Source of the DNA: Halolamina pelagica
GTDB lineage: Archaea > Halobacteriota > Halobacteria > Halobacteriales > Haloferacaceae
Reading direction: 5' to 3'
Length of the DNA stretch: 64,000 nt
Assembly: GCF_900115675.1 (NCBI RefSeq)
Contig: NZ_FOXI01000006.1
Coordinates: forward strand, 62,001-126,000
Shown: positions 1 through 64,000 of the stretch, piece after piece
Numbering within the stretch: position 1 is the stretch's first letter
How the letters are laid out: every line of letters begins with the position of its first letter
Notes under the pieces: generated by a model
Databases searched by the model: none
What the model was told of the DNA's origin: nothing
The model's input: the letters and a program-made list of their open reading frames with translations, nothing else
Translations under genes and position numbers: made by a program

Positions 1-249
1 CGCCTGCAGCAGGCCGAGCGCGTCGTCGTAGATCTCCCGCGCCCGGTCGGTGGCGAGGAAGCCGCCGTCGTCGCCGTGCTCCCGGCGGATAGCGCCGCGG
101 ACGATCGCCGCGGCGCGGCCCTCGGTGAGGTCCGGCGAGCGGGCGATCGCCGCCACGTCGCCGCGACGGAGCGCCGCCTCGGCGTCGTCGAGTTCGGCCA
201 GCGAGGCGGCCGTCTTCTCTCCAACCCCCGGGATGGCCGTGAACTCCAT
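1..249 (-). CDS. MutS-like DNA repair protein, N-terminal part (truncated by window edge)
   Basis: Only the first 83 codons are in the window; the frame reads from an ATG at 249 and is open to base 1. Residues 5-20 (IPGVGEKTAASLAELD) form a helix-hairpin-helix DNA-binding motif, followed by the helical stretch GRAAAIVRGAIRREHGDDGG. This beginning matches my recollection of haloarchaeal proteins annotated as MutS-type mismatch repair ATPases with an N-terminal HhH. The ATPase part lies outside the window, so the family call is inference. It is transcribed divergently from larE, with 92 bp between the starts. Confidence 0.6.
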   Translation of the reverse strand, partial: MEFTAIPGVGEKTAASLAELDDAEAALRRGDVAAIARSPDLTEGRAAAIVRGAIRREHGDDGGFLATDRAREIYDDALGLLQA

Positions 250-341
250 TCGGGCCGGGGTTCCGCGCCATCGCTCAAAAGCGTGTGGTTCGTCGGGGCC
301 CGCGACGACGGCCTTTTGCCCGGCGGGTCGGTACTCCCGCC

Positions 342-1208
342 ATGTCCCTCGACGCGAAACTGGCCGCCGCTCGCGACGACCTCGCCGATCGCGACGGCGT
401 GCTCGTCGCCTTCTCCGGCGGCGTGGACTCGAGCGTCGTCGCCGCGCTGGCCCACGACGCGCTGGGCGACGACGCCGTCGCCTGCACCGCGAAAAGCGAG
501 ACGCTGCCGGAGGCGGAGCTATCCGAGGCCAAGCGGGTCGCCGACGAGATCGGCATCCGCCACGAGATCGTGGAGTTCTCCGAACTCGAGGACCCGCAGT
601 TCGTCGCCAACGACGGCGATCGGTGTTACCACTGCCGGACGATGCGGCTGGGCCGGATGTACGAGGCCGCCGAGGAACTCGGGATCGGGACCGTCTGTGA
701 CGGCACCAACGCCGACGACACCGACGGCGGCCACCGCCCCGGCCTCCAAGCCGTCGACGAACTCGACGTGACCTCGCCGCTGCTGGCCCACGGGCTCACG
801 AAGGCGGAGGTCCGCGAGGCCGCCGACCGCTACGGGCTCTCGGTCGCCGACAAGCCCTCGATGGCGTGTCTCTCCTCGCGGATCCCGACCGGGCTGGAGG
901 TGACCGAGGACAAGCTCACCCGGATCGAGCGCGCGGAGGCGCTGCTCCGGGAGTGGGGGTTCTCCCAGTTCCGGGTGCGGGACCACGACGGCCTCGCCCG
1001 CATCGAGGTGGGGGCGGACGAGCTCCACGTCGCGCTCGATCCCGACTTCGCCGCCGCCGCCCGGGAGCGACTGACCGAGATCGGGTTCGACCACGTCACG
1101 CTCGATCTGGACGGCTACCAGACGGGGAGCGTGAGCCCCGAGAGCGAGGACGAGTCGGAGTCGGCCGTCGATGACGTCCTCGCGGCCGACTACCCAACCG
1201 GCGAGTAG
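342..1208 (+). CDS. larE: LarE-like ATP-dependent sacrificial sulfur transferase
   Basis: A 288-residue protein of the PP-loop ATP pyrophosphatase family. The PP-loop SGGVDSS is at residues 25-31, a CYHC pair is near residue 92, and the conserved block SMACLSSRIPTG is near residue 171. In characterised LarE, ATP adenylates a nicotinate-derived substrate and a cysteine gives up its sulfur while building the nickel-pincer cofactor of lactate racemase. The ATG at 342 was chosen over in-frame upstream starts because the family begins close to the PP-loop. No larA, larB or larC lies nearby, so the substrate here is uncertain and a general tRNA or cofactor sulfur transfer role is possible. Confidence 0.85.
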   Translation: MSLDAKLAAARDDLADRDGVLVAFSGGVDSSVVAALAHDALGDDAVACTAKSETLPEAELSEAKRVADEIGIRHEIVEFSELEDPQFVANDGDRCYHCRTMRLGRMYEAAEELGIGTVCDGTNADDTDGGHRPGLQAVDELDVTSPLLAHGLTKAEVREAADRYGLSVADKPSMACLSSRIPTGLEVTEDKLTRIERAEALLREWGFSQFRVRDHDGLARIEVGADELHVALDPDFAAAARERLTEIGFDHVTLDLDGYQTGSVSPESEDESESAVDDVLAADYPTGE

Positions 1209-1271
1209 TCGACGGCCGGCGTCGGGGATCCCGTCGCCGTTAAGTGGTCTCCCCGTCTCCCTTCGGGCGAA

Positions 1272-1604
1272 ATGGGGGATCGACTCGTGCAGGCCGGCAC
1301 CGTGTTCACCGGCTTCGTCGGCGTCGCACTCGTCGTGTTCGGGGGGTATCGCGTACGGTACGGCACTGGAACGATCGATGAACTGCTCGCGCTGGCCTTC
1401 CTCGCGGTCACCGTCGTCGCGGGCTACCGCTCGCTGGCGGTCCACTCCGGCCCACGAGTGAACGCCGCGGGGAACACCGCGCTGTTTCTCGGCGCGGCCG
1501 CGGCCTACGGCGGCGGCGTGAACTCCGGGATCGGGGCGGTCGCGACGGCGGGGCAGGCGCTGTTCCTGATCGCCGTCGTCTACTTCGTGCTTCGGCTGTA
1601 CTGA
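1272..1604 (+). CDS. small membrane protein of unknown function
   Basis: A 110-residue protein with about four hydrophobic segments (near residues 8-24, 38-54, 66-82 and 86-108). It has no charged catalytic motif that I recognise. It follows larE by 63 bp on the same strand and could be co-transcribed. The composition and hydrophobic spacing look like a real integral membrane protein, but no function can be assigned. Confidence 0.6.
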   Translation: MGDRLVQAGTVFTGFVGVALVVFGGYRVRYGTGTIDELLALAFLAVTVVAGYRSLAVHSGPRVNAAGNTALFLGAAAAYGGGVNSGIGAVATAGQALFLIAVVYFVLRLY

Positions 1605-1722
1605 CCGGCGCCGCCGCTGGCCCAGGCGCTGACAGGCGGCACGACTGCTCGCCGACGGGTTGCCGCACTCTCCGTCCCGTCGACGGCCGAACTCAGGTCA
1701 CGGGGACGCTGGTCGCGCCTTC

Positions 1723-2190
1723 CTACTTGAGTTCTCGCGACCGCTCGACGTTCCGGAGCGTCGCCGCCACGTCGCTCGGCGTCGCGCCGGGCGCGTCGTC
1801 GACCCGGTGATCCGGGACGAAGATGGGCACGGGGTTCGCCCGGAGTGCAGCCCTGACGGTCCCGGCGTCGTCCTCGTCGTCCGGGTTCAGGTTCGCCATG
1901 TGGGCGACCTGCCGGGTGTTCCCTGTCTCGCCGTAGGGGATCTGGCAGACCGCGTCGAGGACGGCGCGCTGCCCGGTCGGGACGGTGATCGCGATCTCCA
2001 CGTCCGCGAAGTCGTCCTCGGCGCCGTCGAGGTAGTCGAACAGGCGGTCGAGGATCGGGTGATTCGGGTCCGCGTCGCTGGGGATTTCGTCGGGGAACGA
2101 CACGTCGATGACCTGGCTGCTGGCGACCCCGATCTGGACGGGGCGCCCGAGCACGTCCGACTCCCGCGCGTAGATGCCGGCGTCTTCCAT
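1723..2190 (-). CDS. alkyltransferase-like (MGMT-fold) protein lacking the catalytic cysteine
   Basis: A 155-residue protein whose C-terminal half matches the DNA-binding and active-site domain of O6-alkylguanine-DNA alkyltransferase. Seen motifs are IPYGETGNTRQVAHM near residues 84-98 and RAALRANPVPIFVPDHRV near 113-130. In active enzymes the active-site motif is PCHRV; here it is PDHRV, with Asp127 in place of the methyl-accepting cysteine. It is therefore predicted not to repair by methyl transfer. Known alkyltransferase-like (ATL) proteins bind alkylated guanine and hand it to nucleotide excision repair, which is the likely role (inference). ATG 2190 was chosen because upstream in-frame sequence is low-complexity. 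It is divergent from trpC. Confidence 0.8.
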   Translation of the reverse strand: MEDAGIYARESDVLGRPVQIGVASSQVIDVSFPDEIPSDADPNHPILDRLFDYLDGAEDDFADVEIAITVPTGQRAVLDAVCQIPYGETGNTRQVAHMANLNPDDEDDAGTVRAALRANPVPIFVPDHRVDDAPGATPSDVAATLRNVERSRELK

Positions 2191-2276
2191 CGTCCCGAGA
2201 GACGCCGTACGCCGCCTTGAACCCGGCGGCGGCGCCGGAGGAGGGGGCCGGGTTCGCAAGCCTTTTGAACAGTTCC

Positions 2277-2290
2277 GTACATTAGTGTAC
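2277..2290. promoter_or_regulatory. palindromic operator candidate at the trpC start
   Basis: An inverted repeat, GTACA-TTAG-TGTAC, ends 4 bp before the GTG start of trpC, and the hexamer TGTACA occupies 2286-2291. TGTACA is the reported TRP-box consensus bound by the TrpY repressor in Methanothermobacter. A T-rich stretch at 2263-2268 sits about 27-32 nt before the start and could be the TATA box. A repressor bound to the palindrome would cover the transcription start. Whether this organism has a TrpY-like regulator cannot be seen here. Confidence 0.5.
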
Positions 2291-2294
2291 AAGT

Positions 2295-3053
2295 GTGAAC
2301 AGCAGAGAGGAGATGGCTCCCGCCGTGCGCTCCATCCTCGACGCCGCCCGCGAGCGCCCCGGCGGAGATTCACGGGTCGCCGTCGACGACGCCCGGTCGC
2401 TCCCGGCGGCGTTCGCGGCCGCCGAGGCCGACGGTCGGACGCCGGTGGTCGCCGAGGTGAAGCCGACGAGCCCCACCACCGAGGGCGAGACCGACCGCGA
2501 CCCGGTCGAACTGGCCGAGGAGATGGTCGCCGGCGGCGCCGCCGCGCTCTCGGTGCTCACCGAACCGGAGCACTTCGGCGGCTCGGTCGAAAACTACGAG
2601 CGCGTCCGCGAGGCCGTCGACGTGCCCGTCCTCCGCAAGGACTTCCTCGTCACCGAGGCCCAGCTGGACGCGGTGGCCGCGGACGTGGTGCTGCTGATCG
2701 CTCGCTTCCTCGGCGACGAGCTGGCGCCGATGGTCGAGGCGGCCCGCGAGCGCGGGATGCAGGTGCTCGTGGAGGTCCACAGCGAGGACGAACTCGAGCG
2801 GGCCGTCGACGCCGGCGCGGAGATCATCGGCGTCAACAACCGCGATCTCGCGGCGCTGGAGGTCGATCTGGGGACGTTCGAGCGGGTCGCACCCGCGGTA
2901 CCCGAGGACGCGACGCTGCTGGCCGAGTCCGGGATCTCGACGCCCGCGGACGCCCGACGGATGCGTGAGGCGGGCGCGGACGGCCTGCTCATCGGCACGG
3001 CTATCATGGACGGTGACCCACGGGAGAACACGACACGCTTCGTCAACGCATGA
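2295..3053 (+). CDS. trpC: indole-3-glycerol phosphate synthase
   Basis: A 252-residue TIM-barrel enzyme that closes carboxyphenylaminodeoxyribulose phosphate to indole glycerol phosphate in tryptophan synthesis. Seen motifs are [14 protein letters not shown] (near residues 51-64), [11 protein letters not shown] (near 113-123), IIGVNNRDL and LLAESGIST near the C-terminus, which carry the family's catalytic Lys/Glu residues and phosphate-binding loops. The GTG at 2295 was preferred because residues from there align with the usual family N-terminus; ATG 2313 is an alternative. It overlaps trpB by 4 bp (ATGA), so trpC, trpB and trpA form one operon. Confidence 0.96.
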
Positions 3054-4387
3054 GTTCTGATTCATCCACCGACGGCAAGTTCGGGGAGTACGGGGGCCAG
3101 TACGTGCCCGAGGCGCTGATGCCCGCGATCGAGGAGCTGCGGGACGCCTACGAGCGCTACGTGCTGGAGAACGAGGACGGCTTCGTGGACGAGTTCCGGG
3201 AGCGCCTGCGCGACTTCGGCGGCCGGCCGACGCCGCTCCAGCACGCCGAACACCTCTCGGACCGCTACGGCCGGGAGATCTACCTCAAGCGCGAGGACCT
3301 CCTCCACGGCGGCGCCCACAAGCTCAACAACGCGCTGGGCCAGGTGCTGCTGGCGAAGTACATGGGCAAGGATCGCATCGTCGCCGAGACCGGCGCCGGC
3401 CAGCACGGTACCGCGACGGCGATGGCGGCGGCCCACCTGGACATGCCCTGCGAGATCTACATGGGCGAGACCGACATCGGGCGCCAGCGCCCCAACGTGT
3501 TCCGGATGCGGATCAACGGCGCCGACCTCAACCCCGTCACCGCGGGCCGCGGGACGCTGAAGGAGGCGATCAGCGAGACGATGCGGGACTGGGCGACCAA
3601 CGTCGACGACACCCACTACGTCGTCGGCAGCGTCGTCGGTCCCGCGCCGTTCCCGGAGATGGTCCGGGAGTTCCAGTCGGTCATCAGCGAGGAGGTCCGG
3701 AACCAGGCCCAGGAGCGGTTCGGCACGCTGCCGGACTCGGTCGTCGCCTGCGCGGGCGGCGGGTCGAACACGATGGGCGCGTTCGCGCGGTTCGTCGACA
3801 GCGAGGCGCGAAGCGCCTCGGGCCGTTCGAGCGGGCGGACCCCGCGAGAAGACGACGACGAAGTCAATCTGCTCGCCGTCGAGGCGGGGGGCTCCTCGCT
3901 GGCCGTCGACGAGGAGGAGGGGGTCGCCCCGAACTCCGCCTCGCTCTCGACGGGCGGGCAGGGCGTGCTCCACGGCGCCCGCACGAAGGTGCTGCAGGAC
4001 GAGTGGGGGCAGATCGTCGAGTCCCACTCCGTCTCCGCGGGGCTGGACTACGCGGGCGTCGGCCCGGAACTGGCGTACCTCGTCGACGAGGACCGCGTCT
4101 CGGCGGTCAACGTCGGCGACGACGCCGCGCTCGAAGCGTTCCACCGGCTCTCCCAGGAGGAGGGGATCATCCCGGCGCTGGAGAGCTCCCACGCGCTGGC
4201 GTACGTGGAAGAAGTTCTCGGGCCGGACGCGGAGGCTGACGCCGACGGCGCCGACGAACTCGGCGACCGCATCGTGATCAACCTCTCCGGTCGGGGCGAC
4301 AAGGACCTCGAAACCGTCATCGAGGAGACCGACAAGCGGTCGATTCCGAACGCGCCGGACATGAGCGAGTTCGCGGGGGGACTATGA
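3050..4387 (+). CDS. trpB: tryptophan synthase beta subunit
   Basis: A 445-residue PLP enzyme that joins indole and serine to make tryptophan. The PLP lysine is Lys91 in HKLNNALGQ, and the phosphate loop GGGSNTMG is near residue 236. The protein is longer than the usual roughly 400 residues. Part of the excess is a Ser/Arg/Gly-rich insert at about residues 250-270 ([19 protein letters not shown]), between the GAFARF and LLAVEAGG segments that are normally close together. The insert is encoded across a perfect 8-bp DNA hairpin at 3802-3820. A second acidic extension lies near residue 395. It overlaps trpC and trpA by 4 bp each. Confidence 0.97.
3802..3820. repeat. GAA-triloop hairpin inside trpB
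   Basis: CGAGGCGC-GAA-GCGCCTCG is a perfect 8-bp stem around a three-base GAA loop. The core GCGAAGC is the published, exceptionally stable DNA mini-hairpin sequence. It lies in frame in trpB, exactly where the protein carries an insert relative to the usual family sequence. It resembles the triloop hairpins at 16111, 20499, 24470, 41783 and 41805. Confidence 0.8.
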
Positions 4388-5256
4388 GCCGGCTCTCCGA
4401 GGCGTTCGCCACGGACGAGCCCGCGTTCATCCCCTATCTCGCGGTCGGCGACCCCGACATCGCGTCCTCGAAGCAGTACGTCGAAGCCCTCGTCGAGGGC
4501 GGGGCCGACTGCGTCGAACTCGGCCTGCCGTTCTCCGAACCCATCGCGGAGGGGCAGACGATCCAGCAGGCGATCGTCCGCTCGCTCTCGGGCGGGATCA
4601 CCCCCGAGGCGTACTTCGAGTTCGTCGACGACCTTGACGTGGACGTACCGCTGGTCTGTATGACCTACTACAACCTCATCTTCCGCTACGGCGCCGACTC
4701 CGGCACCGCGGCGGGCGAGGGCGACCACACCGCGCCCGGGCCGCGGCCGTTCGTGAAACGCGCCGCGGAGGTCGGCATCGACGGCTTCGTCGTCCCGGAC
4801 CTGCCGGCCGAGGAGGCGGGCGACCTGCGGGACGCGTGCGACGAGTTCGACCTCGGTCTCGTCTTCATCGTCGCGCCGACGACCACCGACGACCGACTCG
4901 ACACCATCCGCGAGCAGGTGTCGGGCTACGTGTACGTGCAGGCCCGGATGGGCGTCACGGGCGCACAGGCCGACGTGTCCGACCGGACCGCCGAGAGCCT
5001 CGCCCGGATCGCGAACTGGGACGTGCCCAAGGCGGTCGGCTTCGGCATCTCCACTGGCGACCACGCCGCCCGCGTCGTCTCGGCGGGCGCCGACGGCATC
5101 ATCGTCGGCTCCGCGCTCGTCGACATCGTCGCCGACGGCGTCGAGAACGACCGGGCGACCGCCGACGTGGCCGACGACCTGCGGGAGAAGGCCCGCGAAC
5201 TGAAGGACGGTGCCCTGCGCGGGGCCCGTGAATCGCCGGAAGCGCAAGGCGAATAG
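4384..5256 (+). CDS. trpA: tryptophan synthase alpha subunit
   Basis: A 290-residue TIM barrel that cleaves indole glycerol phosphate to indole, which passes to TrpB. The catalytic glutamate lies in [18 protein letters not shown] (near residues 40-57). The bacterial form reads ELGVPFSDPLADG; the second catalytic acid, Asp60 in E. coli, corresponds to Glu here (AEG). An acidic Gly-rich loop follows the barrel strand [11 protein letters not shown], a haloadaptive-looking insertion. The phosphate-binding end includes [14 protein letters not shown] and IIVGSALVD. It starts with ATGA overlapping trpB. Confidence 0.96.
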
Positions 5257-5338
5257 GGCGGCGGGGAACGCAACGCTCAAGCCTCCGGTTGCCACAGAGT
5301 AGCACACCAGCCAGTACAGCGCCGATTTCGCTCCCACA

Positions 5339-6145
5339 ATGACACGACTCACACCAACCGACGCCGGCAGAGCAGCACGACTCGACCGCCTCTCGACGGA
5401 CGGGAACGTCCTGATGGTGCCGATGGACCACGGCATCACCATGGGCGCCGTCCAGGGGCTGGCCGACATCGAATCGACCATCGACGCCGTCACCCGTGCC
5501 GGCGCCGACGCCGTCCTGACCCAGAAGGGGATCGCGCCGCGCGTCCACCCGAACAAGAACGGCGCGGGTTACGTGATCCACCTCAACGCCTCGACAACCA
5601 TCGGCCCCGACGAGGACGACAAGCGCGTCACCGGGACCGTGAAGGAGGCCGTGCAGGCCGGCGCCGACGCCGTCTCGCTCCACCTCAACGTCGGCAGCCA
5701 GTACGAGCCCAAACAGATCGAGCAGTTGGCCGAGGTCACCGAACAGGCCCGCGAGTTCGGGATGCCCGTGCTCGCGATGACCTACGCCCGCGGCGAGGGC
5801 GTCGACAGCACGGACCCCGAGTCGCTGGGCCACGCGGTCCGACTCGGCGAGGAACTCGGCGCGGATCTGGTGAAGACGGGCTACTCCGGCGACGCCGACT
5901 CCTTCGAGCGCGTCGTCGAGTCGACCGAACTGCCGGTTCTCATCGCCGGCGGGAGCAAAGGGACGAACCGCCAGACCGTCGAGATGGTCCGCGGGGCGAT
6001 GGACGCCGGCGCGTCGGGCGTCTCGATGGGGCGGTCGATCTTCCAGCACGAACGGCCCGAGCGCATCGCGACCGCGGTGTCGGCGGTGATCCACGACGAC
6101 GCCGGCGTCGACGACGCGCTGGCGGCCGGCGGCTTCGAGGGCTGA
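5339..6145 (+). CDS. 2-amino-3,7-dideoxy-D-threo-hept-6-ulosonate (ADTH) synthase
   Basis: A 268-residue class I aldolase-family protein. Key segments are VLMVPMDHGITMG (near residues 23-35), YARGEGVDSTDPE and the Schiff-base lysine in DLVKTGYSGD (near residue 180), followed by the phosphate loop GGSKG. This family carries out the first committed step of the archaeal alternative route to dehydroquinate, which replaces DAHP synthase. Its position 82 bp behind trpCBA on the same strand fits a role supplying aromatic amino acids. The partner dehydroquinate synthase II is not in the window. A fructose-bisphosphate aldolase role is less likely in this context. Confidence 0.92.
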   Translation: MTRLTPTDAGRAARLDRLSTDGNVLMVPMDHGITMGAVQGLADIESTIDAVTRAGADAVLTQKGIAPRVHPNKNGAGYVIHLNASTTIGPDEDDKRVTGTVKEAVQAGADAVSLHLNVGSQYEPKQIEQLAEVTEQAREFGMPVLAMTYARGEGVDSTDPESLGHAVRLGEELGADLVKTGYSGDADSFERVVESTELPVLIAGGSKGTNRQTVEMVRGAMDAGASGVSMGRSIFQHERPERIATAVSAVIHDDAGVDDALAAGGFEG

Positions 6146-6192
6146 GGCCCCTCACGGCGGGAATTGCCGGCGACTGCGCCGGATTGTGACAG

Positions 6193-6198
6193 AATTAA
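6193..6198 (+). promoter_or_regulatory. TATA-like box for alanine dehydrogenase
   Basis: AATTAA lies 26-31 nt before the ATG at 6224 in otherwise GC-rich DNA. This spacing is expected for a leaderless haloarchaeal transcript and supports the start chosen for the gene. Confidence 0.5.
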
Positions 6199-6223
6199 GG
6201 GGCCGCCCTCGGTACGCGGGGCT

Positions 6224-7213
6224 ATGGAGACGCTGCTTCTCAACAGCGAGGACGTTCACCACAACACGTCGATGGCGGAACTGATCCCCGCCATCGAACA
6301 GGCCTTCGCCGCCTACGAGAACGGGAACGCGAAGATGCCCGCCAAGTCCTACATCGACCTGCCGCAGTACAACGGCGACTTCCGGTCGATGCCCGCCTAC
6401 CTCGACACGGGCGAGTGGGACGCGGCCGGCATCAAGTGGGTCAACGTCCACACCGACAACGAGGAGCAGTTCGACCTGCCGACGGTGATGGGGACGATGA
6501 TCTACTCCGAGCCCGAGAACGCGTTCCCGCTGTCGATCATGGACGGCACCGAGCTCACGATGCAGCGCACCGGCGCCGCCGCCGCCGTCGCCACCGACCA
6601 CCTCGCCGTCGAGGGCGCCAGCTCGATGGGGATCGTCGGCGCCGGCGTGCAGGCCTACACCCAACTGGAGGCCGTCGCGGAGATCCGCGACATCGAGGAG
6701 GTCGTCGTCTCGGACCTCGACGAGGCCCGCGTGAACGAGTTCATCGACGCGTTCGAGGACCGCTTCGACGTGCGCTCGGGCACCCCGAGCGACGCCGGCC
6801 ACTGCGACGTGCTCTCGACGGTCACGCCGGTCCGCGACCCGATCCTCGGCCCCGAGGACGTGGGCGAGCACACCCACATCAACGCGATGGGCGCCGACGC
6901 CGAGGGGAAACACGAGATCGGCGACGACGTGCTGCGGGCGGCGAAGCTGGTGATCGACGACTACGCGCAGTGTACCCACTCCGGCGAGATCAACGTCCCG
7001 TGGGCTAACGGCGTCCTCGACGACGACGACCTCTACGGCGAGATCGGCGAGATCGTCGTCGGCGACAAAGCGGGTCGAACGACCGAGGACGGCGTAACGG
7101 TGTTCGACTCGACCGGGCTCGCGATCCAGGACGTGGCCGCGGCGCACGTCGTGTACGAGCACGCGAACGAGCGGGAGAACGGGACGGAGTTCGACCTGCT
7201 CGGCCTGGCCTGA
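6224..7213 (+). CDS. alanine dehydrogenase / ornithine cyclodeaminase family protein
   Basis: A 329-residue NAD-dependent enzyme of the ornithine cyclodeaminase/mu-crystallin family, which includes archaeal alanine dehydrogenase. Residues SMGIVGAGVQAYTQLEAV (near 132-149) are the Rossmann nucleotide loop. The upstream segment with GIKWVNVHTDN contains the substrate-binding lysine region of the family. Archaeal members interconvert alanine and pyruvate; other members act on ornithine or related amino acids, so the substrate is inferred. ATG 6224 was preferred to an in-frame upstream start because it sits at leaderless spacing from a TATA-like box. Confidence 0.85.
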   Translation: METLLLNSEDVHHNTSMAELIPAIEQAFAAYENGNAKMPAKSYIDLPQYNGDFRSMPAYLDTGEWDAAGIKWVNVHTDNEEQFDLPTVMGTMIYSEPENAFPLSIMDGTELTMQRTGAAAAVATDHLAVEGASSMGIVGAGVQAYTQLEAVAEIRDIEEVVVSDLDEARVNEFIDAFEDRFDVRSGTPSDAGHCDVLSTVTPVRDPILGPEDVGEHTHINAMGADAEGKHEIGDDVLRAAKLVIDDYAQCTHSGEINVPWANGVLDDDDLYGEIGEIVVGDKAGRTTEDGVTVFDSTGLAIQDVAAAHVVYEHANERENGTEFDLLGLA

Positions 7214-7450
7214 CACGTCTACGGGAGTCGCGGACCGGGTGGCGGTTCTTCGAACTGCGGTGGGAGTTAGGGGTTCGTGGGACGGCAACCAGAAATAGCG
7301 TCGTCGATGGAGACCGCACGACGGCGACCGCGAACAGCACCCCGAGGAGCATGATCACTTGCGGCCGCAACCGCCCCGCACGCCCACGGACCTCCCCAGC
7401 CGACTCGTTCCTTCGCTCGTGCTCAGTCACTCGCCCCCCGCGCTCGGTTC

Positions 7451-7470
7451 GCGTCCGTTGACGCGGACGC
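7451..7470. repeat. 7-bp inverted repeat
   Basis: GCGTCCG at 7451-7457 pairs with CGGACGC at 7464-7470 around a 6-nt loop. It lies in the gene-free region between two convergent genes and may act in transcription termination, though it has no T-run. Confidence 0.6.
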
Positions 7471-7549
7471 TTCGTGCCGACTGTGGCGGCGGTGGACACC
7501 TCGCGGGCGCAACTGTCGCGTCCACGGGGGAGGGGTGGGGAAACCGGGC

Positions 7550-7574
7550 TGCGCCGGACCCCGTGTCCGGCGCA
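7550..7574. repeat. 10-bp perfect inverted repeat (strong hairpin)
   Basis: TGCGCCGGAC at 7550-7559 and GTCCGGCGCA at 7565-7574 form a perfect 10-bp stem with a 5-nt loop. It lies 156 bp beyond the 3' end of leuS, within the convergent gap. Confidence 0.7.
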
Positions 7575-7730
7575 CTGCGGTCACAAGTGGTCATGCGTCG
7601 AGATGCCGTCGCGGTAGCCGACAGATCGGGGGGCTGTCGCAGCCGCTGTTCGAGAGGCTATCGCCGTCCCACACTCGATCACCCCCGAAAACGAACGACG
7701 GGAGTGGAACGAACCGAACGCCCTGACCTT

Positions 7731-10598
7731 CTACTCCAGGTGGATCGCCGGCCGGAACGGGATCGCGTTCCCGGCCCGGTCCGCGGGGTCGACCACGTCC
7801 GCGTCGTCCTCGGCGTACACCTCGACCTCGGCGTCGAACTCGCGGGCGAGGAACGGCGCGGCGTTCTCGTAGGCCGCGCGCTCGTCCATCGCCAGCAGGT
7901 CCGCGAGCTCCTCGTCGTCGTAGTCCCGCGCGAACTCGACGGCGTCCTGGGCGACCTCGTTGACCTCGTCGCCCCGCTCGCGCAGGTCGGGGTCGCTCAT
8001 CACCTCGCTCATCACCGCGCCCACGTCGGCGCCGGCCTCGCGGACGGCGTCGAACACCTGGTGCTTCCAGTCGGCGGCGGCGTAGATCCGGATGATCTCG
8101 GGGTCCGTGTCGGTCACGTCGGCGACCTCGTTGATGTCGTCGACCAGCGCCTGGACGCGCTCCTCCCCCAGTTCCAGGTCGGGGGCGCGCAGGTCGTCGT
8201 CGACCTCGGGCCACGGCGCGTCCTCGGCGGGCGTGCCGGTCAGCGCCTCGTGGAGTTCGTTCGCCATGAACGGCGTGAACGGCGCCAGCAGGCGCAGCCG
8301 GGTCTCCAGCACGTGCCGCAGCGTCCAGCGCGCGCCCGGCCGGTCGAGGTCGGCGCGGCGACGGTACCACTTCAGGTGCTCGTCGAAGCCGTAGAACGCC
8401 GCCTGCGTCGCGGTCCGGGTCTCGGAGCGCTCCATCGCATCCGTTGCCGTCTCGATCGTGGTCTGGAGCTTCGACAGCAGCCAGCGGTCCACGTCGGTGA
8501 CGGCGTCGCGGTCGCCTTCGGGGCCCTCGATCAGCTCCCGGCCGCGGTTGTAGAACCGCCGGAGCTGGTCGTGGGTGCTCTCGACGGCGTCCTCGCGCCA
8601 GTCGTAGTCCTGCCACGGCTCGGAGGCGTTCAGCAGGAAGAACCGCACGGTGTCGGCACCGTACTCCGAGATCGCCTCGCCCGGCAGGACGACGTGACCC
8701 TTCGAGGAGGACATCTTCTGGCCCTCCAAGAGGCCCATCCCCATCACGACGATCCCCTGGGGCCACTTCGGCTCGGGGAAGAACTCGGCGTGGTGGTAGA
8801 GGTAGAACGTCAGGTGGTTGGTGATCAGGTCGTTGCCCGAGAACCGGTAGTCGACGGGGTACCAGTAGTCCCACTCCTCGCCCAGTTCCAGCGCCGTCGG
8901 GTCGGGGTCGTCGACGGCGTCCTCGCCGTAGAACATCGCGTCGAAGAACTCGTGGTCCAGGTCCTCGACGGGCACGTCCTGGATGTGCGGGGCGACCGTG
9001 TAGTAGGACATGTACAGCGTCGAGTCCGACAGCGGCTCGATCACGAAGTCCTCGTCCCACGGCAGGCGCGTGCCCAGCCCGTAGTTCCGGATGCAGGGCC
9101 ACTCGTTCAGCCAGTCGACGGTGTGTTCGTACTCGCCGCGCGTGTTCTCCGGGATGGCGTCGAGGTTCTCGATCGCCTCCAGGGTCCGCTGCTGCCACTG
9201 TTCGTCGTTGTAGCGCAGGAACCACGTCTCCTGGTAGGCGACCTCCACGTCGCCGCCGCAGCGACAGACGACCTCCTCGGAGAACTCCTGCATCGTGTCG
9301 AAGGCGTCGCCGGCGTGGTGCTCGCGGAAGCGGTCGCGCACGTCCTCGACGACCTCGCCGGCGAACTCGCCGTACTCGTCGTTCAGGATCCCGGAGTGGA
9401 ACTCCGCGTTGTAGAGGTCGTTGGTGGCCTCCTCCAGTTCGGGGTCGGCGCTCGACTCGATGCCCCGGGCGTCGACGGCGTCGCGGGCCGGGATCTCGCC
9501 GTACCCCTCGACGGAGAGGATCGGGATCGGCTCGATCTCCCGGACGGTTTCGGGGTCGACACCGTACTCCGTCAGCTCGTCCGCGCGGTCTTTCAGCTCC
9601 TGCAGCGCGACGTAGTCGTCCGGCGAGTGCGCCGGCACCGACATCACGACGCCGGTGGCGTTGTCGGCGTCGACGAAGCCCGCGGGGAGGATCTGCACGT
9701 CGTCGCCCGTGACGGGGTTCTCGACGGTCGTCCCGACGACGTCCGCGCCCGTGAACTCCGTCTCGATCTCGACCTCGCGGTCCTGGAGGTCGAACTTCTC
9801 GGCGGCGTCCGCCGAGACGACCCACGTCTCGCCGTCGACGCTCGCGCGGACGTACGTCGCCTCGGGGTCGACGTAGGCGTTGGTGACGCCGCGGACCGTC
9901 TCGGGGCGCAGGGTCGCCATCGGGAAGACGGCCTCGCCGTCGTCCGGTGAGTCACCGCGGAAGCGGATCAGCGTGTACTCCTGGAACTCCGCCTCCTCGC
10001 CCTCCAGCAGGTCGTGGGTGGTGACGGGTTGCTCCTCCTCGGTGCAGTAGTTCACCGGGTGCAGCCCCTTCTCGACCAGCCCCTTCTCCTTCAGCGTCTC
10101 GTACTGCCACTCGATGAACGTGGAGTAGCGCTCGTCGTTGGTGGTGAACTCCCGGCGCCAGTCGACGGAGAGGCCCAGGGACTTCATCCCCTTCTTGTAG
10201 TGCTCCTCGATGAAGTACTCCGCGAAGCCCATCGGCGTCTCCAGGTCGCTCAAGTCCTCCTCGGGGACGTTGTACGTGTCCTGCAGCACCGAGAGCTGTT
10301 CCTCCTCGCCCTTCTTCAGGCGCTCGACGGCGCCGATGATCGGCGTCCCGGTGACGTGCCACGCCATCGGGAACAGCACGTTGTCGCCCTGCTGGCGCCG
10401 GTAGCGCGCGTAGGCGTCCGGCACCGTGTACGTGCGGGCGTGCCCGATGTGCATCCCGCCGCTGGGGTAGGGGTACGGCACCGTGACGAACGTCGCGTCG
10501 TCGCCGTCCGCCCCCTCGGCAGGATCGGCCTCGTACCGGCCCTCCTCCCGCCAGCGCTGCCGCCAGCGCTCCTCGATCGCCTGCGGGTCGTAGTCCAT
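7731..10598 (-). CDS. leuS: leucyl-tRNA synthetase
   Basis: A 955-residue class I aminoacyl-tRNA synthetase charging tRNA-Leu. The HIGH signature is at GGMHIGHART near residue 48, and the KMSKS signature is KMSSSKG near residue 633. A CP1 editing domain lies between them (TATLRPETVRGVTNAYV and the GVVMSVPAHSPDDY region). Length fits archaeal LeuRS. A cysteine pair (CRCGG) near residue 435 marks the zinc-binding insertion. The ATG at 10598 begins MDYDPQAIEERWR, the usual N-terminus. The long open frames on the opposite strand are GC-rich shadows. Confidence 0.98.
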   Translation of the reverse strand: MDYDPQAIEERWRQRWREEGRYEADPAEGADGDDATFVTVPYPYPSGGMHIGHARTYTVPDAYARYRRQQGDNVLFPMAWHVTGTPIIGAVERLKKGEEEQLSVLQDTYNVPEEDLSDLETPMGFAEYFIEEHYKKGMKSLGLSVDWRREFTTNDERYSTFIEWQYETLKEKGLVEKGLHPVNYCTEEEQPVTTHDLLEGEEAEFQEYTLIRFRGDSPDDGEAVFPMATLRPETVRGVTNAYVDPEATYVRASVDGETWVVSADAAEKFDLQDREVEIETEFTGADVVGTTVENPVTGDDVQILPAGFVDADNATGVVMSVPAHSPDDYVALQELKDRADELTEYGVDPETVREIEPIPILSVEGYGEIPARDAVDARGIESSADPELEEATNDLYNAEFHSGILNDEYGEFAGEVVEDVRDRFREHHAGDAFDTMQEFSEEVVCRCGGDVEVAYQETWFLRYNDEQWQQRTLEAIENLDAIPENTRGEYEHTVDWLNEWPCIRNYGLGTRLPWDEDFVIEPLSDSTLYMSYYTVAPHIQDVPVEDLDHEFFDAMFYGEDAVDDPDPTALELGEEWDYWYPVDYRFSGNDLITNHLTFYLYHHAEFFPEPKWPQGIVVMGMGLLEGQKMSSSKGHVVLPGEAISEYGADTVRFFLLNASEPWQDYDWREDAVESTHDQLRRFYNRGRELIEGPEGDRDAVTDVDRWLLSKLQTTIETATDAMERSETRTATQAAFYGFDEHLKWYRRRADLDRPGARWTLRHVLETRLRLLAPFTPFMANELHEALTGTPAEDAPWPEVDDDLRAPDLELGEERVQALVDDINEVADVTDTDPEIIRIYAAADWKHQVFDAVREAGADVGAVMSEVMSDPDLRERGDEVNEVAQDAVEFARDYDDEELADLLAMDERAAYENAAPFLAREFDAEVEVYAEDDADVVDPADRAGNAIPFRPAIHLE

Positions 10599-10764
10599 AC
10601 CCGTGTCTCCCGGCCCCGCGTAAAAATACCCATCAGTTCTGACTGGCCCGGCCGGCAGCGAGTCCGTCGCCGCCGATCACCGGTCGAGTGGCGTGCTGGC
10701 TGGTCACACGGCCGTTTCGTGACCGAAGCGCTTTTGCACGGAACCCACCCTCTCACGAACACGA

Positions 10765-10962
10765 ATGGCCAACGCCGGCAGTACCCACTCGACGGTACGC
10801 GACGATGCACCCCTGCTGGCGTTCGCACTCGGCCTCCTCTGTCTCCTGGCGATGGTCCCGGTCACGCTCGGCGCGCTCGCGGGCTATCTCACGCTCGGCG
10901 CCGCCGTCCCCGTGCTCGCCGTCGGCGCCGGCGCCGCCGTCCTCTCACTCGTCGTGGCCTGA
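10765..10962 (+). CDS. small membrane protein (65 aa), unknown
   Basis: A short protein with a polar N-terminus (MANAGSTHSTVRDDAP) and two hydrophobic segments, near residues 17-37 and 40-63. A T-rich element (CTTTTG) at about 10731-10736 lies 29-34 nt before the ATG, consistent with a leaderless promoter. Its end overlaps the end of the opposite-strand gene by 18 bp. Function unknown. Confidence 0.55.
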   Translation: MANAGSTHSTVRDDAPLLAFALGLLCLLAMVPVTLGALAGYLTLGAAVPVLAVGAGAAVLSLVVA

Positions 10963-11379
10963 GCCGAACACGACCAGCAGCACGAGCGTCGTCACCGAGA
11001 GCGTCACCGCCCCGTACAGTAGTAGCGACGCCGGCGCGTCGCCGAGCAGCCAGCCAACGGCCTCCGTCACCAGAAACGGCAGCACCAGCAGCGCCGCGAC
11101 CGCGGCAGCCCGCCGACGGTGGGCAGCCCCGCTCCGGGACCAGAACCCCCGCCGGAGCGCGGCGTCGCCCGCCCCGGCGCCGACGATGGGGCCGACGACG
11201 ACCGAGATCAACGAGAGCGCCATCGACGCGTTACCGACGACCTCCCCGAGCCAGAGCCAGCGCACCACGGCCGCGACGCCGGAGAGTGCCCGCCAGGCGG
11301 CTGTCGCTCCCAGGAGCGCGGCGACGGCGCGCTGTGTGGTCCGGGGTGGCACGGTCGCGGCTTGGGCGAAAAGTGGCAA
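10945..11379 (-). CDS. hypothetical integral membrane protein
   Basis: A 144-residue protein with four or more hydrophobic segments (near residues 17-32, 50-68, 90-108 and 116-138) and a basic loop (RSGAAHRRRA), consistent with a polytopic membrane protein. No family was recognised. The start is uncertain; the ATG at 11379 gives the longest frame. It converges with the small membrane gene ending at 10962. Confidence 0.5.
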   Translation of the reverse strand: MPLFAQAATVPPRTTQRAVAALLGATAAWRALSGVAAVVRWLWLGEVVGNASMALSLISVVVGPIVGAGAGDAALRRGFWSRSGAAHRRRAAAVAALLVLPFLVTEAVGWLLGDAPASLLLYGAVTLSVTTLVLLVVFGSGHDE

Positions 11380-11468
11380 AACGGTACCGGTAGCCCCGGT
11401 CTCCAGTGGACGAACCGTCGCGGGGGTGAGACCGGGAGCTTCTTCTCCCGCAGCACCGACCCCCGTGT

Positions 11469-11657
11469 ATGGAGATCGCCGGCAAGACGCTGCGTCGACG
11501 GGTGCTGACCGCCCTCGCGGTGTTCGTCGTGCTCGTCGTCTGGGACTACGCCGCCGGATCGTCGGTCGAGTGGGTCGTTAACCTGCTCGTACCGGCGCTT
11601 TTCTTCCTCTTCTCGGTGCTGGTCGACCTCGGGATCGAGCGCTGGCTGCGGGAGTAG
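11469..11657 (+). CDS. small two-segment membrane protein (62 aa)
   Basis: The protein has a basic N-terminus (MEIAGKTLRRR) followed by two hydrophobic helices near residues 12-27 and 33-52, ending in a charged tail. This is a common layout for small haloarchaeal membrane proteins of unknown function. It stands alone between an opposite-strand gene and hsp20. Confidence 0.6.
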   Translation: MEIAGKTLRRRVLTALAVFVVLVVWDYAAGSSVEWVVNLLVPALFFLFSVLVDLGIERWLRE

Positions 11658-11687
11658 AGCGGAGAACGGGCGACGGGGCGGACCCGA

Positions 11688-12125
11688 TCAGTTGATCTCG
11701 ATGTCGGTGCCGTCCTCGCCGCCGGCCTTGGGGAGTTCCACCGTGAGCACGCCGTTCTCGTAGCTCGCGGCAGCCTCGTGTTCGTCCACGTCCGTGGGGA
11801 GCGACACCGTGCGGCTGACCGCCCGCCGGGTGCGCTCGCGGCGGTAGTACTGGGTCTCCTCGTCTTCGGACTCGGTCTCGGTGCTGCGCTCGGCCGAGAT
11901 ACGGAGCTGTCGGTCGCTGACGGACACGTCGATCTCCTCGGGGTCGAAGCCGGGCACGTCCGCGGTGACCACGATCTCGTCGTCGGCGTCGGCCACGTCG
12001 ACGTGGATGCCGCCGCCGGTGCCGGCGCCGCCGGCGTCGAACTCCCGGCTCATCTCGGCGAACCCGGAGTTGAGCTGTTCGAACAGTTCCTCGATCTCCT
12101 CGAACGGGTCGCGTCGGTTGGGCAT
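11688..12125 (-). CDS. Hsp20/alpha-crystallin small heat-shock protein
   Basis: A 145-residue ATP-independent chaperone that holds unfolding proteins. The alpha-crystallin domain runs from about residue 48 (IHVDVADADDEIVVTADVPG) to near the end, including the conserved segment ENGVLTVELPK. The N-terminal arm begins MPNRRDPFEEIEELFEQL. ATG 12125 was chosen because it begins this typical arm; CTTAAC at about 12150-12155 lies 25-30 nt upstream as a TATA-like element. Heat regulation is expected from the family but is not visible here. Confidence 0.93.
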   Translation of the reverse strand: MPNRRDPFEEIEELFEQLNSGFAEMSREFDAGGAGTGGGIHVDVADADDEIVVTADVPGFDPEEIDVSVSDRQLRISAERSTETESEDEETQYYRRERTRRAVSRTVSLPTDVDEHEAAASYENGVLTVELPKAGGEDGTDIEIN

Positions 12126-12198
12126 ACGTGGATAAACGGGGCGAGCGCTGTTAAGGATTGCCGCCAGCGGACCCGAACGGTCACGGGCGGTCGGTTCG

Positions 12199-13047
12199 CT
12201 ACTCGACGACGTGGTGCGTGTCGTAGGAGCCGAGGCGACGAACCCAGCCGTCGGCACAGATCGCCTCGACCTCCGCCAACGCCTCCTGGGTACGGGTCTC
12301 GTACAGCCCGGCCTCGATGTCGAAGTGGAAGCAGTAGTCGCCGAGGCGGCGGCCGCTGGGGCGGGACTCGATCCGGGAGAGGTTGATGTCCCGGTCCGCG
12401 AACGCCGCCAGCAGTTCGAGCAGCAGGCCGGGGTAGTTCGCGCCGGGGTAGACGACGAGGCTGGTCTTCCCGCCGGCCTCGGAGCGCTCGCTCTCGGGGG
12501 CGACGACGAGGAAGCGAGTGGCGTTCGAGTCCCGGTCTTGGATGTTCTCGGCGATGCGCTGGAGGGGGTGGTCGCCGTCGTCGCCGTCGGCTCCCGTTTC
12601 CGGCGAGCCCGCGTTGGCCGGGTGGCCGATGGCTGCGACCGACGGGTTCTCGCGAGCGCGCTCGACCCCGCGAGCCGTCGACGCCACCGCCTCCTGGGCC
12701 ACGTCGGGGTAGTTCTCGGTCAGGTACTCCCGGCACTGCGCCAGCGCCTGCGGGTGGGACGCGACGGTGTCGAACTCGGGACCCTGTGCGAGGAGGGCGT
12801 GCCGGATGGGGGAGACGATCTCCTGGACGACACTCACCTCGCGGTCGGCCAGCGCGTCGAGGCTCTCGTCGACCGAGCCCTCGATGCTGTTCTCGACGGG
12901 AACGACGCCGCGCTCGAACTCGCCGTCGGCAACGGCCGCGACGATCTCCGTCACCGACTCCCGGAAGCTGACCGCCCCCTCGTCGGCGATCGACTGGGCT
13001 GCGCGGTGGGAGTACGTCCCCGCCGGCCCCAGCGTGACCACGTGCAT
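12199..13047 (-). CDS. pheA: prephenate dehydratase
   Basis: A 282-residue enzyme converting prephenate to phenylpyruvate for phenylalanine synthesis. The dehydratase domain starts MHVVTLGPAGTYSHRAA and includes VVPVENSIEGSV (near residues 48-59) and the signature TRF at 167-169. A C-terminal ACT domain follows (from about residue 185) with ESRPSG at 207-212, the region that binds phenylalanine for feedback inhibition. There is an acidic Gly/Asp-rich insert near residues 147-160. ATG 13047 matches the family start. It is not linked to the trp genes. Confidence 0.96.
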   Translation of the reverse strand: MHVVTLGPAGTYSHRAAQSIADEGAVSFRESVTEIVAAVADGEFERGVVPVENSIEGSVDESLDALADREVSVVQEIVSPIRHALLAQGPEFDTVASHPQALAQCREYLTENYPDVAQEAVASTARGVERARENPSVAAIGHPANAGSPETGADGDDGDHPLQRIAENIQDRDSNATRFLVVAPESERSEAGGKTSLVVYPGANYPGLLLELLAAFADRDINLSRIESRPSGRRLGDYCFHFDIEAGLYETRTQEALAEVEAICADGWVRRLGSYDTHHVVE

Positions 13048-13088
13048 GCCACGGCGTTCGCGAGGAGTCGGGAAAAGCGCGTCGGGAG

Positions 13089-13232
13089 CTACAGGCCGAC
13101 GATGTCGTCCAGTTCGACCGCCTCGGTTCGCCCGCCACAGACGGCGCACTCGTCGACGCGTGCCGGGGCGGGGGAGCCCTCCATGTGGAGGTTGCCACAC
13201 TCGGAACACACCTCGAACTCGGCGTCGAGCAT
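13089..13232 (-). CDS. zinc-ribbon microprotein (47 aa)
   Basis: A short frame with ATG at 13232 encodes 47 residues. It has two knuckles, CSEC at residues 9-12 and CAVC at 29-32, separated by 16 residues, then an acidic tail ending DDIVGL. The CxxC-x16-CxxC spacing predicts a single zinc ribbon. Haloarchaeal genomes contain many such small zinc-finger proteins, mostly uncharacterised. It lies 41 bp upstream of pheA on the same strand and may share its transcript. Confidence 0.7.
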   Translation of the reverse strand: MLDAEFEVCSECGNLHMEGSPAPARVDECAVCGGRTEAVELDDIVGL

Positions 13233-13330
13233 TGCGCGAGAGGCGGTACTGGCCAGTCACAGGAGAACTTTGTGGCGGGGTCGACCGCGTCGCCGCTCCA
13301 CGTCGGCCAGTTGCCCGTCGACGCCGGTGC

Positions 13331-13405
13331 GCTCACACCCACCGCAATTTCCCCATCACCGTGGGGTCGCTCACACCCCCGCGGTTGCCCTTCACCGCGG
13401 GGTCG
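13331..13405. repeat. imperfect 38-bp tandem repeat with inverted repeats
   Basis: Two units beginning GCTCACACCC start at 13331 and 13369. Each ends in a purine-rich GGGGTC and contains an internal inverted repeat; in the second unit CCCCGCGG (13377-13384) pairs with CCGCGGGG (13395-13402). The second unit covers the stop codon of the ModE-like gene, so it may act as that gene's terminator or control the zinc-ribbon gene downstream. Confidence 0.65.
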
Positions 13406-14072
13406 TTCTCGTCGCCGTCGCTTTGAACGACGCCACCACCTCGCGACCGGGCTCGAGCGTCAGTCGCTCACGGCTCTCCTCGGTGACGAGCGCCGAAAGC
13501 GGCGCGTCGGCGCCCACGTCGACCGACACCCGGCAGACCGACTCGCCCCGCTCCACGTCGACGACCGGGCCCGAGAACCGGTTGCGCGCACTCGTCGCGC
13601 CGCCCTCGGGCGCGTCCGCGGGGTCGTGCAGCGTCACCGCGTCGGCGCGCAGGACGACCTCGACGGCGTCGGCGTCGGGCGGCACGAGCGCCCGGACCTC
13701 GCCGGCGGCCGTCTCGACGATCCCCAGCTCCCCCTCGCGGTCGATCACGTCGCCGTCGAGCACCGTCTCCGTGGTCTCCGCGATGGCGGTGTAGCCCGCG
13801 CGCAGGCGGTCGAACGCCGCCAGCAGGTCGCGAGCGCGGGCGGTGAGTGCGCTTCCGCCGCCGCCGCTGCCGCCGCGCTGGCGTTCGACCAGCGGGCCGA
13901 AGGCGTCCTCCATGTCGGTGAGTCGGTCGTGCGCCCGGGAGTAGGACCGTCCCAGCGTCGACGCCGCCGCGTTCAGCGATCCGGCGTCGTCGACGGCCCG
14001 GAGCAGTTCGGCGTCGCGCTCCCCGAACGCCACGCCGTCGGCCCGGAGTGTGGCGTCGAACCCTGCGTCCAT
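13392..14072 (-). CDS. ModE-like molybdate-responsive regulator (HTH + TOBE)
   Basis: A 226-residue protein. Residues about 20-60 form a winged HTH (LLRAVDDAGSLNAAASTLGRSYSRAHDRL), as in the N-terminus of ModE. A Gly-rich linker (RQRGGSGGGGS) follows. The C-terminal region contains TOBE-like segments (ATSARNRFSGPVVDVERGES and LTLEPGREVVASFKATA), which bind molybdate or tungstate in this family. It probably senses oxyanion supply and controls uptake or cofactor genes. No transporter is adjacent; two moeA genes lie about 30 kb away. ATG 14072 fits the HTH start. Confidence 0.88.
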   Translation of the reverse strand: MDAGFDATLRADGVAFGERDAELLRAVDDAGSLNAAASTLGRSYSRAHDRLTDMEDAFGPLVERQRGGSGGGGSALTARARDLLAAFDRLRAGYTAIAETTETVLDGDVIDREGELGIVETAAGEVRALVPPDADAVEVVLRADAVTLHDPADAPEGGATSARNRFSGPVVDVERGESVCRVSVDVGADAPLSALVTEESRERLTLEPGREVVASFKATATRTTPR

Positions 14073-14194
14073 ACGCCTGCTGTGGCCAGCACCGGCAAAA
14101 CGGTTCTGGGGGCCGGCCCAGCCAGGCGAGCACAGACCGTGGTACCACGACTCTCGGAAGGGTTATCCCCGGATAGAGTGTACGTTTGTTTGCA

Positions 14195-14389
14195 ATGGCA
14201 AACGGTACGGTTGATTTCTTCAACGACACGGGCGGCTACGGTTTCATCGAGACTGAGGACGCGGACGACGACGTGTTCTTCCACATGGAAGACGTCGGCG
14301 GCCCCGACCTGGAGGAGGGTGAAGAGGTAGAGTTCGAGATCGAACAGGCAGACAAGGGTCCGCGCGCGACGAACGTCGTCCGGAACTAA
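14195..14389 (+). CDS. cspA: cold-shock domain protein
   Basis: A 64-residue single cold-shock domain (OB fold). RNP1 is GGYGFIE (residues 11-17) and RNP2 is VFFHM (near 25-29); both bind single-stranded RNA or DNA. It is more acidic than bacterial CspA, as expected for a halophile. ATG 14195 was chosen because it begins MANGTVDFFND; a longer in-frame start adds only three residues. GGTTAT at 14161-14166 is a weak TATA-like element at leaderless distance. Confidence 0.95.
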   Translation: MANGTVDFFNDTGGYGFIETEDADDDVFFHMEDVGGPDLEEGEEVEFEIEQADKGPRATNVVRN

Positions 14390-14496
14390 CGGTTTCTCAG
14401 TCGCTGCGAGGCGACAACCCGTTTTCACGCCGACGAGCGATGGCGTTCGCGCTCGACACCTGCGACGGCCAACTGATGGGACTGGGACGATTTCTG

Positions 14497-14606
14497 TATA
14501 GCGGTAGCTAGTTTATTCCTCCGCGAGCGGCCGATCGACCGACGAGCTGCGACACCGCTACAGAACCGAGAGTCAGCAGCCGAGAAAGGAGAGATCGCTC
14601 GCGGAG
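14497..14606. other. structured intergenic DNA with nested inverted repeats
   Basis: Between the convergent cspA and hisH genes, CTCCGCGAGCG at 14519-14529 pairs with CGCTCGCGGAG at 14596-14606 (11 bp). TAGCGGT near 14499-14505 pairs with ACCGCTA at about 14554-14560. The sequence also has a T-rich element (GTTTATT, near 14511-14517). It could be a bidirectional terminator or a small structured RNA; nothing shows which. Confidence 0.4.
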
Positions 14607-14619
14607 ACGATCGCCCGCC

Positions 14620-15273
14620 TCAGCAGAGGTCGACGAAGTTCTTCAGGATGGTCAGCCCGGTCTCGCCGCTCTTCTCGGGGTGGAACTGCGTGCCGAACAC
14701 GGTGCCGTCGTCGTTGGCGACGACCGCCGGGAACGTGACGCCGTACTCGGTCTCGGCGACGATCGCGTGGTCGTCCTCGGGATCGGCGTAGTAGGAGTGG
14801 ACGAAGTAGGCGTGCTCGCCGTCGACGGAGCCGCCGCGGCCGCCGTCGACGCCGGTCACGAGCGGGTGGTCACGGACCACGTCGAGTTCGTTCCAGCCCA
14901 TGTGGGGGATCTTCTGGTCGCCGCGGAAGCGCACGTTCGTGCCGGGAACGAACCCGAGCCCTTCGACGGCGCCCTGGCCGGCGTACTCGGCCTCCTCGCT
15001 CTCGGCGAGCAGCATCTGCATCCCGAGGCAGATGCCGAACAGCGGGGTGTCCGAGGCCGCCACGTCTGCCAGCGCGTCGCGGTAGGGATCGGCGTTCTCC
15101 ATCCCCTCGCGGAACGCCCCGACGCCCGGGAGCACGACGCCGTCGGCGTCGTCGAACCGCCCGGGGTCGTCCGTGATCGTCACCGATGCCCCCGCGCGTT
15201 CGAGCCCCCTCGTGACGCTTCGGAGGTTGCCGAGGCCGTAGTCGACGACGACGACGTCGGCGTGCGTGTCCAT
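14620..15273 (-). CDS. hisH: imidazole glycerol phosphate synthase, glutaminase subunit
   Basis: A 217-residue class I glutamine amidotransferase that feeds ammonia to HisF in histidine synthesis. The nucleophile cysteine is in GICLGMQML (near residue 86), and the His/Glu of the triad are in TQFHPEKSGETG near residue 200. The N-terminus reads VVVVDYGLGNLRSV, typical of HisH. ATG 15273 follows this. No other his genes are nearby, as is common in haloarchaea. Confidence 0.96.
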   Translation of the reverse strand: MDTHADVVVVDYGLGNLRSVTRGLERAGASVTITDDPGRFDDADGVVLPGVGAFREGMENADPYRDALADVAASDTPLFGICLGMQMLLAESEEAEYAGQGAVEGLGFVPGTNVRFRGDQKIPHMGWNELDVVRDHPLVTGVDGGRGGSVDGEHAYFVHSYYADPEDDHAIVAETEYGVTFPAVVANDDGTVFGTQFHPEKSGETGLTILKNFVDLC

Positions 15274-15480
15274 ACGCGAGCCTGCGGTTCCGTCGCTCAA
15301 GTGACTTTCCGTCGCGGCGTGCCATAGCGTCCCCCGTTCGCATAGTCCCTCAGGCTTACCGCCGCACCGCCGATCCATGGCCGACCCCCACGGCGAGCGA
15401 TCCGCGACCTCCACCGCGGCGAGCGAACCGAGCCCCGATCGACCGCGACAACGCCGGGACCCGGCTGCTGGAGAAACCGG

Positions 15481-16077
15481 TCAGTAGTCGCCCAGTCGGG
15501 ACTGGCCACCGTCGGCGTCCGCGAGCCCGGAGAGTTCGGCCGCGTGCGCGATGGCGTCGGCGAACGTGTCCCGCTGGGAAGCGTCGTACAGCGTCGCCGC
15601 GGGGTGGACCGAGATCAGCACCCGCTGGGACCGCTCGCCAACCCGAGCGTCGTGGACCTCGCCGGCCTCCTTCGTCACCGCCACCGAGCGGTCGAGCAGG
15701 TGCTCGCCGGGCACTTTTCCCAACGTGACCACCAGATCCGGGTCGACGGTCGCGATCTCGGCCTCGAGATACCCGCGGCAGTTCTCGAGTTCCTCGACGT
15801 GTGGGTCCCGGTTGTCCGGGGGCCGACAGCGCACGCAGTTGGTGATGCGCACGTCCGAGCGCGCCAGCCCGGCGTCCCGCAGCGCCTCGTCGAGCACGTC
15901 GCCCGACCGGCCGACGAACGGCTCGCCGCCCTCGTCCTCCTTCTGGCCGGGTGCCTCACCCAGGAACAGCAGGTCGGCGTCGTCTGGGCCGACGCCGTCG
16001 ACGATACGGCTCCGGGATTCCACCAGCGCCGGACAGCGCTCGCAGGACCCCACACAGAGGCCGTCGGTCTCGTTCAT
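15481..16077 (-). CDS. family 4 uracil-DNA glycosylase (Fe-S)
   Basis: A 198-residue enzyme that removes uracil from DNA. Cys12 and Cys15 (CERC), then Cys84 and Cys100, have the CX2C...CX15C pattern that holds the 4Fe-4S cluster of family 4 glycosylases. The active-site loop is GEAPGQKEDE at residues 40-49, and the C-terminal DNA-binding motif is SVHPAATL. The ATG at 16077 places the first cysteine cluster at the N-terminus, as expected. It is divergent from the dipeptidase gene. Confidence 0.92.
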   Translation of the reverse strand: MNETDGLCVGSCERCPALVESRSRIVDGVGPDDADLLFLGEAPGQKEDEGGEPFVGRSGDVLDEALRDAGLARSDVRITNCVRCRPPDNRDPHVEELENCRGYLEAEIATVDPDLVVTLGKVPGEHLLDRSVAVTKEAGEVHDARVGERSQRVLISVHPAATLYDASQRDTFADAIAHAAELSGLADADGGQSRLGDY

Positions 16078-16110
16078 ACCGGACCCCGGGCGGCGATCGG
16101 CTTGAAGGGT

Positions 16111-16123
16111 GGCGCTTCGCGCC
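16111..16123. repeat. small triloop hairpin (TTC/GAA loop)
   Basis: GGCGC-TTC-GCGCC is a perfect 5-bp stem; on the minus strand its core is GCGAAGC. It lies in the 82-bp gap between the divergent uracil-DNA glycosylase and dipeptidase starts. It belongs to the same structural type as the hairpin in trpB. Confidence 0.5.
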
Positions 16124-16159
16124 GGAACTTTCGAGTCGGCGGCGTCTGAGGGGGAATCC

Positions 16160-17173
16160 GTGCTCCCCGTCATCGACGGCCACAACGACACGCTGCTGGC
16201 CGCCACCAGCGACCGCGCTGGCGGCGAATTCCTGCGGGAACCGGACGACCCGGACGGCCATCTCGACCTGGCTCGCGCCGAAGAAGCCGGGCTCGCGGCG
16301 GGCGTCTTCGCGATGTTCGTCCCTAACGAGGGCGAGTTGGACTGGAACGAACTCCCGCCGGCGGTCGACGGCGAGCGCGCCCGCCGCGTCGTCGACGAGC
16401 AGTTCGCGACCCTCCACGACTGGGCCGACGCGACCGATCGGTTCCTCGTAGTTCGAGATATCGACGCTCTCGACGCCTGTATCGACGGCACAGCCGTCGG
16501 TGGGGTTCCCCACATCGAGGGGGCAGCGGCCGTCAGTCCGGATCTCGTAAATCTCGAGGCGCTATACGAAACCGGGCTACGGTCGCTCGGCCTCGTCTGG
16601 TCGCGCCCGAACGCCTTCGCCCACGGCGTTCCCTTCGAACACGACGCCACACCCGACATCGGACCGGGACTCACCGACGCGGGGTTCGACTTGGTCGAGG
16701 CCTGCGAGGGGATGGGGATCGTCGTCGATCTGGCGCACCTGAACGCCGCGGGGTTCTGGGACGTGGCCGAAACCGTCGACGCGCCGCTGGTCGTGTCCCA
16801 CGCCGGCGCCCACGGCATCTCGCCGTCGTCGCGGAACCTGACCGACGACCAGCTCGACGCGATCGCCGACAGCGGCGGGATCGTCGGCTGTACGTTCGGG
16901 ACTGCCCACCTCCGCCCGGACGGCCAGCGGGGGAAGGACGCCTCGCTGTCGACGCTGCTGGACCACGTCGAGTACTTCGCCGACCGGATGGGGGTCGAAC
17001 ACGTCGGCCTCGGGGCCGACTTCGACGGCGCCTCGATCCCCGAGGCGGTGGGTGACGTTCGGGGACTCCGCGACGTGCTGGCGGGGCTGGAAGCGCGGGG
17101 GTACGACCGGACGGAGCGGGAAGCCATCGCGTACGGGAACTGGCGGCGCGTGCTGGCCGCGTGGTGGAACTAA
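16160..17173 (+). CDS. M19-family (renal dipeptidase-like) dipeptidase
   Basis: A 337-residue zinc amidohydrolase-fold peptidase. The metal site starts with VIDGHNDTLL (near residues 4-13). The later histidines are in LVVSHAGAHGISPSSRNL, and the C-terminal acid is in HVGLGADFDGAS. M19 enzymes cleave dipeptides, including ones with a D-residue; the substrate is not evident here. The start is ambiguous: GTG 16160 puts the metal motif at the usual position, while GTG 16109 would add 17 residues over a hairpin. The next gene, minD-like, starts 48 bp downstream from its own promoter. Confidence 0.88.
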   Translation: MLPVIDGHNDTLLAATSDRAGGEFLREPDDPDGHLDLARAEEAGLAAGVFAMFVPNEGELDWNELPPAVDGERARRVVDEQFATLHDWADATDRFLVVRDIDALDACIDGTAVGGVPHIEGAAAVSPDLVNLEALYETGLRSLGLVWSRPNAFAHGVPFEHDATPDIGPGLTDAGFDLVEACEGMGIVVDLAHLNAAGFWDVAETVDAPLVVSHAGAHGISPSSRNLTDDQLDAIADSGGIVGCTFGTAHLRPDGQRGKDASLSTLLDHVEYFADRMGVEHVGLGADFDGASIPEAVGDVRGLRDVLAGLEARGYDRTEREAIAYGNWRRVLAAWWN

Positions 17174-17189
17174 CGCCACTCAGGGCGAA

Positions 17190-17197
17190 ATTTTTAA
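17190..17197 (+). promoter_or_regulatory. TATA-like box for the MinD-like gene
   Basis: A T-rich run followed by AA (ATTTTTAA region) lies 25-32 nt before the ATG at 17222. This supports a separate leaderless promoter for the MinD-like gene. Confidence 0.55.
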
Positions 17198-17221
17198 CCC
17201 GAGAACGGGGAGAACGAGCGT

Positions 17222-17995
17222 ATGGTCGAAGCGCTGGCGGTCGCGAGCGGCAAGGGCGGGGTGGGCAAGACCACCAGCACGCTCGCGCTGGGGATGGCGC
17301 TCGCCGCCGACCACGACGTGACCGTCGTCGACGCCGACACGGGGATGGCGAACCTCTGTTTCCACACCGGCCTCGCGGACGCCGACACCACGCTGCAGGA
17401 CCTCCTCCTCGCCGATTCCGACGCTGCCGTCGAGGACGCCGTCTACGACCGGTTCGGCCTCTCACTCGTCCCCTGTGGCACCTCGCTGGCGGCGTTCCGG
17501 GAGGCCGATCCGACGCGCCTGCGGGCGGTCGTCGCCGAACTCGCGGCCGACACCGACGTGCTCCTGCTCGACTCCGCGGCCGCGCTGGGGTCGCAGTCGG
17601 CGGTCCTCCCCCTCGTGCTCGCGGACCGCACGGTGGTCGTCCTCCAGCCCACCATCCCCTCGCTTTCGGACGGGCTGAAGGTGCAGGAGTACGCCCGGTC
17701 CTACGGCACCGAGACCGCGGGCGTGCTGTTCAACCGGGTGCAGGACGACGAGGCGATCGACCGCGTCGCCGAGCAGGCCGAGCAGTACTTCGGCGGACCG
17801 ACGCTGGCGACGATCCCGGAGAGCGACGCCGCGCGGGCGGCCCGGCGGGCGGGCGAGCCCCTGCTCGCGTACGCGCCCGACTCCGCGGCGGCGGCGGCGT
17901 ACCGCCGGGCGGCCGACCGGCTCGACCTGCAGGACCGCGACGAGGACGCGGTCGCCGACCGCTTCCGTTCGGCGGTGATCCCCGAGCCCCCATGA
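17222..17995 (+). CDS. MinD/ParA-family P-loop ATPase
   Basis: A 257-residue ATPase with the deviant Walker A loop SGKGGVGKTTST at residues 9-20, switch region VVDADTGMANL (near 37-47) and LLLDSAAALGSQSAV (near 117-131). Haloarchaea have several MinD paralogs that position machinery such as archaella and chemoreceptor arrays; which one this is cannot be told here. I do not see a clear C-terminal membrane-targeting amphipathic helix. It overlaps the next gene by 4 bp (ATGA), so the two products probably act together. Confidence 0.9.
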   Translation: MVEALAVASGKGGVGKTTSTLALGMALAADHDVTVVDADTGMANLCFHTGLADADTTLQDLLLADSDAAVEDAVYDRFGLSLVPCGTSLAAFREADPTRLRAVVAELAADTDVLLLDSAAALGSQSAVLPLVLADRTVVVLQPTIPSLSDGLKVQEYARSYGTETAGVLFNRVQDDEAIDRVAEQAEQYFGGPTLATIPESDAARAARRAGEPLLAYAPDSAAAAAYRRAADRLDLQDRDEDAVADRFRSAVIPEPP

Positions 17996-18591
17996 ACGGG
18001 CCCGGAGCCACCGACCTGGAGATCCCACGAGGGCGACTGATCCGTTCCCGGGTCGGCGTCGCGAGCGCGCTCGACGCGGCGTTCTCCCGCGAGCTGACGG
18101 GGTACGCCCGGATCGAACCCGACTCGCTGCTGGCCGACGGCGAACCGGGCGTGGTCACGTTCGCCGAGGGCGTCCCCCGCGCCGCCTACTGCGAACGTGG
18201 CACCGGGGACGGGGAACGGCGCGGCGACAGTCACGAACCCGAACGCCCGATCGGGGGCGACAGCCGCGGCGTCGACGCCCTCGCCGCCCTCGCGGGTCCC
18301 GGTCCCTGCTCGGTCGAACTCTACGAACTGCCCGCGGACGCGCTCGCGGAGGTCCACGATGCTCCCGAGTTCTCGGTGCCGCCGGGCGCACCCGCGGAGG
18401 AGTTGGCGGACGACCCGGCGCTGGCTGAGCGGACCCGGGACCGCGCGCCCGCCGACGCTCACGACGGGGAGGCCAGCGCGCTGGAGTCGTTCCTGGAAGA
18501 CGAGGAGCGCATCGCCGCGATCCAGGAGGAGGCCCGGGCGGAGGCCGAACAGCGGGCCGCCGAGTGGGGACTCGACGACCAGTTGGAGTAG
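17992..18591 (+). CDS. MinD-linked protein of unknown function
   Basis: A 199-residue protein translationally coupled to the MinD-like ATPase. The N-terminal part (LEIPRGRLIRSRVGVASALDAAF; LTGYARIEPDSL) looks folded. The middle is low-complexity and acidic, and the C-terminus is a charged helix (EERIAAIQEEARAEAEQRAAEWG) that could form a coiled coil. No catalytic motif is seen. Its coupling suggests a partner, regulator or cargo adaptor of the ATPase; that is inference from position only. Confidence 0.8.
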   Translation: MNGPGATDLEIPRGRLIRSRVGVASALDAAFSRELTGYARIEPDSLLADGEPGVVTFAEGVPRAAYCERGTGDGERRGDSHEPERPIGGDSRGVDALAALAGPGPCSVELYELPADALAEVHDAPEFSVPPGAPAEELADDPALAERTRDRAPADAHDGEASALESFLEDEERIAAIQEEARAEAEQRAAEWGLDDQLE

Positions 18592-18694
18592 GCCGAAAAC
18601 CGCACGGCCAGGGCTGTGAGCCGCAGAACGGGTCGGGTCGGGTCACGCGGGCGCGGACGCGGGGGAGTTTACGCGGACGGCGGTGGCCGAGCGG

Positions 18695-18952
18695 TCAGGC
18701 CGTCTCGGGGTCGTGCCCGTGGCCGACGAGGAACGCGACGGCGTTCAGCGCCAGCAGCACACTGAACACGACCGGCAGGTCCCACATGGCGCCAGTCGCG
18801 ACCATCGGGACGTACGTCAGCGGGAGGGCGACCGCGGACCAGAACGCCGCGGCGCGAACGGGACCGAGCATCGACGCCGCGAACGAGACCGCCGAGCGGG
18901 GGAGCTCGCTGCCGCGGACGCGCGACAGAGTGGAGGGTTCGGAGGTGGACAT
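18695..18952 (-). CDS. small membrane protein (85 aa)
   Basis: A polar N-terminus (MSTSEPSTLSRVRG) is followed by two or three hydrophobic segments (near residues 20-40, 42-55 and 58-76) and a His-rich end (GHGHDPETA). GTTATACG at about 18985-18993, read on the minus strand, lies 33-41 nt before the ATG and may be its promoter. Function unknown. Confidence 0.6.
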   Translation of the reverse strand: MSTSEPSTLSRVRGSELPRSAVSFAASMLGPVRAAAFWSAVALPLTYVPMVATGAMWDLPVVFSVLLALNAVAFLVGHGHDPETA

Positions 18953-19243
18953 GGTGACTCTACTTTACCCAATGACGGGGGACCACGTATAACGGCAGCT
19001 TCGTACAGCTCGGTTCGCCCCGTTTTACGGTGCTACCGGGAGTGTGACTGACGTTTTACGACGCCCTTAGCGAGTCCGAGACAGTTTATCGACGGATATA
19101 GAGTCGTTTCGGAGTATCACCGCGGTCAGCGGCCGGACCGGCACGACGCCATCCCCACGGCGCGGCGGACGGCGACGCCGACGACCCGGCAGGGAGCGGG
19201 GCACACCCGGAGGCTTTTGCTCACAGGGGTGGATTCGGCACGC

Positions 19244-20431
19244 ATGCCGACTGAACTCCCGGACGCCGAGTACCGGTCACGACTCCGCGAGGTCCGCGGG
19301 AAACTCGACGACACCGACGCCGACGCCGCCGTCTGGTTCTCCGCGACGAGCATCCACTACGTCTCCGGCTTCGAGCACGTCCAGACCGAGCGCCCGGTCT
19401 GTCTCGCGGTCACCGACGACCGCATCGAGATCGTCGTGCCCCGGCTGGAGGTCGAGCGCGTCGAGACCGTCGACCGCATCGACGCCGTCCACCACTACTT
19501 CGACTACCCGCAGGGGCGCCCGATGCAGGTCGTCGCGGAGATGCTCGACGGCCTCGGCGCCGAGACGGTCGCCGCCGACGCCGACGGCGCGCCGGGCGTG
19601 ATGGGCTACGAGGGTCCCGAACTCTCGGAGTTCGTCGACGTGGAGACGCAGTCGTGGGTCTCGCGGATGCGCTGGGAGAAGACCGACGCCGAGGTCGACC
19701 TGATCCGGGAGTCGGCCAAGTGGGGCAACCTCGCCCACCGCTACCTCGCGGAGTACACCGAGCCCGGGGCCCACCCGGCAACCGTCTCCCAGCGGGCGTC
19801 GATGGAGGCCTCGCGGGCGATGCTAGACACGCTGGGCGACCAGTTCGTCGAGAACGTCCGCGCCTCCGGCCCGGCCCGCGCGGGCTACATCTCCGCCCAC
19901 GAGACCGCGCTGCCCCACGGCCACACGCCGAACAAGCGACTCGAACGGGGCGACGTGCTGGTGACCGGCGCCTCCGCGAACGTCGACGGCTACGGCTCCG
20001 AACTCGAGCGGACGATGTTCGTCGGCGAGGTCAGCGACGAGCAGGAGCATTACTTCGAACTGATGCTCGAGGCCCAGGACATCGCCATCGACGCCCTCGG
20101 CCCGGGCGTCCCGCTCTCGTACGTCGACGAGCAGGTCTGGGCGTTCTACGAGGAGCAGGGGATCACCGACCTCGCCCAGCACCACGTCGGCCACAACATC
20201 GGCCTCGGCGGCCACGAGCCGCCGTACATCGACCAGGGCTGGGGCGACTACGACCACGTCGACGAGAGCGACGCCGAGATGCGCCCGGGGCAGGTGTACA
20301 CCATCGAACCCGGCATCTACACCGACCACGAGGGGTACCGCCACTCCGACACCATCGCCATCACCGAGGACGGCGTCGAGTGGCTGACCTACTACCCGCG
20401 GGACCTGGAGTCGAACGTCATCACGGAGTAG
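19244..20431 (+). CDS. M24-family (Xaa-Pro peptidase/creatinase fold) protein
   Basis: A 395-residue pita-bread-fold protein with an N-terminal creatinase-like domain and a C-terminal M24 domain. In metallo-aminopeptidases the metal acids lie in patterns like DxGa...GYxSDxTRT. Here the same region reads VTGASANVDGYGSELERTMF (near residues 240-259), with the first Asp replaced and the second changed to Glu, and the last acid lies in RHSDTIAIT. The His site (HHVGHNIGLGGHEPPY) and IEPG are kept. A dinuclear metal site may therefore be absent, and creatinase-like or other hydrolysis is possible. ATG 19244 was chosen as the family-like start. Confidence 0.85.
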   Translation: MPTELPDAEYRSRLREVRGKLDDTDADAAVWFSATSIHYVSGFEHVQTERPVCLAVTDDRIEIVVPRLEVERVETVDRIDAVHHYFDYPQGRPMQVVAEMLDGLGAETVAADADGAPGVMGYEGPELSEFVDVETQSWVSRMRWEKTDAEVDLIRESAKWGNLAHRYLAEYTEPGAHPATVSQRASMEASRAMLDTLGDQFVENVRASGPARAGYISAHETALPHGHTPNKRLERGDVLVTGASANVDGYGSELERTMFVGEVSDEQEHYFELMLEAQDIAIDALGPGVPLSYVDEQVWAFYEEQGITDLAQHHVGHNIGLGGHEPPYIDQGWGDYDHVDESDAEMRPGQVYTIEPGIYTDHEGYRHSDTIAITEDGVEWLTYYPRDLESNVITE

Positions 20432-20498
20432 CCGGCTGTATGAGGCGATCAATCGTTACAGCGAACTATTTACCACACCTGTCCGGCGACCGAGCTAC

Positions 20499-20515
20499 CG
20501 AGAGCGGAGCTCTCG
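20499..20515. repeat. GGA-triloop hairpin
   Basis: CGAGAGC-GGA-GCTCTCG is a perfect 7-bp stem with a GGA loop closed by a C-G pair. It has the same geometry as the hairpins in trpB and truB. Confidence 0.65.
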
Positions 20516-20614
20516 TTCGCCAACCGGATATCTCCGATTTCCGGTGCCGGTCCGAAGGATCCGGACGGTCGCCGGTTCACTCGCCGAAGGGAGGCTCGCA
20601 GGCTCTCGGTCGAG

Positions 20615-20655
20615 CTTTTGCCAGGGAGCGAACGGAGTGAGCGACGCAGCAAAAG
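20615..20655. repeat. haloarchaeal palindromic repeat
   Basis: CTTTTGC (20615-20621) pairs with GCAAAAG (20649-20655). Inside lies GAGCGAACGGAGTGAGCGA (20626-20644), a motif I recall as widely dispersed in haloarchaeal genomes. The inner part can fold as a GGA triloop stem in which tandem G-A mismatches interrupt Watson-Crick pairs. Confidence 0.6.
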
Positions 20656-20719
20656 GTCGGTGTCGGCGCCCTCGCCCGGTATCGAACCCACTAAGGCGAG
20701 TCCGGGCAAGCAACGTACA

Positions 20720-21679
20720 ATGAGTCTCACGCTCGGCGACGCCAGCGCGGCCCCCGGCGAGATGGCCACCGGGCGGCTCCGGATTGGCGAGCGCCGCGAC
20801 GGCAGTCCCGTCTCCCTACCGGTCTGTGTGGTCAACGGCGCCGACGACGGCGAAACCCTGTATCTGCAGGCGGTCTCGGACGGCGACGAGCTCAACGGCC
20901 TCGGGGTGCTCACCCGGGTCGTCCCGCGGCTCGATCCCGCCGAACTCTCCGGCGCGGTCCTGATCGTCGGGATCGTCAACGTCCACGCGTTCCAGATCGC
21001 CGAGCACCGCAACCCCATCGACGACACGAAGATGAACCGGGCCTACCCCGGCGACGAGGACGGGACCAGCTCCGAGCGCATCGCCGCCGCGACGTTCGAC
21101 GCCGCCTGCCGGGCTGACTACGTGCTCGACCTCCACCAGGGCTCGACCTCGCGGATGCTCAACGAGGCCCGGGTACGGTGTGGCCGCCACCATCGCCTCC
21201 ACGGCGACTGCCTCGAACTCGCGAAGGCGTTCGGCACGGGCCACGTGCTCGACCAGAAGGGGCCCGACGGCCAGTTGGCCCGCGCGGCGCCCGGCGAGGG
21301 GATCCCCACGATCGACCCCGAACTCGGCGGCTGCGTGGGCTGGGACGAGGAGAGCATCCAGTACGGCGTCGAGGGCGTTTTCAACGTCCTCCGCCACTAC
21401 GGCTTCCTCGACGGCGAGGCGTCGATGGACGAACAGACCCGCGCCGCGGGGTTCGACCAGTACCGCGCGCCGGCGGGCGGGCTCGTCCGGTTCCGCGCGG
21501 AACTGGGCGAGGAGATCCATCCCGGCGACACGCTGTTCGAGATCACCGACCCGTTCGGCCAGCTCGCGGGCCGGGTGACCGCCGACTGCGAGGGCGTCTT
21601 CTGGCGCTCGCGGCGGCTCCCGCAGGTCGCGACCGGCGAGTACGTCTGCTCGGTGGCGACCGGCGTCGACGCCTACTGA
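20720..21679 (+). CDS. succinylglutamate desuccinylase/aspartoacylase family protein with altered zinc site
   Basis: A 319-residue protein of the M14 AstE/AspA deacylase family. In this family zinc is held by an HxxE motif (HGDE) and a later His. Here the first motif reads AVSDGDELNG (near residues 54-63), with Asp where the His is expected. The third ligand DLHQG (near 138) and the catalytic Glu region PELGG are kept. A beta-rich C-terminal domain follows. A paralog at 40494-41567 keeps the normal HGDE. Two bp separate it from the threonine synthase gene, so they are probably co-transcribed. Confidence 0.85.
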   Translation: MSLTLGDASAAPGEMATGRLRIGERRDGSPVSLPVCVVNGADDGETLYLQAVSDGDELNGLGVLTRVVPRLDPAELSGAVLIVGIVNVHAFQIAEHRNPIDDTKMNRAYPGDEDGTSSERIAAATFDAACRADYVLDLHQGSTSRMLNEARVRCGRHHRLHGDCLELAKAFGTGHVLDQKGPDGQLARAAPGEGIPTIDPELGGCVGWDEESIQYGVEGVFNVLRHYGFLDGEASMDEQTRAAGFDQYRAPAGGLVRFRAELGEEIHPGDTLFEITDPFGQLAGRVTADCEGVFWRSRRLPQVATGEYVCSVATGVDAY

Positions 21680-21681
21680 CG

Positions 21682-22806
21682 ATGACTGACCCCACCCCAC
21701 TCGTCTGTCCCGACTGCGGCGCCGAGTACGCGGATCGCTGGCGCTGTACCTGCGGCCACCCCCTCGAGTTCGCCCGCCAGCCGCTCCCGGACGGGCCAGC
21801 ACCCGACCCTGCCGCCTTCGACGCCCGCGAGGGGCTGTGGGCGTTCTCGGCGTTCCTCCCCGTCGAGAAACGGGTCAGCCTCGGCGAGGGGATGACGCCG
21901 CTCCAGCACGCGCCCGACTGGGACGCCGAGTTCAAACTGGAGTACGTGTTCCCCACCGGCTCGTTCAAGGACCGCGGCGCGACGACGACGCTCTCCCGGG
22001 CGCTGGAACTCGGCGTCGAGAAAGTGGTCGAGGACTCCTCGGGCAACGCCGGCGCGGCGGTCGCGACCTACGCCGCCCGGGCGGGGATCGACGCCGAGAT
22101 ATACGTGCCGGCGAGCGTAAAGCAGAGCAAAATTCGAGCGATCGAGGCTGCGGGCGCGACGCCGGTCCGCATCGAGGGCTCGCGACAGGACGTGACCGAC
22201 GCGTGCATCGACGCCGCGGTCGGCGAGGGCGCCGACGAAGGTGCGACCGGCGACGGTCGGCCGGGCGCCGGCGCCTGGTACGCCTCCCACGCCTGGAACC
22301 CCGCCTTCTTCGCCGGCACGGCGACGTTCGCCTACGAGACCGCGCTCCAGCGTAACTGGGCGGCGCCCGATGCCGTCGTGACGCCGCTGGGTCACGGGAC
22401 GCTGTTCCTCGGCGCCTACCGAGGGTTCCGCGCCCTGAAAGAAGCGGGCTGGATCGACGAGGTCCCGCGAATGTACGGCGCGCAGGCCGCGGGCTACGCC
22501 CCTATCGCCGCGGAACTCCACGGCGACACTGCTGGCGCGAACGACGTGGCCGACGGGATCCAGATCCGCGATCCGGTGCAGAAAGACGCGATTCTGAATG
22601 CCATCGAGGCCACCGGCGGCGACGCCATCGCGCTCACGGAGGCGCCGGTCGCCGACGAACTCGATCGACTCCACGCGGCCGGCTTCTACACGGAACCCAC
22701 GTGTGCGGTCGCGCCCGCGGCGCTCGACGAGTACCGCGAGCGCGGTGCCGTCGACGCCGACGAGGACGTGGTCGTCCCGCTGACTGGGAGCGGGCTGAAG
22801 GCGTAG
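21682..22806 (+). CDS. thrC: threonine synthase (PLP-dependent)
   Basis: A 374-residue fold-type II PLP enzyme that converts O-phosphohomoserine to threonine. The N-terminus is a zinc-ribbon-like segment (VCPDCGAEY, WRCTCG), common in archaeal threonine synthases. The PLP lysine is in FPTGSFKDRGATTT (near residue 97), with VEDSSGNAGAAVA following, and the family Gly-rich phosphate loop lies in VTPLGHGTLFLG. An acidic Gly-rich insert lies near residues 182-193. Other fold-II enzymes share these motifs, so the exact substrate is likely but not certain. It directly follows the AstE-like gene. Confidence 0.85.
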   Translation: MTDPTPLVCPDCGAEYADRWRCTCGHPLEFARQPLPDGPAPDPAAFDAREGLWAFSAFLPVEKRVSLGEGMTPLQHAPDWDAEFKLEYVFPTGSFKDRGATTTLSRALELGVEKVVEDSSGNAGAAVATYAARAGIDAEIYVPASVKQSKIRAIEAAGATPVRIEGSRQDVTDACIDAAVGEGADEGATGDGRPGAGAWYASHAWNPAFFAGTATFAYETALQRNWAAPDAVVTPLGHGTLFLGAYRGFRALKEAGWIDEVPRMYGAQAAGYAPIAAELHGDTAGANDVADGIQIRDPVQKDAILNAIEATGGDAIALTEAPVADELDRLHAAGFYTEPTCAVAPAALDEYRERGAVDADEDVVVPLTGSGLKA

Positions 22807-22944
22807 CGGTCCGAACTGTTTTCCCCGCGGCCTACGACGGGCGCGCCTCGCTGCCCCACGACCGGGAGACAATGGCGCGGGCGCTGGACCGCTTCTGACT
22901 ACGCCGGGAGGCCCACCGCCTGGCCCGAATCAGGGCGGCGAAGC

Positions 22945-22968
22945 GAGCACTGGAGGGCGGGAGTGCTC
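22945..22968. repeat. 7-bp inverted repeat between convergent genes
   Basis: GAGCACT (22945-22951) pairs with AGTGCTC (22962-22968) across a G-rich 10-nt loop. It overlaps the stop of the opposite-strand gene and follows the threonine synthase end by 138 bp, so it may serve as a terminator. Confidence 0.45.
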
Positions 22969-24304
22969 ACTCGGTGCGTGCGTTCCCGTTCAGGACGTAG
23001 TGCGCCGTGTCACTCCGGAACTCCATGCGGAACGACTGTGGCTCGTTCTGCTGGATATCGTCGAACGTCCACACCTCGAACTCGGTCCCGATGAAGTCGT
23101 CGGGGTTGACGATGCCGAACAGGTCGAACCTGTCGAGGGTCCTCTTCTTCACAGTATCAGTGACCTTCCCCTTGATGTTGTCGGCGATGTCGTTGCCGTC
23201 CTGTTCGGTGAACTCGATCTCGTCGTTCGAACTGTTCTCGGCGACCTGTTCCGCGACCTCCCTCACCTTCTCCTCTATCTCGGATTTGAGTTCGGTTCGT
23301 AGTTTTCGATACCCCGCCTCCACGGCTTGCGTGCTGGTGTTGTCTTGTTCAAGCAGGACCACGATGAGGGCGGCACGTGCCACCGACTTCGGGTCGGCGT
23401 CCGTCTGCGCCCCCGATGCGATCGCCGGTATCACCGGGGACATCCGGTCTCGGAACGTCCCCGTTTCGTCCGGCACGGGGAAGCTGTCCCCGCCGTGGAC
23501 GTTTCCTTGCCCCAGGTTCCCGTGGGTCCCGTGTCGACCACCTCCCCGAAGCCTCGCCCCGGCGGCGTCGTAGTTGTTGTTGAGGTACGCCTCCACGACG
23601 TCGATGGACCGACCGTCGACGAACAGGGCAAGTGCGAGAACGTACGGCTCGTCCCCATCCGGGGCGAAGAGCCTGTCCTCCTCGTCGGAGTCCCGACAGT
23701 CTACCCGCGACAGTTCCAGCGTCACCGGCATCGTCCCCGTCTCCATGGGTGTGTCCGTCTCCAGCTGGGACTCGATCTTGGGGTCGACCCACGCTGCCCA
23801 GTCCTGGGTCGACCGTCCCGCGGCGTCGACGCGCAGTTCGAGGAACACGTCCTCGCCCGAGAGGTGGGTCAGGTCGGCCTTCACATCCAACAGTTCTCCG
23901 GTGTACCCCTTCTGGCGGCGGAGAACCGGGTTCCACACGTGAGTGCCGTTCTCCCGGTGGTGTTCGAACACCCAAAACTCGGCGCCGTCGCTCGCGCTCG
24001 CGCCGTCGAGGAACCCGATCTGGGCGGTGAAGACGGCGTTGTCGGGCGCCGTGACCCACGGGAAGAATCCCTTGATCGTTCCGTCCGGGACCCACTTGGG
24101 GTGGGTCCTGAGCGCCGATTTCGAGGACCCGTTCTCCATGGTCACGGTGTCGAGACGGGCGAACCCTCGGTCGTCGCCCGCGCTCCCGTTCCACGGGATC
24201 TCGTTGCTGTCGCGAGTGTTGTGGTCGTCTACGAGCTGTCCCGTCACCCAGCGCGCTCCGTCAGCCGTGTTCGTGAGATCTATGGCCATTTTCGGCTCCG
24301 ACAT
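22967..24304 (-). CDS. orphan protein of unknown function (two putative beta domains)
   Basis: A 445-residue soluble protein with no signal peptide or membrane segment. Residues about 10-180 look like a beta-sandwich (GFFPWVTAPDNAVFTAQIGF, AEFWVFEHH, FLELRVDAAG, WAAWVDPKI), recalling NPCBM or jelly-roll carbohydrate-binding domains. Residues about 190-445 contain DCRDSDEEDRLF with GDEPYVLALALFVDG, a conserved Gly/His-rich loop, a charged helix (ELKSEIEEKVREVAEQVAE) and DDFIGTEFEVWTFDDI. The DEPYV and DDxIGT pattern resembles a domain of unknown function that I recall from bacterial proteins. No catalytic motif is seen. AT-rich DNA upstream suggests acquisition. ATG 24289 is an alternative start. 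Confidence 0.7.
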   Translation of the reverse strand: MSEPKMAIDLTNTADGARWVTGQLVDDHNTRDSNEIPWNGSAGDDRGFARLDTVTMENGSSKSALRTHPKWVPDGTIKGFFPWVTAPDNAVFTAQIGFLDGASASDGAEFWVFEHHRENGTHVWNPVLRRQKGYTGELLDVKADLTHLSGEDVFLELRVDAAGRSTQDWAAWVDPKIESQLETDTPMETGTMPVTLELSRVDCRDSDEEDRLFAPDGDEPYVLALALFVDGRSIDVVEAYLNNNYDAAGARLRGGGRHGTHGNLGQGNVHGGDSFPVPDETGTFRDRMSPVIPAIASGAQTDADPKSVARAALIVVLLEQDNTSTQAVEAGYRKLRTELKSEIEEKVREVAEQVAENSSNDEIEFTEQDGNDIADNIKGKVTDTVKKRTLDRFDLFGIVNPDDFIGTEFEVWTFDDIQQNEPQSFRMEFRSDTAHYVLNGNARTE

Positions 24305-24308
24305 GTCG
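24299..24308. promoter_or_regulatory. CGACATGTCG palindrome at the orphan gene start
   Basis: A perfect 10-bp palindrome overlaps the ATG at 24304. An identical copy lies at 24351-24360, 52 bp upstream of it relative to the gene. A pair like this could be an operator, but the match may be by chance. Confidence 0.3.
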
Positions 24309-24350
24309 ACTGACCAGTGTTTCTCCCGTTCCGCCGTATCGAACCATCGC

Positions 24351-24360
24351 CGACATGTCG
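24351..24360. promoter_or_regulatory. second CGACATGTCG palindrome
   Basis: Identical to the palindrome at 24299-24308. It borders the AT-rich segment 24361-24445, which probably holds the promoter of the orphan gene. Confidence 0.3.
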
Positions 24361-24445
24361 TCAGTAAATATAATATTTATAATGTAATAATCTTTCGCTA
24401 TACATATCTATAGAGTAATTTCACACGTAGTTATATAACGTGTCT
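24361..24445. other. AT-rich island upstream of the orphan gene
   Basis: About 85 bp rich in A and T (TAATATTTATAATGTAATAA and similar), unlike the surrounding GC-rich DNA. No gene is seen. It offers several TATA-like boxes for the minus-strand orphan gene and looks foreign to the local composition. Confidence 0.6.
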
Positions 24446-24469
24446 GCTAAGTCGAGCCCCGATACGCGC

Positions 24470-24484
24470 CGTGGTTTCACCACG
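24470..24484. repeat. TTC/GAA-triloop hairpin
   Basis: CGTGGT-TTC-ACCACG is a perfect 6-bp stem; the minus strand carries a GAA loop, here closed by T-A rather than C-G. It lies between the orphan gene and the end of tiaS. Confidence 0.5.
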
Positions 24485-24564
24485 CCTGTCGAGACCGATC
24501 ACCGTGGGGACTTCGACGGTGCACGTTCGGGGACCACACCGGACGACCGACACCGGCCCAGTAC

Positions 24565-25845
24565 CTACCGTTCCGGATGCGTCGGCGCGTCGAACCCCCC
24601 GCGAACGAGCGGCTTCGCGACGTGCCGGCGGGCACACGGCGGCACCTCGTACCAGCCGCGTTCGAGCGCTCGGTCAACCTCGACCTCGACTTTCCCGGGC
24701 GCGCTCGTCCCGCAGTCCCGGCAGCGGTACCCCTGATCCCGGCCTGCCGAACTCATCCGGTTCCCGCAGTCCGGGCACGTCGGGGTGGTCAGCGTCGTCC
24801 GGGTCAGCGCGCGGACGGCGAACTTCTCGAGCTTGAGCGTCCCGTCGCTCACCTCCCCGCAGACGGTGAGTTCGTCGCCCGTACGCAGCGCGCGCACGCG
24901 GTCGCGGAAGCGCTTGGTCGGCTCGAACGCCGCGGCCGCGATGGGGTCGCCGTATCCGCCCCGAATCGGGACGAACACGTGGCCGCCCGCCCGCGTTTCG
25001 GGCTCGCCGGCGACGACGCAGTCGACGCGGTAGGCACGGCCGTCGTCGAGCGTCGTGAGGTCGTCGACAGCGGCGTCGCTGAGGTGGGCGTCGGTCCCCT
25101 GATTCGTCCGGAACAGCGCGGTCCGTTCGACCGGCTCGGAGTCGATTTTCGCAACCATCCCCCTGAGGGCGTCGGGGTCGTCGCCCCGGAGGCCGTAGAG
25201 GATCGGGCCGGGCGCGCTGGGCACGCAGACCGCCTCGTCCTCGGCGCGGTCGACGGTGTCCCACGCGTCGGGGTAGGCGTCGTCGGCCGCGGTGAACAGG
25301 CTCGCGTCGTCGACTTCTCGGGGGGTTCCACAGCGCTCGAACTCCCGGTAGGCGATCAGTTCGTACGTCCACTCGGCGAACGCGCGGTGGGCGCCGACGG
25401 CCGCGAGCGCGCCGATGCGGCCGTGGCCGCCCGCCCAGCCCGCGGCCTCGAAGCCGGCGTCGGCGGCCAGTTCCAGCGCGGCGTCGAGGTCGTGGAACTC
25501 CCGGACGGCGTCGCGGGCGAACTGGGCGACCGAGTCGATAATCTCGTCGGGGTCGCAGTCGGCGACGACCAGTCCCGGCGACGTCCGGGGGTCGTCGGTC
25601 TCGGCCAGCGGTCCGAGTTCGTCGCGGGCGATGGCGCCGGCGCGGTCGGCGTCGAGGTCGGTGTGGATCGCGAGCGCGGCGTTCCCGCGGGTCTTGCGCT
25701 CGACTGCGGGGTTCAGGCGGACCAGCAGTCGCTCGTCGATCGACCCGCCCGCGGCCGCGATCCGCTCCGCGATCCGGGCCGCGAGGTAGGTCGTGCACAT
25801 CCCGCGCTGGCGGGAGTCGGTGTCGTCGACGCCGATGACGGTCAC
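24565..25845 (-). CDS. tiaS: tRNA(Ile2) 2-agmatinylcytidine synthase
   Basis: A 426-residue ATP-dependent enzyme that attaches agmatine to C34 of tRNA-Ile(CAU) so that it reads AUA. The N-terminus VIGVDDTDSRQRGMCTTYLA is the kinase-like catalytic signature. A ferredoxin-like part with AAGWAGGHGRIGALAAVGAH follows, then an OB-like segment (VCGEVSDGTLKLEKFAV) and a C-terminal zinc ribbon (CPDCGNRM, CRDCG near residues 368-387). The GTG at 25845 was chosen because the signature then begins at residue 3, as in the family; upstream in-frame sequence is Pro/Arg-rich. Confidence 0.93.
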   Translation of the reverse strand: MTVIGVDDTDSRQRGMCTTYLAARIAERIAAAGGSIDERLLVRLNPAVERKTRGNAALAIHTDLDADRAGAIARDELGPLAETDDPRTSPGLVVADCDPDEIIDSVAQFARDAVREFHDLDAALELAADAGFEAAGWAGGHGRIGALAAVGAHRAFAEWTYELIAYREFERCGTPREVDDASLFTAADDAYPDAWDTVDRAEDEAVCVPSAPGPILYGLRGDDPDALRGMVAKIDSEPVERTALFRTNQGTDAHLSDAAVDDLTTLDDGRAYRVDCVVAGEPETRAGGHVFVPIRGGYGDPIAAAAFEPTKRFRDRVRALRTGDELTVCGEVSDGTLKLEKFAVRALTRTTLTTPTCPDCGNRMSSAGRDQGYRCRDCGTSAPGKVEVEVDRALERGWYEVPPCARRHVAKPLVRGGFDAPTHPER

Positions 25846-25960
25846 GGCAGGAGGGAGGCGGTCGCCGGCCAAGGGGGTTTCGCGTCGGAGCCCGGGAGTC
25901 GGCTCGGTCGGGCGTTCGGGCAGTGAATCGACAGATAGCGGCGGGATAGGTGGACACAAC

Positions 25961-25970
25961 GCATATATGC
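25961..25970 (+). promoter_or_regulatory. TATA box of the HTH regulator gene
   Basis: GCATATATGC, a self-complementary TATA element, lies 23-32 nt before the ATG at 25993. This is the classic spacing of a leaderless haloarchaeal promoter. Confidence 0.65.
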
Positions 25971-25992
25971 CGCGAGTCGCCTACATCCCTGT

Positions 25993-26973
25993 ATGAGCCG
26001 TACAGCGCTGATCGAGAACGTTACGGCGATGCTGCAGGACGCCGGGTTCCTCGTCAGCGAGCGCTGTGCGATCCGCCCAAAGAGCTTCGACGTGGCCGCG
26101 CGCCGCGGCGAGGAGCTCGTACTGCTGAAAGTGCTGGGCAACGTCGACGCCTTCGACGCCGCGACCGGGCGGGAGATGCGCCGCCTCGGCGAGTACCTCT
26201 CGGCGACGCCGATGGTCGTGGGGATGCGGACCCGCGACGAGGAGCTCAAGCCCGAGGTGGTGTACTTCCGCCACGGCGTACCCGCGATCCACCCCGACAC
26301 CGCGTTCGACCTGTTCGTCGAGGACGTGCCGCCGCTGATCTACGCCGCCCCCGGCGGGCTCTACGTCAACATCGACGGCGACCTGCTCTCGGAGACCCGC
26401 GAGCAGCAGGACTGGAGCCTCGGGAAGCTCGCCTCGGAGCTCGGCGTCTCCCGGCGCACCGTCTCGAAGTACGAGGACGGGATGAACGCCTCCATCGACG
26501 TGGCGGTGAAGTTGGAGGAGCTGTTCGACCGCCCGTTCACGGCGCCAATGGACGTGATGGAGGGCGCCGAGGAGGTCCGGGACGCCGAACCCACCCCGGA
26601 CCCGCCGGAGGCCGATCCCGACGACGAGCACGTCGTCGGCGTCCTGACGCGGGCGGGGTTCACCGTCCACCCGACGATCCGGGCGCCGTTCAACAGCGTC
26701 TCCGAGGACGAGGAGCGCCGCGGCCGCGACGGCGCGAAACTGTTGACCGGCCACTCGGAGTTCACCCCCAGTGCCGAGAAGCGCGCCCGGATCATGTCCT
26801 CGCTCGGGCAGGTCACCCAGACGCGCTCGGTGTACTTCGTCGAGGACAACGCCAGACGCGAGTCGGTCAAGGGGACCGCGCTGGTGTCGTGTGAGGAGTT
26901 GGCCGAGACCGACGACCCCGAGGCGGTGCGGGACCTGATCCGCGAGCGCGCGGCCGAGCCCGGCGAAGCCTGA
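25993..26973 (+). CDS. archaeal HTH-type transcriptional regulator
   Basis: A 326-residue protein of the conserved archaeal putative HTH regulator family (COG1395 type). The N-terminal part ([24 protein letters not shown]...FDVAARR...LLKVLGN) resembles a restriction-endonuclease-like fold. A central XRE/Cro-type [26 protein letters not shown], spans about residues 140-162. The C-terminal part is [23 protein letters not shown], a repeat of the N-terminal type. Targets are unknown. It stands alone with its own TATA box. Confidence 0.88.
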
Positions 26974-27010
26974 TCGGTCGAGCCGTCGCCGCCGGTTTTC
27001 CCGAAGTCGA

Positions 27011-27268
27011 CTACGCCGCGCCGTCCCCGTAGGTCTCCTCCAGGTAGGCGACGATGTCGCTGCTCTCGGGCATCCCCTCGACGCCGTGGTCCTCGTCGAC
27101 GAGCACGGGAACGCCCGTCTGGCCCGAGACCTCCTGTACCTCGGTTCGCTCGCTGTGGGCCGACGGGACTTCGATCGTGTCGTACTCGAGCCCGAGTTCG
27201 TCCAGCTTGTCGGCGGCCTTGATACAGAACGGACAGCCCGGCAGTTCGTAGAGCGTGATGTTCGCCAT
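27011..27268 (-). CDS. glutaredoxin-like thiol protein
   Basis: An 85-residue thioredoxin-fold protein. The redox motif is CPFC at residues 12-15, the cis-Pro is in TGVPVLVDED (near 51-60), and ESSDIVAYLEE is near the C-terminus, as in NrdH/glutaredoxin-type proteins. It is likely to reduce disulfides using small thiols; in haloarchaea gamma-glutamylcysteine rather than glutathione is the main thiol. Confidence 0.93.
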   Translation of the reverse strand: MANITLYELPGCPFCIKAADKLDELGLEYDTIEVPSAHSERTEVQEVSGQTGVPVLVDEDHGVEGMPESSDIVAYLEETYGDGAA

Positions 27269-27344
27269 TACCTACGGTTGGGGGCTGACACTCAAAAACG
27301 CCGCGGCGCCGGCGAGCACGCCGGCTATCTCGGACGACGGGCTG

Positions 27345-28751
27345 TCACAGTCGGCCCGCCCGCTCGCGCAGCGACCGGACGCCGTCGGCGATGCGGGCGC
27401 GCTCGCGGAACCCCTCCGCGACGCCCCAGCCAACCAGCAACAGGGCGGCGCCGACGACGCCGGCGAACTCCCAGGAGCCCAACCAGGCCGGCTGGAACCA
27501 CGGGACGAGTCGGCCCCACAGCCCCGCGAACTCGGTGACCGGTCCCTCGACGGCCGTCCCCTGCGCGCTCGCGGCGAGCCACGAGGAGAACGTCGCCGAG
27601 AGCCCGCCGGCGGAGCCGTAGACGGCCGTGTGACCGCTCACGCCCAGGTCACGCATCGTCGGCCCGTTCGACTCGTCGCCGGTGCCGATGCGCTCGGCGT
27701 CGTAGGGCGCCCACGTGGCGAAGTACTCCCAGACGATCTCGCCCTCCGGGGTGATCTCGATGACGCGGTGGTTCATCGAGTCGACGATCATCGTGTTCCC
27801 GTTGGGCAGGCGGTCCGCGTCGCGGGGCCAGGAGAGCGACGCCGAGGAGCCGGCGCTCCAGACGTGCTCCCACTCGCCGTCGTCGTTCTTCGTGTACTCG
27901 ATCACGCGGTCGTTCTCGCTGTCGGCGACCAGGATCGTCGGGTCGCCGTCCTCGGTCGTGAGCCAGTCGGGGTTGTGCTGTTCGTACAGCGTCGAGTGGT
28001 CGCCGTCCTCGCCGAGGCGTTCGGTGATCTCCTTGGTGGTGATGTTGACGGCGATCACCTGATCGAAGTTCCGGGGCGAGAGCAGCAGTTCCTCGCCGTC
28101 CCGGATCACCTCGACGTCGTTGACGTGGGTCCAGTCCTTCGCGAACCCGCCGTCCGTGCCGTTGGGGTAGTGGTTGCGGAACGTCCACTCCCAGTCGACC
28201 TCGCCCTCGGTGCGGTCGTACAGCACCACGCGGTCGTTCGAGCACTCGCAGGACTCGTTCCACTGCCGCATGTTGGCGATCGCGAGGTGCGTCTCGTTGT
28301 ACACGTCGATGTCGTGGGTGTCGTGGTACGGCAGCGTCTCCTGCCAGACGCGCTCGCGGTTGTCCCGGTTGAGTTCGTAGACGGTCGTCCCGTCGGGGTT
28401 GGTCGAGACGACGAGCAGGTTCCCGTTGGGCAGCGGATCCACGTCGTAGAACCACCGCGCGCCGAGGGCGTCCTCGTACACCCAGTTGGTGGTGCCGTTG
28501 CCGTCGGCCGAGACGACGCGGGCGGGCTTCTTGCGGTTGCCCTGTCCCTGGAAGTGGTAGCCCTGGATCCCGACGATCGTGGCGTTGTCGGCGGGCTGGT
28601 CGATCGTCCCGGGGCCGAGTTCGCTCGGCGAGTCCGCCGAGTCGCCGCCGACGCCGAGAGCGGCGCCCGCCGCGGGCGCCAACAGCGAGAGGACGAGCAG
28701 GAGGGCCACCCCGCGGACCAGCCAGCGCCGGGGTGGCAGACTGCGTTGCAT
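27345..28751 (-). CDS. secreted, membrane-anchored arylsulfotransferase-like beta-propeller protein
   Basis: A 468-residue protein. Residues 1-35 form a signal sequence (basic start, then VALLLVLSLLAPAAGAAL). The central 350 residues are repeats with WFYDVDPLPNGNLLVVST, HDIDVYNETHLAIANM, WTHVNDVEVI, NPDWLT and RDADRLPNGNTMIVDSMNHRVIEI, typical of arylsulfotransferase-type six-bladed propellers. The C-terminus has a membrane segment (FAGVVGAALLLVGWGVAEG) and a basic cytoplasmic tail, so the propeller faces outside. Enzymatic activity is unproven, and many archaeal members have no known substrate. ATG 28751 begins the signal sequence. Confidence 0.85.
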   Translation of the reverse strand: MQRSLPPRRWLVRGVALLLVLSLLAPAAGAALGVGGDSADSPSELGPGTIDQPADNATIVGIQGYHFQGQGNRKKPARVVSADGNGTTNWVYEDALGARWFYDVDPLPNGNLLVVSTNPDGTTVYELNRDNRERVWQETLPYHDTHDIDVYNETHLAIANMRQWNESCECSNDRVVLYDRTEGEVDWEWTFRNHYPNGTDGGFAKDWTHVNDVEVIRDGEELLLSPRNFDQVIAVNITTKEITERLGEDGDHSTLYEQHNPDWLTTEDGDPTILVADSENDRVIEYTKNDDGEWEHVWSAGSSASLSWPRDADRLPNGNTMIVDSMNHRVIEITPEGEIVWEYFATWAPYDAERIGTGDESNGPTMRDLGVSGHTAVYGSAGGLSATFSSWLAASAQGTAVEGPVTEFAGLWGRLVPWFQPAWLGSWEFAGVVGAALLLVGWGVAEGFRERARIADGVRSLRERAGRL

Positions 28752-28798
28752 GGTCGCGAAAACGGCGGGGAGCGGGAAGGTGTTGCGGTCGCGGGCGA

Positions 28799-30226
28799 CT
28801 ACATCACGCCGCTGGTCCGCACCGCGAAGTAGACCACGAACGCGCCCGCGAGGATCCACTGGCCGACGTGGATGTCGTCCAACTCGCCCGCGGCGAGTTT
28901 CACGACCGGGTAGGAGACGATGCCGGCGGCGATCCCGTAGGCGATCGAGAACGTGAAGGGCATCACCATGATCGTCATCCCCGCCGGGATCGCGTAGGTG
29001 AGGTCGTCCCACGCGACCTCGACGGCGTTACCGAGCATCACGACGCCGATGACTACCAGCGCGATGTGGGAGGCGTACTCCGGGATCGCGGCCGCAAGCG
29101 GGACGAACAGAAGCGAGAGCAGGAACAGGCCGGCGACGGTCAGCGCCGTCAGGCCGGTGCGGCCGCCCTCCTCGACGCCGGTCGCGGACTCGATGTACGT
29201 CGTCACCGTCGAGGTGCCGAGCATCCCGCCGACGGTGGTGCCGACCGCGTCGGCCATCAGCGGCTTGTCGATGTCCGGGAGGTTCCCTTCATCGTCGAGA
29301 AAGCCCGCGGACTGGCCGACGCCGACCAGCGTGCCGGCGGTGTCGAAGAAGTCGACGAAGAAGAACGTGAACACGATCAGCGCGAACGTGAACGCGTCGA
29401 CGTTCGCGAACCCCTCGAGGAACGCGCCCGCCAGCGGCCGGATGTCGTAGGCCGCGAGGCTGTAGGTCGTCGTCGACCCGGTGAGGAAGATGTTCGTCGC
29501 GATGGCGGCGCCGCCGGGCACGTTCTCGGGGTTGTACGCGGTGTAGCCGAGCGCCGCGGCGACGTAGCCGGCGACGGTCGTCCCGAGGATGCCGATGACG
29601 ATCGAACCGCGGATCCCGCGGGCGTACAGCCCGAACGTGAACAGCAGGCCGGCGACCGAGATCAGCGCGACCGGGTCGTTCGCGACCACCGGCGAGAGCG
29701 TCAGGAACGTCGCCGGATCGCTCGCGACGACCCGCATCGACTCGAAGCCGATCAGCGCGAGGAACAGGCCGATCCCGGAGCCGACAGCGAGTTTGACCGG
29801 TTCGGGGAAGAGCCGGATCACGTACTCCCGCGCGCCGACGGCGGTGAGCGCGATGAAGATGATCCCCTCGACGACCACGGCCGCGAGCGCGGTCTGCCAG
29901 GGGACGCCCATCCCGAGGACGACCGTGAACGCGAAGAAGGCGTTCAGCCCGAGCCCCGGCGCCTGCGCGAACGGCCGGTTGGCGTACAGCGCCATCACCA
30001 GCGTCGCGGTCGCCGCGGAGATGATCGTGACCACGGCGAGCATCGCGACGAGGCGACCCTGCCCGACCCCCTCGATGTCGATCGCCGCCGCGAGGATCGC
30101 GGGGTTGACGACCACGATGTAGCTCATGGTCAAGAACGTGGTCAACCCCGCCAGGAGTTCGGTCCTGACGGTGGTGTCGTGGCTATCCAGGTCGAAGTAG
30201 TCGGCCAGCGTCTCTGTGAGACCCAT
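28799..30226 (-). CDS. NCS2/AzgA-type purine permease
   Basis: A 475-residue transporter with about 12-14 membrane segments. The AzgA-like start is LDSHDTTVRTELLAGLTTFLTMSYIVVVNP (residues about 14-43), followed by FAQAPGLGLNAFFAF and VDFFDTAGTLVGVG, the conserved NCS2 substrate and proton-coupling motifs. It probably imports adenine, guanine or hypoxanthine. It lies downstream of gfcR on the same strand with a 153-bp gap. A 17-bp box shared with the gfcR promoter occurs in that gap. ATG 30226 was preferred to an upstream start that would read through this box. Confidence 0.93.
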   Translation of the reverse strand: MGLTETLADYFDLDSHDTTVRTELLAGLTTFLTMSYIVVVNPAILAAAIDIEGVGQGRLVAMLAVVTIISAATATLVMALYANRPFAQAPGLGLNAFFAFTVVLGMGVPWQTALAAVVVEGIIFIALTAVGAREYVIRLFPEPVKLAVGSGIGLFLALIGFESMRVVASDPATFLTLSPVVANDPVALISVAGLLFTFGLYARGIRGSIVIGILGTTVAGYVAAALGYTAYNPENVPGGAAIATNIFLTGSTTTYSLAAYDIRPLAGAFLEGFANVDAFTFALIVFTFFFVDFFDTAGTLVGVGQSAGFLDDEGNLPDIDKPLMADAVGTTVGGMLGTSTVTTYIESATGVEEGGRTGLTALTVAGLFLLSLLFVPLAAAIPEYASHIALVVIGVVMLGNAVEVAWDDLTYAIPAGMTIMVMPFTFSIAYGIAAGIVSYPVVKLAAGELDDIHVGQWILAGAFVVYFAVRTSGVM

Positions 30227-30278
30227 CCGTATGGGTGCATATCGCGACGGTGGTGTACTTGAGGCTTTCCGTACGGTA

Positions 30279-30295
30279 TGCACAAATACGCCCAC
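30279..30295 (-). promoter_or_regulatory. shared 17-bp box upstream of the purine permease
   Basis: On the plus strand the site reads TGCACAAATACGCCCAC and matches the gfcR-upstream site (31115-31131) as TGCACAARTAYGMMCAC. It lies 53-69 nt before the permease ATG. Shared boxes suggest one regulator, possibly GfcR itself. Confidence 0.5.
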
Positions 30296-30379
30296 ACGTG
30301 CCGGTTGAGTGGCCGATCTACGGGCCTATTCGGAACGAGTATGCACGAAGGTGGGTTTCGAGGCGGCCGTCGAGCGACG

Positions 30380-31099
30380 CTACCGGTCGTCGAACGTCGT
30401 CAGCGCGCCGACGGGGGCGTCGGTGATCTGGCGGGCGCGGTCCATCCCCTCGTCGCCGACGGCGATGAGGGTGAACACGCCGCCGACGGTCGCGTCGGAC
30501 TGGGCGACGATGTCGAGCAGGAGCTCCTGGGTCTCGCCCGAGCGGATCAGGTCGTCGACGACCAGCACCGTGTCGCCGGCGGAGACGGCGTCGGCGGGGA
30601 GGTAGTAGGTGAGCTCGATGCCGGAGGCGAGCCGCTGGCGGGACTCGACGAACTCCTCGACCGCGGTCTCCTTGCGCTTCTTGGCGTAGGCGATGTCGGC
30701 GTCGAAGTAGGAGGCCATCGCGGCGCCGAGCGTGATCCCGTCGGTCGCGGCGGTCAGCACCACGTCCGGGCGCTCGAACGCGAACGACTCGGCGGCGACG
30801 GGCGCGACGAGGTCCAGGAAGGACTGGTCGAACACGATCGCGCTGTTGTCGACGTACCCCTCGTCGTCGACGCTGACTCGGGACCGGAGCTCGTCGGCGA
30901 GTTCCTCGCGGCCGATGCTCTCGACGGTCTCGCGGGCGCGTTCGACGCCCGGGAGCACGTGGCCGTTGACGTAGCGGTTCAGGTCGCCCGCCGGCAGTCC
31001 GGTGAGTTCGGCGAGTTCGTCGTACGTTCGACTGCGCTTCAGCGTCCGCAACACGGCGACGGCCCGTAGCTGGAGGGCCGCCTTCTCTGCACGGTTCAT
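30380..31099 (-). CDS. gfcR: GfcR-like regulator (HTH + phosphoribosyltransferase domain)
   Basis: A 239-residue protein. Residues about 15-45 form an HTH (VLRTLKRSRTYDELAELTGLPAGDLNRYVNG). The rest is a type I phosphoribosyltransferase domain with the PRPP loop VLVVDDLIRSGET near residues 184-196. Haloferax GfcR, of this family, activates sugar-degradation genes. Here the gene sits between pyrE and a purine permease, and a box is shared by its own promoter and the permease's, so control of nucleobase uptake is a plausible additional role (inference). ATG 31099 was chosen; an upstream in-frame start adds four residues. Confidence 0.88.
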   Translation of the reverse strand: MNRAEKAALQLRAVAVLRTLKRSRTYDELAELTGLPAGDLNRYVNGHVLPGVERARETVESIGREELADELRSRVSVDDEGYVDNSAIVFDQSFLDLVAPVAAESFAFERPDVVLTAATDGITLGAAMASYFDADIAYAKKRKETAVEEFVESRQRLASGIELTYYLPADAVSAGDTVLVVDDLIRSGETQELLLDIVAQSDATVGGVFTLIAVGDEGMDRARQITDAPVGALTTFDDR

Positions 31100-31114
31100 G
31101 GACACCCTCACGGT

Positions 31115-31131
31115 TGCACAAGTATGAACAC
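31115..31131 (-). promoter_or_regulatory. shared 17-bp box upstream of gfcR
   Basis: On the plus strand it reads TGCACAAGTATGAACAC and ends 16 nt before the gfcR ATG, covering the expected TATA/transcription start region. It matches the permease-upstream site at 13 of 17 positions, the four differences being two R/Y changes and two A/C changes. Autoregulation is suggested. Confidence 0.5.
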
Positions 31132-31190
31132 GTCGAAGCGCCGCGACGGGGGAAACGAACAGTGGGGTGCGTCGAACGACGGATCGGCAG

Positions 31191-31709
31191 CTACCGGTCG
31201 GCGAGCAGGTCCGAGGCGGTCACGAGCGCCTCCATCTCGACGCCGTGGTCCGCGAGGTTCTCGCGGCCGCCCTCCTCGCGGTCGACGACGAGCAGCGCGC
31301 GGTTCACTTCGGCACCCGCGTCACGGAGGGCCTCAACGGCGTCGACGGCGGACTGGCCGGTGGTCGCGATGTCCTCGACGACGACGACCTCCTCGCCCTC
31401 GTCGAGGCGGCCCTCGATGCGGTTGCCGGTGCCGTACTCCTTTGCCTGCTTGCGCGCGATGACGTAGGGCACGTCGGCGGTGATGCTCGTCGCCGAGGCG
31501 AGGGGGACGCCGCCCAGCGCGACGCCGCCGAGTTTCTCGCCGTCGAGTCGCTCGGCGAACGCCTCGGCGATCAGGCGGAGACAGCGCGGGTCGGTCTCGA
31601 ACAGGTACTTGTCGACGTAGTAGTCGCTGGTGCCGCCGTGGGAGAGTTCGAACTCGCCGAACTGGACCGCGTCGGCGTCCCGGAGCGCCCGAATGAGCTC
31701 GTCGGTCAT
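31191..31709 (-). CDS. pyrE: orotate phosphoribosyltransferase
   Basis: A 172-residue enzyme that adds PRPP-derived ribose phosphate to orotate in UMP synthesis. Motifs are [16 protein letters not shown] (residues about 20-35), [11 protein letters not shown] (near 86-96) and the PRPP loop [15 protein letters not shown] near residues 110-124. Length fits archaeal PyrE. It lies 91 bp upstream of gfcR on the same strand. Confidence 0.96.
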
Positions 31710-31755
31710 GGCTGTGGGTGGGCGTGGGGTCGGGAAAAACTGGTCGGTGCGGCGC

Positions 31756-32295
31756 TTACCACGGCTCGTCCTTCACGCCCAGCCAGTACGCGATCCCGTT
31801 GGTCGCGAGATGGAGCAGCGGCGTGACGACGACCACGACGGCGATGCGGGCGGGCGTGAACACCTGAAGCGTCCAGTCGGGCGCGAACAGGAGTGCGAGC
31901 AGCAGGGCGCCGACCACGAAGTCGAGTTGATCGAGCCCGGGGAAGGCGGCGCCGCGCTCGCGGCCGCTGCGGCGTTTGACGAACGAGGCGCCGATGTCGC
32001 CCAGCATCGCCCCGAGTGCGAGCCCCAGCCCCGCGTTGATCGGGAATCCGGGGAGCGTGATCCCCAGCGCGTCGCCGACCGCGGGCGCGGCGGCGTCGAG
32101 GACGAGCGCGAGCGCGACGCCGACGGCGGTACCGACCGCGGTGCCGCGCCAGGTCTTGCCGCCGCCGAGCAGGCGCGCGTCGCCGAGCGTACGGCCGCCG
32201 TCGATGGGGCGGCCGCCGCCGGCCAGCACGGCCGCGTTGTTCGGGACGTACGCCGGGAGCATCGCCCAGAGCGCGCCGGCGATGAGTTCGAGCAT
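31756..32295 (-). CDS. carS: CDP-archaeol synthase
   Basis: A 179-residue membrane protein (formerly DUF46) that activates digeranylgeranylglyceryl phosphate with CTP in archaeal lipid synthesis. It has about five hydrophobic segments and the family segments [31 protein letters not shown] and [31 protein letters not shown] 32295 gives the expected short membrane N-terminus. It ends 47 bp from the pyrE start on the same strand. Confidence 0.95.
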
Positions 32296-32505
32296 GGGCG
32301 GGTCGTCGGCGGGGGAGGCCGTAAGTTCCGTGGGTCTCCCCGGCAACAGTGAGTTGGGAGGTGAGTCCGCCCGGCAATGGAGAGGCGGGCGGGACCGAGC
32401 GAGGGACGAACGGCGAGGAACGCCAGCGGGGAGGGGTGTGCGGCATCGAAGCCGCGCCAGGGCTAAATACGGGCCTTTTTCAGGCCGAAGAACCTCCTTC
32501 GAGGT

Positions 32506-32898
32506 ATGCAGGGTAGTCTGCCGCCCGAGGCACAAGAGAAGATCGAGGAGCTACAGGACCTTCAGGAGACAACCGAGCAGCTTGCGGCCCAGAAGACGCA
32601 GGCCGAGACCTCGCTCAACGAGGCCCAGACCGCCCTCGAGGCGCTGGACGACATCGACGAGGACACCACGATGTACCGAGAGATCGGCGAGCTCCTCGTC
32701 AACACGGACTACGAGAGCGCCAAGGCGGACCTCGAGGAGAAAGTCGACAGCCTCGAAGTTCGCGTCGACCAGCTCGAGAAGCGCGAGCAGAAGACCCAGG
32801 AGGAGTTCGAGGAGCTTCAGGAGGAGCTGCAGCAGCTCCTGCAGGGCGGCGAGGGCGGCGGTCCGATGGGCCCCGGCGGCCCCGGCGCCGGCGCGTAA
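32506..32898 (+). CDS. pfdB: prefoldin beta subunit
   Basis: A 130-residue subunit of the hexameric archaeal prefoldin chaperone, which passes unfolded proteins to the thermosome. Two long coiled-coil helices (from about residues 7-50 and 75-115) flank a short beta hairpin ([22 protein letters not shown]). The C-terminus is a Gly/Pro-rich tail. A T-run at about 32475-32479 lies 27-31 nt before the ATG. The next gene starts on the base after its stop. Confidence 0.96.
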
Positions 32899-33141
32899 AT
32901 GAACGACGCGGAACCGACCGACGAGGAGGTCGTCGAAACCGCCAGCGCGGCCGCCGAAGGGCTCGTGCTGGATCGCTACAAGCAGTCTGAACTGACCGAT
33001 CTGGACGTGACGGTCACGTTCGAGGACGGCGTACTCGAAGTCGACGTGTACGTCAACCCGCCCGACGACGCCGACGCCGACGAAGTCGCCGACGAGGCGG
33101 CCCGCGCGGCCCACGACGCCGTCGAGGAGCTTTTCGACTGA
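32899..33141 (+). CDS. DUF3194 family protein
   Basis: An 80-residue acidic protein with ATG directly abutting the prefoldin beta stop (TAAATG). This small family is regularly found beside prefoldin beta in haloarchaea, as I recall. Its layout is helix, beta hairpin (LDVTVTFEDGVLEVDVYVN), helix. The function is unknown; it may assist prefoldin or be encoded there for co-expression. Confidence 0.85.
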   Translation: MNDAEPTDEEVVETASAAAEGLVLDRYKQSELTDLDVTVTFEDGVLEVDVYVNPPDDADADEVADEAARAAHDAVEELFD

Positions 33142-33260
33142 GCGCGGCACGCGCCGCCGCTCGCTACGCCCGCTAGCGTCCCGCTTTCTCCTCCAGTGAG
33201 CACCGTGCTCCCGCGGATCGACGGCGGTAGCGCGGCGTTGACGATAGCGCGGGATCGACC

Positions 33261-35165
33261 CTACGTCACGAAAAAGAGCAGCACGCTGATCGCGATCACC
33301 GCGAGGCTGACCGCGAGCGCGTACGCGCCGCCCAGCGAGACCACCGCGTTGGCGTGGGAGGCGAGCGTCTCGGTGCGGTCGTTGCCGAACACCGTCACCT
33401 CCGCGCGCTCGGTCGCCATCCCCGCCTCGACCGATTCGAGGTCCGCGCGGGCCCGGTCGACGAGGCCGGACACCGCGTCGATGAACTCGCCGTGGTCGAT
33501 CTCGGCGCCGATCTGGTTGTCCGCCTCGACGGTGTTGACGATGTGGGTGTCGGTGGTCATCACCTCCGCCGCGTCGACGGTCTCGAGGAGCTCGTCGACG
33601 GTCCGGTTCCGGAGCCACGGCTCCATGTTGTTGCCGTCGGCCAGCACGTACGCGGTCTCCTGGCCGCCGACCTCGACGACGGCGGCCCGGATCCCCAGCG
33701 GCCCGATCCCCTCCTGGGGTTCCCACTCGGTCTCCTCCCACGCCGTCCCGAGCGACAGGGGCGCCTCGTCGGCGTCGCCGAGGCGGGTGCCCGCCGCCTC
33801 GGCGGCGTTGATCATGTCGAACGACCGGGGGCTGCCGGGGGTAACGTGGCCCAGGTCCGGCCCGTCGAGGCCGTTGTTGCAGTTGTGGGCGTCGACGAGC
33901 AACACGTCCTCGAGCCCGTTGGTCCGGGCGCCCTCCCGCGCCGTGAGGCCGACGCCGTACTCCACGTCGTCGGCGAATTCCGGGGAGAACGTGTTCACCA
34001 GCAGGCCGTCGCCGCCGAAGGCCTGCCCCAGCAGCTTCGCGTCGCCGGCCTGGACGCGGACGCTCCCGGTGGCGTCGTCGCCGTACTCGATCCGCTGGTG
34101 GGCGCGGTCGGCGGCGTCGATCAGCCGCTCGACCTCCCGCTCGGTGACGAGGTTGAAGTCGTGGCCGGCGGTGGCGTGGGGCGGGAACGCCAGCCCCTCG
34201 GCGGTCTCGGCGACGCGCTCGGGGAGGTTGCCGCCGCCGATCTCGCCCATGGGGCCGGGGTGGATCATCGGGAGCACGAACCGCGCCTTCTCGGCGCCGT
34301 CGTCGGTTCGGAACGCGAGCACCGTGACCGGGACGATCGCCTCCTCGCCCAGCTGTTCGAAGAAGTCCTCCAGCTCCCGGGTTCCCTCGGCGACGTGGCC
34401 GATGAACCCACGGAGGAAGTCGAGCATGGACACGCCCATCGAGCGGCGCCACGGCCGGTCGACCGCGACGAGGAACACCCAGACCGCGGCGGCGTAGATC
34501 ACGCAGAGCACGCCCAGCAGGCCGAACTGTTGGGGCGAGAGCGTGCTCAGGACGCCGGGCGCCTCGGCCGACTCGTTCAGGTACGGCGTGAGATACGCCT
34601 GGAGCGCCGACCCGCCGTCCGCGAGATACCGGATCGTCCCGCTGTAGACGAACAGCAGGGCGGCCGCGACGGCGCTCTGGATGCTCGCGGGGAGGACCGC
34701 GACGGGCAGGGAGGTGCGCGAGACCGCCATCACCACCAGCAGGCGGAGCGCGAACACTGACGCCAGCGCGAACACCAGCGCGTCGAAGACGAACGTCTGG
34801 TCGAGCCACGAGACCAGGTACGCGAGCAGCGCGGCGACGCTCACGACGGCGACGATCACCACCTCACAGATCAAGGCGAGCAGCGACGCACGGTTGTAGG
34901 TGAGCCGCCCGCCCGTGTAGCGATCGACCCACGGCGTCGCGAACCCGGCGACGACGGTCGGGATGCCGATGAAGAAGATGCCCTCCCACGCGTCCTGGCC
35001 GAGGAAGAAGATGCCGCGGAACACCGCGTCCGCCTCGCCGCTGTCGAACGCGCCGATGCCCGCGACGGCGGCCACCAGCAGGGCGAAGGCGAGGCTGGTG
35101 TACCAGTTCGGGGCCCGGAAGATGAACCGCGAGAGCCCCGCGAGGTTGCTCTGGGACGCCGTCAT
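33261..35165 (-). CDS. DUF2070 family membrane protein
   Basis: A 634-residue archaeal protein. The first 250 residues hold about six membrane helices. A large soluble domain follows (residues about 260-600) with FVLPMIHPGPMGEIGGGNLPE, PHATAGHDFNLVT, LLVDAHNCN, VLADGNNMEPW and TTDTHIVNTVEADNQIGAE, His/Asp-rich segments suggestive of a metal-dependent hydrolase. One membrane segment ends the protein. The family is conserved in euryarchaea and has no proven function. ATG 35165 begins MTASQSNLAGLSRFIF. Confidence 0.88.
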   Translation of the reverse strand: MTASQSNLAGLSRFIFRAPNWYTSLAFALLVAAVAGIGAFDSGEADAVFRGIFFLGQDAWEGIFFIGIPTVVAGFATPWVDRYTGGRLTYNRASLLALICEVVIVAVVSVAALLAYLVSWLDQTFVFDALVFALASVFALRLLVVMAVSRTSLPVAVLPASIQSAVAAALLFVYSGTIRYLADGGSALQAYLTPYLNESAEAPGVLSTLSPQQFGLLGVLCVIYAAAVWVFLVAVDRPWRRSMGVSMLDFLRGFIGHVAEGTRELEDFFEQLGEEAIVPVTVLAFRTDDGAEKARFVLPMIHPGPMGEIGGGNLPERVAETAEGLAFPPHATAGHDFNLVTEREVERLIDAADRAHQRIEYGDDATGSVRVQAGDAKLLGQAFGGDGLLVNTFSPEFADDVEYGVGLTAREGARTNGLEDVLLVDAHNCNNGLDGPDLGHVTPGSPRSFDMINAAEAAGTRLGDADEAPLSLGTAWEETEWEPQEGIGPLGIRAAVVEVGGQETAYVLADGNNMEPWLRNRTVDELLETVDAAEVMTTDTHIVNTVEADNQIGAEIDHGEFIDAVSGLVDRARADLESVEAGMATERAEVTVFGNDRTETLASHANAVVSLGGAYALAVSLAVIAISVLLFFVT

Positions 35166-35234
35166 CAGTACTGCGTGAAACCCGGACGGCCTAAAACCCG
35201 TGACTTCCGTCCGCGGGCGGGCGCCGTCGCCGCC

Positions 35235-35789
35235 TTACCACGACTCGCAGATCTCGCGGAACGCCTCGAACACCGCGTCGCCCTCGGCGGTGTGGGCGAC
35301 CTCGGGGTGCCACTGGACGCCGTAGAGTCCGCGGTCGGGGTCGCTCATCGCCTCGATCTCGCACACGTCGCTCCGGGCCGTCCGGGCGAATCCCTCGGGC
35401 ACCTCGTCGACCTCGTCGGCGTGGCTGGCCCACACCCGCGTCTCGGGGGCGAGGCCGCCGATCAGCGGGTCCTCGTCGTCGAGGATCTCCACCGTCACGT
35501 CGGCGTAGCCGCCGTACTCGCCGCTGTGAGTGCTGCCGCCCAGCTCCTCGGCGATGAACTGCATCCCGAGACAGATACCCAGCACGGGCACGTCCAGCTC
35601 CAGATACTCCGCACAACGGCCGACGCGGTCCATCGAGGGGCCGCCCGAGAGCACGACGCCGTCGGCGTCGATCTCTGCGGGGTCGGTGTCGTTGTCGAGG
35701 ATCTCGGTGTCGACGCCGATGTCCCGGAGCGCGCGGCCCTCCAGGTGCGTGAACTGCCCGTGGTTGTCGATGACGACGATTCGGGTCAT
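35235..35789 (-). CDS. guaAa: GMP synthase, glutaminase subunit
   Basis: A 184-residue class I glutamine amidotransferase. In archaea GMP synthase is split, and this subunit supplies ammonia to GuaAb. The nucleophile Cys lies in VLGICLGMQFIAEELGG (near residue 76), and the His/Glu pair in GVQWHPEVAHT near residues 162-172. The N-terminus IVVIDNHGQFTHL is typical of GuaAa. GuaAb is not in the window. ATG 35789 gives this start. Confidence 0.96.
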   Translation of the reverse strand: MTRIVVIDNHGQFTHLEGRALRDIGVDTEILDNDTDPAEIDADGVVLSGGPSMDRVGRCAEYLELDVPVLGICLGMQFIAEELGGSTHSGEYGGYADVTVEILDDEDPLIGGLAPETRVWASHADEVDEVPEGFARTARSDVCEIEAMSDPDRGLYGVQWHPEVAHTAEGDAVFEAFREICESW

Positions 35790-35871
35790 GGGCTGGGTTG
35801 GCCGACGAGGCCCAAAAACACCTCGGAACGGGGGCGAGATACCCACGTCCGTGCATCAGCGCCGGCGCGTC

Positions 35872-36453
35872 TCACTCCTCTCGACGCTCGCTGGCGGACT
35901 GAAAGCCCGTCTCGGACAGCTCCTCCCCCCGGCGCGTCTCCCGGACTGCGAGCGCCTCGGGGTCGGGGGTGGCGTCGTCGTCGACGCGGGCGAAGGAGCG
36001 GTGGACCTTCGTGTGGCACCATCGGCAGAGGCCGACCGTGATCTCGTGAGCTGGGTCGTCGTCGTCCGCGTCGCCGTCGTCGCCCGCCGGCCGACCGTCG
36101 CCGGCGGCCCCGTAGGAGAGGTGGTGCTCCTCGACCAGCGGGCGGGCGTCGGCGTCGTGGGCGAGCCGGACCTCCGCAAGGCCACAGCGCGCACACTCCT
36201 TCGCGTCGGTGGTCGAGCGGTAGTGGGGACAGCGCGACCAGTCCGGGTCCTCCCCCTCGACGGCCGCCGCCTCGGTCTCGGCGACGACGCAGGCGTAGTC
36301 GTCGGCGCGGCGGTCGGCCGCGAACTCGGGGTCCCGGCCCGCGTGTTCGAGCGCGTAACGACATCGGCCGTCGTCGGTGAGGTGGTCACAGCGCCCGGCG
36401 ACCGCGTAGGGGTCGTCGACGCCGACCGGCGTCCCCTCGGGCGTCTCCTCCAT
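35872..36453 (-). CDS. HNH-nuclease-like zinc protein
   Basis: A 193-residue Cys/His-rich protein. The N-terminal part has CDHLTDDGRCRYAL and CPHY clusters. The C-terminal part has CARCG, then EEHHLSYG and GLCRWCHTKVHRS, which together give the CxxC...HH...CxxCHxxVH arrangement of HNH endonucleases (about residues 96-155). Between them is an Asp/Gly-rich acidic insert. It is a conserved haloarchaeal type as far as I recall; nuclease activity is inference from the motif. Confidence 0.75.
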   Translation of the reverse strand: MEETPEGTPVGVDDPYAVAGRCDHLTDDGRCRYALEHAGRDPEFAADRRADDYACVVAETEAAAVEGEDPDWSRCPHYRSTTDAKECARCGLAEVRLAHDADARPLVEEHHLSYGAAGDGRPAGDDGDADDDDPAHEITVGLCRWCHTKVHRSFARVDDDATPDPEALAVRETRRGEELSETGFQSASERREE

Positions 36454-36526
36454 ACCCGGAGTGGGGCGCCCGCGCTCTTGAACGCTCGGGGGAACGCTTA
36501 GTAGGGCGGCGGCGGGAGCGGACGGC

Positions 36527-36901
36527 GTGCGACTCGTCCACCACCGCGACGGGGAGGCGCGAGCGCTCGAAGGCGGCGTCGCGACCGAGACGCTCGCCGA
36601 CGACGTCGAGCGGGCCGACGGGCTGCTCTCGCAGGCCCGGGGGCTGATGTTCCGGCGGTCGATCCCCAAGGGGTACGCGCTGGTGTTCTCCTTCGACGAG
36701 CCGGCGACCCGGACGATCCACACGCTGTTCGTCCTCGCACCGATCGACGTGCTCTGGCTCGTCGACGACGAGGTGATCCGCGTCGAGCGCCTGCACCCGT
36801 TCCGCGGGCTGGCCCACGGGCTCGCGGACACGGTCGTCGAACTCCCCGCCGGCGCCGCCGAGGGCGTCGAGCCGGGCGATACAGTCCGACTCGAGGAGTG
36901 A
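36527..36901 (+). CDS. DUF192 family protein
   Basis: A 124-residue beta-barrel protein of the DUF192 family. The signature runs from RADGLLSQARGLMFRRSIPKG through MHTFFMxxPID-like IHTLFVLAPIDVLWLVDDEVI to the end (ELPAGAAEGVEPGDTVRLEE). There is no signal peptide, so it is probably cytoplasmic. Start codon GTG at 36527. Function of the family is unknown. Confidence 0.88.
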   Translation: MRLVHHRDGEARALEGGVATETLADDVERADGLLSQARGLMFRRSIPKGYALVFSFDEPATRTIHTLFVLAPIDVLWLVDDEVIRVERLHPFRGLAHGLADTVVELPAGAAEGVEPGDTVRLEE

Positions 36902-36990
36902 GACTGGCAGGCCGGAACCGGCGTCGCGGCGGTCGTGACGGCCCCGTGGCCGATCGGATCGCTCTTCAGCGAACCGCCCGAAGTTCCGGT

Positions 36991-37497
36991 ATGACCTTCG
37001 TCGTCCCGTTCGACGGTTCCGACCTCGCGGAGAGCGCGTTAGTGCGAGCGACGGCGTTCGACGCGGTGTTCGACGAGGGCGTCGTCGCCGTGACGGTCGT
37101 CCCGAACGGGAACATCGAGTACGCCCGCGCGGCCGGCTGGCTCGAGGAGGACGAGTCCTTCGACCTGTCGACGATCGTCGACCGGCTCGCCGACCGGGTG
37201 CACGAACTCGCACCCGACGCCCGGTTCCGGTACGAGACGGTCGGGCAGTACGCCTCGGCGGGCACGATCACCAAACACGTCCGGCAGATCGCCCGGGACG
37301 AGGACGCCTCGATGGTGGTGATCGGCAGCGAGAACGCCGGCCACCTGACGGTGTCGATCAGCAGCATCGGCGGCGGGATCGCGGCCGACGACGCCTACGA
37401 CGTGCTGATCGTCCGGAGCCAGCAGCCCTCGAAGGTGGAGAAGGTGCAGGCGGCGTCGCCGGCCGCGAGCGAGTCGAAACCGGAGAACACGGAGTAG
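36991..37497 (+). CDS. universal stress protein (UspA) family
   Basis: A 168-residue Rossmann-like protein starting TFVVPFDGSDLAESALVRA. The family ATP-binding loop near the end is MVVIGSENAGHLTVSISSIGGG (about residues 108-131), which deviates from the usual GSxGxxxxxxxxxGS. The C-terminal 25 residues (VEKVQAASPAASESKPENTE) are a disordered tail. ATG 36991 was chosen because upstream in-frame sequence is Arg-rich. Confidence 0.88.
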   Translation: MTFVVPFDGSDLAESALVRATAFDAVFDEGVVAVTVVPNGNIEYARAAGWLEEDESFDLSTIVDRLADRVHELAPDARFRYETVGQYASAGTITKHVRQIARDEDASMVVIGSENAGHLTVSISSIGGGIAADDAYDVLIVRSQQPSKVEKVQAASPAASESKPENTE

Positions 37498-37555
37498 GTT
37501 CGGCGGGAGGGCGACCGCAGAAACGGATCGCGATGGAAACGGGTGGGGCGGACTC

Positions 37556-38356
37556 CTACGCCAACCCCAGTTCGCGGACCGCGTCGGCGGAGACGGTCAC
37601 GCCGCTCCCGCTGGCGGTCGCCACCTTCCCGCTCACGTCCTCGATCAGCGCGGCCACGTCCGCGAAGTACCGCGACCCGCGATCGGACTGGATCCGTCGC
37701 GTCGCCTTCGCCGGGTACTCGATCGCCCGGCCGCGAACCAACAGCACTGCGAGGTCCATCCTGACGACCATCGGCGCCGCGTCGACCCAGTCGGGGAGCC
37801 CCCGCACCGAGCCGGCGTTCTTGTCGCCGACGGGCGCGCCGGCGACGACGAGCGCGCGACCGAGCCGCGTCCCGTGCCGTCCCGGCCGGATCTCGTCGCC
37901 CTGCCGGTCGCTCTCGCGCTCGACGTGCTGGGAGCCGACGCCGACGCGGGTGAGCGCGGTCTCGATGTCCCCCTCGCTCTCGGAGTCGTCCGGACTCCAC
38001 GAGGGTACGTAGTTCCGCCCGTTGATCGCCCCGAACGCGTAGCCGCCGATGACGAGCTTCGCGAGCGCACGCACCGGAACGGTCCACACGTCGGCGTCCC
38101 AGCCCAATTCCCGAGCCACGTCGACGGCCCGGGCGGCGTCGGGCTTGCTGCCGTGGTCGACCCACGCCCGGACTTCGCCCCGCGAGATCCCCTCGAACTC
38201 GTTGCCCTGGTCGCCGTTGATCGCGCTCGCGACGCGCTGGGAGCCCCAGTCGGCGGGCTTCTCGGCGGCCTCGCGGTAGAGTCGGACCGCATCCCAGGGG
38301 TCCTTGCTGCGGTGCTTGTACGTCCGGGCGAGGGCTTCGGAGTCAACGAGGGGCAT
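37556..38356 (-). CDS. conserved haloarchaeal protein with possible HTH, unknown function
   Basis: A 266-residue protein. The first 110 residues are helical (PLVDSEALARTYKHRSKDPWDAVRLYREAAEKPADWG) and include a possible HTH (GEVRAWVDHGSKPDAARAVDVARELGW). The middle segment LAKLVIGGYAFGAINGRNYVPSW and the C-terminal LLVRGRAIEYPAKATRRIQSDRGSRYFADVAALI look globular. This layout somewhat recalls LAGLIDADG-type or replication-associated proteins, but I find no catalytic motif. It precedes the pilin cluster on the same strand. Confidence 0.7.
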   Translation of the reverse strand: MPLVDSEALARTYKHRSKDPWDAVRLYREAAEKPADWGSQRVASAINGDQGNEFEGISRGEVRAWVDHGSKPDAARAVDVARELGWDADVWTVPVRALAKLVIGGYAFGAINGRNYVPSWSPDDSESEGDIETALTRVGVGSQHVERESDRQGDEIRPGRHGTRLGRALVVAGAPVGDKNAGSVRGLPDWVDAAPMVVRMDLAVLLVRGRAIEYPAKATRRIQSDRGSRYFADVAALIEDVSGKVATASGSGVTVSADAVRELGLA

Positions 38357-38431
38357 AGGTTGGTAGGTACTGATTGTTGCCAGTTACGCAGTCAAAATGG
38401 GTAGAAATCGCGGGACTGCGACCCGCGGTGG

Positions 38432-38827
38432 CTATAGATCGACTGTGGCTTCAGCGATGATCGAATCGGATGGCTCGTGAATGAGCCGGATCGTAGTCTC
38501 ACCGCTGGCACCAGTGCTGATTATCGCAGACTCACCGACGTTGAATTCGTCAGTGATGCTCGTTTCTGCCTCGAAGTCACCGCTGTAGTCTCCTGCGATA
38601 CGGAGGTCTTCAGCAGCGATGGCGTCGCCGCCGTTGTGCGAGACTTCGACGTCTCCCGCATTCCCTGTCGACGCGGCGTCGATGCTGATCTGGGCCTGTG
38701 GTGCCTGGTTGAGGCTGTCCCCAAGACCGAGGACGAACCCACCGATGACAGCCGCCAGAATGACGGTTATTGCAACCATCAGTATCACTCCGATGACCGG
38801 ACTGACGGCCCGCTTATCGTCCTTCAT
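38432..38827 (-). CDS. type IV pilin
   Basis: A 131-residue PilA-like pilin. The prepilin start [20 protein letters not shown] has a short basic leader, cut by the PibD peptidase before the conserved SPVIG segment, followed by the hydrophobic assembly helix (residues about 11-35). The C-terminal half is a beta-rich, acidic head. It is the last of three tandem pilin genes; 4 bp separate it from the previous one. Confidence 0.93.
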
Positions 38828-38831
38828 TTTT

Positions 38832-39251
38832 TTATACCTCTGTCTCAAGGAGGATGGATTCACTCGGTTCGTGAACGATCGTAACTGTGGCTCCTCCTGA
38901 CGGAGATTGATCGCTGGCGACTATCACCTCAGAATTACCGACAGTGAAGTCACCAGTCGTTGGAGCTGATGTTGTACCAGCGCTTGATTCAACGCGAATT
39001 TCGCCCCAACTGAGAGAGTCCCCGCCATTATGGTTGAGCACGATTTCGTCATTGCCGTCGCCGTCACTGTCGGTTAATTCGGCGTCAAGCTGCGCTTGTG
39101 GAGCCTGACTCAAGCTGTCGCCCAATCCGAGTACGAAGGTCCCGATCACAGCCGCTAGAATGACGGTTATTGCAACCATCAGTATCACTCCGATGACCGG
39201 GCTTACGCCGCGATTATCGTCGGATGTTAGGAAATATTTAATGTTCATCAT
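38832..39251 (-). CDS. type IV pilin
   Basis: A 139-residue pilin, middle of the tandem trio. The leader [15 protein letters not shown] is longer than in its neighbours, followed by [20 protein letters not shown] and an acidic head with [19 protein letters not shown]. The hydrophobic helix is almost identical in the three genes while the heads diverge, as in Haloferax PilA paralogs. The segment HNGGD is common to all three heads. Confidence 0.93.
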
Positions 39252-39261
39252 TCACCAATAT

Positions 39262-39726
39262 TTAGACGTCAACCTCAGTTTCGAGGAGGATTGACTGAGA
39301 TGGATCGTGCACCACAGTTACTGTGTGCGGGTTTCCGCCGTCAGCCAAGTCATCACTGCTCCCATCATCGAGACCACCATCGCTAATCGTAAGCGTACCG
39401 CCAACGCTCAGTTCGTCGTTGCTGGACCAGCCACTAATGGATAGGGTTGTCACGTTAGTCCCGTCACTTTTCGCAACTCGAATCGTAATATCGCTTTGAG
39501 TGAGCGTATCTCCGCCGTTGTGATTAATGCTGATATCTGTGCTCCCACTGCTTGAACTGGCATCTAGCTGAGCCTGCGGTGCCTGCTCGAGACTGTCGCC
39601 CAGTCCAAGCACGAACGTCCCGATGACGGCTGCAAGAATCACGGTGATTGCAACCATCAGAATAACACCTATCACAGGTGATACGCCACGATCGTCGTCG
39701 AGTACTGCTTTGAGTTTCGCTTTCAT
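39262..39726 (-). CDS. type IV pilin
   Basis: A 154-residue pilin, the first gene of the trio. The leader [14 protein letters not shown] is followed by [20 protein letters not shown] and then a Ser/Thr/Asp-rich head with two Gly-Asp loops. The head contains possible N-glycosylation sites (NVTT). ATG 39726 gives the normal short leader. The operon promoter probably lies in the repeat region 39757-39848. Confidence 0.93.
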
Positions 39727-39756
39727 TGTTTTCCTACGACCCGGTGGAAGGCACAC

Positions 39757-39770
39757 ATTACCACACGCGA
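39757..39770 (-). promoter_or_regulatory. 14-bp direct repeat, copy 1 (pilin promoter region)
   Basis: ATTACCACACGCGA lies 31-44 nt upstream of the first pilin ATG. On the minus strand it reads TCGCGTGTGGTAAT and may contain the TATA region. Copy 2 lies 78 bp further upstream. Confidence 0.45.
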
Positions 39771-39834
39771 GTGAGCCTGCCCGGCCGCGTCTAATCAGTC
39801 AAACTTAGGCAGAGGGTAAAAGAAGTAGGCCCTA

Positions 39835-39848
39835 ATTATCACACGCGA
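39835..39848 (-). promoter_or_regulatory. 14-bp direct repeat, copy 2 (pilin promoter region)
   Basis: ATTATCACACGCGA matches copy 1 at 13 of 14 positions and is in the same orientation, 78 bp upstream of it. It could be an activator site or a second promoter. Confidence 0.45.
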
Positions 39849-40320
39849 AAACAGTTAGATTGTCGACAAGTGTCCGGGGGTCGACGGCAGGGATCACCGC
39901 CGACCCCTGCACCGAGTCGTAGGAAATACCCCATTACTGGGGCCACTGAATCATCGCACCCCCGGTGCTAAAACTCCGTCGGCGATGGCGGTATCGATCG
40001 GGGCACCGATCGCGAACATCCCGACCCGCGGTCCGAGCCCACGCTGCCCCGTGAGACCAACAGCTCCCCTGGTCACACGGCGCCAACGAGCTGTCCGTCC
40101 ACGACGAGCGGAAGTTCCTGACCGCGGCGGCGCACGCGAGCCGCGTGCGGCGTCGACGACCTCGGGGGCGCCGATGTCGACGGGACGCCGACGCTGCCAC
40201 GGAACGGGGTACCAGTTCCTCGCAGGACCGACGACAGAGGCTGTCCGAGTGCAGGAAAACGGAGTATGGGACCGCGGAGAATCCGCACGGCTGATTCTCT
40301 TGCTCCCACATCGAAGATGA
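39849..40320. other. 472-bp region without an intact gene
   Basis: This lies between the pilin promoter and tRNA-Pro. Minus-strand reading gives protein-like phrases in different frames (for example ELPLVVDGQLVGAV near 40073-40115 and RPVDIGAPEVVDAARG near 40141-40195), which suggests a decayed coding sequence rather than a functional gene. Near the right end are a hairpin and a partial copy of the tRNA-Pro 3' end. Confidence 0.4.
40267..40299. repeat. partial tRNA-Pro 3'-end-like copy with hairpin
   Basis: TGGGACCGCGGAGAATCC (40267-40284) matches the 3'-terminal bases of the adjacent tRNA-Pro complement (40321-40338) at 15 of the first 17 positions. GAGAATC (40277-40283) pairs with GATTCTC (40293-40299). 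It may be a remnant attachment site. Confidence 0.35.
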
Positions 40321-40391
40321 TGGGACCGCCGAGATTCGAACTCAGGTCCTACCGACCCCATCGGCAGAGGATACCACTACCCTACGGTCCC
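40321..40391 (-). tRNA. tRNA-Pro (anticodon GGG)
   Basis: A 71-nt cloverleaf on the minus strand. The acceptor GGGACCG pairs with CGGTCCC with discriminator A, the D-loop contains AGTGGTA, and the anticodon loop ATGGGGT places GGG at 40357-40359. The T-arm is CTGAG-TTCGAAT-CTCGG. No intron and no encoded CCA. Confidence 0.93.
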
Positions 40392-40493
40392 GTACCTTGA
40401 ACAAACGCTGTCCGGCAGTTAAGCACTTCGTTTCGTCACCCCGCCGTCCCGGGACCACGGATCGAACAAACACCGACCGAGCGCGCCGACGGA

Positions 40494-41567
40494 CTACTCC
40501 TCGGCGTCCCGCGGTGCGACCAGGGGACCCTCGTCGCGGGCCGCCATACTGAGCACCGCGTCGCCCTCGTACGCTGCCAGCCCCTCCTTCCGCCCGATGA
40601 CGTAGCCGTCGTGGTCGCTCTCGACCGTGTCCAACTGCTCGCCCGTCGAACTCACGATGTCGGCGACGACCTCGCCGTCCTCGACCACGTCGCCGGCTTC
40701 GACGCGGTGGCGCACGAGCCCCGCCGTCTCGGTTCGCGGCCCGCGGAACCGCCGGACGGGGAAGTCGACCGGCGCGTCGAAGCTCCCGGGCTCCGCGACG
40801 GTCGCGGGCCACGCATCGAGCATCCCCATCTCGTCCATCACGCCGTAGGCCGCCGCGACGCCCGCCTCCCGAGTGGCTTCGGTGACGACGCTGTGGCCGC
40901 CGAGTTCGGTCGTGAACGCCGGGATCCCCGCCGCGTTGCAGACCGCGCCGGCGGTCGAGCGCTGGAGCGACTGCTCGATGTACTCCTCGGCGGGGTACTC
41001 CGTCAGCAGCGGGAGGCCGGTCGCCTCGATCAGCGCCTCCAGTCGCTCGGCGAGCTCCTCGGCCTCGTCCTCGGTCCGGCGCTCGCCGTAGAGCACGCGG
41101 TCCCGGATCACGAACGGGAAGGAGTTCACGCCCGCGGTGTGGTTGTCGATCAGCGCGTCGGCCGAGTCGACGATGGCGTCGTAGAGGCGCTCGTCGATGC
41201 GCTCCTGGACCTCGGCGGGCCGGGACGACTCGCTCTCGGGGTCGGGGAACTTCCGGTTCGGGTCGTCGTCGCCGTAGTAGGACTGCCGCGCGTTCCGGCG
41301 CAGGCCGGCGGGGTTGACGACCGGGACGGCGACGACGGCGCCGGCGATCCGCCCGGGTAGGTCCGCGCGCAGCACGTCCTGCGTGACCGCGACGCCGGTC
41401 GCCTCGTCGCCGTGGACGCCGCCGGTGATCCACAGCGTCGGGCCGTCTTCCTCTCCGTTGGCGACGACGACGGGGAGCTTCTCGGGGGTCCCGGTCGGGA
41501 GGTCGGTGAGTTCGAGGTGGCCGCGTGCCAGTTCGCCGGGGGCCGCGTTCGCGGTGCCGATATCCAT
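40494..41567 (-). CDS. succinylglutamate desuccinylase/aspartoacylase family deacylase
   Basis: A 357-residue zinc-dependent M14-type deacylase. The zinc site is intact: GGVHGDEATG (near residues 46-55) gives His and Glu, and DNHTAG (near 139) gives the third ligand. The catalytic Glu region is FTTELGGHS. A C-terminal beta domain (from about residue 265) ends the protein. The substrate, an N-acyl amino acid or similar, is not evident. It is a paralog of the protein at 20720-21679, which lacks the first zinc His. ATG 41567 matches the start of that paralog. Confidence 0.9.
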   Translation of the reverse strand: MDIGTANAAPGELARGHLELTDLPTGTPEKLPVVVANGEEDGPTLWITGGVHGDEATGVAVTQDVLRADLPGRIAGAVVAVPVVNPAGLRRNARQSYYGDDDPNRKFPDPESESSRPAEVQERIDERLYDAIVDSADALIDNHTAGVNSFPFVIRDRVLYGERRTEDEAEELAERLEALIEATGLPLLTEYPAEEYIEQSLQRSTAGAVCNAAGIPAFTTELGGHSVVTEATREAGVAAAYGVMDEMGMLDAWPATVAEPGSFDAPVDFPVRRFRGPRTETAGLVRHRVEAGDVVEDGEVVADIVSSTGEQLDTVESDHDGYVIGRKEGLAAYEGDAVLSMAARDEGPLVAPRDAEE

Positions 41568-41626
41568 ACCCCAGGCTGTGTCGGGGTGGGGGAAGAAGCT
41601 ACGGCCCGGGCGGGGGTTGCCGGGAG

Positions 41627-42568
41627 TCAGACGAGCACGCGCTCCAGCGACACGGCCTCGCCCGACTCGGCCGCCGGGTCGCCGACCAGTTTCCCGAGAC
41701 AGACCGCGCTGCCGTCGGGCGTGTAGCACGCGAGCAGGTCGTCGTCGCCGGGATCGAGGCCCGCTGTGGCGTCGTCGACATCATCGGACTGCGTCCGATT
41801 GGCAGACTGGCTTCGCCAGTCGACCTCGACGATCCCCGGCGCGTAGACGGGTGCGCCCTCGGCCACCTCCCGGGCGGCGCTGCGGGCGATCGTGACCGCG
41901 GGCAGGTGCGCCATGGCGCGCTCGGCGGGCGAGACCACCTCGCGGAGGAACGCCTCGTGATCGTCCTCGCGCGCCCACGCGATCCCGTCCGCGAGATCCT
42001 GCAGGGTCACGAGGTCGGTGTCGTCGAACGGGTCGGTCGCGACGCGGCGGAGGGCGCCCATGTGCCCGCCGGTCCCGAGCGCCAGCCCGATGTCGTGACA
42101 GAGCTTCCGGATGTACGTGCCGCTCTCACAACGGATCCGCAGGAGCGCCTGCCGCTCGTCGAGTTCCAGCAGGTCGAGGTCGTAAATCTCCCGGGAGCGC
42201 AGGCGCCGGGCGACGGCGCTCTTCCGGGGCGGCTTCTGGTAGATCTCGGTCTCGAACTCCGCCAGCGTGGCTTCGGCGTCCGTCGGCGGGAACCCGTGGA
42301 GTTCGAGGACGGCGACGTACTCCTTCGCCCCTTCGAGGAAGACGGGCGCGAGCCGGGTCGCGTCGCCGAGCATCGTCGGCAGACAGCCCGTGACTTTCGG
42401 GTCGAGCGTGCCCGCGTGCGCGGCGCGGTCGACGCCCGCGAGGTCCCGGACCCACGCCGCCACCTGGTGGGCCGAGGGGCCGGCGGGCTTGTCGAGGTTG
42501 ACGACGCCGAAGGAGAGGAGCGCCTCGACGGTGCGCTCGCCCGGCGGATCGCGGAGTGGGTCGGTCAC
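41627..42568 (-). CDS. truB: tRNA/rRNA pseudouridine synthase TruB/Cbf5
   Basis: A 313-residue archaeal Cbf5-type enzyme, the catalytic subunit of H/ACA guide-RNA complexes. The catalytic Asp is in HAGTLDPKVTGCLPTML (near residues 51-67). RCESGTYIRKLCHDIG (near 148-163) is the second conserved block, and a PUA domain forms the C-terminus (from about 225). The PUA region carries an extra segment (near residues 249-262) with WRSQSANRTQSDDVDD, encoded across two adjacent triloop hairpins at 41783-41821. Start GTG 42568, 2 bp after the cmk stop. Confidence 0.93.
   Translation of the reverse strand: MTDPLRDPPGERTVEALLSFGVVNLDKPAGPSAHQVAAWVRDLAGVDRAAHAGTLDPKVTGCLPTMLGDATRLAPVFLEGAKEYVAVLELHGFPPTDAEATLAEFETEIYQKPPRKSAVARRLRSREIYDLDLLELDERQALLRIRCESGTYIRKLCHDIGLALGTGGHMGALRRVATDPFDDTDLVTLQDLADGIAWAREDDHEAFLREVVSPAERAMAHLPAVTIARSAAREVAEGAPVYAPGIVEVDWRSQSANRTQSDDVDDATAGLDPGDDDLLACYTPDGSAVCLGKLVGDPAAESGEAVSLERVLV
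41783..41821. repeat. two tandem GNA-triloop hairpins inside truB
   Basis: ATCGGAC-TGC-GTCCGAT (41783-41799) and GACTGGC-TTC-GCCAGTC (41805-41821) are two perfect 7-bp stems with three-base loops, 5 bp apart. On the coding strand the loops are GCA and GAA, each closed by C-G. They encode an apparent insert in the TruB PUA region. Confidence 0.75.
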
Positions 42569-42570
42569 GG

Positions 42571-43149
42571 TCAGAAGTCGTAGCGGACACCCTCGACGGG
42601 GTACTTGCCTTCGTCCTCTGCGGGGTCGTAGCGCTCGACGGCGGCGGTGAGCATGTCCGGTACCACGGCCTCCCCCCACCGTCCGGTGTTGATCGCGGCG
42701 TCGTAGATGCTCAGGTCGTGGATGTCGATGTCGTAGAGGTCGGCGTAGCGCTTGGCCTCGCTCTGCTCGCGGCGCTCCGTGACCGCACGGGCCTCCGCGA
42801 CGGTCTTGTCCTCGCGGTCGGCGATGCGCTCGGCGCGCACGTCGAGCGGGGCGTCGAGCCAGAACCGCAGATCCGCGTGCTCGGCCGCGAGCCAGCCGGC
42901 GAGTCGGGACTCGAGCAGCACGTCCTCCCGGGTGGCGGCGATCGTGCGCAGGCGCCGGTCGAGGTCGCGGTCGATCTGGTCCTCCTCCTCGGCGAGTTCG
43001 TTGAACTCGACGGGGGTGTAGCCCCGCTCGTCGGCGAGTTCGCGGAAGATGTCGCCGCCGCTGATGTGTTCGAGGTCGAAACGCTCCGCGAGCAGTTCGG
43101 CGTTCGTGCTCTTCCCGCTGCCCGGCGGGCCGGAGACGGTGAGTAACAT
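42571..43149 (-). CDS. cmk: cytidylate kinase
   Basis: A 192-residue NMP kinase that phosphorylates CMP/dCMP. The P-loop is [14 protein letters not shown] (near residues 5-18), and the archaeal-type block [17 protein letters not shown] (near 29-45) follows. Lid and base-binding segments are [11 protein letters not shown] and [14 protein letters not shown] 43149 was chosen over a GTG two codons upstream. The truB gene begins 2 bp after its stop, so they form an operon. Confidence 0.95.
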
Positions 43150-43259
43150 AGCCACTCTCGCGGGCAGAGGGGCAAAATCGTTGCCGTTCGCGGTCGACGC
43201 CGTGGGAGGGAGTCACGCTCTCCCGCCAGCGCTTTGGACCGCCGTCCCGAGCACCGCGC

Positions 43260-43973
43260 ATGAACGTCCCCGATTCGGTCGCCACCGCCCTCGCCGACCG
43301 CGACGTGGCGGGCACGACCTGCCTCGAGGCCGGCGCCGGCGTGGGGAACGCCACCGCCGGCCTCCTCGACGCTGGCGTCGAGTTCGTCTACGCGATCACC
43401 GACCGCGCGGACCACGCCGAGGGCGTCCGCGAGCGCTTCCCGGACGACGACCGCGTGGAACTGATCGAGGCCGACCTGCGCGAGATCCCGCTGCCGGACG
43501 ACGCGATCGACGCGGTCACCGCCCACGCGCTGTTCAACGTGCTCCCGAACGACGTCGCGGCGCCGATCGCCGCCGAACTCACCCGCGTCGCCGCGCCGGG
43601 CGCGACGCTGGTCGTCGACGACTACGACCCGATGCCGCCCGAGTCGCCCGTGCGGCAGCTGTTCGGCGTCGAGAACGCCGCCGCCGAGTTGGCGGGCGCA
43701 CGACCGGCGCTGACGTTCTACCCCGCCGACGGCTTGCGACGCCTGTTCGGCGGGCACGGCTGGGACCACGACCGCACGCGGTCGATCCTGGAGCCGGTGC
43801 CGTGGACCGAGAGTCACCTCACGGCCCACACCGCGGAAGTTCGCGGGCACGCGGCGTCGCTGCCGGACGCGCTCGGAAAGCCGCTGGTCACCGAGGCCGA
43901 ACGGCTGGCGAAGGCGACCGGGCACAGCGACGAGGGACGGATGTACAGCATCGCGATGACGCTGTCCGGGTAG
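43260..43973 (+). CDS. class I SAM-dependent methyltransferase
   Basis: A 237-residue methyltransferase. Motif I is LEAGAGVGNATAGLLDAG (near residues 22-39) and the acidic post-motif is in VELIEADLREIPLPDDAIDAV (near 64-84), typical of UbiE/SmtA-type small-molecule methyltransferases. The substrate is unknown. It is divergent from cmk. Confidence 0.88.
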   Translation: MNVPDSVATALADRDVAGTTCLEAGAGVGNATAGLLDAGVEFVYAITDRADHAEGVRERFPDDDRVELIEADLREIPLPDDAIDAVTAHALFNVLPNDVAAPIAAELTRVAAPGATLVVDDYDPMPPESPVRQLFGVENAAAELAGARPALTFYPADGLRRLFGGHGWDHDRTRSILEPVPWTESHLTAHTAEVRGHAASLPDALGKPLVTEAERLAKATGHSDEGRMYSIAMTLSG

Positions 43974-43997
43974 CCGACCCGTGAGTGTGTAGCCTCC

Positions 43998-44002
43998 TTT
44001 TT
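43998..44002 (+). promoter_or_regulatory. T-run TATA-like box before moeA
   Basis: TTTTT lies 27-31 nt before the ATG at 44029. It is probably the promoter of the moeA-moeA operon; it may also help end the preceding methyltransferase transcript, whose stop is 25 bp upstream. Confidence 0.4.
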
Positions 44003-44028
44003 CACCACGGGGGCGCTACCCCCCGCTA

Positions 44029-45267
44029 ATGAGCACCGACCGGAAGCAGTCCGGCTTCAAGCAACGAACTCGGGTCGACGACGCACTGGCGGCGCTGCAC
44101 GACGCCGTCGATCCCCACGGCCGCGTCGAACATCTGCCGCTCCAGGAGGCGGACGGGCGCACGCTGGCGACGACGCTCGAGGCGCCCGCGAACGTGCCGT
44201 CGGCCCCGGAGGCGGCGATGGACGGCTTCGCGGTCCGGGCGGGCGACAGCTTCGGCGCCTCCGACCGCTCGCCGGAAGTCCTGCGGGTCGTCGACGATGA
44301 CCCGACCGAGGGCACCGTCGGCCCGAACCAGGCGCTCCGGGTCCACACCGGGAGCGCGCTCCCGGAGGGCGCCGACGCCGTGGTGAAGATCGAACAGGCC
44401 GAACCGATCGCCGACGAGGTCGAGGTCTTCGACGCCGTCGCCGAGGGCGAGAACGTCGCCCCCGCGGGCGAGGACGTGACGGAAGGCCAGCACCTCTACG
44501 ATCCCGGCGCCGTGCTGCGCCCCTCCGACCTCGGCCTGCTGAAGTCGGTCGGCTTCACCGAGGTTCCGGTCTTCGAGAAGCCCGACGTGACGGTGATCCC
44601 GACCGGCGACGAACTGGTCCAGGAGAACCCCGGCCCCGGCGAGACCATCGAGACCAACGGCCTCACCGTCGCGCGGTTCGTCGATCGCTGGGGCGGCGAG
44701 CCGACCGAACTCGACCCGGTCGAGGACGACGAGGGCGCGCTGAAGGCGGCGATCCGCTCGGGGCTCGACGGCGACCTCGTCGTCACCTCCGGCGGGTCGT
44801 CGGTGGGGCAGCGCGACCTGCTGCCCGAGGTGCTCGAGGACCTCGGCGAGATCGTCGTCCACGGCGTCGCGCTCAAGCCCGGCCACCCGTTCGGGTTCGC
44901 GGTCTGTGAGGGGACGCCCGTGCTGATGCTGCCCGGCTACCCCGTCGCGACGATCGTCAACGCCGTGCAGTTCCTCCGCCCGGCGGTGAAGCGCGCGATG
45001 GACGCGCCGCTACCGCCCCATCCGACCACCGAGGCGAAACTGGAGCGGAAGATCGCCAGCGAACCCGGCGTCCGGACGTTCGCCCGCGTGACACTCGAAG
45101 CACGGGAGGACGACCCCCTGCCGGCGGCGGTTCCGACCCGGGTTTCGGGCTCGGGCGTGCTGTCGAGCGTCGCGCTCGCGGACGGCTGGGTCGTCGTCGA
45201 CGAGGCCGCGGAGGGGATCGACGCGGGCGAGACCGTCGCGGTCCAGAACTGGGAGGCGAGCCGATGA
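44029..45267 (+). CDS. moeA: molybdopterin molybdenumtransferase MoeA
   Basis: A 412-residue gephyrin/MoeA-type enzyme that inserts molybdate into molybdopterin-AMP. Domain III motifs are SAPEAAMDGFAVRAGD (near residues 62-77) and VHTGSALPEGADAVVKIE (near 105-122). The MoaB/Mog-like domain has VTVIPTGDELV and LVVTSGGSSVGQRD (near 245-262), plus HGVALKPGHPFGFA. The C-terminal domain IV is present. The second moeA overlaps its end by 4 bp. Confidence 0.95.
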   Translation: MSTDRKQSGFKQRTRVDDALAALHDAVDPHGRVEHLPLQEADGRTLATTLEAPANVPSAPEAAMDGFAVRAGDSFGASDRSPEVLRVVDDDPTEGTVGPNQALRVHTGSALPEGADAVVKIEQAEPIADEVEVFDAVAEGENVAPAGEDVTEGQHLYDPGAVLRPSDLGLLKSVGFTEVPVFEKPDVTVIPTGDELVQENPGPGETIETNGLTVARFVDRWGGEPTELDPVEDDEGALKAAIRSGLDGDLVVTSGGSSVGQRDLLPEVLEDLGEIVVHGVALKPGHPFGFAVCEGTPVLMLPGYPVATIVNAVQFLRPAVKRAMDAPLPPHPTTEAKLERKIASEPGVRTFARVTLEAREDDPLPAAVPTRVSGSGVLSSVALADGWVVVDEAAEGIDAGETVAVQNWEASR

Positions 45268-47168
45268 GCGACCGCAAGGAGTTCCGCGACCTCACCGAGC
45301 CGGCGCAGGCCCACGAGGCCATCGCGTCGCTGGACCTGGCAGCCGACCCCGAGACCGTCCCGCTGGAGGAGGCCCGCGGCCGGATCCTCGCCGAGCGCGT
45401 CGACGCCGACCTCGACGTGCCGGGATTCGACCGGGCGTCGATGGACGGCTACGCGGTCCGGGCGAGCGACACCTTCGGTGCCGACGAGGCCGACCCCGCG
45501 GTGCTCGATCTCGCGGGCGCGGTCCACGCCGGCAGCGAGCCGGACGTGTTCGTCGCCGAGGGCGAGTGCGCCGAGATCTCGACGGGCGCGGTGATGCCCG
45601 ACGGCGCCGACGCGGTCGTGATGGTCGAGCGGACCGACGAGGCCGCCGGCGAGGACGAGGCCATCGAGATCCGGACCTCGGTCGCGCCCGGGGACCACGT
45701 GATGCCCGCCGGCGCCGACATCGCCGCCGGCCAGCGCGCGCTGGGCCCCGGCACCGAACTCACGCCGCGCGAGATCGGCCTGCTCTCGGCGCTCGGGCGC
45801 GCCGAGGTCGAAGTCCGGGGCCAGCCGACGGTCGGGATCGTCTCGACCGGCGACGAACTGGTCCGACCCGGCGGGGACCTGAACAGCGACGCCGGCCAGA
45901 TCTACGACGTGAACAGCTACACCATCGCGTCCGGCGTCGAGGAAGTGGGGGGGGAGGCGGAGCTCTACCCCCACGCCGGCGACGACATGGCGGCGATGGA
46001 GGAGGCACTGACGACCGCCGCCGAGGAGTGCGATCTGGTGCTCTCCTCGGGATCGACCTCCGCCTCCGCGGTCGACGTGGTGTACCAGGTCATCGAGGAC
46101 CGCGGCGAACTCCTGCTCCACGGCGTCTCCGTGAAGCCGGGGAAACCGATGCTCGTCGGCCGCCTCGAGGACAGCGCCTACGTGGGCCTGCCGGGCTATC
46201 CGGTTTCGGCACTCACGATCTTCCGCACCTTCGTCGCGCCGGCGATCCGCCGGGCTGCGGGGGTGCCGGAACCCAGAACGGCGACCGTCGAGGGGACGCT
46301 CGCGACCGAGGAGCGCTACAGCGAGGGCCGCACCCGGCTGATGCCGGTCGGGCTCGTCGAGAACGAGGCCGGCGAGACGCTCGTCTACCCGGTCGACAAG
46401 GGCTCGGGCGCGACCACCAGCCTCGTCGAGGCCGACGGCGTCGTCGAGGTCGACGCCGACACCGAGTACCTCGCGGAGGGCGAACACGTCCGCGTGACGC
46501 TGTTCTCGCCGAGCGTCCGGACGCCGGCAGTCCTCGCGTTCGGCGAGGACGATCCGGCGTTCTCCCGCCTGCTGGATCGGCTCGGGTCGAGCCGGTTCCT
46601 CCCCGTCGGCTCCCGGGAGGGGCTGCGACGCCTGCGTGACGGCCTTCCGGACGCCGCCGTCGTCGCCGGCCCGGTCCGCCGGGAGGTCGAGGCGGTCGAA
46701 CTCGGGGCGTGGGAGCGCGAGTGGGGGCTGATCGTGCCCGAGGGCAACCCCGCGGGGATCGACGGGTTCGGCACGCTGGTCGACGGCGACCTGCGGTTCG
46801 TCAACCTCGATACGGCGACCGGTCTCAGGGCCAGCGCCGACGCCGAACTGGAACGCCTCGCCGCGGCGCGTGACGCCGACGCCGCGGACCTGCAGGCCGC
46901 CATCGACGGCTACGAGTTCACGCTCAAGGCCCACGAGAGTCCCACGCGGCGCGTCCTCGCGGGCGACGCCGAGGCCGACACCGGCCTCGGCCTGCGCGCG
47001 ACCGCCGAGAAGTTGGGACTCGGGTTCGTCCCGGTCGACACGCAGACCGTCCGGGTTCGGGCCAATCCCGCACGCGTCGGGAAACAGGGCGTCGAGGACC
47101 TGAAAGCCGCCCTCTCCGGCGTCGACGAGGTGCTGGCCGAACTGCCGGGGTTCACCGCCGCGGAGTGA
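45264..47168 (+). CDS. MoeA fused to a periplasmic-binding-like domain
   Basis: A 634-residue protein. Residues 1 to about 405 repeat the MoeA pattern (RASMDGYAVRASD, ISTGAVMPDGADAVVMVER, VGIVSTGDELV, LVLSSGSTSASAVD, HGVSVKPGKPM). Residues about 415-634 form a PBP-like domain (VLAFGEDDPAFSRLL, AAVVAGPVRREVEAVEL, GLIVPEGNPAGIDG, LGLGFVPVDTQTVRV), related to LysR-effector or molybdate-sensing domains fused to MoeA in archaea. The domain may sense molybdate or substrate. In the catalytic loop GGSS of the first gene is replaced by GSTS. It overlaps the preceding moeA by 4 bp. Confidence 0.93.
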   Translation: MSDRKEFRDLTEPAQAHEAIASLDLAADPETVPLEEARGRILAERVDADLDVPGFDRASMDGYAVRASDTFGADEADPAVLDLAGAVHAGSEPDVFVAEGECAEISTGAVMPDGADAVVMVERTDEAAGEDEAIEIRTSVAPGDHVMPAGADIAAGQRALGPGTELTPREIGLLSALGRAEVEVRGQPTVGIVSTGDELVRPGGDLNSDAGQIYDVNSYTIASGVEEVGGEAELYPHAGDDMAAMEEALTTAAEECDLVLSSGSTSASAVDVVYQVIEDRGELLLHGVSVKPGKPMLVGRLEDSAYVGLPGYPVSALTIFRTFVAPAIRRAAGVPEPRTATVEGTLATEERYSEGRTRLMPVGLVENEAGETLVYPVDKGSGATTSLVEADGVVEVDADTEYLAEGEHVRVTLFSPSVRTPAVLAFGEDDPAFSRLLDRLGSSRFLPVGSREGLRRLRDGLPDAAVVAGPVRREVEAVELGAWEREWGLIVPEGNPAGIDGFGTLVDGDLRFVNLDTATGLRASADAELERLAAARDADAADLQAAIDGYEFTLKAHESPTRRVLAGDAEADTGLGLRATAEKLGLGFVPVDTQTVRVRANPARVGKQGVEDLKAALSGVDEVLAELPGFTAAE

Positions 47169-47809
47169 TGGCCCGGCGCCGGATCCTCGCGCTCGGCGAC
47201 TCCTACACGATCGGCACGGGGGTCGACGCGGACGAGCGCTGGGTGTCGAAGCTCGCGGATCGACTGCGCGACGAGGGCGAACCGGTCGCCGACCCGGTCG
47301 TGATCGCCGAGAACGGCTGGACGACCGACGACTTGGACGAGGGTATCGACACAGCAGTCGCCGGCACGCGGTCGGCCGTCGACGGCGACGCGGGAGTGGC
47401 GGGCCCGTTCGACCTCGTGACCCTCCTGATCGGCGCGAACAACTGCTTCCAGGGCGAGCCACCCGCCGAGTTCGCGCCGAAGTTCCGCGCGATGCTGGAT
47501 CGCGCGCTCGGCTTCGCCGCGGACCCCGACTCCGTGGTCGTGCTCACCGTCCCGGACTACACGCTCACCCCCGTCGGACGGGAGAACGACCCCGACGAGC
47601 ACGCCGAGCGACTGGAACGGTACAACGAGATCGTCCGGAAGGAAGCGGGAGCGCGGGGGACGCGGCTCGTCGACGTGGTGCCGCCGTCGAGGGCGGTGGT
47701 GGATCGCCCCGACCTGATCGCCGGCGACGACCTCCACCCCGCGCCGGCCCAGCACGACCTGTTTCTGGATCGGATCGGTCCGGTCGCCCGCGAGGCGATA
47801 GGGGATTAG
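47168..47809 (+). CDS. SGNH/GDSL-family hydrolase
   Basis: A 213-residue esterase/lipase-like hydrolase. Block I is ILALGDSYTIGTGV (near residues 6-19, Ser12), block III is LIGANNCF (near 93-100), and the Asp-x-x-His dyad is AGDDLHPAP near residues 187-195. All catalytic elements are present. It follows the second moeA directly, with its ATG overlapping the TGA by one base. It ends in a 4-bp overlap with the HAD gene on the other strand. Substrate unknown. Confidence 0.9.
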   Translation: MARRRILALGDSYTIGTGVDADERWVSKLADRLRDEGEPVADPVVIAENGWTTDDLDEGIDTAVAGTRSAVDGDAGVAGPFDLVTLLIGANNCFQGEPPAEFAPKFRAMLDRALGFAADPDSVVVLTVPDYTLTPVGRENDPDEHAERLERYNEIVRKEAGARGTRLVDVVPPSRAVVDRPDLIAGDDLHPAPAQHDLFLDRIGPVAREAIGD

Positions 47810-48453
47810 TTCCGGAGAACGCGGTCGTCGAGGTCGGTGAACCGCTCGACGCGGTGGTCCGCGAGGACGCACTGGCCGCGGCGCTCCGGCCCGTGGCGCT
47901 CGACGTGGACCGCGTCGAGGCCGGCGTTCCAGGCCGCGCCCACGTCGCTGGAGCCGTCGCCGGCCAACACGCCGTCGCCGGCGGGATCGACGCCGAGTCG
48001 ATCCATCGTGTGGTGGACCGGCTCGGGGTCGGGCTTCCAACCCAGGTCGTCCGAGCAGGTGACGAACGCGTCGAACCGCGAGCGCAGGTCGAGGTGGTCG
48101 ACGACGTGGTTCGCGAGGAAGGGCGCGCAGTGGGTGACGACGCCGACCGGGCGGCCCGCGCGATCGAGTTCGTCGAGCAGGGCGGCGGCGTCGTCGTGGA
48201 CGAAGGTCGCCTCGGCGCGGGCCGCGGGGTCCTCGGCCTCGTGGAGGGCGGGCCAGAACGTCCCCGGGTCGAGCCCCATCGCCTGCAGTTTCTCGCTGCG
48301 GGGGCCGCCGAGGCCGTGCCAGAGGGTCTCCACCTCCTCGTGGGTGAACTCCCGGCCCAGCCGGTCGCCGACCGCCTCGAACACCCGGTGGCGGTAGCGG
48401 GGCTCCACGTCGACGACCGTGCCGTCGAGGTCGAGGAGCCAGAAGTCGTACAT
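47806..48453 (-). CDS. HAD-superfamily hydrolase
   Basis: A 215-residue phosphoglycolate-phosphatase-like protein. The nucleophile motif is DLDGTVVDVEP (residues about 8-18), motif II is in VGVVTHCAP, motif III is the Lys in LGWKPDPEPV, and motif IV is VLAGDGSSDVGAAWNAG. All four motifs for phosphatase activity are kept, and there is a helical cap. The substrate cannot be told. Confidence 0.9.
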   Translation of the reverse strand: MYDFWLLDLDGTVVDVEPRYRHRVFEAVGDRLGREFTHEEVETLWHGLGGPRSEKLQAMGLDPGTFWPALHEAEDPAARAEATFVHDDAAALLDELDRAGRPVGVVTHCAPFLANHVVDHLDLRSRFDAFVTCSDDLGWKPDPEPVHHTMDRLGVDPAGDGVLAGDGSSDVGAAWNAGLDAVHVERHGPERRGQCVLADHRVERFTDLDDRVLRN

Positions 48454-48546
48454 GGGGCGACAGCTAGCGGGTACGGGGGTAAGTGCTTTTCTGCCGCGGG
48501 CCCACGCGTCGTGAGCACGAGAATCGACCGCGTCGGTTCTCGGCGG

Positions 48547-48942
48547 TCAGACAGCCTCGGTCTCCACCACGTGCACCGACGAGCCGAGGTACTGGTGGAC
48601 CACCTCGTCGACGCTCGCGGCGTTGAACCGCGAGAGGTCCGTCCCGATCTCGGTTCGGAGCGCCTCGAGGTACTCGTCGTCGGCCCGGAGTTCGGAGAAC
48701 GACAGCGAGACCACCTCGACGCCGAGCCAGTCGCTCGCGGCCTCCCGCAGCGGCGCCTCGTCGCCGATATCGCCGTGCCAGAGCCGGTCGCGGAAGAACA
48801 GCCAGTCGATCCGCTCGGGGCCGGGTTCGACGCCCGGCACGGGCGCGAACAGCCGCAGCGTCGTCTCGAAGCGGTTCGGATCAAGCGCGGCACCGTCGCT
48901 CGGGACGCGGAACGCCGCCTCGAAGGTGTAGGCGGCCTTCAT
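48547..48942 (-). CDS. LWR-salt family protein
   Basis: A 131-residue protein matching the halophile-restricted family named for an LWR motif. Here the segment reads WLFFRDRLWHGDIGDEAPL (near residues 46-64), so the third residue of the motif is His instead of Arg. Other family-like segments are FRVPSDGAALDPNRFETTLRL and HQYLGSSVHVVETEAV at the C-terminus. Function unknown. It lies between the HAD gene and the pterin dehydratase, all on the minus strand. Confidence 0.8.
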   Translation of the reverse strand: MKAAYTFEAAFRVPSDGAALDPNRFETTLRLFAPVPGVEPGPERIDWLFFRDRLWHGDIGDEAPLREAASDWLGVEVVSLSFSELRADDEYLEALRTEIGTDLSRFNAASVDEVVHQYLGSSVHVVETEAV

Positions 48943-48967
48943 CGCCGGGGACGCGGGAGGGGAGCCA

Positions 48968-49243
48968 TCAGTACTCGCCGTCGGTGTAGTCCGCCAGCCG
49001 GAGGTCCTTCTCGGTGACGTTGCCGACCTCGTGGGTGGTGAAGCGCACCTCCACCTCGTCGTAGCGCAGCGTGATCTCGGGGTGGTGGGCCTCCGCCTCG
49101 GCGAGGTCGGCCACGTCGTTCACGAACCGGACGGCGCTGCCGTAGCTGTCGAACTCGTAGGTCCGGATGATCTCGTCGCCGTCGAACCGCCAGTCCTCGG
49201 GGAGTTTGCGCTCGATCTCGTCGTCGTCGAGTGGGTCGGCCAT
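48968..49243 (-). CDS. pterin-4a-carbinolamine dehydratase (PCD/DCoH)
   Basis: A 91-residue enzyme with the signature EAEAHHPEITLRYDEVEVRFTTHEVGNVTEKD (split near residues 49-80), which contains the catalytic His-His and the downstream His and Asp. In bacteria it recycles the pterin of aromatic amino acid hydroxylases and may take part in molybdopterin metabolism. No hydroxylase is adjacent. The 25-bp gap to the LWR-salt gene suggests co-transcription. Confidence 0.93.
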   Translation of the reverse strand: MADPLDDDEIERKLPEDWRFDGDEIIRTYEFDSYGSAVRFVNDVADLAEAEAHHPEITLRYDEVEVRFTTHEVGNVTEKDLRLADYTDGEY

Positions 49244-49287
49244 ACCCGGGTAGTCGGGTGGGAGGGAGGAAAAGGTTCGCCCGGCGA

Positions 49288-50574
49288 CTACTCGCCCGCC
49301 GCCTCATCGGCCGCGTCGGCGGCGCCCTCGGCGTCGACGACGTCGACGGTGGGGTCGAACAGCTCCATGGCGGTCCGGATCGTGTTCCAGTCGTCCTCGC
49401 CGGCGGCCTCGCGGAGGCTCTCGGTCGGCGGCGCGAGCAGCTGGGAGACCAGCGAGTCCGCCAGCGCCTCGACGGTCTCGCGCTGGTCCTCGTTCAGGTC
49501 GCCCTGGGCCTCGAGTTTGGTGAGCGCGCGGTCGAGTTCGCGGCCCTTCATGCGCTCGGCGCCCTCGTACATCCCGCGGATCGCCTCGTCGGCGCGGGCG
49601 CGCTTGAGCGAGGAGAGCAGGCGGTCGTGCTCCTCCTCGATCATCGCCTCGACCTGCCGGGCGGCCGTGCGACGCTGTTCGTGGGCACGTTCCGTGACGC
49701 GCTCCAGGTCGTCGATGTCGTGGACGACGACGCCGTCGAGCTCGTCGGCCGCGGGGTCGATGTCCCGCGGCCGGGCGATGTCGACACAGACCGCGTCGGC
49801 GCCGTCGAGGTCGCCGGCGTCGAGCACCGGGTCGGGGGCACCGGTCGCGGCGACGACGACGGTCGCGTCCTGTGCGGCCGCGGGCGCGGCGGCGAGGCCG
49901 ACCGCATCCGCGTCGACGCCCACGTCCTGGGCGACGTGTTCGGCGTTCGTGACCGTGCGGTTGGCGACGACGAGGCGGTCGACGCCCGCGCCGTCGAACG
50001 CGCGGGCCGCGAGCGTCCCCATCTCGCCGGCGCCGAGCACGAGCGCGGTCGCGTCCTCGAGTTCCGCCTCGCGGGCGGCGAGTTCGACCGCGGCCGACCC
50101 CATCGAGACGGTGCCCTCGTTGATCGCCGTCTCGGTGCGGGCCCGCTCGCCGACGTGGACCGCCTTCAGCAGCGCCTCCTCGAGGACGGGGCCGAGCGTG
50201 CCGTCCTCGCGGGCGCGCTCCATCACGTCTTTCACCTGCCCGATGATCTGGTCCTCGCCGAGCACCAGCGACTCCAGGCCGCTCGCGACCCGCATCAGGT
50301 GACGGATCGCTCCCTCGTGGTCGTACTGCGTGACCGCGCCCTCGCGGACCTCGGGGGCGAAGTCGGCCAGCGCGTCCCGGCCGTCGGCGTCGTCGTCGGT
50401 CACGACGTACGCCTCCGCGCGGTTACAGGTCGCGAGGACGACGCTCTCGTCGACGCCGGGGCGGGCTGCGAGTCGCTGGGCGGCCGCGCTGGGGTCCGCC
50501 GGCGCAGCCGACTCCACCTCCTCGACGGTCGCGAGCGTGTGGGAGACGCTCACGCCAGTGATCACTCCGGTCAC
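49288..50574 (-). CDS. hemA: glutamyl-tRNA reductase
   Basis: A 428-residue enzyme reducing Glu-tRNA to glutamate semialdehyde, the first step of tetrapyrrole synthesis in archaea. The catalytic cysteine is Cys50 in LATCNRAEAY. The GLESLVLGEDQIIGQVK block follows, then the NADPH loop ALVLGAGEMG (near residue 177) and the C-terminal dimerisation helices. The acidic Ala/Asp-rich C-tail is haloarchaeal. The start is GTG 50574 (MTGVITGVSVSH). The siroheme synthase gene often found beside haloarchaeal hemA is not here. Confidence 0.95.
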   Translation of the reverse strand: MTGVITGVSVSHTLATVEEVESAAPADPSAAAQRLAARPGVDESVVLATCNRAEAYVVTDDDADGRDALADFAPEVREGAVTQYDHEGAIRHLMRVASGLESLVLGEDQIIGQVKDVMERAREDGTLGPVLEEALLKAVHVGERARTETAINEGTVSMGSAAVELAAREAELEDATALVLGAGEMGTLAARAFDGAGVDRLVVANRTVTNAEHVAQDVGVDADAVGLAAAPAAAQDATVVVAATGAPDPVLDAGDLDGADAVCVDIARPRDIDPAADELDGVVVHDIDDLERVTERAHEQRRTAARQVEAMIEEEHDRLLSSLKRARADEAIRGMYEGAERMKGRELDRALTKLEAQGDLNEDQRETVEALADSLVSQLLAPPTESLREAAGEDDWNTIRTAMELFDPTVDVVDAEGAADAADEAAGE

Positions 50575-50655
50575 GGGTCTCTCTCAGCGGTGATAACCGT
50601 GGTACTGGGTAAAAGGTTCCGGATACGGCGAAGGGGTGAGCCGAACGGGTTCGGC

Positions 50656-51054
50656 TCAGGGGACGGTCGTGACCTGTGCGACGTGATCGAGCGCTTCGAG
50701 TTCGTCGGCGAGGCCCGACTGATCGACGCCGACCTCGTAGTAGAACACCAGATCGAACGTGCCCTCGCGGAGGAGCTGCTGGCACTCCCAGACGAACTCG
50801 TCGTCCGCGACGGTCTTGCCCTGGAACTGGTTGGAGGCGAACTCCTCGCTGTCGTTGCCGGCGTAGATGTAGCTCTCACCTTTCTGTGCGTACTCGGCGA
50901 TCACGTCGTTGATCGCCACCGTGAGTTCGTGCATCTCCAGGTCCTCCTCGCCCGCGAGGTCGGTGTGGACGATGCTGCCTTCCAGTTCGATCTCACCCGG
51001 TTCGAGCAGGCGCTTGGCCCGCCTGTAGAGTTCGTCGTCGACGGCGTCGGCCAT
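50656..51054 (-). CDS. DUF5778-like haloarchaeal protein
   Basis: A 132-residue acidic protein (ELYRRAKRLLEPGEIELEGSIVHTDL, YAQKGESYIYAGNDSEEFASN, FDLVFYYEVGVDQ). The size and sequence fit the haloarchaeal DUF5778 family as I recall it. No motif suggests a function. It is 81 bp upstream of hemA on the same strand. Confidence 0.75.
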   Translation of the reverse strand: MADAVDDELYRRAKRLLEPGEIELEGSIVHTDLAGEEDLEMHELTVAINDVIAEYAQKGESYIYAGNDSEEFASNQFQGKTVADDEFVWECQQLLREGTFDLVFYYEVGVDQSGLADELEALDHVAQVTTVP

Positions 51055-51191
51055 GTGAGCACTCCGAGCGGCGAGGGTTTACCGGTGGCGGTTCGTGCGC
51101 GGCCACGTGACGACCGGCAGCCGTGTGGCGGCGCCGGCCGCGCCGGCGAACACGCGAAAGGGCTATCCGGCCGCCGCGGGAACTGTGGGTG

Positions 51192-51794
51192 ATGCGACTC
51201 CGGTACGTGATCCCGGCGCTCCTGCTGATCCCTCTGGCAGACGCGCTGCTGCTGGTCGTCGTCGCCGACTACCTCGGCTGGCAGGCCACGGTGCTGCTGG
51301 TGGTGCTGACCGGCCTGATCGGGATGCTGCTCGTGCGCGCCGAGGGGCGCCACACGCTGGCCCGGATCCAGGAGAAAGCCGCCCGCGGGGAGGCGCCGAC
51401 GGACGAACTCTTGGACGGGGCGCTGTTGATCGCCGCGGGCGCGTTCCTCCTCACGCCCGGCGTCGTCACCGACGCGCTGGGGTTCCTGCTCACCATCCCG
51501 CCGACGCGCTACCCGATCCGGATGCTGCTGAAGCGGTTCGTGGTGATCCCCAAACTGGACGAACAGACGAACGGGTTCGTCACCGGCGGCGTTTGGACGA
51601 GCGGGTTCCCGAACGACGGCGACGCCGGCGGGAGCCCGTTCCAGGAGGACGGCGACGGCGGCCCGTTCGCCGGCGGGAACGCCGGCCCGTTCGACGGGGC
51701 GGCGAACGACCCGTTCGGGGACGGCGACGAGGACGGCGACGACGTGTACGACGTCGGCGCCGACGAGTACCGGACGAAAGACGACGAGGAGTGA
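51192..51794 (+). CDS. FxsA family membrane protein
   Basis: A 200-residue protein. The first 120 residues are the FxsA domain: helices LRYVIPALLLIPLADALLLVVVADYLG and ATVLLVVLTGLIGMLLVRAEG, a conserved amphipathic segment (RIQEKAARGEAPTDELLDGALLIAAG), then LLTPGVVTDALGFLLTIPPTR. In bacteria FxsA relieves phage T7 exclusion by F plasmids. The last 75 residues are a disordered Gly/Asp/Asn tail with repeated PF motifs. ATG 51192 was chosen. Confidence 0.9.
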   Translation: MRLRYVIPALLLIPLADALLLVVVADYLGWQATVLLVVLTGLIGMLLVRAEGRHTLARIQEKAARGEAPTDELLDGALLIAAGAFLLTPGVVTDALGFLLTIPPTRYPIRMLLKRFVVIPKLDEQTNGFVTGGVWTSGFPNDGDAGGSPFQEDGDGGPFAGGNAGPFDGAANDPFGDGDEDGDDVYDVGADEYRTKDDEE

Positions 51795-51877
51795 GGCCAG
51801 AACCGGCCGCGGGCGCCGCGGTCGGCGAAGAGAAAGCCTTAACAGATACGCCGGCCAACGACTGAATGCGCTCACCT

Positions 51878-51951
51878 GGGCCAATAGCTCAGTTAGGTTG
51901 AGCGCTCGGCTGATAACCGGGAGGTCCGCGGTTCAAATCCGCGTTGGCCCA
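51878..51951 (+). tRNA. tRNA-Ile (anticodon GAT), used as integration target
   Basis: A 74-nt cloverleaf. The acceptor GGGCCAA pairs with TTGGCCC with discriminator A, the D-arm contains AGTTAGGTTGA, the anticodon loop CTGATAA places GAT at 51912-51914, and the T-arm has the loop TTCAAAT. No intron. Its 3' end is repeated at 54948-54969, marking the attachment site of an integrated element. Confidence 0.96.
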
Positions 51952-51952
51952 T
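51931..51952 (+). repeat. attL: tRNA-Ile 3'-end core repeat
   Basis: The 22-bp sequence beginning GTTCAAATCCGCG and ending GGCCCAT is identical to 54948-54969. It covers the T-arm and acceptor 3' strand of tRNA-Ile, the usual crossover region for archaeal tyrosine integrases. Confidence 0.85.
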
Positions 51953-52292
51953 ATCCCAATGCGGTCGGCATTTAGCCGTCGCGTGTTGGGGGCTGACTCC
52001 TCCCCAGCCACCTAACTTCGTTCCTACTTACCCTGAGAGAAACGTCCATTTTCGGTTAGCTTCGACCGCACCTCTCCCGCCCCTTATCGGTGTCCACCAG
52101 TTAGATTTGCTGATTGGTCGTTTCAGGGCGAAAATACTAATCTTGTTGAAACCCATTAGTTCGGTACCCCAGTACTGAAATAGCCGGTGAGTGGGATTGC
52201 TTTCTAACCGCTCTTGGGTTTTTGTTCAGCTACTGTAGTGTTTGTACTTCCAACAGTTCCTTCAGGCTTGGATAGGAATGGTCGATTAACGA
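51953..52292. other. 340-bp left end of the element, no gene seen
   Basis: This non-coding stretch between attL and the lipoprotein gene contains AT-rich patches (for example GAAAATACTAATCTTGTTGAAA near 52133-52150 and a T-rich run near 52215) that could be promoters. Its first 70 bp resemble the chromosomal sequence to the right of attR. Confidence 0.5.
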
Positions 52293-53696
52293 ATGAGGCG
52301 CCGACGTTTCCTCCGTCACGGGGTCATTGCCGGAGTCACCGTCTCCATCGCCGGCTGTAACACAAAGACGGGTACGCCAGACGGCGAGTCGGATACATCG
52401 ACGCCCGGGGCTGACGAAACACCGGAGGACACCGCTACATCTGCAGAACAGACACCTTCGGAAGGTGAACAGCAGCCCAGCGAAGATTCCGAACCAGCGG
52501 CACGGTACTTTTTCGAGGACGAAACCGGGGCACTCGGCCACCTCGCAGACGACGAAGTACCCCAAAACTACGACCACAGCATAACCAACTCTGCTACAGA
52601 GTCCGAATACCGGGAGATGCAGAGAAACGACCGCCAGTACCCGGAAGGACTGGAAGACGGACAGTTGACGATGACCGTCGACGAAATGATCTCCCGCGCC
52701 GAAGAGATCTACAACAACCCCGAAGAAAACATAGACACATTAGGATACGAAGACCTGAACTTCGCTGAGGAAGACGACGAAATAGTATTCACCCGGGCAT
52801 TGATCAAAGCATCACAGGAAGCAGGAGTGGCCAGCTCGGGACTGGCAAATATTGTCGTAGCAAACATCGCAGAAGACGCCGTCGACCAGATCCAACCCGG
52901 CTTCACTGATTTCAAACTATCAACTCTACCAGCAACTGAACCGATAGCACCCGGAAGACAGGGACACAGCGGAGGCGTAAGAGAGAATGACTTCAATCAG
53001 AGCTTCGGGAACTCCGGCTTTAGACATATGGCTGCCCTGCTCCAGTACGAGAAAGATGGAGAAACAGAACTCAAATACGCCGAACAAACTAACTCAGTAA
53101 ACGTAAATACATTTAGAAGAGTAATCAGGGATCCAGAGTTCTCGCTCTACCGCTCAAGCCTAGAACAAGATACTGTAGACAATGCAAGAGACTCAGAGCC
53201 TGGAGACGAGGGAACAATGTTCCCAGAACACTACGTCACAGCACTCGACTACACCAAAGCAAGAGAGCTAGAGAGTTCCGATGATAACATTCTTGGGTTC
53301 GGAGAAAACAAAAGCGGAACTCTTCTAGCTGTTGGAGATGAAATAGATGCAGTTTTGATGCAACTAGTAGATGATATGGGCGTCACAGGATACAATAATA
53401 ACGAAGACCTAGATCTTGAGAGTGCTAGACCTGATTGGGGAGGTACAGTAGTATCAGATGAATTTGGGGAAAGCCTAGAAGGGTATATCACTAGCCCAAC
53501 TAATAAGGAAAGACAATATCTAGAAAATATAGGAAGAGGACTATTCCAAATTAGAAACCAAGTGGGTATGAATGCCTCAATTGCGCTAACTGGTACGTTA
53601 GAAGATCCTGAAATTCTGCCTACAGATCAAGAGACAGTGAATGCAGTAAGACAGGATCAAGCATACGATCAGGTTCGAAAAAGAGTCCTCGCGTAG
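52293..53696 (+). CDS. Tat-exported lipoprotein, element cargo, unknown function
   Basis: A 467-residue protein. MRRRRFLRHGVIAGVTVSIAGC is a twin-arginine signal with lipobox SIAGC (Cys22), so it should be exported folded and lipid-anchored outside the cell. Residues 23-70 are a Thr/Glu/Ser-rich linker typical of haloarchaeal lipoproteins. The rest is an acidic globular domain with no motif I recognise. Base composition is GC-rich at the start and AT-rich from about 53000 on, suggesting a native-type signal joined to a foreign domain or recent transfer. A surface role such as exclusion of related elements or viruses is a guess. Confidence 0.85.
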   Translation: MRRRRFLRHGVIAGVTVSIAGCNTKTGTPDGESDTSTPGADETPEDTATSAEQTPSEGEQQPSEDSEPAARYFFEDETGALGHLADDEVPQNYDHSITNSATESEYREMQRNDRQYPEGLEDGQLTMTVDEMISRAEEIYNNPEENIDTLGYEDLNFAEEDDEIVFTRALIKASQEAGVASSGLANIVVANIAEDAVDQIQPGFTDFKLSTLPATEPIAPGRQGHSGGVRENDFNQSFGNSGFRHMAALLQYEKDGETELKYAEQTNSVNVNTFRRVIRDPEFSLYRSSLEQDTVDNARDSEPGDEGTMFPEHYVTALDYTKARELESSDDNILGFGENKSGTLLAVGDEIDAVLMQLVDDMGVTGYNNNEDLDLESARPDWGGTVVSDEFGESLEGYITSPTNKERQYLENIGRGLFQIRNQVGMNASIALTGTLEDPEILPTDQETVNAVRQDQAYDQVRKRVLA

Positions 53697-53793
53697 CGGT
53701 TAGTAGTTCACCTGTACTTACCGACTGAAGAGTATGGTTTATCCGCATCAGTTAGTTCCAACTGAGCCGAATATGTCCATACTCCAGTTAGTC

Positions 53794-54819
53794 CTAAATC
53801 GAATCCAAGTAATCACGTCGCTGTTCCGCCTTCTCCTGCTCACCTCGCCGGTCGTAATGCTTCTCCAGAACGTCGAGGCTCACGTTCATCCGGTCGCTGA
53901 CGATCTTCTCCGGCACATCTCCGGACAAGTGGTGGGTAATCGACCCTCGGCGAATCGCGTGCGGACTAACACTCGATGGGCAGGTACTCGCCTTGTTTCG
54001 GTCCATTGCCTCACAAGTGTCTATTTCGCGGTCGTGTGGACACTCACCTGTGTATTGGCAAGGACGAGTAATACGGTAGATGCTGTCCCGAAGTGAGGAC
54101 TTCGCCGGTCGTCCAGAGCGAGAGGTGAACAGTGGCTTGCGGTCGTGATCGTCGGCCACCTTATCGCGGCTATACGTGAGATACGCATCCAGCGCGTCAC
54201 ATACCTCGGGACTCAAAGAGACGTATCGCTCACCTGCCTCCTTGTTCTTTAGTCGGGTATCAGTCTCAGGGCGGTGGTGAAGCTCCACATACTGCTCCTC
54301 AGGGTCGTAGTCCCCTACGTTGAGGCCGTGGGCGGCTCCGATTCGCATCCCTGTATGCCACAGCAACTCCACGAGAGCGTGCGTCCGAGTCGAGAACTCG
54401 AACTTCCGGAGGTGGTTGATAAGCTGTTCCGCGGCGTCCTTATCGAGGAGTACCGTTCGTCGGTCCTCGTTCTTATCCAGCGATGGCATCAGGATTTTCT
54501 CGTGCGTACCGGGTGCGACGGCGTCGATGGTCTCACACCACTTGATGAACACCCGGAGCGTCGATAACTGCGTAACCATCGTGACGTTGTTGAGGTCGCC
54601 GTCGTCGCGCCGCCACATTTTGAATCGCTGGAGGTCACGCCCAGTCACTTCGTTCATATTGTCGATCTCCGCGACCGTATCGGTCCACTCAACGAAGTGC
54701 TTGAGTCTGTAGTGATGCGCTTGGATGGTGGATTCGGAGACTTCCTGTCTCCGCTGTTCAAGATACAGTTCTTTTGCCTCTGTCGGCTGGATGGGTTCGA
54801 GTTCGTCGTTTAGACTCAT
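53794..54819 (-). CDS. tyrosine recombinase (integrase)
   Basis: A 341-residue XerD/phage-type integrase with an N-terminal SAM-like DNA-binding domain (residues about 10-110) and a catalytic domain. The catalytic set is Arg159 (HTGMRIG), Lys193, His287-x-x-Arg290 (SPHAIRRGS), and nucleophile Tyr322 (LEKHYDRR). A Cys cluster at 254, 260, 269 and 280 (CQYTGEC, CEAM, CP) is an insertion seen in haloarchaeal phage and plasmid integrases and probably binds zinc. The gene is intact and lies 129 bp from attR. It should catalyse excision and integration at tRNA-Ile. Confidence 0.94.
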   Translation of the reverse strand: MSLNDELEPIQPTEAKELYLEQRRQEVSESTIQAHHYRLKHFVEWTDTVAEIDNMNEVTGRDLQRFKMWRRDDGDLNNVTMVTQLSTLRVFIKWCETIDAVAPGTHEKILMPSLDKNEDRRTVLLDKDAAEQLINHLRKFEFSTRTHALVELLWHTGMRIGAAHGLNVGDYDPEEQYVELHHRPETDTRLKNKEAGERYVSLSPEVCDALDAYLTYSRDKVADDHDRKPLFTSRSGRPAKSSLRDSIYRITRPCQYTGECPHDREIDTCEAMDRNKASTCPSSVSPHAIRRGSITHHLSGDVPEKIVSDRMNVSLDVLEKHYDRRGEQEKAEQRRDYLDSI

Positions 54820-54911
54820 TGCTGTCTCCGAATCCCGATGCGCTCGTTGAACCGCCTCCTTCCAATGTGCGCGTCAGGGGGCAACCGAATCTGCGGTGCG
54901 GTCCGGGCCGA

Positions 54912-54927
54912 GGGCGATTTATCGCCC
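54912..54927. repeat. hairpin next to attR
   Basis: GGGCGAT-TT-ATCGCCC is a perfect 16-bp palindrome with a 2-nt centre, 20 bp to the left of the attR core. It could be an arm site for the integrase or a terminator. Confidence 0.5.
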
Positions 54928-54947
54928 GAAGGCGCGGCGGTCCGCGC

Positions 54948-54969
54948 GTTCAAATCCGCGTTGGCCCAT
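54948..54969 (+). repeat. attR: duplicated tRNA-Ile 3' end
   Basis: Identical to attL (51931-51952) over 22 bp. To its left the match continues as GGTCCGCG with one extra C, so the two copies agree for about 30 bp with a single indel. To its right lies sequence similar to the start of the element. Confidence 0.85.
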
Positions 54970-55055
54970 CCAATTTCGGGCTGACTCCCCAGCCACCTAA
55001 CTTCGGCCGCTAACTCCCGAGAGAGGTCTCCGTCCGGACCGTTCGTCCGTCGCTC

Positions 55056-57425
55056 CTACTCCACCCGGACCGTCCGATCGTCCCGTACCGGCGCCAGCGG
55101 CAGTTCCGGGAACGTCGCCTCGACGACGAACCGGAGTTCGTCCTCGTCGGCGCCGAACACCGGCGCCGGCACCGTCTCCGAGTCGCGGAGATACGTCGCC
55201 GTCTCGGTCATCTCCGTCCCGTTGACCGTCACCCGGACACCCACGCGGGCGCCGCCGCCCACGTTGCGCACGATCAACTCACACATCTCGTTCTCGCCGG
55301 TCGGGATCGAGTCGGGGAACTGGCCCCAGCCGACCGAGATCCGGGGCAGGTCGCCCGCGGCGTCGACGACGCGCTCGGCGACGCTCCGCGAGAGTCCGGC
55401 GTTCGTGAGTTTCTCGGCGCCCGCGTCGACCAGTTCCGACGGCGAAGCGAACCCAGCGTCGGCCAGCGACTCCGCGCGGCCGGCGCCGACGCCCTCGATC
55501 GCCGTGAGCCCCACCGCGTCCCGCGGCACGCCGTGTTCGACGCGGGCCTCCACCCGGCGGACGAGGTTGGCCGCCCGCGGGCCGGCGAACGCGGCGGCGA
55601 ACTCCCGGAGCGCGGCGACGAGTCTGAGCGCGTTCTGGCGGATGATCCACGCGTCCGACCGGAGTTCGCTGGGAGTACGCCCCTCGGTCGCGGCGTGGAG
55701 GATGGCCAGCACCTTGCGGTTGCCGTTCTCCAGGTCGGTCTCGACGCCGGCGCCGTCGAGCGCGCGGTCGATCGCCTCGGTCTCGGACTGGCGGGCCGAG
55801 ACGGAGGCGAACTCGCCGGCGGCGGCGACGGCCTCGAGCACGTCGTCGCCGGTCAGGCGGTCGCGCTCGCAGACCTCGCGGAACCGCTCGGCAGTGTCGA
55901 GCCGGAGGTAGTAGTTCGACGCGAGTCGCCCCAGCGTCGTCGCCTCGACCGCGAGGTCGTCGTCGGTCTCGACGAACCCGGACTCGACGAGGCTCTCGAC
56001 GGTCCCGCGCACGCGCTCGCGGAGGTTCTCGAAGTCGTACTGGTCGGGTTTCGACTGGGCGCGGACGTAGTAGAACGTGGTCTCGACCCAGGACATCACG
56101 TCGTCCAGCCCCTGGATCGTCCCCATCGCCACCTCGGCGTTGAGGTGGGTCTCGATGTCGCCGGCGAGCGTCGACTCGATCTCCTTCCCCTCCCGCAGGA
56201 GGGTCCGGTACTTGTCGGCCTCGTCGGCGTCGCAGACCACCCAACCGTAGCCCACGTCGTCGTACCCCGGCCGCCCCGCACGGCCGAGCATCTGGAGCAC
56301 GTCGAGCGGCGATATGTCCACCTCGCCCTCCAGGGGGTCGTGGTACTTCGTGTCGCGAATCACCACACAGCGGGCGGGGAGGTTCACCCCCCACGCGAGC
56401 GTGGAGGTCGAAAAGAGGAGCTGGATCTTCCCCTCCTTGAACCACTGCTCGACGAGGTCCTTGTCGTTGCGCGAGAGGCCGGCGTGGTGGAACGCGACGC
56501 CGTCGACGACGGAGTTGCGCAGCGTCTCGTTCTCGACCTCCTTGGCGGCGGTGTGGAAGTCGTAGTCGCCGCGGGAGCCCATCTCGATTTCCCACTCGGT
56601 CGTCTCGTCGCGGGCCTTCTCGGCGGCGCGGACGGTGTCCTGCCGCGAGGAGACGAAGACGAGTGACTGTCCCTCCTCGCTGATGTGCGGTTTCGCGAGG
56701 TCGAGCGTGCGGTAGAGCCGGCGGTACTTGTCGGCGAAGGAGTTCTCCCCGTGGCTGTACGTTTTCACGCCGGTTTCGAGGTCGACCGGGCGGTACTCGT
56801 CGCCGAAGGCGAACGTGCTCTCCGGCGGCGCGTCGAGCCACTCCGCCACGTCCTCGACGTTGGGCATCGTCGCCGACAGCGCGACGATCCGGGGGTCACA
56901 GAGCCGGCGGAGCCGCGAGACGGTGACTTCGAGCACCGAGCCGCGCTTCTCCGAATCGAGCAGGTGGACCTCGTCGATCACACAGCAGTCCACGTCGGTG
57001 ATGAAGCCGTAGCGCGCCGACTCGTGTTTCCGGGTGGCTGAGTCGGTCTTCTCCGGCGTCATCACGAGGATGTCCGCGCGCTCGGCCCGGCGCGGGTCGA
57101 GGTCGCGCTCGCCGGTGACGACGTAGACGGAGTAGCCGAGTTCTTCGAACCGGTCCCACTCGGCCTCCTTCTCGTTGGTCAGCGCGCGCATCGGCGCGAT
57201 AAAGAGCGCCGTACCGCCCTCGCGCAGCGTCTTGCAGATGGCCAGCTCCGCGAGCGCGGTCTTGCCCGACGCGGTCGGCGCGCTGGCGACGACGTTCTCG
57301 TCAGTCTCCAGGAGGGCGGGCAGCGCCTCCCGCTGCATCGCGTTGAACTCCTCGAACGCGAACGCCGCGGCGAACTCGGGGACGGCGTCGGCGACGCGGG
57401 CCGTGGCGTCGGAGCGCTGAGACAC
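55056..57425 (-). CDS. Ski2/Hel308-like DNA helicase with Sec63-like C-terminus
   Basis: A 789-residue superfamily 2 helicase. Motif I is ASAPTASGKTALAE (near residues 46-59), motif II DEVHLLD (near 147), motif III LSATMPN, and motif VI MLGRAGRPGYDD (near 375). A winged helix and a ratchet-like helical bundle follow, then an HhH (LTAIEGVGAGRAESLADAGF, near 655-675) and a beta-rich final domain of about 100 residues with FN3-like strands. The ratchet-HhH-FN3 order resembles the Sec63 unit of Brr2/Mer3. It likely acts in DNA repair or replication restart. GTG 57425 was chosen. Confidence 0.92.
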   Translation of the reverse strand: MSQRSDATARVADAVPEFAAAFAFEEFNAMQREALPALLETDENVVASAPTASGKTALAELAICKTLREGGTALFIAPMRALTNEKEAEWDRFEELGYSVYVVTGERDLDPRRAERADILVMTPEKTDSATRKHESARYGFITDVDCCVIDEVHLLDSEKRGSVLEVTVSRLRRLCDPRIVALSATMPNVEDVAEWLDAPPESTFAFGDEYRPVDLETGVKTYSHGENSFADKYRRLYRTLDLAKPHISEEGQSLVFVSSRQDTVRAAEKARDETTEWEIEMGSRGDYDFHTAAKEVENETLRNSVVDGVAFHHAGLSRNDKDLVEQWFKEGKIQLLFSTSTLAWGVNLPARCVVIRDTKYHDPLEGEVDISPLDVLQMLGRAGRPGYDDVGYGWVVCDADEADKYRTLLREGKEIESTLAGDIETHLNAEVAMGTIQGLDDVMSWVETTFYYVRAQSKPDQYDFENLRERVRGTVESLVESGFVETDDDLAVEATTLGRLASNYYLRLDTAERFREVCERDRLTGDDVLEAVAAAGEFASVSARQSETEAIDRALDGAGVETDLENGNRKVLAILHAATEGRTPSELRSDAWIIRQNALRLVAALREFAAAFAGPRAANLVRRVEARVEHGVPRDAVGLTAIEGVGAGRAESLADAGFASPSELVDAGAEKLTNAGLSRSVAERVVDAAGDLPRISVGWGQFPDSIPTGENEMCELIVRNVGGGARVGVRVTVNGTEMTETATYLRDSETVPAPVFGADEDELRFVVEATFPELPLAPVRDDRTVRVE

Positions 57426-57532
57426 GGTCCGAACCGGGTGGGCCACGGAGAAAGAGGTTTCCTTCGCTCGCGCGGGCGCGCCCACGGCGGGGCGGTCGCG
57501 AAACGATCACGTCGCGACGCCCCGACGGCGGC

Positions 57533-58966
57533 CTAATCCGCGGCCGCCACGTCCGCCGCGCGGCGCATCATCCCCTCGCCGGTCGCGTACTTGAAGTAGG
57601 CCGCCAGCCCCAGCGCGGCGGCGACGTTCGACCCCGTCACCGCCCAGAAGATCGCCGCCATCCCCCAGCCGAGTCCGGGGGCGACCGAGAGCCCGAACGC
57701 GCCGATCCCGACGCCGACCGGGAGCGCGAGCACCGCGATCGGGAGGCGGATCCCCCAGTACTTCACCAGGTCGACGATCAGGCTGGTCTTCGTGCGGCGG
57801 GCGCCGTTGAGCCCGGCGAGGAGCATGTAGGTGGCACCGATGGCCCAGTACCCGTACGCGAGGATCTCGAGGTACCGGATCGAGAGCGCCCGACCCTGTT
57901 CCGAGAGGTCCGGCACGAACGCCCGTGTGAGTAGCTCCGGGATGAGGAGCTGTACCCCACCGATCAGCGCGAGCGCGCCGGCGGCGATGCCGACGCCGAG
58001 CCACGTCGCCCGCCGGGCGCGGTCCGGCCGGTCGGCGCCGAGGTTCTGGCCGACGACGCTCTGGCCGGCCTGCTGGAGCCCCTGTGCGGGGACGAACGCG
58101 ATGGTCGCGATCCGGGCGCCGACGGTGTAGGCCGCCAGTCCCGCGGCGCCGCCGACGACCGTGACGATCGCGACGACGACCAGCCGGACCGACTGGGCGG
58201 CGAGCCGCTGGCCCCCCGCCGGGAGGCCGATGTCGACCATCTCCCGGAGCTCGTCGAGGTCCAGCCCCGCGTCGGCGAGCGAGAGCGAGAGCGAGCCGTG
58301 GTCGCCGGCGAGCCAGTAGAGCCCGAGCGCCATCGACATCGTGTAGCCCAGCACCGTCGCGAGGGCGGCGCCGGCGACGCCGTACTCCGGGAACGGGCCG
58401 ACGCCGAAGATCAGCAGCGGGTCGAGCACGAGATTGCCGCCGATCGCGAGGAAGTTGAGGTACATCGCCGTCTCGGAGTCGCCCGCGCCGACGAACCCCA
58501 TCTCGACGGTGTCGCTGACGGAGGTGAGCGGGAACAGCAGCATGTACGTCGAGAGGTACGCCGCGGCCTGGGGCGCCACGTCCGGCCCCGCACCGAGGAG
58601 GCGGACGATCGGGCCTGCGGTGGGCGCGACCAGCAGCGCCAGGACGAGCCCGGCGACGAACGCGAGCGCGATCCCGTGGAACACCGCCTTCCGGGCGCCG
58701 GACTGGTTCTCGCCGCCGACCCGCTGGGAGACGAGCACCTGCGTCCCGACCATCGCCGCCGTCAGCGGGACGAACAGCAGCGCCATGATCGGCTGGTTCA
58801 GCCCCACCGCGCCGACCGCCCCGTCGCCCAGTCGCCCCAGCCAGAACACGTCGGCCGCGGAGTTGGCCACCTGCACGAGGTTCTGTGCGACCAGCGGCGC
58901 CGCCAACACGAGCAGCGCCCGCGAGAGCCGGCCCTCGGTGATATCCCCCGAATCGAGGTCGAGCAT
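57533..58966 (-). CDS. MATE family efflux transporter
   Basis: A 477-residue transporter with 12 hydrophobic segments arranged as two similar halves. Seen segments include VAQNLVQVANSAADVFWLGRLGD, VLVSQRVGGENQSGARKAV and, in the second half, GAARIGTxxxxPAQG-like GARIATIAFVPAQGLQQAGQSVVGQNLGA. MATE proteins export cationic compounds using Na+ or H+. ATG 58966 was chosen; ATG 58984 would add MCARYR and sits closer to a TATA-like TATTTG. It is divergent from lipA. Confidence 0.92.
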   Translation of the reverse strand: MLDLDSGDITEGRLSRALLVLAAPLVAQNLVQVANSAADVFWLGRLGDGAVGAVGLNQPIMALLFVPLTAAMVGTQVLVSQRVGGENQSGARKAVFHGIALAFVAGLVLALLVAPTAGPIVRLLGAGPDVAPQAAAYLSTYMLLFPLTSVSDTVEMGFVGAGDSETAMYLNFLAIGGNLVLDPLLIFGVGPFPEYGVAGAALATVLGYTMSMALGLYWLAGDHGSLSLSLADAGLDLDELREMVDIGLPAGGQRLAAQSVRLVVVAIVTVVGGAAGLAAYTVGARIATIAFVPAQGLQQAGQSVVGQNLGADRPDRARRATWLGVGIAAGALALIGGVQLLIPELLTRAFVPDLSEQGRALSIRYLEILAYGYWAIGATYMLLAGLNGARRTKTSLIVDLVKYWGIRLPIAVLALPVGVGIGAFGLSVAPGLGWGMAAIFWAVTGSNVAAALGLAAYFKYATGEGMMRRAADVAAAD

Positions 58967-59081
58967 CCGGTATCGTGCGCACATTACGCACCGGGAACAA
59001 ATACCTATTGGTTGTGAAACAAGTTTCCGCGGCGATCGAACGAACCGCACGCTTTTCACGAGCGCCGCCCCACTGACGGCT

Positions 59082-60032
59082 ATGAGCAGCCGCAGGCGGA
59101 AGCCCGACTGGCTGAAGAGCCAGCCGCCGACGGGGCAACGGTTCACCGACATCAAGCAGACGCTCCGGGACCGGGATCTCCACACCGTCTGCGAGGAGGC
59201 CAACTGCCCCAACATGGGCGAGTGTTGGAGCGGCCGCGACGGGCCGGGCACGGGTCCCGGCACGGCGACGTTCATGCTGATGGGCGAGCGCTGTTCGCGC
59301 GGGTGTAACTTCTGCGACGTGGCGACCGGCGGGATGGACCCGCTGGACCCCGACGAGCCCCGGAACGTCGCCGAGGCCGTCGGCGACATCGGGCTGGACT
59401 ACGTCGTCCTCACCTCCGTCGACCGCGACGATCTGGACGACGGCGGCGCCGCCCACTTCGCCGAGACGATCCGGGAGTGCAAGCAGCGCAACCCCGGGAC
59501 GCTCGTCGAGGTACTCATCCCGGACTTCGGCGGCGACGAGGCCGCCGTCCGGCAGATCATCGACGCCGAGCCCGACGTGATCGCCCACAACGTCGAGACC
59601 GTCGAGCGCCTCCAGTGGCCGGTCCGGGACCGCCGCGCGAACTACGAGCAGACCCTCGACGTGCTCGAGCAGGTCGACCGCGAGTCCGACATCTACACCA
59701 AGACCAGCCTGATGCTCGGCCTGGGCGAGTACGACCACGAGATCTACCGCACGCTCTCGGACCTGCGGCAGGTCGGCGTCGACGTGGTGACGTTCGGCCA
59801 GTACCTCCAGCCCTCCCGCTCGCACCTCGACGTGTTCGAGTACGTCCACCCCGACGCCTTCGAGACGTGGCGCCGCGTCGCCGAGGAGGAACTGGGCTTC
59901 CTCTACTGCGCCTCGGGCCCGATGGTGCGCTCCTCCTACAAGGCGGGCGAACTGTTCGTCGACGCGCTCGTTCGGGACGGCAAGAGTCCCGAGCGCGCCC
60001 GTGAGGAGGCGCGAGCGGCCGCGGAGAACTGA
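59082..60032 (+). CDS. lipA: lipoyl synthase
   Basis: A 316-residue radical SAM enzyme that inserts two sulfurs into octanoyl groups. The auxiliary cluster motif is CEEANCPNMGECW (near residues 37-49) and the radical SAM motif is CSRGCNFCDVA (near 72-82). A TTTT element at about 59052-59055 lies 27-30 nt before the ATG at 59082. Its product modifies the lipoyl domain of the E2 subunit in the adjacent dehydrogenase operon, which starts 276 bp downstream. Confidence 0.97.
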   Translation: MSSRRRKPDWLKSQPPTGQRFTDIKQTLRDRDLHTVCEEANCPNMGECWSGRDGPGTGPGTATFMLMGERCSRGCNFCDVATGGMDPLDPDEPRNVAEAVGDIGLDYVVLTSVDRDDLDDGGAAHFAETIRECKQRNPGTLVEVLIPDFGGDEAAVRQIIDAEPDVIAHNVETVERLQWPVRDRRANYEQTLDVLEQVDRESDIYTKTSLMLGLGEYDHEIYRTLSDLRQVGVDVVTFGQYLQPSRSHLDVFEYVHPDAFETWRRVAEEELGFLYCASGPMVRSSYKAGELFVDALVRDGKSPERAREEARAAAEN

Positions 60033-60308
60033 TTTCCGGTCTTCCCGGATCCGTTCAGCGACCGAGCACCGACGGCTCCGCCGATCTGAATCCTTCCCGA
60101 ACGTTCGTCCAGTTTCGGCCACGTTGACGGCGGTGTCAACACGAAAACATGGGAAAAGGAGGCGTAAATGCGAGATCATACACTTTACACCGACCTTCCC
60201 GAACGAACACAACTGGACCGGGGAGATTTCTGCCCATAATAAATCTTTTACGAAACCACTATAACCGAAGCCGCGGAAATTTTCTGCCATGGAGAGGAGG
60301 GTCAACCC
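60033..60308 (+). promoter_or_regulatory. 276-bp upstream region of the dehydrogenase operon
   Basis: The region is unusually AT-rich near 60225-60275 (CATAATAAATCTTTTACG and ACTATAAC), which offers TATA boxes. It holds a 12-bp direct repeat CCTTCCCGAACG (60092-60103 and 60194-60205), a palindrome CGAACGTTCG (60098-60107), and an 8-bp inverted pair GTCCAGTT (60107-60114) / AACTGGAC (60211-60218). Together they suggest binding sites for a regulator. Confidence 0.5.
60296..60300 (+). promoter_or_regulatory. Shine-Dalgarno sequence for the E1 alpha gene
   Basis: GGAGG lies 8 nt before the GTG at 60309. Most genes here are leaderless, so this clear ribosome-binding site marks a leadered transcript and supports the GTG start. 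Confidence 0.7.
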
Positions 60309-61418
60309 GTGAGTACGATACAGCGCGATCCCGAGGATCGGGTCCAGGTGCTCGACGAGGACGGCAACCTCGTCGGCGAACCGCCGGATCTCGACGAGGA
60401 AACGCTGGTAGACATCTACCGGGACATGAAGCTCGCCCGGCACTTCGACGAACGGGCGGTCAGCCTCCAGCGCCAGGGGCGGATGGGGACGTACCCCCCG
60501 CTCTCCGGCCAGGAGGGCGCCCAGATCGGCTCGGCCTACGCGCTGGCCGACGACGACTGGATGGTGCCGTCGTACCGCGAACACGGCGCCGCCGTCGTGC
60601 GGGGTCTCCCGCTGAAACAGACGCTGCTGTACTGGATGGGCTACGAGGCGGGCAACGACGTGCCCGCGGACGCGAACATCCTCCCGGTCGCGGTGCCCAT
60701 CGCGAGCCAGATCCCCCACGCGGCGGGGCTGGCGTGGTCGTGGAAACTGCAGGGCAACGAGGACACCGCCGGGATCTGCTACTTCGGCGACGGCGCCACC
60801 AGCGAGGGTGACTTCCACGAGGGGATGAACTTCGCGGGCGTCTACGACGTGCCGATGGTGTTCTTCTGCAACAACAACCAGTGGGCGATCTCGGTCCCGC
60901 GCGAACGCCAGACCGCATCCGAGACGCTGGCCCAGAAGGCCCACGCGTACGGCTTCGAGGGCGTGCAGGTCGACGGGATGGACCCGCTGGCCGTCTACAA
61001 GGTCACGCAGGACGCCCTGGAGAAGGCCCGGAACCCCGACGAGGACCAGCCCCGGCCGACGATGATCGAGGCGGTCCAGTACCGCTTCGGCGCCCACACC
61101 ACCGCGGACGATCCGACGGTGTACCGCGACGAGGAGGAGGTCGAGCGCTGGAAGGCCAAAGACCCCATCCCGCGACTGGAGGCGTACCTCCGGTCGGAGG
61201 GGATCCTCGACGACGACGCCGTCGCCGAGATCGAGGAGACGATCGAGCGGCAGGTCGACGACGCCATCGACGCCGCCGAGTCCGAACCCCGGCCCGAGCC
61301 GGAGGAGATGTTCGAACACGTCTACGCCGACCTCCCGCCGGAGCTGCGGGACCAGCGCGACGAGTTCGTCGCGACCGTCGACCGACACGGCAAGGACGCG
61401 TTCCTGGAGGAAGAATGA
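60309..61418 (+). CDS. pdhA: 2-oxoacid (pyruvate) dehydrogenase E1 component, alpha subunit
   Basis: A 369-residue TPP-dependent subunit. The TPP motif is CYFGDGATSEGDFHEGMNFAG (near residues 157-177, ending CNNNQWAI). RQGRMGTYPPLSGQEGAQIG near residues 56-75 and the C-terminal RFGAHTTADDPTVYRDEEE loop are family features. With E1 beta it decarboxylates a 2-oxoacid and reduces E2 lipoyl groups. Haloarchaea oxidise pyruvate mainly by ferredoxin oxidoreductase, and some of their complexes act on branched-chain 2-oxoacids, so pyruvate as substrate is not certain. It overlaps the next gene by 4 bp. Confidence 0.94.
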   Translation: MSTIQRDPEDRVQVLDEDGNLVGEPPDLDEETLVDIYRDMKLARHFDERAVSLQRQGRMGTYPPLSGQEGAQIGSAYALADDDWMVPSYREHGAAVVRGLPLKQTLLYWMGYEAGNDVPADANILPVAVPIASQIPHAAGLAWSWKLQGNEDTAGICYFGDGATSEGDFHEGMNFAGVYDVPMVFFCNNNQWAISVPRERQTASETLAQKAHAYGFEGVQVDGMDPLAVYKVTQDALEKARNPDEDQPRPTMIEAVQYRFGAHTTADDPTVYRDEEEVERWKAKDPIPRLEAYLRSEGILDDDAVAEIEETIERQVDDAIDAAESEPRPEPEEMFEHVYADLPPELRDQRDEFVATVDRHGKDAFLEEE

Positions 61419-62401
61419 GCGAGACACAGAACCTCACCCTGGTACAGGCAGTACGGGACGGTCTCGCGACCGAGATGGAACTCGACGACGACGTGGTCGC
61501 ACTGGGCCAGGACATCGGCGCCAACGGCGGCGTGTTCCGGGCCACACAGGGCCTGCAGGACGAGTTCGGCGAGCAGCGCGTGATCGACACGCCGCTGGCG
61601 GAGTCGGGCATCGTCGGCAGCGCCATCGGCCTCGCGGTCGGCGGGATGAAGCCGGTGCCGGAGATCCAGTTCTCCGGGTTCATGTATCCCGGGTTCGACC
61701 AGATCGTCTCCCACATGGCGCGCTACCGGACCCGGAGCCGGAGCCGGTTCTCGCTACCGATGGTGCTGCGGGCGCCCTACGGCGGCGGCATCCGCGCCCC
61801 CGAGAGCCACTCGGACTCGAAGGAGACGTTCTACTCCCACGAGGCCGGGCTGAAGGTGGTGATGCCGTCGACGCCGTACGACACGAAGGGGCTGCTGATC
61901 TCGGCGATCCGCGACCCCGACCCCGTGGTGTTCCTCGAACCCAAACTCATCTACCGCGCGTTCCGCGAGGACGTGCCCGAGGAGGCCTACGAGGTCCCCA
62001 TCGGTGAGGCCGCCGTCCGGCGCGAGGGCGCGGACGTGTCGGTGTTCACCTACGGCGCGATGACCCGGCCGACGCTCGAGGCCGCGGAGACCCTCGCCGA
62101 GGAGGGCGTCGACGTCGAAGTCGTCGACCTCCGGACGGTGTCGCCGATGGACCGCGAGGCCGTCGTCGAGTCGTTCAAGAAGACCGGCCGCGCGGTCGTC
62201 GTCCACGAGGCCCCCAGAAACGGCGGCCTCGCCGGGGAGATCACCGCCCTCCTGCAGGAGGAGGCGCTGGTCTACCAGGAGGCGCCGATCGAGCGCGTCA
62301 CCGGCTTCGACGTGCCCGTGCCGCTGTACGCGATGGAGGACTACTACCTGCCCAACGCCGCGAGAGTGGAAGACGGTATCCGTGAGGCGGTGGAGTTCTG
62401 A
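61415..62401 (+). CDS. pdhB: 2-oxoacid (pyruvate) dehydrogenase E1 component, beta subunit
   Basis: A 328-residue partner of E1 alpha. Seen motifs are VVALGQDIGANGGVFRATQGL (near residues 27-47), RVIDTPLAESGIVGSAIGLA (near 55-74), EIQFSGFMYPGFDQI (near 84-98) and the C-terminal HEAPRNGGLAGEI. The ATGA overlap with E1 alpha indicates translational coupling. E2 begins 3 bp after its stop. Confidence 0.95.
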   Translation: MSETQNLTLVQAVRDGLATEMELDDDVVALGQDIGANGGVFRATQGLQDEFGEQRVIDTPLAESGIVGSAIGLAVGGMKPVPEIQFSGFMYPGFDQIVSHMARYRTRSRSRFSLPMVLRAPYGGGIRAPESHSDSKETFYSHEAGLKVVMPSTPYDTKGLLISAIRDPDPVVFLEPKLIYRAFREDVPEEAYEVPIGEAAVRREGADVSVFTYGAMTRPTLEAAETLAEEGVDVEVVDLRTVSPMDREAVVESFKKTGRAVVVHEAPRNGGLAGEITALLQEEALVYQEAPIERVTGFDVPVPLYAMEDYYLPNAARVEDGIREAVEF

Positions 62402-62404
62402 GCC

Positions 62405-63916
62405 ATGACGGTCAAAGAGTTCAAGCTACCCGACGTCGGCGAGGGCGTCGCCGAGGGCGAACTGGTCTCGTGGCAGGTGTCCCCCGGCGACACCGTGAGC
62501 GAGGGCGACATCGTCGCCGAGGTCGAGACGGACAAGGCGCTGGTCGAGGTGCCGTCCCGGTACGACGGCACCGTGAAGGAGCTGTTCGCCGAGGAGGGCG
62601 ACATGGTCCCCGTCGGCGACGTGATCATCTCCTTCGAGGTCGGTGGGACCGAGGGGGGCGACGCCGAAGCGGAAGCGCCCGATACCGAGGGCGAACCCGG
62701 CGCGCCCGCCGAGGAAGCCGAGACCGACACCGAGGAGGCGACGTCAGCGGAGACGCCCGACGGACGCGTGTTCGCGCCGCCCGCGGCCCGCAAGCTGGCC
62801 CGCGAACTCGACGTCGACATCGGTGAAGTCGAGGGGAGCGGCCCCGGCGGCCGCATCAGCGAGGCCGACGTGCGCGCCCACGCCGAGTCGGCCGAGGTAC
62901 ACGACGAGACTGCCGACGGGACGGCCGTCACGCCCGGCGAGGGCGAGGCGCCGGCGGAGCCGACCGGCGCCGACGCGAGCGAGACGGTGAGCGCCGACGC
63001 CGGCCCCCGGGCCGAGCGCGACACCACGCTCGCGGTGCCCGCGACGCGCGCGCTCGCCGAGGAGCTCGGCGTCGACATCCACGCCGTGCCGACCGAGAAA
63101 ACCCGCGACGGCGAGGCGTTCGTCGAAGAGGCGGACGTGCGTGCGTTCGCGGAACGCGAGGAGGAGGGAGCGACGGCGGCGGGCGCCGAAGCCGCCGGCG
63201 CCGACGCGACCGCGGAGCCGGCCCGGGAGGAGACGGTCCCCTACCGGGGCGTGCGCCGGACCATCGGCGAGCAGATGGCGACCTCGAAGTACACCGCGCC
63301 GCACGTCACCCACCACGACACCGCGGAGATCGACGAACTGGTCGAGACCCGCGAGGAACTCAAGCGGACCGCCGAGGAGAAGGGCGTCCGCCTGACCTAC
63401 ATGGCGTTCGTGCTCAAGGCCGTCGTGGCCGGGCTGAAGGAGTACCCCATCCTCAACTCCGAACTCGACGAGGAGGAGGAGGTCATCCGCCTGAAGAACT
63501 ACTACAACATCGGTATCGCCGTCGCGACCGACGCCGGCCTGATGGTGCCGGTCGTGAAGAACGTCGACGAGAAGGGGCTGCTGGAGATCGCCGACGAGGT
63601 GCAGGAGTTGGCGACGAAGGCCCGCGAGCGCACCATCTCGCCCCAGGAGATGCAGGGCGGGACGTTCTCGATCACGAACTTCGGCGCCTTCGGCGGCGAG
63701 TACGCCACGCCGATCATCAACTACCCCGAGACCGCGATCCTCGGCCTCGGCGCCATCGAGGAGCGCCCGGTCGTCGAGGACGGCGAGGTCGTGGCGGCCC
63801 ACACGCTGCCGCTCTCGCTGGCCATCGACCACCGGGTCATCGACGGCGCCGAAGCCGCGAAGTTCACGAACACCGTGAAGGAATACCTGGCCGAGCCGAC
63901 CAAACTACTACTCTAA
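62405..63916 (+). CDS. pdhC: dihydrolipoamide acyltransferase (E2)
   Basis: A 503-residue core subunit. It has an N-terminal lipoyl domain with the modified Lys44 in VETDKALVEV and an acidic linker. A peripheral subunit-binding domain lies near residues 122-160 (VFAPPAARKLARELDVDIGE, GPGGRISEADVRAH). A second, more diverged copy lies near 209-250 (LAVPATRALAEELGVDIHAV, VEEADVRAFAER). The acyltransferase domain has its catalytic His in DHRVIDGAEAAKF (near 475-487). Two binding domains are unusual compared with the single one in most bacterial E2 proteins. Confidence 0.95.
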   Translation: MTVKEFKLPDVGEGVAEGELVSWQVSPGDTVSEGDIVAEVETDKALVEVPSRYDGTVKELFAEEGDMVPVGDVIISFEVGGTEGGDAEAEAPDTEGEPGAPAEEAETDTEEATSAETPDGRVFAPPAARKLARELDVDIGEVEGSGPGGRISEADVRAHAESAEVHDETADGTAVTPGEGEAPAEPTGADASETVSADAGPRAERDTTLAVPATRALAEELGVDIHAVPTEKTRDGEAFVEEADVRAFAEREEEGATAAGAEAAGADATAEPAREETVPYRGVRRTIGEQMATSKYTAPHVTHHDTAEIDELVETREELKRTAEEKGVRLTYMAFVLKAVVAGLKEYPILNSELDEEEEVIRLKNYYNIGIAVATDAGLMVPVVKNVDEKGLLEIADEVQELATKARERTISPQEMQGGTFSITNFGAFGGEYATPIINYPETAILGLGAIEERPVVEDGEVVAAHTLPLSLAIDHRVIDGAEAAKFTNTVKEYLAEPTKLLL

Positions 63917-63918
63917 CA

Positions 63919-64000
63919 ATGGTTGTCGGAGACGTCACGACGGGAACGGAGGTACTGGTGATCGGCGCGGGGCCGGGCGGCTACGTCGCCGCCATCCGCG
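63919..64000 (+). CDS. lpdA: dihydrolipoamide dehydrogenase (E3), N-terminal part
   Basis: Only the first 27 codons are in the window. They read MVVGDVTTGTEVLVIGAGPG followed by GYVAAIR, containing the FAD-binding GxGxxG loop. Position 2 bp after E2 completes the E1-E2-E3 operon order. The call rests on this context and the motif. Confidence 0.88.
   Translation, partial: MVVGDVTTGTEVLVIGAGPGGYVAAIR

Follow-up and report, generated by a model that had tools for sequence, protein, structure and literature searches.

CBM51/NPCBM domains are the described systems closest to the protein studied here, and they are found in glycosidases and peptidases, as in the GH95 of C. perfringens (CBM51, 2vmg) and in ZmpB (CBM51-2, 7jrl/7js4). 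The Pfam family PF08305 is listed as CBM51 (PMC3267712). NPCBM is described as an intracellular lectin-fold domain that senses invaders in bacterial conflict systems (PMC8195603), and in such systems trypsin-like peptidases are stated to have Trypco1 as a neighbour (PMC7159879).

The locus described here lies in a 64,000-nucleotide stretch of the haloarchaeon Halolamina pelagica, which we call the window. The N-terminal domain of its product (N-domain) is predicted to be the same sandwich as in the CBM51 structures above (Z 13.7-14.2, rmsd 2.5-3.0, 132-139 residues), but its identity to CBM51 is 14-17%, its profile score lies below the Pfam cut-off, and it sits in a cytosolic-looking two-domain protein and not in a glycosidase or peptidase. 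A homologous domain is shared with bacterial proteins of two kinds. Chloroflexota proteins carry it after N_BRCA1_IG (FW)-like domains, in a secreted- or lipid-anchored-looking setting without the C-terminal domain (C-domain), whereas the haloarchaeal copy has neither an FW domain nor a signal. In Streptomyces sp. NBC_00158 and S. afghaniensis it is part of a probably cytosolic protein, as in the haloarchaeal copy; the haloarchaeal gene, however, is not flanked by STAND, trypsin or Trypco1 genes and encodes an extra C-domain. In our judgement there is about an even chance that the locus is a single-gene accessory cassette, passed on by horizontal exchange, whose product is a cytosolic ligand-recognition protein.

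The gene and its product

The gene (22967..24304, minus strand) encodes an acidic protein of 445 residues if translated from 24304, with a pI of 4.5, 18.2% D+E and 9.7% K+R, and carries the DEPYV (residues 218-222; 23639..23653, minus strand) and DDFIG (residues 402-406; 23087..23101, minus strand) motifs, just as the sequence-only reading had it. Acidity is common in haloarchaeal proteins. The GC content of the gene is 0.638, against 0.68-0.73 in eight other genes compared. It is likely that translation starts at M6 (24289), giving a product of 440 residues, because the M6 ATG follows a GGAG Shine-Dalgarno-like motif by 6 nt and lies close to the start of the conserved domain (family positions D9/L10 in a comparison of 44 domains).

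The gene had also been described as standing alone, and this agrees with its surroundings: thrC (threonine synthase-like; 21682..22806, plus strand) converges on it from the left, and a tiaS-like gene (24565..25959, minus strand), on the same strand, ends 260 bp upstream with an AT-rich island between. Both flanking genes, named by reading their sequences, are present in 7/7 genomes of the genus. No match above chance was obtained for the whole protein in Pfam, NCBIfam, PHROGs or PADLOC (0 families in the last), which upholds its orphan status, and neither sequence nor profile searches of the PDB gave a match for the protein or its domains. Matches to DUF6918, GreA_GreB_N and PRK11565 (E 0.018-0.09) lay on or beside the helical stretch of the C-domain and were taken as compositional. 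Rfam gave 0 matches in 22700-24700. The division into two parts was likewise recovered, as an N-domain of residues 1-185 and a C-domain of residues 186-445.

The protein was found in two genomes, this one and another member of the genus (G004, 98% identical), with one copy per carrier genome. This amounts to 2/147 relatives and 2/170 genomes of the family, and a search of 391 genomes of the class found no full-length copy beyond the two carriers. At E<=1, 63 of the 391 class genomes gave a match, and the 61 besides the two full-length copies were short, many with internal stops, and were judged to be chance; 28 of the 61 were re-aligned (L003-L030) and one (L014) was read fully, its match being antisense to another gene. 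With a profile of three N-domains at E<=0.01, 3/392 phylum genomes were retrieved, namely the two carriers and a weak partial match in a distantly related genome from the phylum (G681; locus L035, E 0.0019, in an 815-aa open frame). The relative, family, class and phylum samples overlap. The suggestion that the domain is new to archaea is consistent with the genomes sampled (2/170 in the family and 2 strong matches among 392 in the phylum), and a uniform presence in haloarchaea was not seen, the carriers being those 2 of the 170 family genomes.

The N-terminal domain and its bacterial relatives

Alignments, an AlphaFold2 model and VIA-align together point to a beta-sandwich with a CBM51/NPCBM-like fold in residues 1-185 (23750..24304, minus strand). 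The model, made from nine N-domain sequences, is nearly all beta (pLDDT 83.3, pTM 0.82). The best VIA-align matches were CBM51 domains (7js4, Z 14.2, rmsd 2.5, 135 residues aligned; 7jrl/7jrm, 14.2; 2vmg/2vmh/2vmi, 13.7), and the first eight rows by Z (13.3-14.2) comprised seven CBM51 entries and one Akkermansia enzyme (8pvs), followed by meprin MAM at Z 13.2. The order in Foldseek was different, with the EphA7 ligand-binding domain (8.5e-6) before CBM22 (3.7e-5) and CBM51 (7jrl, 4.4e-5). The predicted model thus has the CBM51-type beta-sandwich according to VIA-align, with neighbouring folds close to it, and the jelly-roll-like N-terminus proposed earlier is recovered as a sandwich with a carbohydrate-binding-module-like fold by AlphaFold2, Foldseek and VIA-align. 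MAM, Eph-receptor, CBM22 and CBM61 folds score nearly equal to CBM51, and the ligand may therefore be a protein. Foldseek also matched viral tail-fibre and minor-tail beta-sandwiches (E 1e-5 to 1e-4), and with 1743 matches at E<=10 these were put down to the commonness of the fold.

In the profile comparison, PF08305 reached 13.9 bits (E 0.056) over residues 92-177 of the N-domain, ending at DWAAWVDPKI, against a Pfam NPCBM cut-off of 23.9 bits; the weak match was present in 1/16 family members scanned, and the genome search with PF08305 gave no match at this locus. The predicted fold is therefore nearest to CBM51/NPCBM and membership of Pfam NPCBM is not reached. The carbohydrate-related role suggested from the sequence is partly supported, with the CBM51-like predicted fold in its favour and the score below the NPCBM cut-off against it.

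A tblastn search of 72,556 plasmid records gave two significant matches, to residues 4-177 and 8-173 of the protein, one in Chloroflexota (CP069395.1, 5e-6) and one in Streptomyces sp. NBC_00158 (5e-5), and a back-search of the plasmids with a Chloroflexota domain as the query returned only the same two records. A profile of the three N-domains led to six genome loci, five in Chloroflexota and one in Streptomyces afghaniensis. At E<=0.001 the domain was present in 29/301 Chloroflexota genomes, often several times in each (best E 3e-21), and nearly all of these matches cover residues 26-217. The identity of the window N-domain is 24-38% to the Chloroflexota relatives across the entire domain and 32-33% to those of NBC_00158 and S. 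afghaniensis. Twelve positions conserved over 44 domains are present in the window sequence as well (A17, W19, G40, G47, E57, P69, G75, G136, L145, G150, D168 and W172), and the homology to the Chloroflexota and Streptomyces domains is full-length with shared conserved positions. By its sequence, the N-domain belongs to an unnamed bacterial domain family of Chloroflexota and Streptomyces; in a FastTree phylogeny it forms a long branch beside the main Chloroflexota group, with a local support of 0.99, although midpoint rooting of short domains is weak. When 16 members of the family were scanned against Pfam, none scored above a curated cut-off. Viral contigs searched with the three-sequence alignment and with a Chloroflexota domain as the query gave nothing.

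The settings of the domain in the two bacterial groups are distinct. In Chloroflexota it mostly follows a lipobox-like start, in one protein (L032) it comes after an N_BRCA1_IG domain (Pfam, 4.4e-22), and other Chloroflexota proteins look similar to this one by eye, some with two copies of the N-domain or with other Ig-like parts. This secreted context with an FW-like domain is typical only of the Chloroflexota branch; in the window protein neither a signal nor any further known domain is present. In Streptomyces NBC_00158 the N-domain is encoded by a separate gene 4 nt after an 1833-aa nSTAND1-WD40 gene annotated as trypsin-like, which is itself preceded by a Trypco1 gene (3.3e-17), and S. 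afghaniensis has the same gene order, a STAND-WD40 reading and then the N-domain, although the draft sequence is broken in frame there. At both Streptomyces loci (L103, 7541-14151; L040, 457-6495) the STAND-WD40 gene is thus paired with a stand-alone N-domain protein without a Pfam family.

The C-terminal domain

The C-domain (residues 186-445; 22970..23749, minus strand) is an orphan without Pfam, NCBIfam, PHROG, PADLOC or PDB relatives or genome matches, and resembles C2 only in its motifs. These run in the order DEPYV...LLEQDN...DDFIG, and DxPYV-like and DDFIG-like motifs in that order are signatures of C2 domains, here reminiscent of C2 loops split by a helical insertion. Single-sequence AlphaFold2 of the whole protein gave a pLDDT mostly <50, with low-confidence helices at 325-356 and 367-387 within a predicted long-helix stretch between the two motifs (about residues 323-400; 23105..23338, minus strand). 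Our guess from the sequence would be a C2-like sandwich with a helical insertion: the motifs stand in the right order for C2 (PF00168), but the profile did not match the C-domain, either entire or after removal of the helical stretch. A PF00168 search of the genus genomes found 0/7 at E<=10, and no catalytic motif was recognised in the C-domain.

The sequence-only reading had linked this C-terminal pattern to uncharacterised bacterial proteins, and searches of plasmids, phages and viral contigs, together with 198 Actinomycetota and 301 Chloroflexota genomes, yielded no such relatives. The sole plasmid match in tblastn (E=8) was antisense to a VOC gene, phages gave chance matches only, and viral contigs gave none with either peptide patterns or a degenerate DNA pattern. 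Three matches at E<=0.01 in the 198 Actinomycetota genomes were judged to be chance from their translations, and three at E 0.1-1 in the S. afghaniensis genome, one of which was read, were taken in the same way. The 301 Chloroflexota genomes had none apart from a single match in G1223 (residues 138-275), which is interrupted by three internal stops, and the five Chloroflexota genomes carrying the N-domain had none.

Insertion site and exchange of the cassette

The empty-site comparison, blastn of six relatives and the contrast in identity delimit an inserted cassette (22903..24568) between the stop of a Nudix gene and the stop of tiaS. In blastn of the window against the six other genus members, segment 22832-24565 was found in G004 only, and inside it the other five gave a single match, a 74% stretch of Nudix tail (22823-22902) in G006. 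All six (G004, G003, G006, G001, G005 and G002; L067-L072) have 1-3 Zn-ribbon Nudix-type genes between thrC and tiaS by ORF reading, and in G003, G005, G006 and G002 the last of these extends to the tiaS stop. At the empty site of G006 the stops of the Nudix gene and of tiaS lie directly against each other (TTCTGACTACCGCTCCGGATG), and at the filled site of the window genome this junction is split as TTCTGACTAC...GTACCTACCGTTCC. The junction is also split in G004, where the right copy reads TTCCTACC, and the CTAC repeat is therefore present in that genome too. G004 retains intact Nudix genes; the window genome has lost them except for a 3' remnant of the Zn-ribbon Nudix-type gene that is intact in relatives (22830..22898, plus strand).

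The two copies of the 4-bp direct repeat CTAC (22899..22902 and 24565..24568) may have arisen as a target-site duplication or may be microhomology by chance. Neither a transposase or integrase nor a terminal inverted repeat was seen in the cassette, there is no tRNA near the insertion, and the cassette DNA had no match among the plasmids searched. G001 has a different 316-aa ORF at this Nudix-tiaS junction (L070, 6056-7006); its start is pilin-like and hydrophobic, and its VYFDDIRFYD-type end is reminiscent of jelly-roll carbohydrate-binding domains. The junction may accept various cargo genes. The junction of gene 20660-21679 with thrC (window 21664-21682), where G003 and G001 have extra DNA of about 1.1 kb (L068, L070) and G006 of 0.3 kb (L069), looks like a second variable spot.

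We observed a sharp difference in the divergence of the cassette and its flanks. Between the two carriers, 1614/1660 aligned bases are identical inside 22903-24564 (97.2%), whereas the identity falls at the cassette edges and is 88.9% in 24569-26974, 87.9% in thrC, 87.6% in 27012-30609 and 88.5% in 20660-21679. Similarly, 13/225 four-fold sites are changed in the orphan gene (0.058), against 0.21-0.50 in seven neighbouring genes, among them tiaS with 58/242 in a protein-guided alignment. The cassette was therefore exchanged far more recently than the flanks diverged; it may have moved through homologous recombination, or the same site may have received it twice. The codons of the orphan gene differ at 29 positions, 19 synonymous and 10 not, which suggests purifying selection on the gene. 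A glutaredoxin-like gene in the window (27011-27268) is unusually divergent between the two genomes, with 74% amino-acid identity and 16/32 four-fold sites changed.

The upstream region

The AT-rich island upstream of the gene (24331..24460; core 24360-24440, GC 0.23) is the promoter region. In the whole 64 kb only one other stretch, at 53451-53580, also contains an 80-nt window of GC <=0.36. The island contains a TATA-like box TTATAAATA (24374..24382, minus strand), whose role we infer from its sequence. The palindrome CGACATGTCG is present twice in the 64 kb, both times here, against 0.16 expected, and two copies were reached in 1/100 shuffles; of the 104 loci compared, 9 have it, each of them a copy of this locus from one of the two carriers. 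P1 (24299..24308) overlaps the first ATG and is just 5' of the GGAG, six bases and ATG of M6, and with a start at M6 it would thus be leader DNA and not coding DNA. P2 (24351..24360) is 52 bp from P1 and close to where, judging by the TATA-like box, transcription should begin. On the coding strand the order is TATA-like box, P2, P1, GGAG, six bases and the M6 ATG, and P1 and P2 are probably paired operators of the promoter, P2 lying close to the start of transcription and P1 directly ahead of the ribosome-binding site. The sequence-only reading had noted foreign-looking upstream DNA and two identical palindromes; the AT-rich island and the palindromes are both present, and the palindromes appear to fit a promoter operator pair better than a mark of foreign DNA. 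A promoter and terminator scan gave no sigma-70-like promoter, and terminator-like sites at chance level. Sigma-70-like sites are not expected in archaea.

Possible function

If the gene is an accessory, exchanged cassette for cytosolic ligand recognition, the N-domain would bind a carbohydrate, glycoconjugate or protein ligand via a face of its sandwich, and the binding would be passed on to the C-domain, which would carry the response. The C-domain could be a C2-like sandwich with its helical insertion in a loop between the DEPYV and DDFIG ends, and in that case calcium-dependent binding of a membrane or protein would be the most natural guess for the response. A regulator sitting on the GACATGTC palindrome pair might hold transcription and release it on demand.

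Among the alternatives, a one-gene defence cassette, in which the CBM51-like N-domain senses a glycosylated or invader-specific intracellular molecule and the orphan C-domain is the effector, seems possible but rather unlikely. The invader-sensing role described for NPCBM (PMC8195603) and the Streptomyces N-domain genes, which lie 4 nt after or overlap STAND-WD40 genes, with Trypco1 in one, in a setting linked with conflict systems (PMC7159879), argue for it together with the patchy presence and recent exchange. However, patchiness is by itself no proof of defence, PADLOC found 0 families, the C-domain has no recognised catalytic motif, and no NTPase, protease, nuclease, TIR or other effector was recognised beside the gene; by ORF reading no STAND NTPase, effector or Trypco neighbour was recognised in the window, such neighbours being present only at the Streptomyces loci. 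A more specific proposal, a promoter-controlled archaeal immune cassette of one gene, in which a cytosolic CBM51-like sensor of invader molecules is fused to a new effector domain and which passes between species of haloarchaea at a single fixed position in the chromosome, has a slimmer chance.

We consider it improbable that the gene encodes a surface or secreted carbohydrate-binding envelope protein. Such a role agrees with the signal or lipobox-like N-termini and FW or Ig-like domains of the Chloroflexota relatives and with fold matches that are mostly to secreted lectin-like modules. Yet neither a signal peptide nor a Tat motif nor a membrane stretch is present in the window protein (near its N-terminus the highest Kyte-Doolittle mean over 19 residues is 0.19), from which it follows that the protein probably stays inside the cell; its N-domain begins right after M6, and by inspection the Streptomyces copies also lack a signal peptide. 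The envelope-related role of the sequence-only reading is thus not supported, there being no hydrophobic N-terminal signal (0.19), although the Chloroflexota relatives look secreted. It is equally improbable that the gene is the passenger of a non-autonomous mobile element without a host role, as the precise insertion, the CTAC repeats at both ends, the sharp identity boundaries in two species and the AT-rich promoter would allow, but the lack of a visible transposase or integrase and of terminal inverted repeats within the cassette, the single copy in each carrier genome, the intact frame and the selection suggested by 19 synonymous against 10 nonsynonymous codon changes argue against it.

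The results link a haloarchaeal gene without annotation to a domain family that has no name and is not covered by Pfam among the 16 members scanned, one that spans secreted-looking Chloroflexota proteins and neighbours of Streptomyces trypsin-STAND genes. Because empty and filled versions of the site can be matched within one genus, and the exchange is very recent, the locus is a clean case in which to study the movement of single-gene cassettes among haloarchaeal species. In case the ligand is recognised inside the cell, the gene would offer a simple, genetically tractable test of lectin-fold domains as intracellular sensors in archaea.

What the first reader, a model, noticed from the sequence alone, without database searches (positions are those of the whole stretch)
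51878..54969. Minimal 3.0-kb integrative element in tRNA-Ile(GAT) with one lipoprotein cargo
A 22-bp direct repeat of the tRNA 3' end bounds an intact tyrosine integrase and a single Tat lipoprotein gene with foreign base composition. No replication or structural gene is visible. Such a small integrase-plus-one-cargo unit could be a satellite carrying a surface protein, for example for exclusion of viruses or other elements.
Basis: partly seen in the sequence, partly recalled or inferred. Interest (0 to 1): 0.6.

Follow-up and report, generated by a model that had tools for sequence, protein, structure and literature searches.

The report
Two-gene tRNA island with swappable cargo
In a salt-loving archaeon, a 3-kb piece of foreign DNA made of one integrase gene and one surface-protein gene sits in an isoleucine tRNA gene; relatives carry the same integrase with other cargo and the same cargo with other integrases, so it is a very small mobile unit built from exchangeable modules, whose cargo function is still unproven.

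Summary
A 22-bp copy of the tRNA-Ile(GAT) 3' end bounds 3,017 bp holding an intact tyrosine integrase and one Tat lipoprotein gene, and a congener has the empty site. The integrase is SNJ2-type (44.6% identical to SNJ2's over 99%). It belongs to an 11-member clade (support 100/100). Eight members are bounded by tRNA-Ile repeats, in elements of only 1.77-3.02 kb that mostly carry different cargo. The element is a mosaic. Its ends and integrase match a congener's tRNA-Ile element that carries another gene. Its cargo cassette (52176-53723) matches another congener's 3.09-kb element in tRNA-Ser, whose integrase is unrelated. Cargo codons 1-180 have dS 0.02-0.06 against 0.34 for the neighbouring chromosomal gene, so the cargo moved between species while the integrase tracks the chromosome. 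The same lipoprotein family also sits beside a third unrelated integrase (3.21 and 4.65 kb), and beside conjugation-type and replicon genes elsewhere. No virus or phage relative of the cargo was found. Exclusion of viruses or plasmids remains plausible but untested. A transglutaminase-like fold without catalytic cysteine is only a weak lead. Verdict: a new variant of a known kind, a replication-less tRNA island with modular cargo.

The parts
51877..51952 (+). tRNA-Ile(GAT), the integration target; its 3' end is now supplied by the element
   Evidence: ARAGORN and Rfam
51931..51952 (+). attL, 22-bp direct repeat
   Evidence: the repeat finder D4
51953..52112 (.). left backbone segment, including a copy of the tRNA-Ile 3' trailer; the aligned block 51828-52112 is 87% identical to the G074 tRNA-Ile element and its tRNA
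52176..53723 (+). cargo cassette shared at DNA level (88%) with the tRNA-Ser element of congener G042, including about 117 bp upstream of the gene
52293..53696 (+). cargo gene: 467-aa Tat lipoprotein of unknown family, under purifying selection
53804..54969 (-). right backbone segment (integrase and right end), 90% identical to the G074 element
53794..54819 (-). SNJ2-type tyrosine integrase, 341 aa
54948..54969 (+). attR, 22-bp direct repeat
54970..55010 (+). displaced original 3' trailer of tRNA-Ile, as in the empty sites

Best explanation
This is a minimal integrative element. Its SNJ2-type integrase recombines the element's attP with the 3' end of tRNA-Ile(GAT). The element carries replacement tRNA 3'-end and trailer sequence, so integration leaves the tRNA gene whole (shown by sequence). 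It has no replication or transfer gene, so it must move as an excised circle or as chromosomal DNA by another route: cell fusion/mating, vesicles, another element's conjugation, transduction or uptake (inferred). Cargo is modular: the middle of the element is exchanged by recombination while both ends and the integrase stay (shown by mosaic comparison; whether homologous or illegitimate recombination does this is not shown). The present cargo is a lipid-anchored surface protein from a family that recurs on unrelated integrative elements. Its most likely job is to block entry of competing viruses or conjugative elements (inferred, about 40%).
For: Direct repeats, intact integrase and empty site. 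SNJ2-type by 44.6% identity over 99%. Clade monophyletic at 100/100, with 8 tRNA-Ile-bounded elements of 1.77-3.02 kb and different cargo. Mosaic: backbone as in the G074 element, cargo as in the G042 element. dS of cargo codons 1-180 is 0.02-0.06 against 0.34 for the flanking helicase; integrase dS 0.378 against helicase 0.354. Same cargo family in bounded elements with three mutually non-alignable integrases. Cargo dN/dS 0.11-0.20, integrase 0.06. Cargo homologues beside a T4SS pilin and a VirB4-like ATPase (L036) and beside Orc1/Cdc6 plus a fourth integrase (L158).
Against: No excised circle or transfer has been observed. The integrase has diverged at the chromosomal rate between W and G074, so the backbone may be long resident rather than currently mobile. 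PADLOC finds no known defence protein for the lipoprotein. Several cargo homologues (L034, L038, L039, L041) have no neighbouring integrase. Exclusion is untested.
Confidence: 0.72

Rival explanations
1. Resident exchange platform: the integrase backbone no longer moves and is inherited vertically at tRNA-Ile; only the cargo is exchanged, by homologous recombination with other elements.
For: Integrase W-G074 dS 0.378 equals the flanking gene's 0.354, while the cargo is recent. The element's left-end trailer resembles the local host-lineage version.
Against: The congeners with the lowest helicase dS to W (G279 0.199, G391 0.294) lack the element, and G190 is empty. The integrase is under strong purifying selection with intact active-site residues.
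Confidence: 0.25
2. Decayed remnant of an SNJ2-like pleolipovirus or integrated plasmid that has lost all but its integrase and one gene.
For: The integrase family is used by pleolipoviruses, and SNJ2-type integrases outside the clade sit in larger elements.
Against: All 8 tRNA-Ile-bounded members of the clade are 1.8-3.0 kb, and nearly all carry intact cargo in the same place. One cargo family (A2) occurs only in three such elements among 392 genomes. Integrase dN/dS is 0.06. No viral gene remnants were found.
Confidence: 0.1
3. Virus satellite: a helper virus (pleolipovirus or tailed) packages the excised circle, and the cargo interferes with rivals.
For: Shares its integrase family with pleolipoviruses such as SNJ2 and HRPV9. 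Small size and surface cargo would fit vesicle-like virions (inference).
Against: No packaging, replication or regulatory gene, and no close relatives of integrase or cargo in IMG/VR or of the cargo in phage records.
Confidence: 0.12
4. The cargo is a host-beneficial surface protein (adhesion, nutrient or ion binding, mating) rather than an exclusion factor.
For: Homologues exist outside bounded elements (L034, L041) and the gene is under purifying selection.
Against: Rare and patchy (8 of 170 genomes in the family at E 1e-15), and repeatedly tied to integrases.
Confidence: 0.35

Closest known systems
SNJ2-type tyrosine integrases of betapleolipoviruses (SNJ2, HRPV9, HHPV4)
   Same: Same integrase family by identity (44.6% over 99% to SNJ2), classical intact integrase, tRNA 3'-end target. 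The review PMC8371274 reports that IntSNJ2 is active without its accessory proteins.
   Different: No accessory Orf2/Orf3, replication or virion genes; the element is 3 kb instead of 17 kb; target is tRNA-Ile(GAT).
tRNA-integrated genomic islands, including haloarchaeal islands that share only an integrase (PMC11078007)
   Same: tRNA target regenerated, displaced fragment marks the other end, low GC, patchy distribution, same integrase with different cargo.
   Different: Two genes only, and a cargo cassette traced at DNA level between two unrelated integrases at two different tRNAs.
Minimalist phage satellites (PICMI, PMC10803314) and tycheposons
   Same: Small integrase-bearing islands that depend on others for spread; PICMIs protect hosts from competing phages.
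   Different: PICMIs encode excision and replication genes and are packaged by phages; none of this is encoded or shown here.
Exclusion proteins of conjugative elements and lipoprotein superinfection-exclusion proteins of phages (from general knowledge)
   Same: Lipid-anchored surface protein on a mobile element; one homologue lies beside T4SS-type genes.
   Different: No sequence relation to a named exclusion protein found; function untested.

Membership tests
SNJ2-type integrase family | At least 30% identity over at least 60% of the protein to family members (criterion of PMC8371274) | tested here: met
   44.6% over 99% to SNJ2 integrase
SNJ2-type integrase family | Catalytic R...HxxR...Y | tested here: met
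   R159, H287, R290, Y322; PF00589
tRNA-integrated genomic island | tRNA regenerated and displaced tRNA fragment at the far end, with empty sites in relatives | tested here: met
Phage or virus satellite | Replication/regulatory genes tied to a helper | tested here: not met
   Only integrase and lipoprotein genes encoded
Phage or virus satellite | Packaging by a helper virus | not testable with these tools
   Needs virion preparations
Integrative mobilizable element | Relaxase gene | tested here: not met
   No relaxase gene; an oriT alone could not be tested
Exclusion protein | Blocks virus or plasmid entry into a carrier | not testable with these tools
   Needs experiment
Transglutaminase-like (papain-like) superfamily, for the cargo | Fold match and Cys-His-Asp site | tested here: inconclusive
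   Two AlphaFold models (pLDDT 62 and 66.5); VIA best rows NAT, GdmF, vasohibin, menin, TglA at Z 4-4.8; no cysteine in the mature domain of 8 of 11 homologues; no profile match to transglutaminases

The most novel reading that the evidence does not exclude
Haloarchaea host a class of two-gene integrative cassettes in which any of several unrelated integrases, each tied to its own site (tRNA-Ile 3' end, tRNA-Ser 5' end, a non-tRNA site), is paired with one of a shared pool of surface or membrane exclusion proteins and nucleases. Cargo is traded between backbones, making them the archaeal equivalent of swappable anti-virus/anti-plasmid cassettes with no genes for replication or transfer.
Probability: 0.35. 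Interest if true: 0.75.

Novelty: new variant of a known kind. Interest (0 to 1): 0.55.

Why it matters
It shows how little an integrative element needs: one recombinase, an attachment site that repairs its target tRNA, and one gene. It gives a clean natural case of cargo exchange between unrelated integrases. If the cargo proves to be an exclusion factor, these tRNA sites would be a simple place to search for new archaeal anti-virus or anti-conjugation proteins.

Tried and rejected
Virus relatives: no relative of integrase or cargo in IMG/VR, none of the cargo in phage records. Known families for the lipoprotein: none in Pfam, PHROGs or PADLOC and no PDB sequence relative. Foldseek against PDB and viral models gave nothing significant. 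VIA rows cluster on transglutaminase-like folds but with Z below 5, and profile-profile tests gave nothing, so this stays a lead. Inverted repeats at the cassette ends: none, so a transposon-like cassette is not supported. Rfam shows only the tRNA above threshold. Chance origin of the repeat was rejected because of the empty site. The attempt to read the original SNJ2 integrase paper failed because it is not held.

Full report
OBSERVATION. The 22-bp repeat GTTCAAATCCGCGTTGGCCCAT is present exactly at 51931-51952, inside tRNA-Ile(GAT), and at 54948-54969, 3,017 bp apart. Between the copies lie a 467-aa lipoprotein gene (52293-53696, +) and a convergent 341-aa tyrosine integrase (53794-54819, -). 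The integrase matches PF00589 and phrog_1 and keeps R159, H287, R290 and Y322. GC drops from about 0.70 to 0.42-0.56 inside. The window is a stretch of contig C14 of a 3.16-Mb haloarchaeal genome.

EMPTY SITE. Of seven genomes of the genus, G190 shows the upstream flank, the tRNA and the downstream flank contiguous, aligning across the deleted element. G279, G391 and G240 carry the tRNA with its original 3' trailer and other genes downstream (a bacteriorhodopsin-type cluster, or two genes of unknown function), not this element. G074 has a related element at this tRNA (below). G042 has no integrase there, but its trailer matches the left end of the G074 element.

INTEGRASE. Its best named relatives are SNJ2-type integrases: 44.6% identity over 99% to the integrase of Natrinema virus SNJ2, with HRPV9 and HHPV4 close behind. 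By the published criterion (PMC8371274) it belongs to that family. SNJ2's two recombination accessory genes are absent here, and the same review says the enzyme works without them. A maximum-likelihood tree of 54 such integrases puts the window's in an 11-member clade with 100/100 support. Eight of the 11 are bounded by tRNA-Ile(GAT) 3'-end repeats at 1,774-3,017 bp. L144 and L145 show similar att-like pairs in tandem arrays with a second integrase; L140 could not be bounded. Outside the clade, bounded elements run from 2.7 to 8.0 kb in tRNA-Tyr, -Phe and -Arg; larger ones would have been missed in the stretches fetched.

CARGO TURNOVER. Cargo inside the clade: this lipoprotein; a 143-163 aa coiled-coil/two-helix membrane protein family in three elements (L136, L142, L146); two small proteins (L138); an HNH nuclease plus a 227-aa protein (L141); a 506-aa protein in which I see a nuclease-like motif (L143; no family match); a related multi-helix membrane protein in L144 and L145; and nothing recognisable in L139. 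The membrane-helix and coiled-coil descriptions are my reading of the sequences, not a predictor's output. Cargo does not follow the integrase tree: closest sisters differ and one family appears in three separate places. That family was found in only those three genomes of 392.

MOSAIC STRUCTURE. Compared with the G074 element, identity covers 51828-52112 (87%) and 53804-54968 (90%) and stops in between. Compared with a G042 element, identity covers only 52176-53723 (88%). The G042 element is different: 3,092 bp between copies of CCACTCTGCCATCCCACCG, the 5' end of tRNA-Ser(TGA), with a 367-aa integrase that gives no significant alignment to the window's. Relatives of that integrase also sit at tRNA-Ser(TGA), three of them in bounded elements of 3.8-7.5 kb. 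A third pairing occurs in Halovenus aranensis (3,210 bp) and Halapricum sp. CBA1109 (4,650 bp), between copies of TGAGTGCCGAGGCC with a third integrase.

TIMING. The flanking helicase gene has dS 0.342 between the window genome and G042. Cargo codons 1-180 have dS 0.02-0.06, so the cassette moved between these species after they split; codons beyond 300 have dS of 1 or more, so the far end comes from another allele. The integrase compared with G074 has dS 0.378 against 0.354 for the helicase, so the backbone has aged like the chromosome. Both genes are under purifying selection: dN/dS 0.11-0.20 for the cargo, 0.06 for the integrase.

CARGO PROTEIN. It is a Tat lipoprotein with invariant or near-invariant motifs such as PEH(Y/F)xT. 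Homologues occur in few genomes. One lies beside a T4SS pilin (PF18895) and a VirB4-like ATPase (L036), and one beside Orc1/Cdc6 genes and a fourth integrase (L158). AlphaFold models are of middling confidence. Their best structural rows are mostly transglutaminase-like or papain-like enzymes, with Z under 5. The mature domain has no cysteine in 8 of 11 homologues and profile tests find no link, so a catalytically dead relative of that fold is only a lead.

MECHANISM. Shown: site, repeats, intact integrase, empty site, replacement tRNA trailer carried by the element, cargo exchange, selection on both genes. Inferred: excision as a 3,017-bp circle; movement by routes supplied by host or other elements; a surface role for the lipoprotein, most likely exclusion of competitors (about 40%). 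The main rival is that the backbone is a resident exchange platform rather than currently mobile.

VERDICT. The satellite label is not supported, and exclusion is possible but untested. What is new is the scale and modularity: two-gene tRNA islands that trade cargo between unrelated integrases.

Noticed in passing
window 51953-52030 and 54970-55015; alignment A4: tRNA-Ile(GAT) has a conserved 3' trailer with hairpin-like repeats (GGGCTGACTCCCCAGCCACCTAACTTCG); elements carry a lineage-matched copy, so the tRNA keeps a trailer after integration.
   Followed up: partly
L144:1361-5830 and L145:5900-9720: Tandem arrays: two SNJ2-type integrases facing each other around a membrane-protein cargo with partial tRNA-Ile att sequences between; L144 also has a transposase-like gene in the cargo.
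   Followed up: partly
L143:9062-12140: A 3.0-kb tRNA-Ile element carrying a 506-aa protein with a possible PD-(D/E)xK nuclease motif (ETDGLLFFEDSFWCIEIKSH); no family match.
   Followed up: no
L148:7076-9910: A 2.76-kb element in tRNA-Tyr whose left end holds an inverted copy of part of the tRNA (CTCTACAGTCGACTGCTCTACCAG).
   Followed up: no
L031:4474-5865: The Halapricum version of the third element carries two further lipoprotein genes beside the shared one.
   Followed up: no
L135:4972-6745: In G240 two unknown genes (339 and 250 aa) without integrase lie between tRNA-Ile and the helicase gene.
   Followed up: no
L137:4516-4595: G042's tRNA-Ile has a trailer nearly identical to the left end of the G074 element, possibly a scar of a lost element or the source of that end.
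   Followed up: partly
L133, L134 and L137, downstream of tRNA-Ile: In three congeners (G391, G279, G042) a bacteriorhodopsin and Bat-type regulator cluster appears to lie between tRNA-Ile and the helicase; it is absent there in the window and in G190.
   Followed up: no
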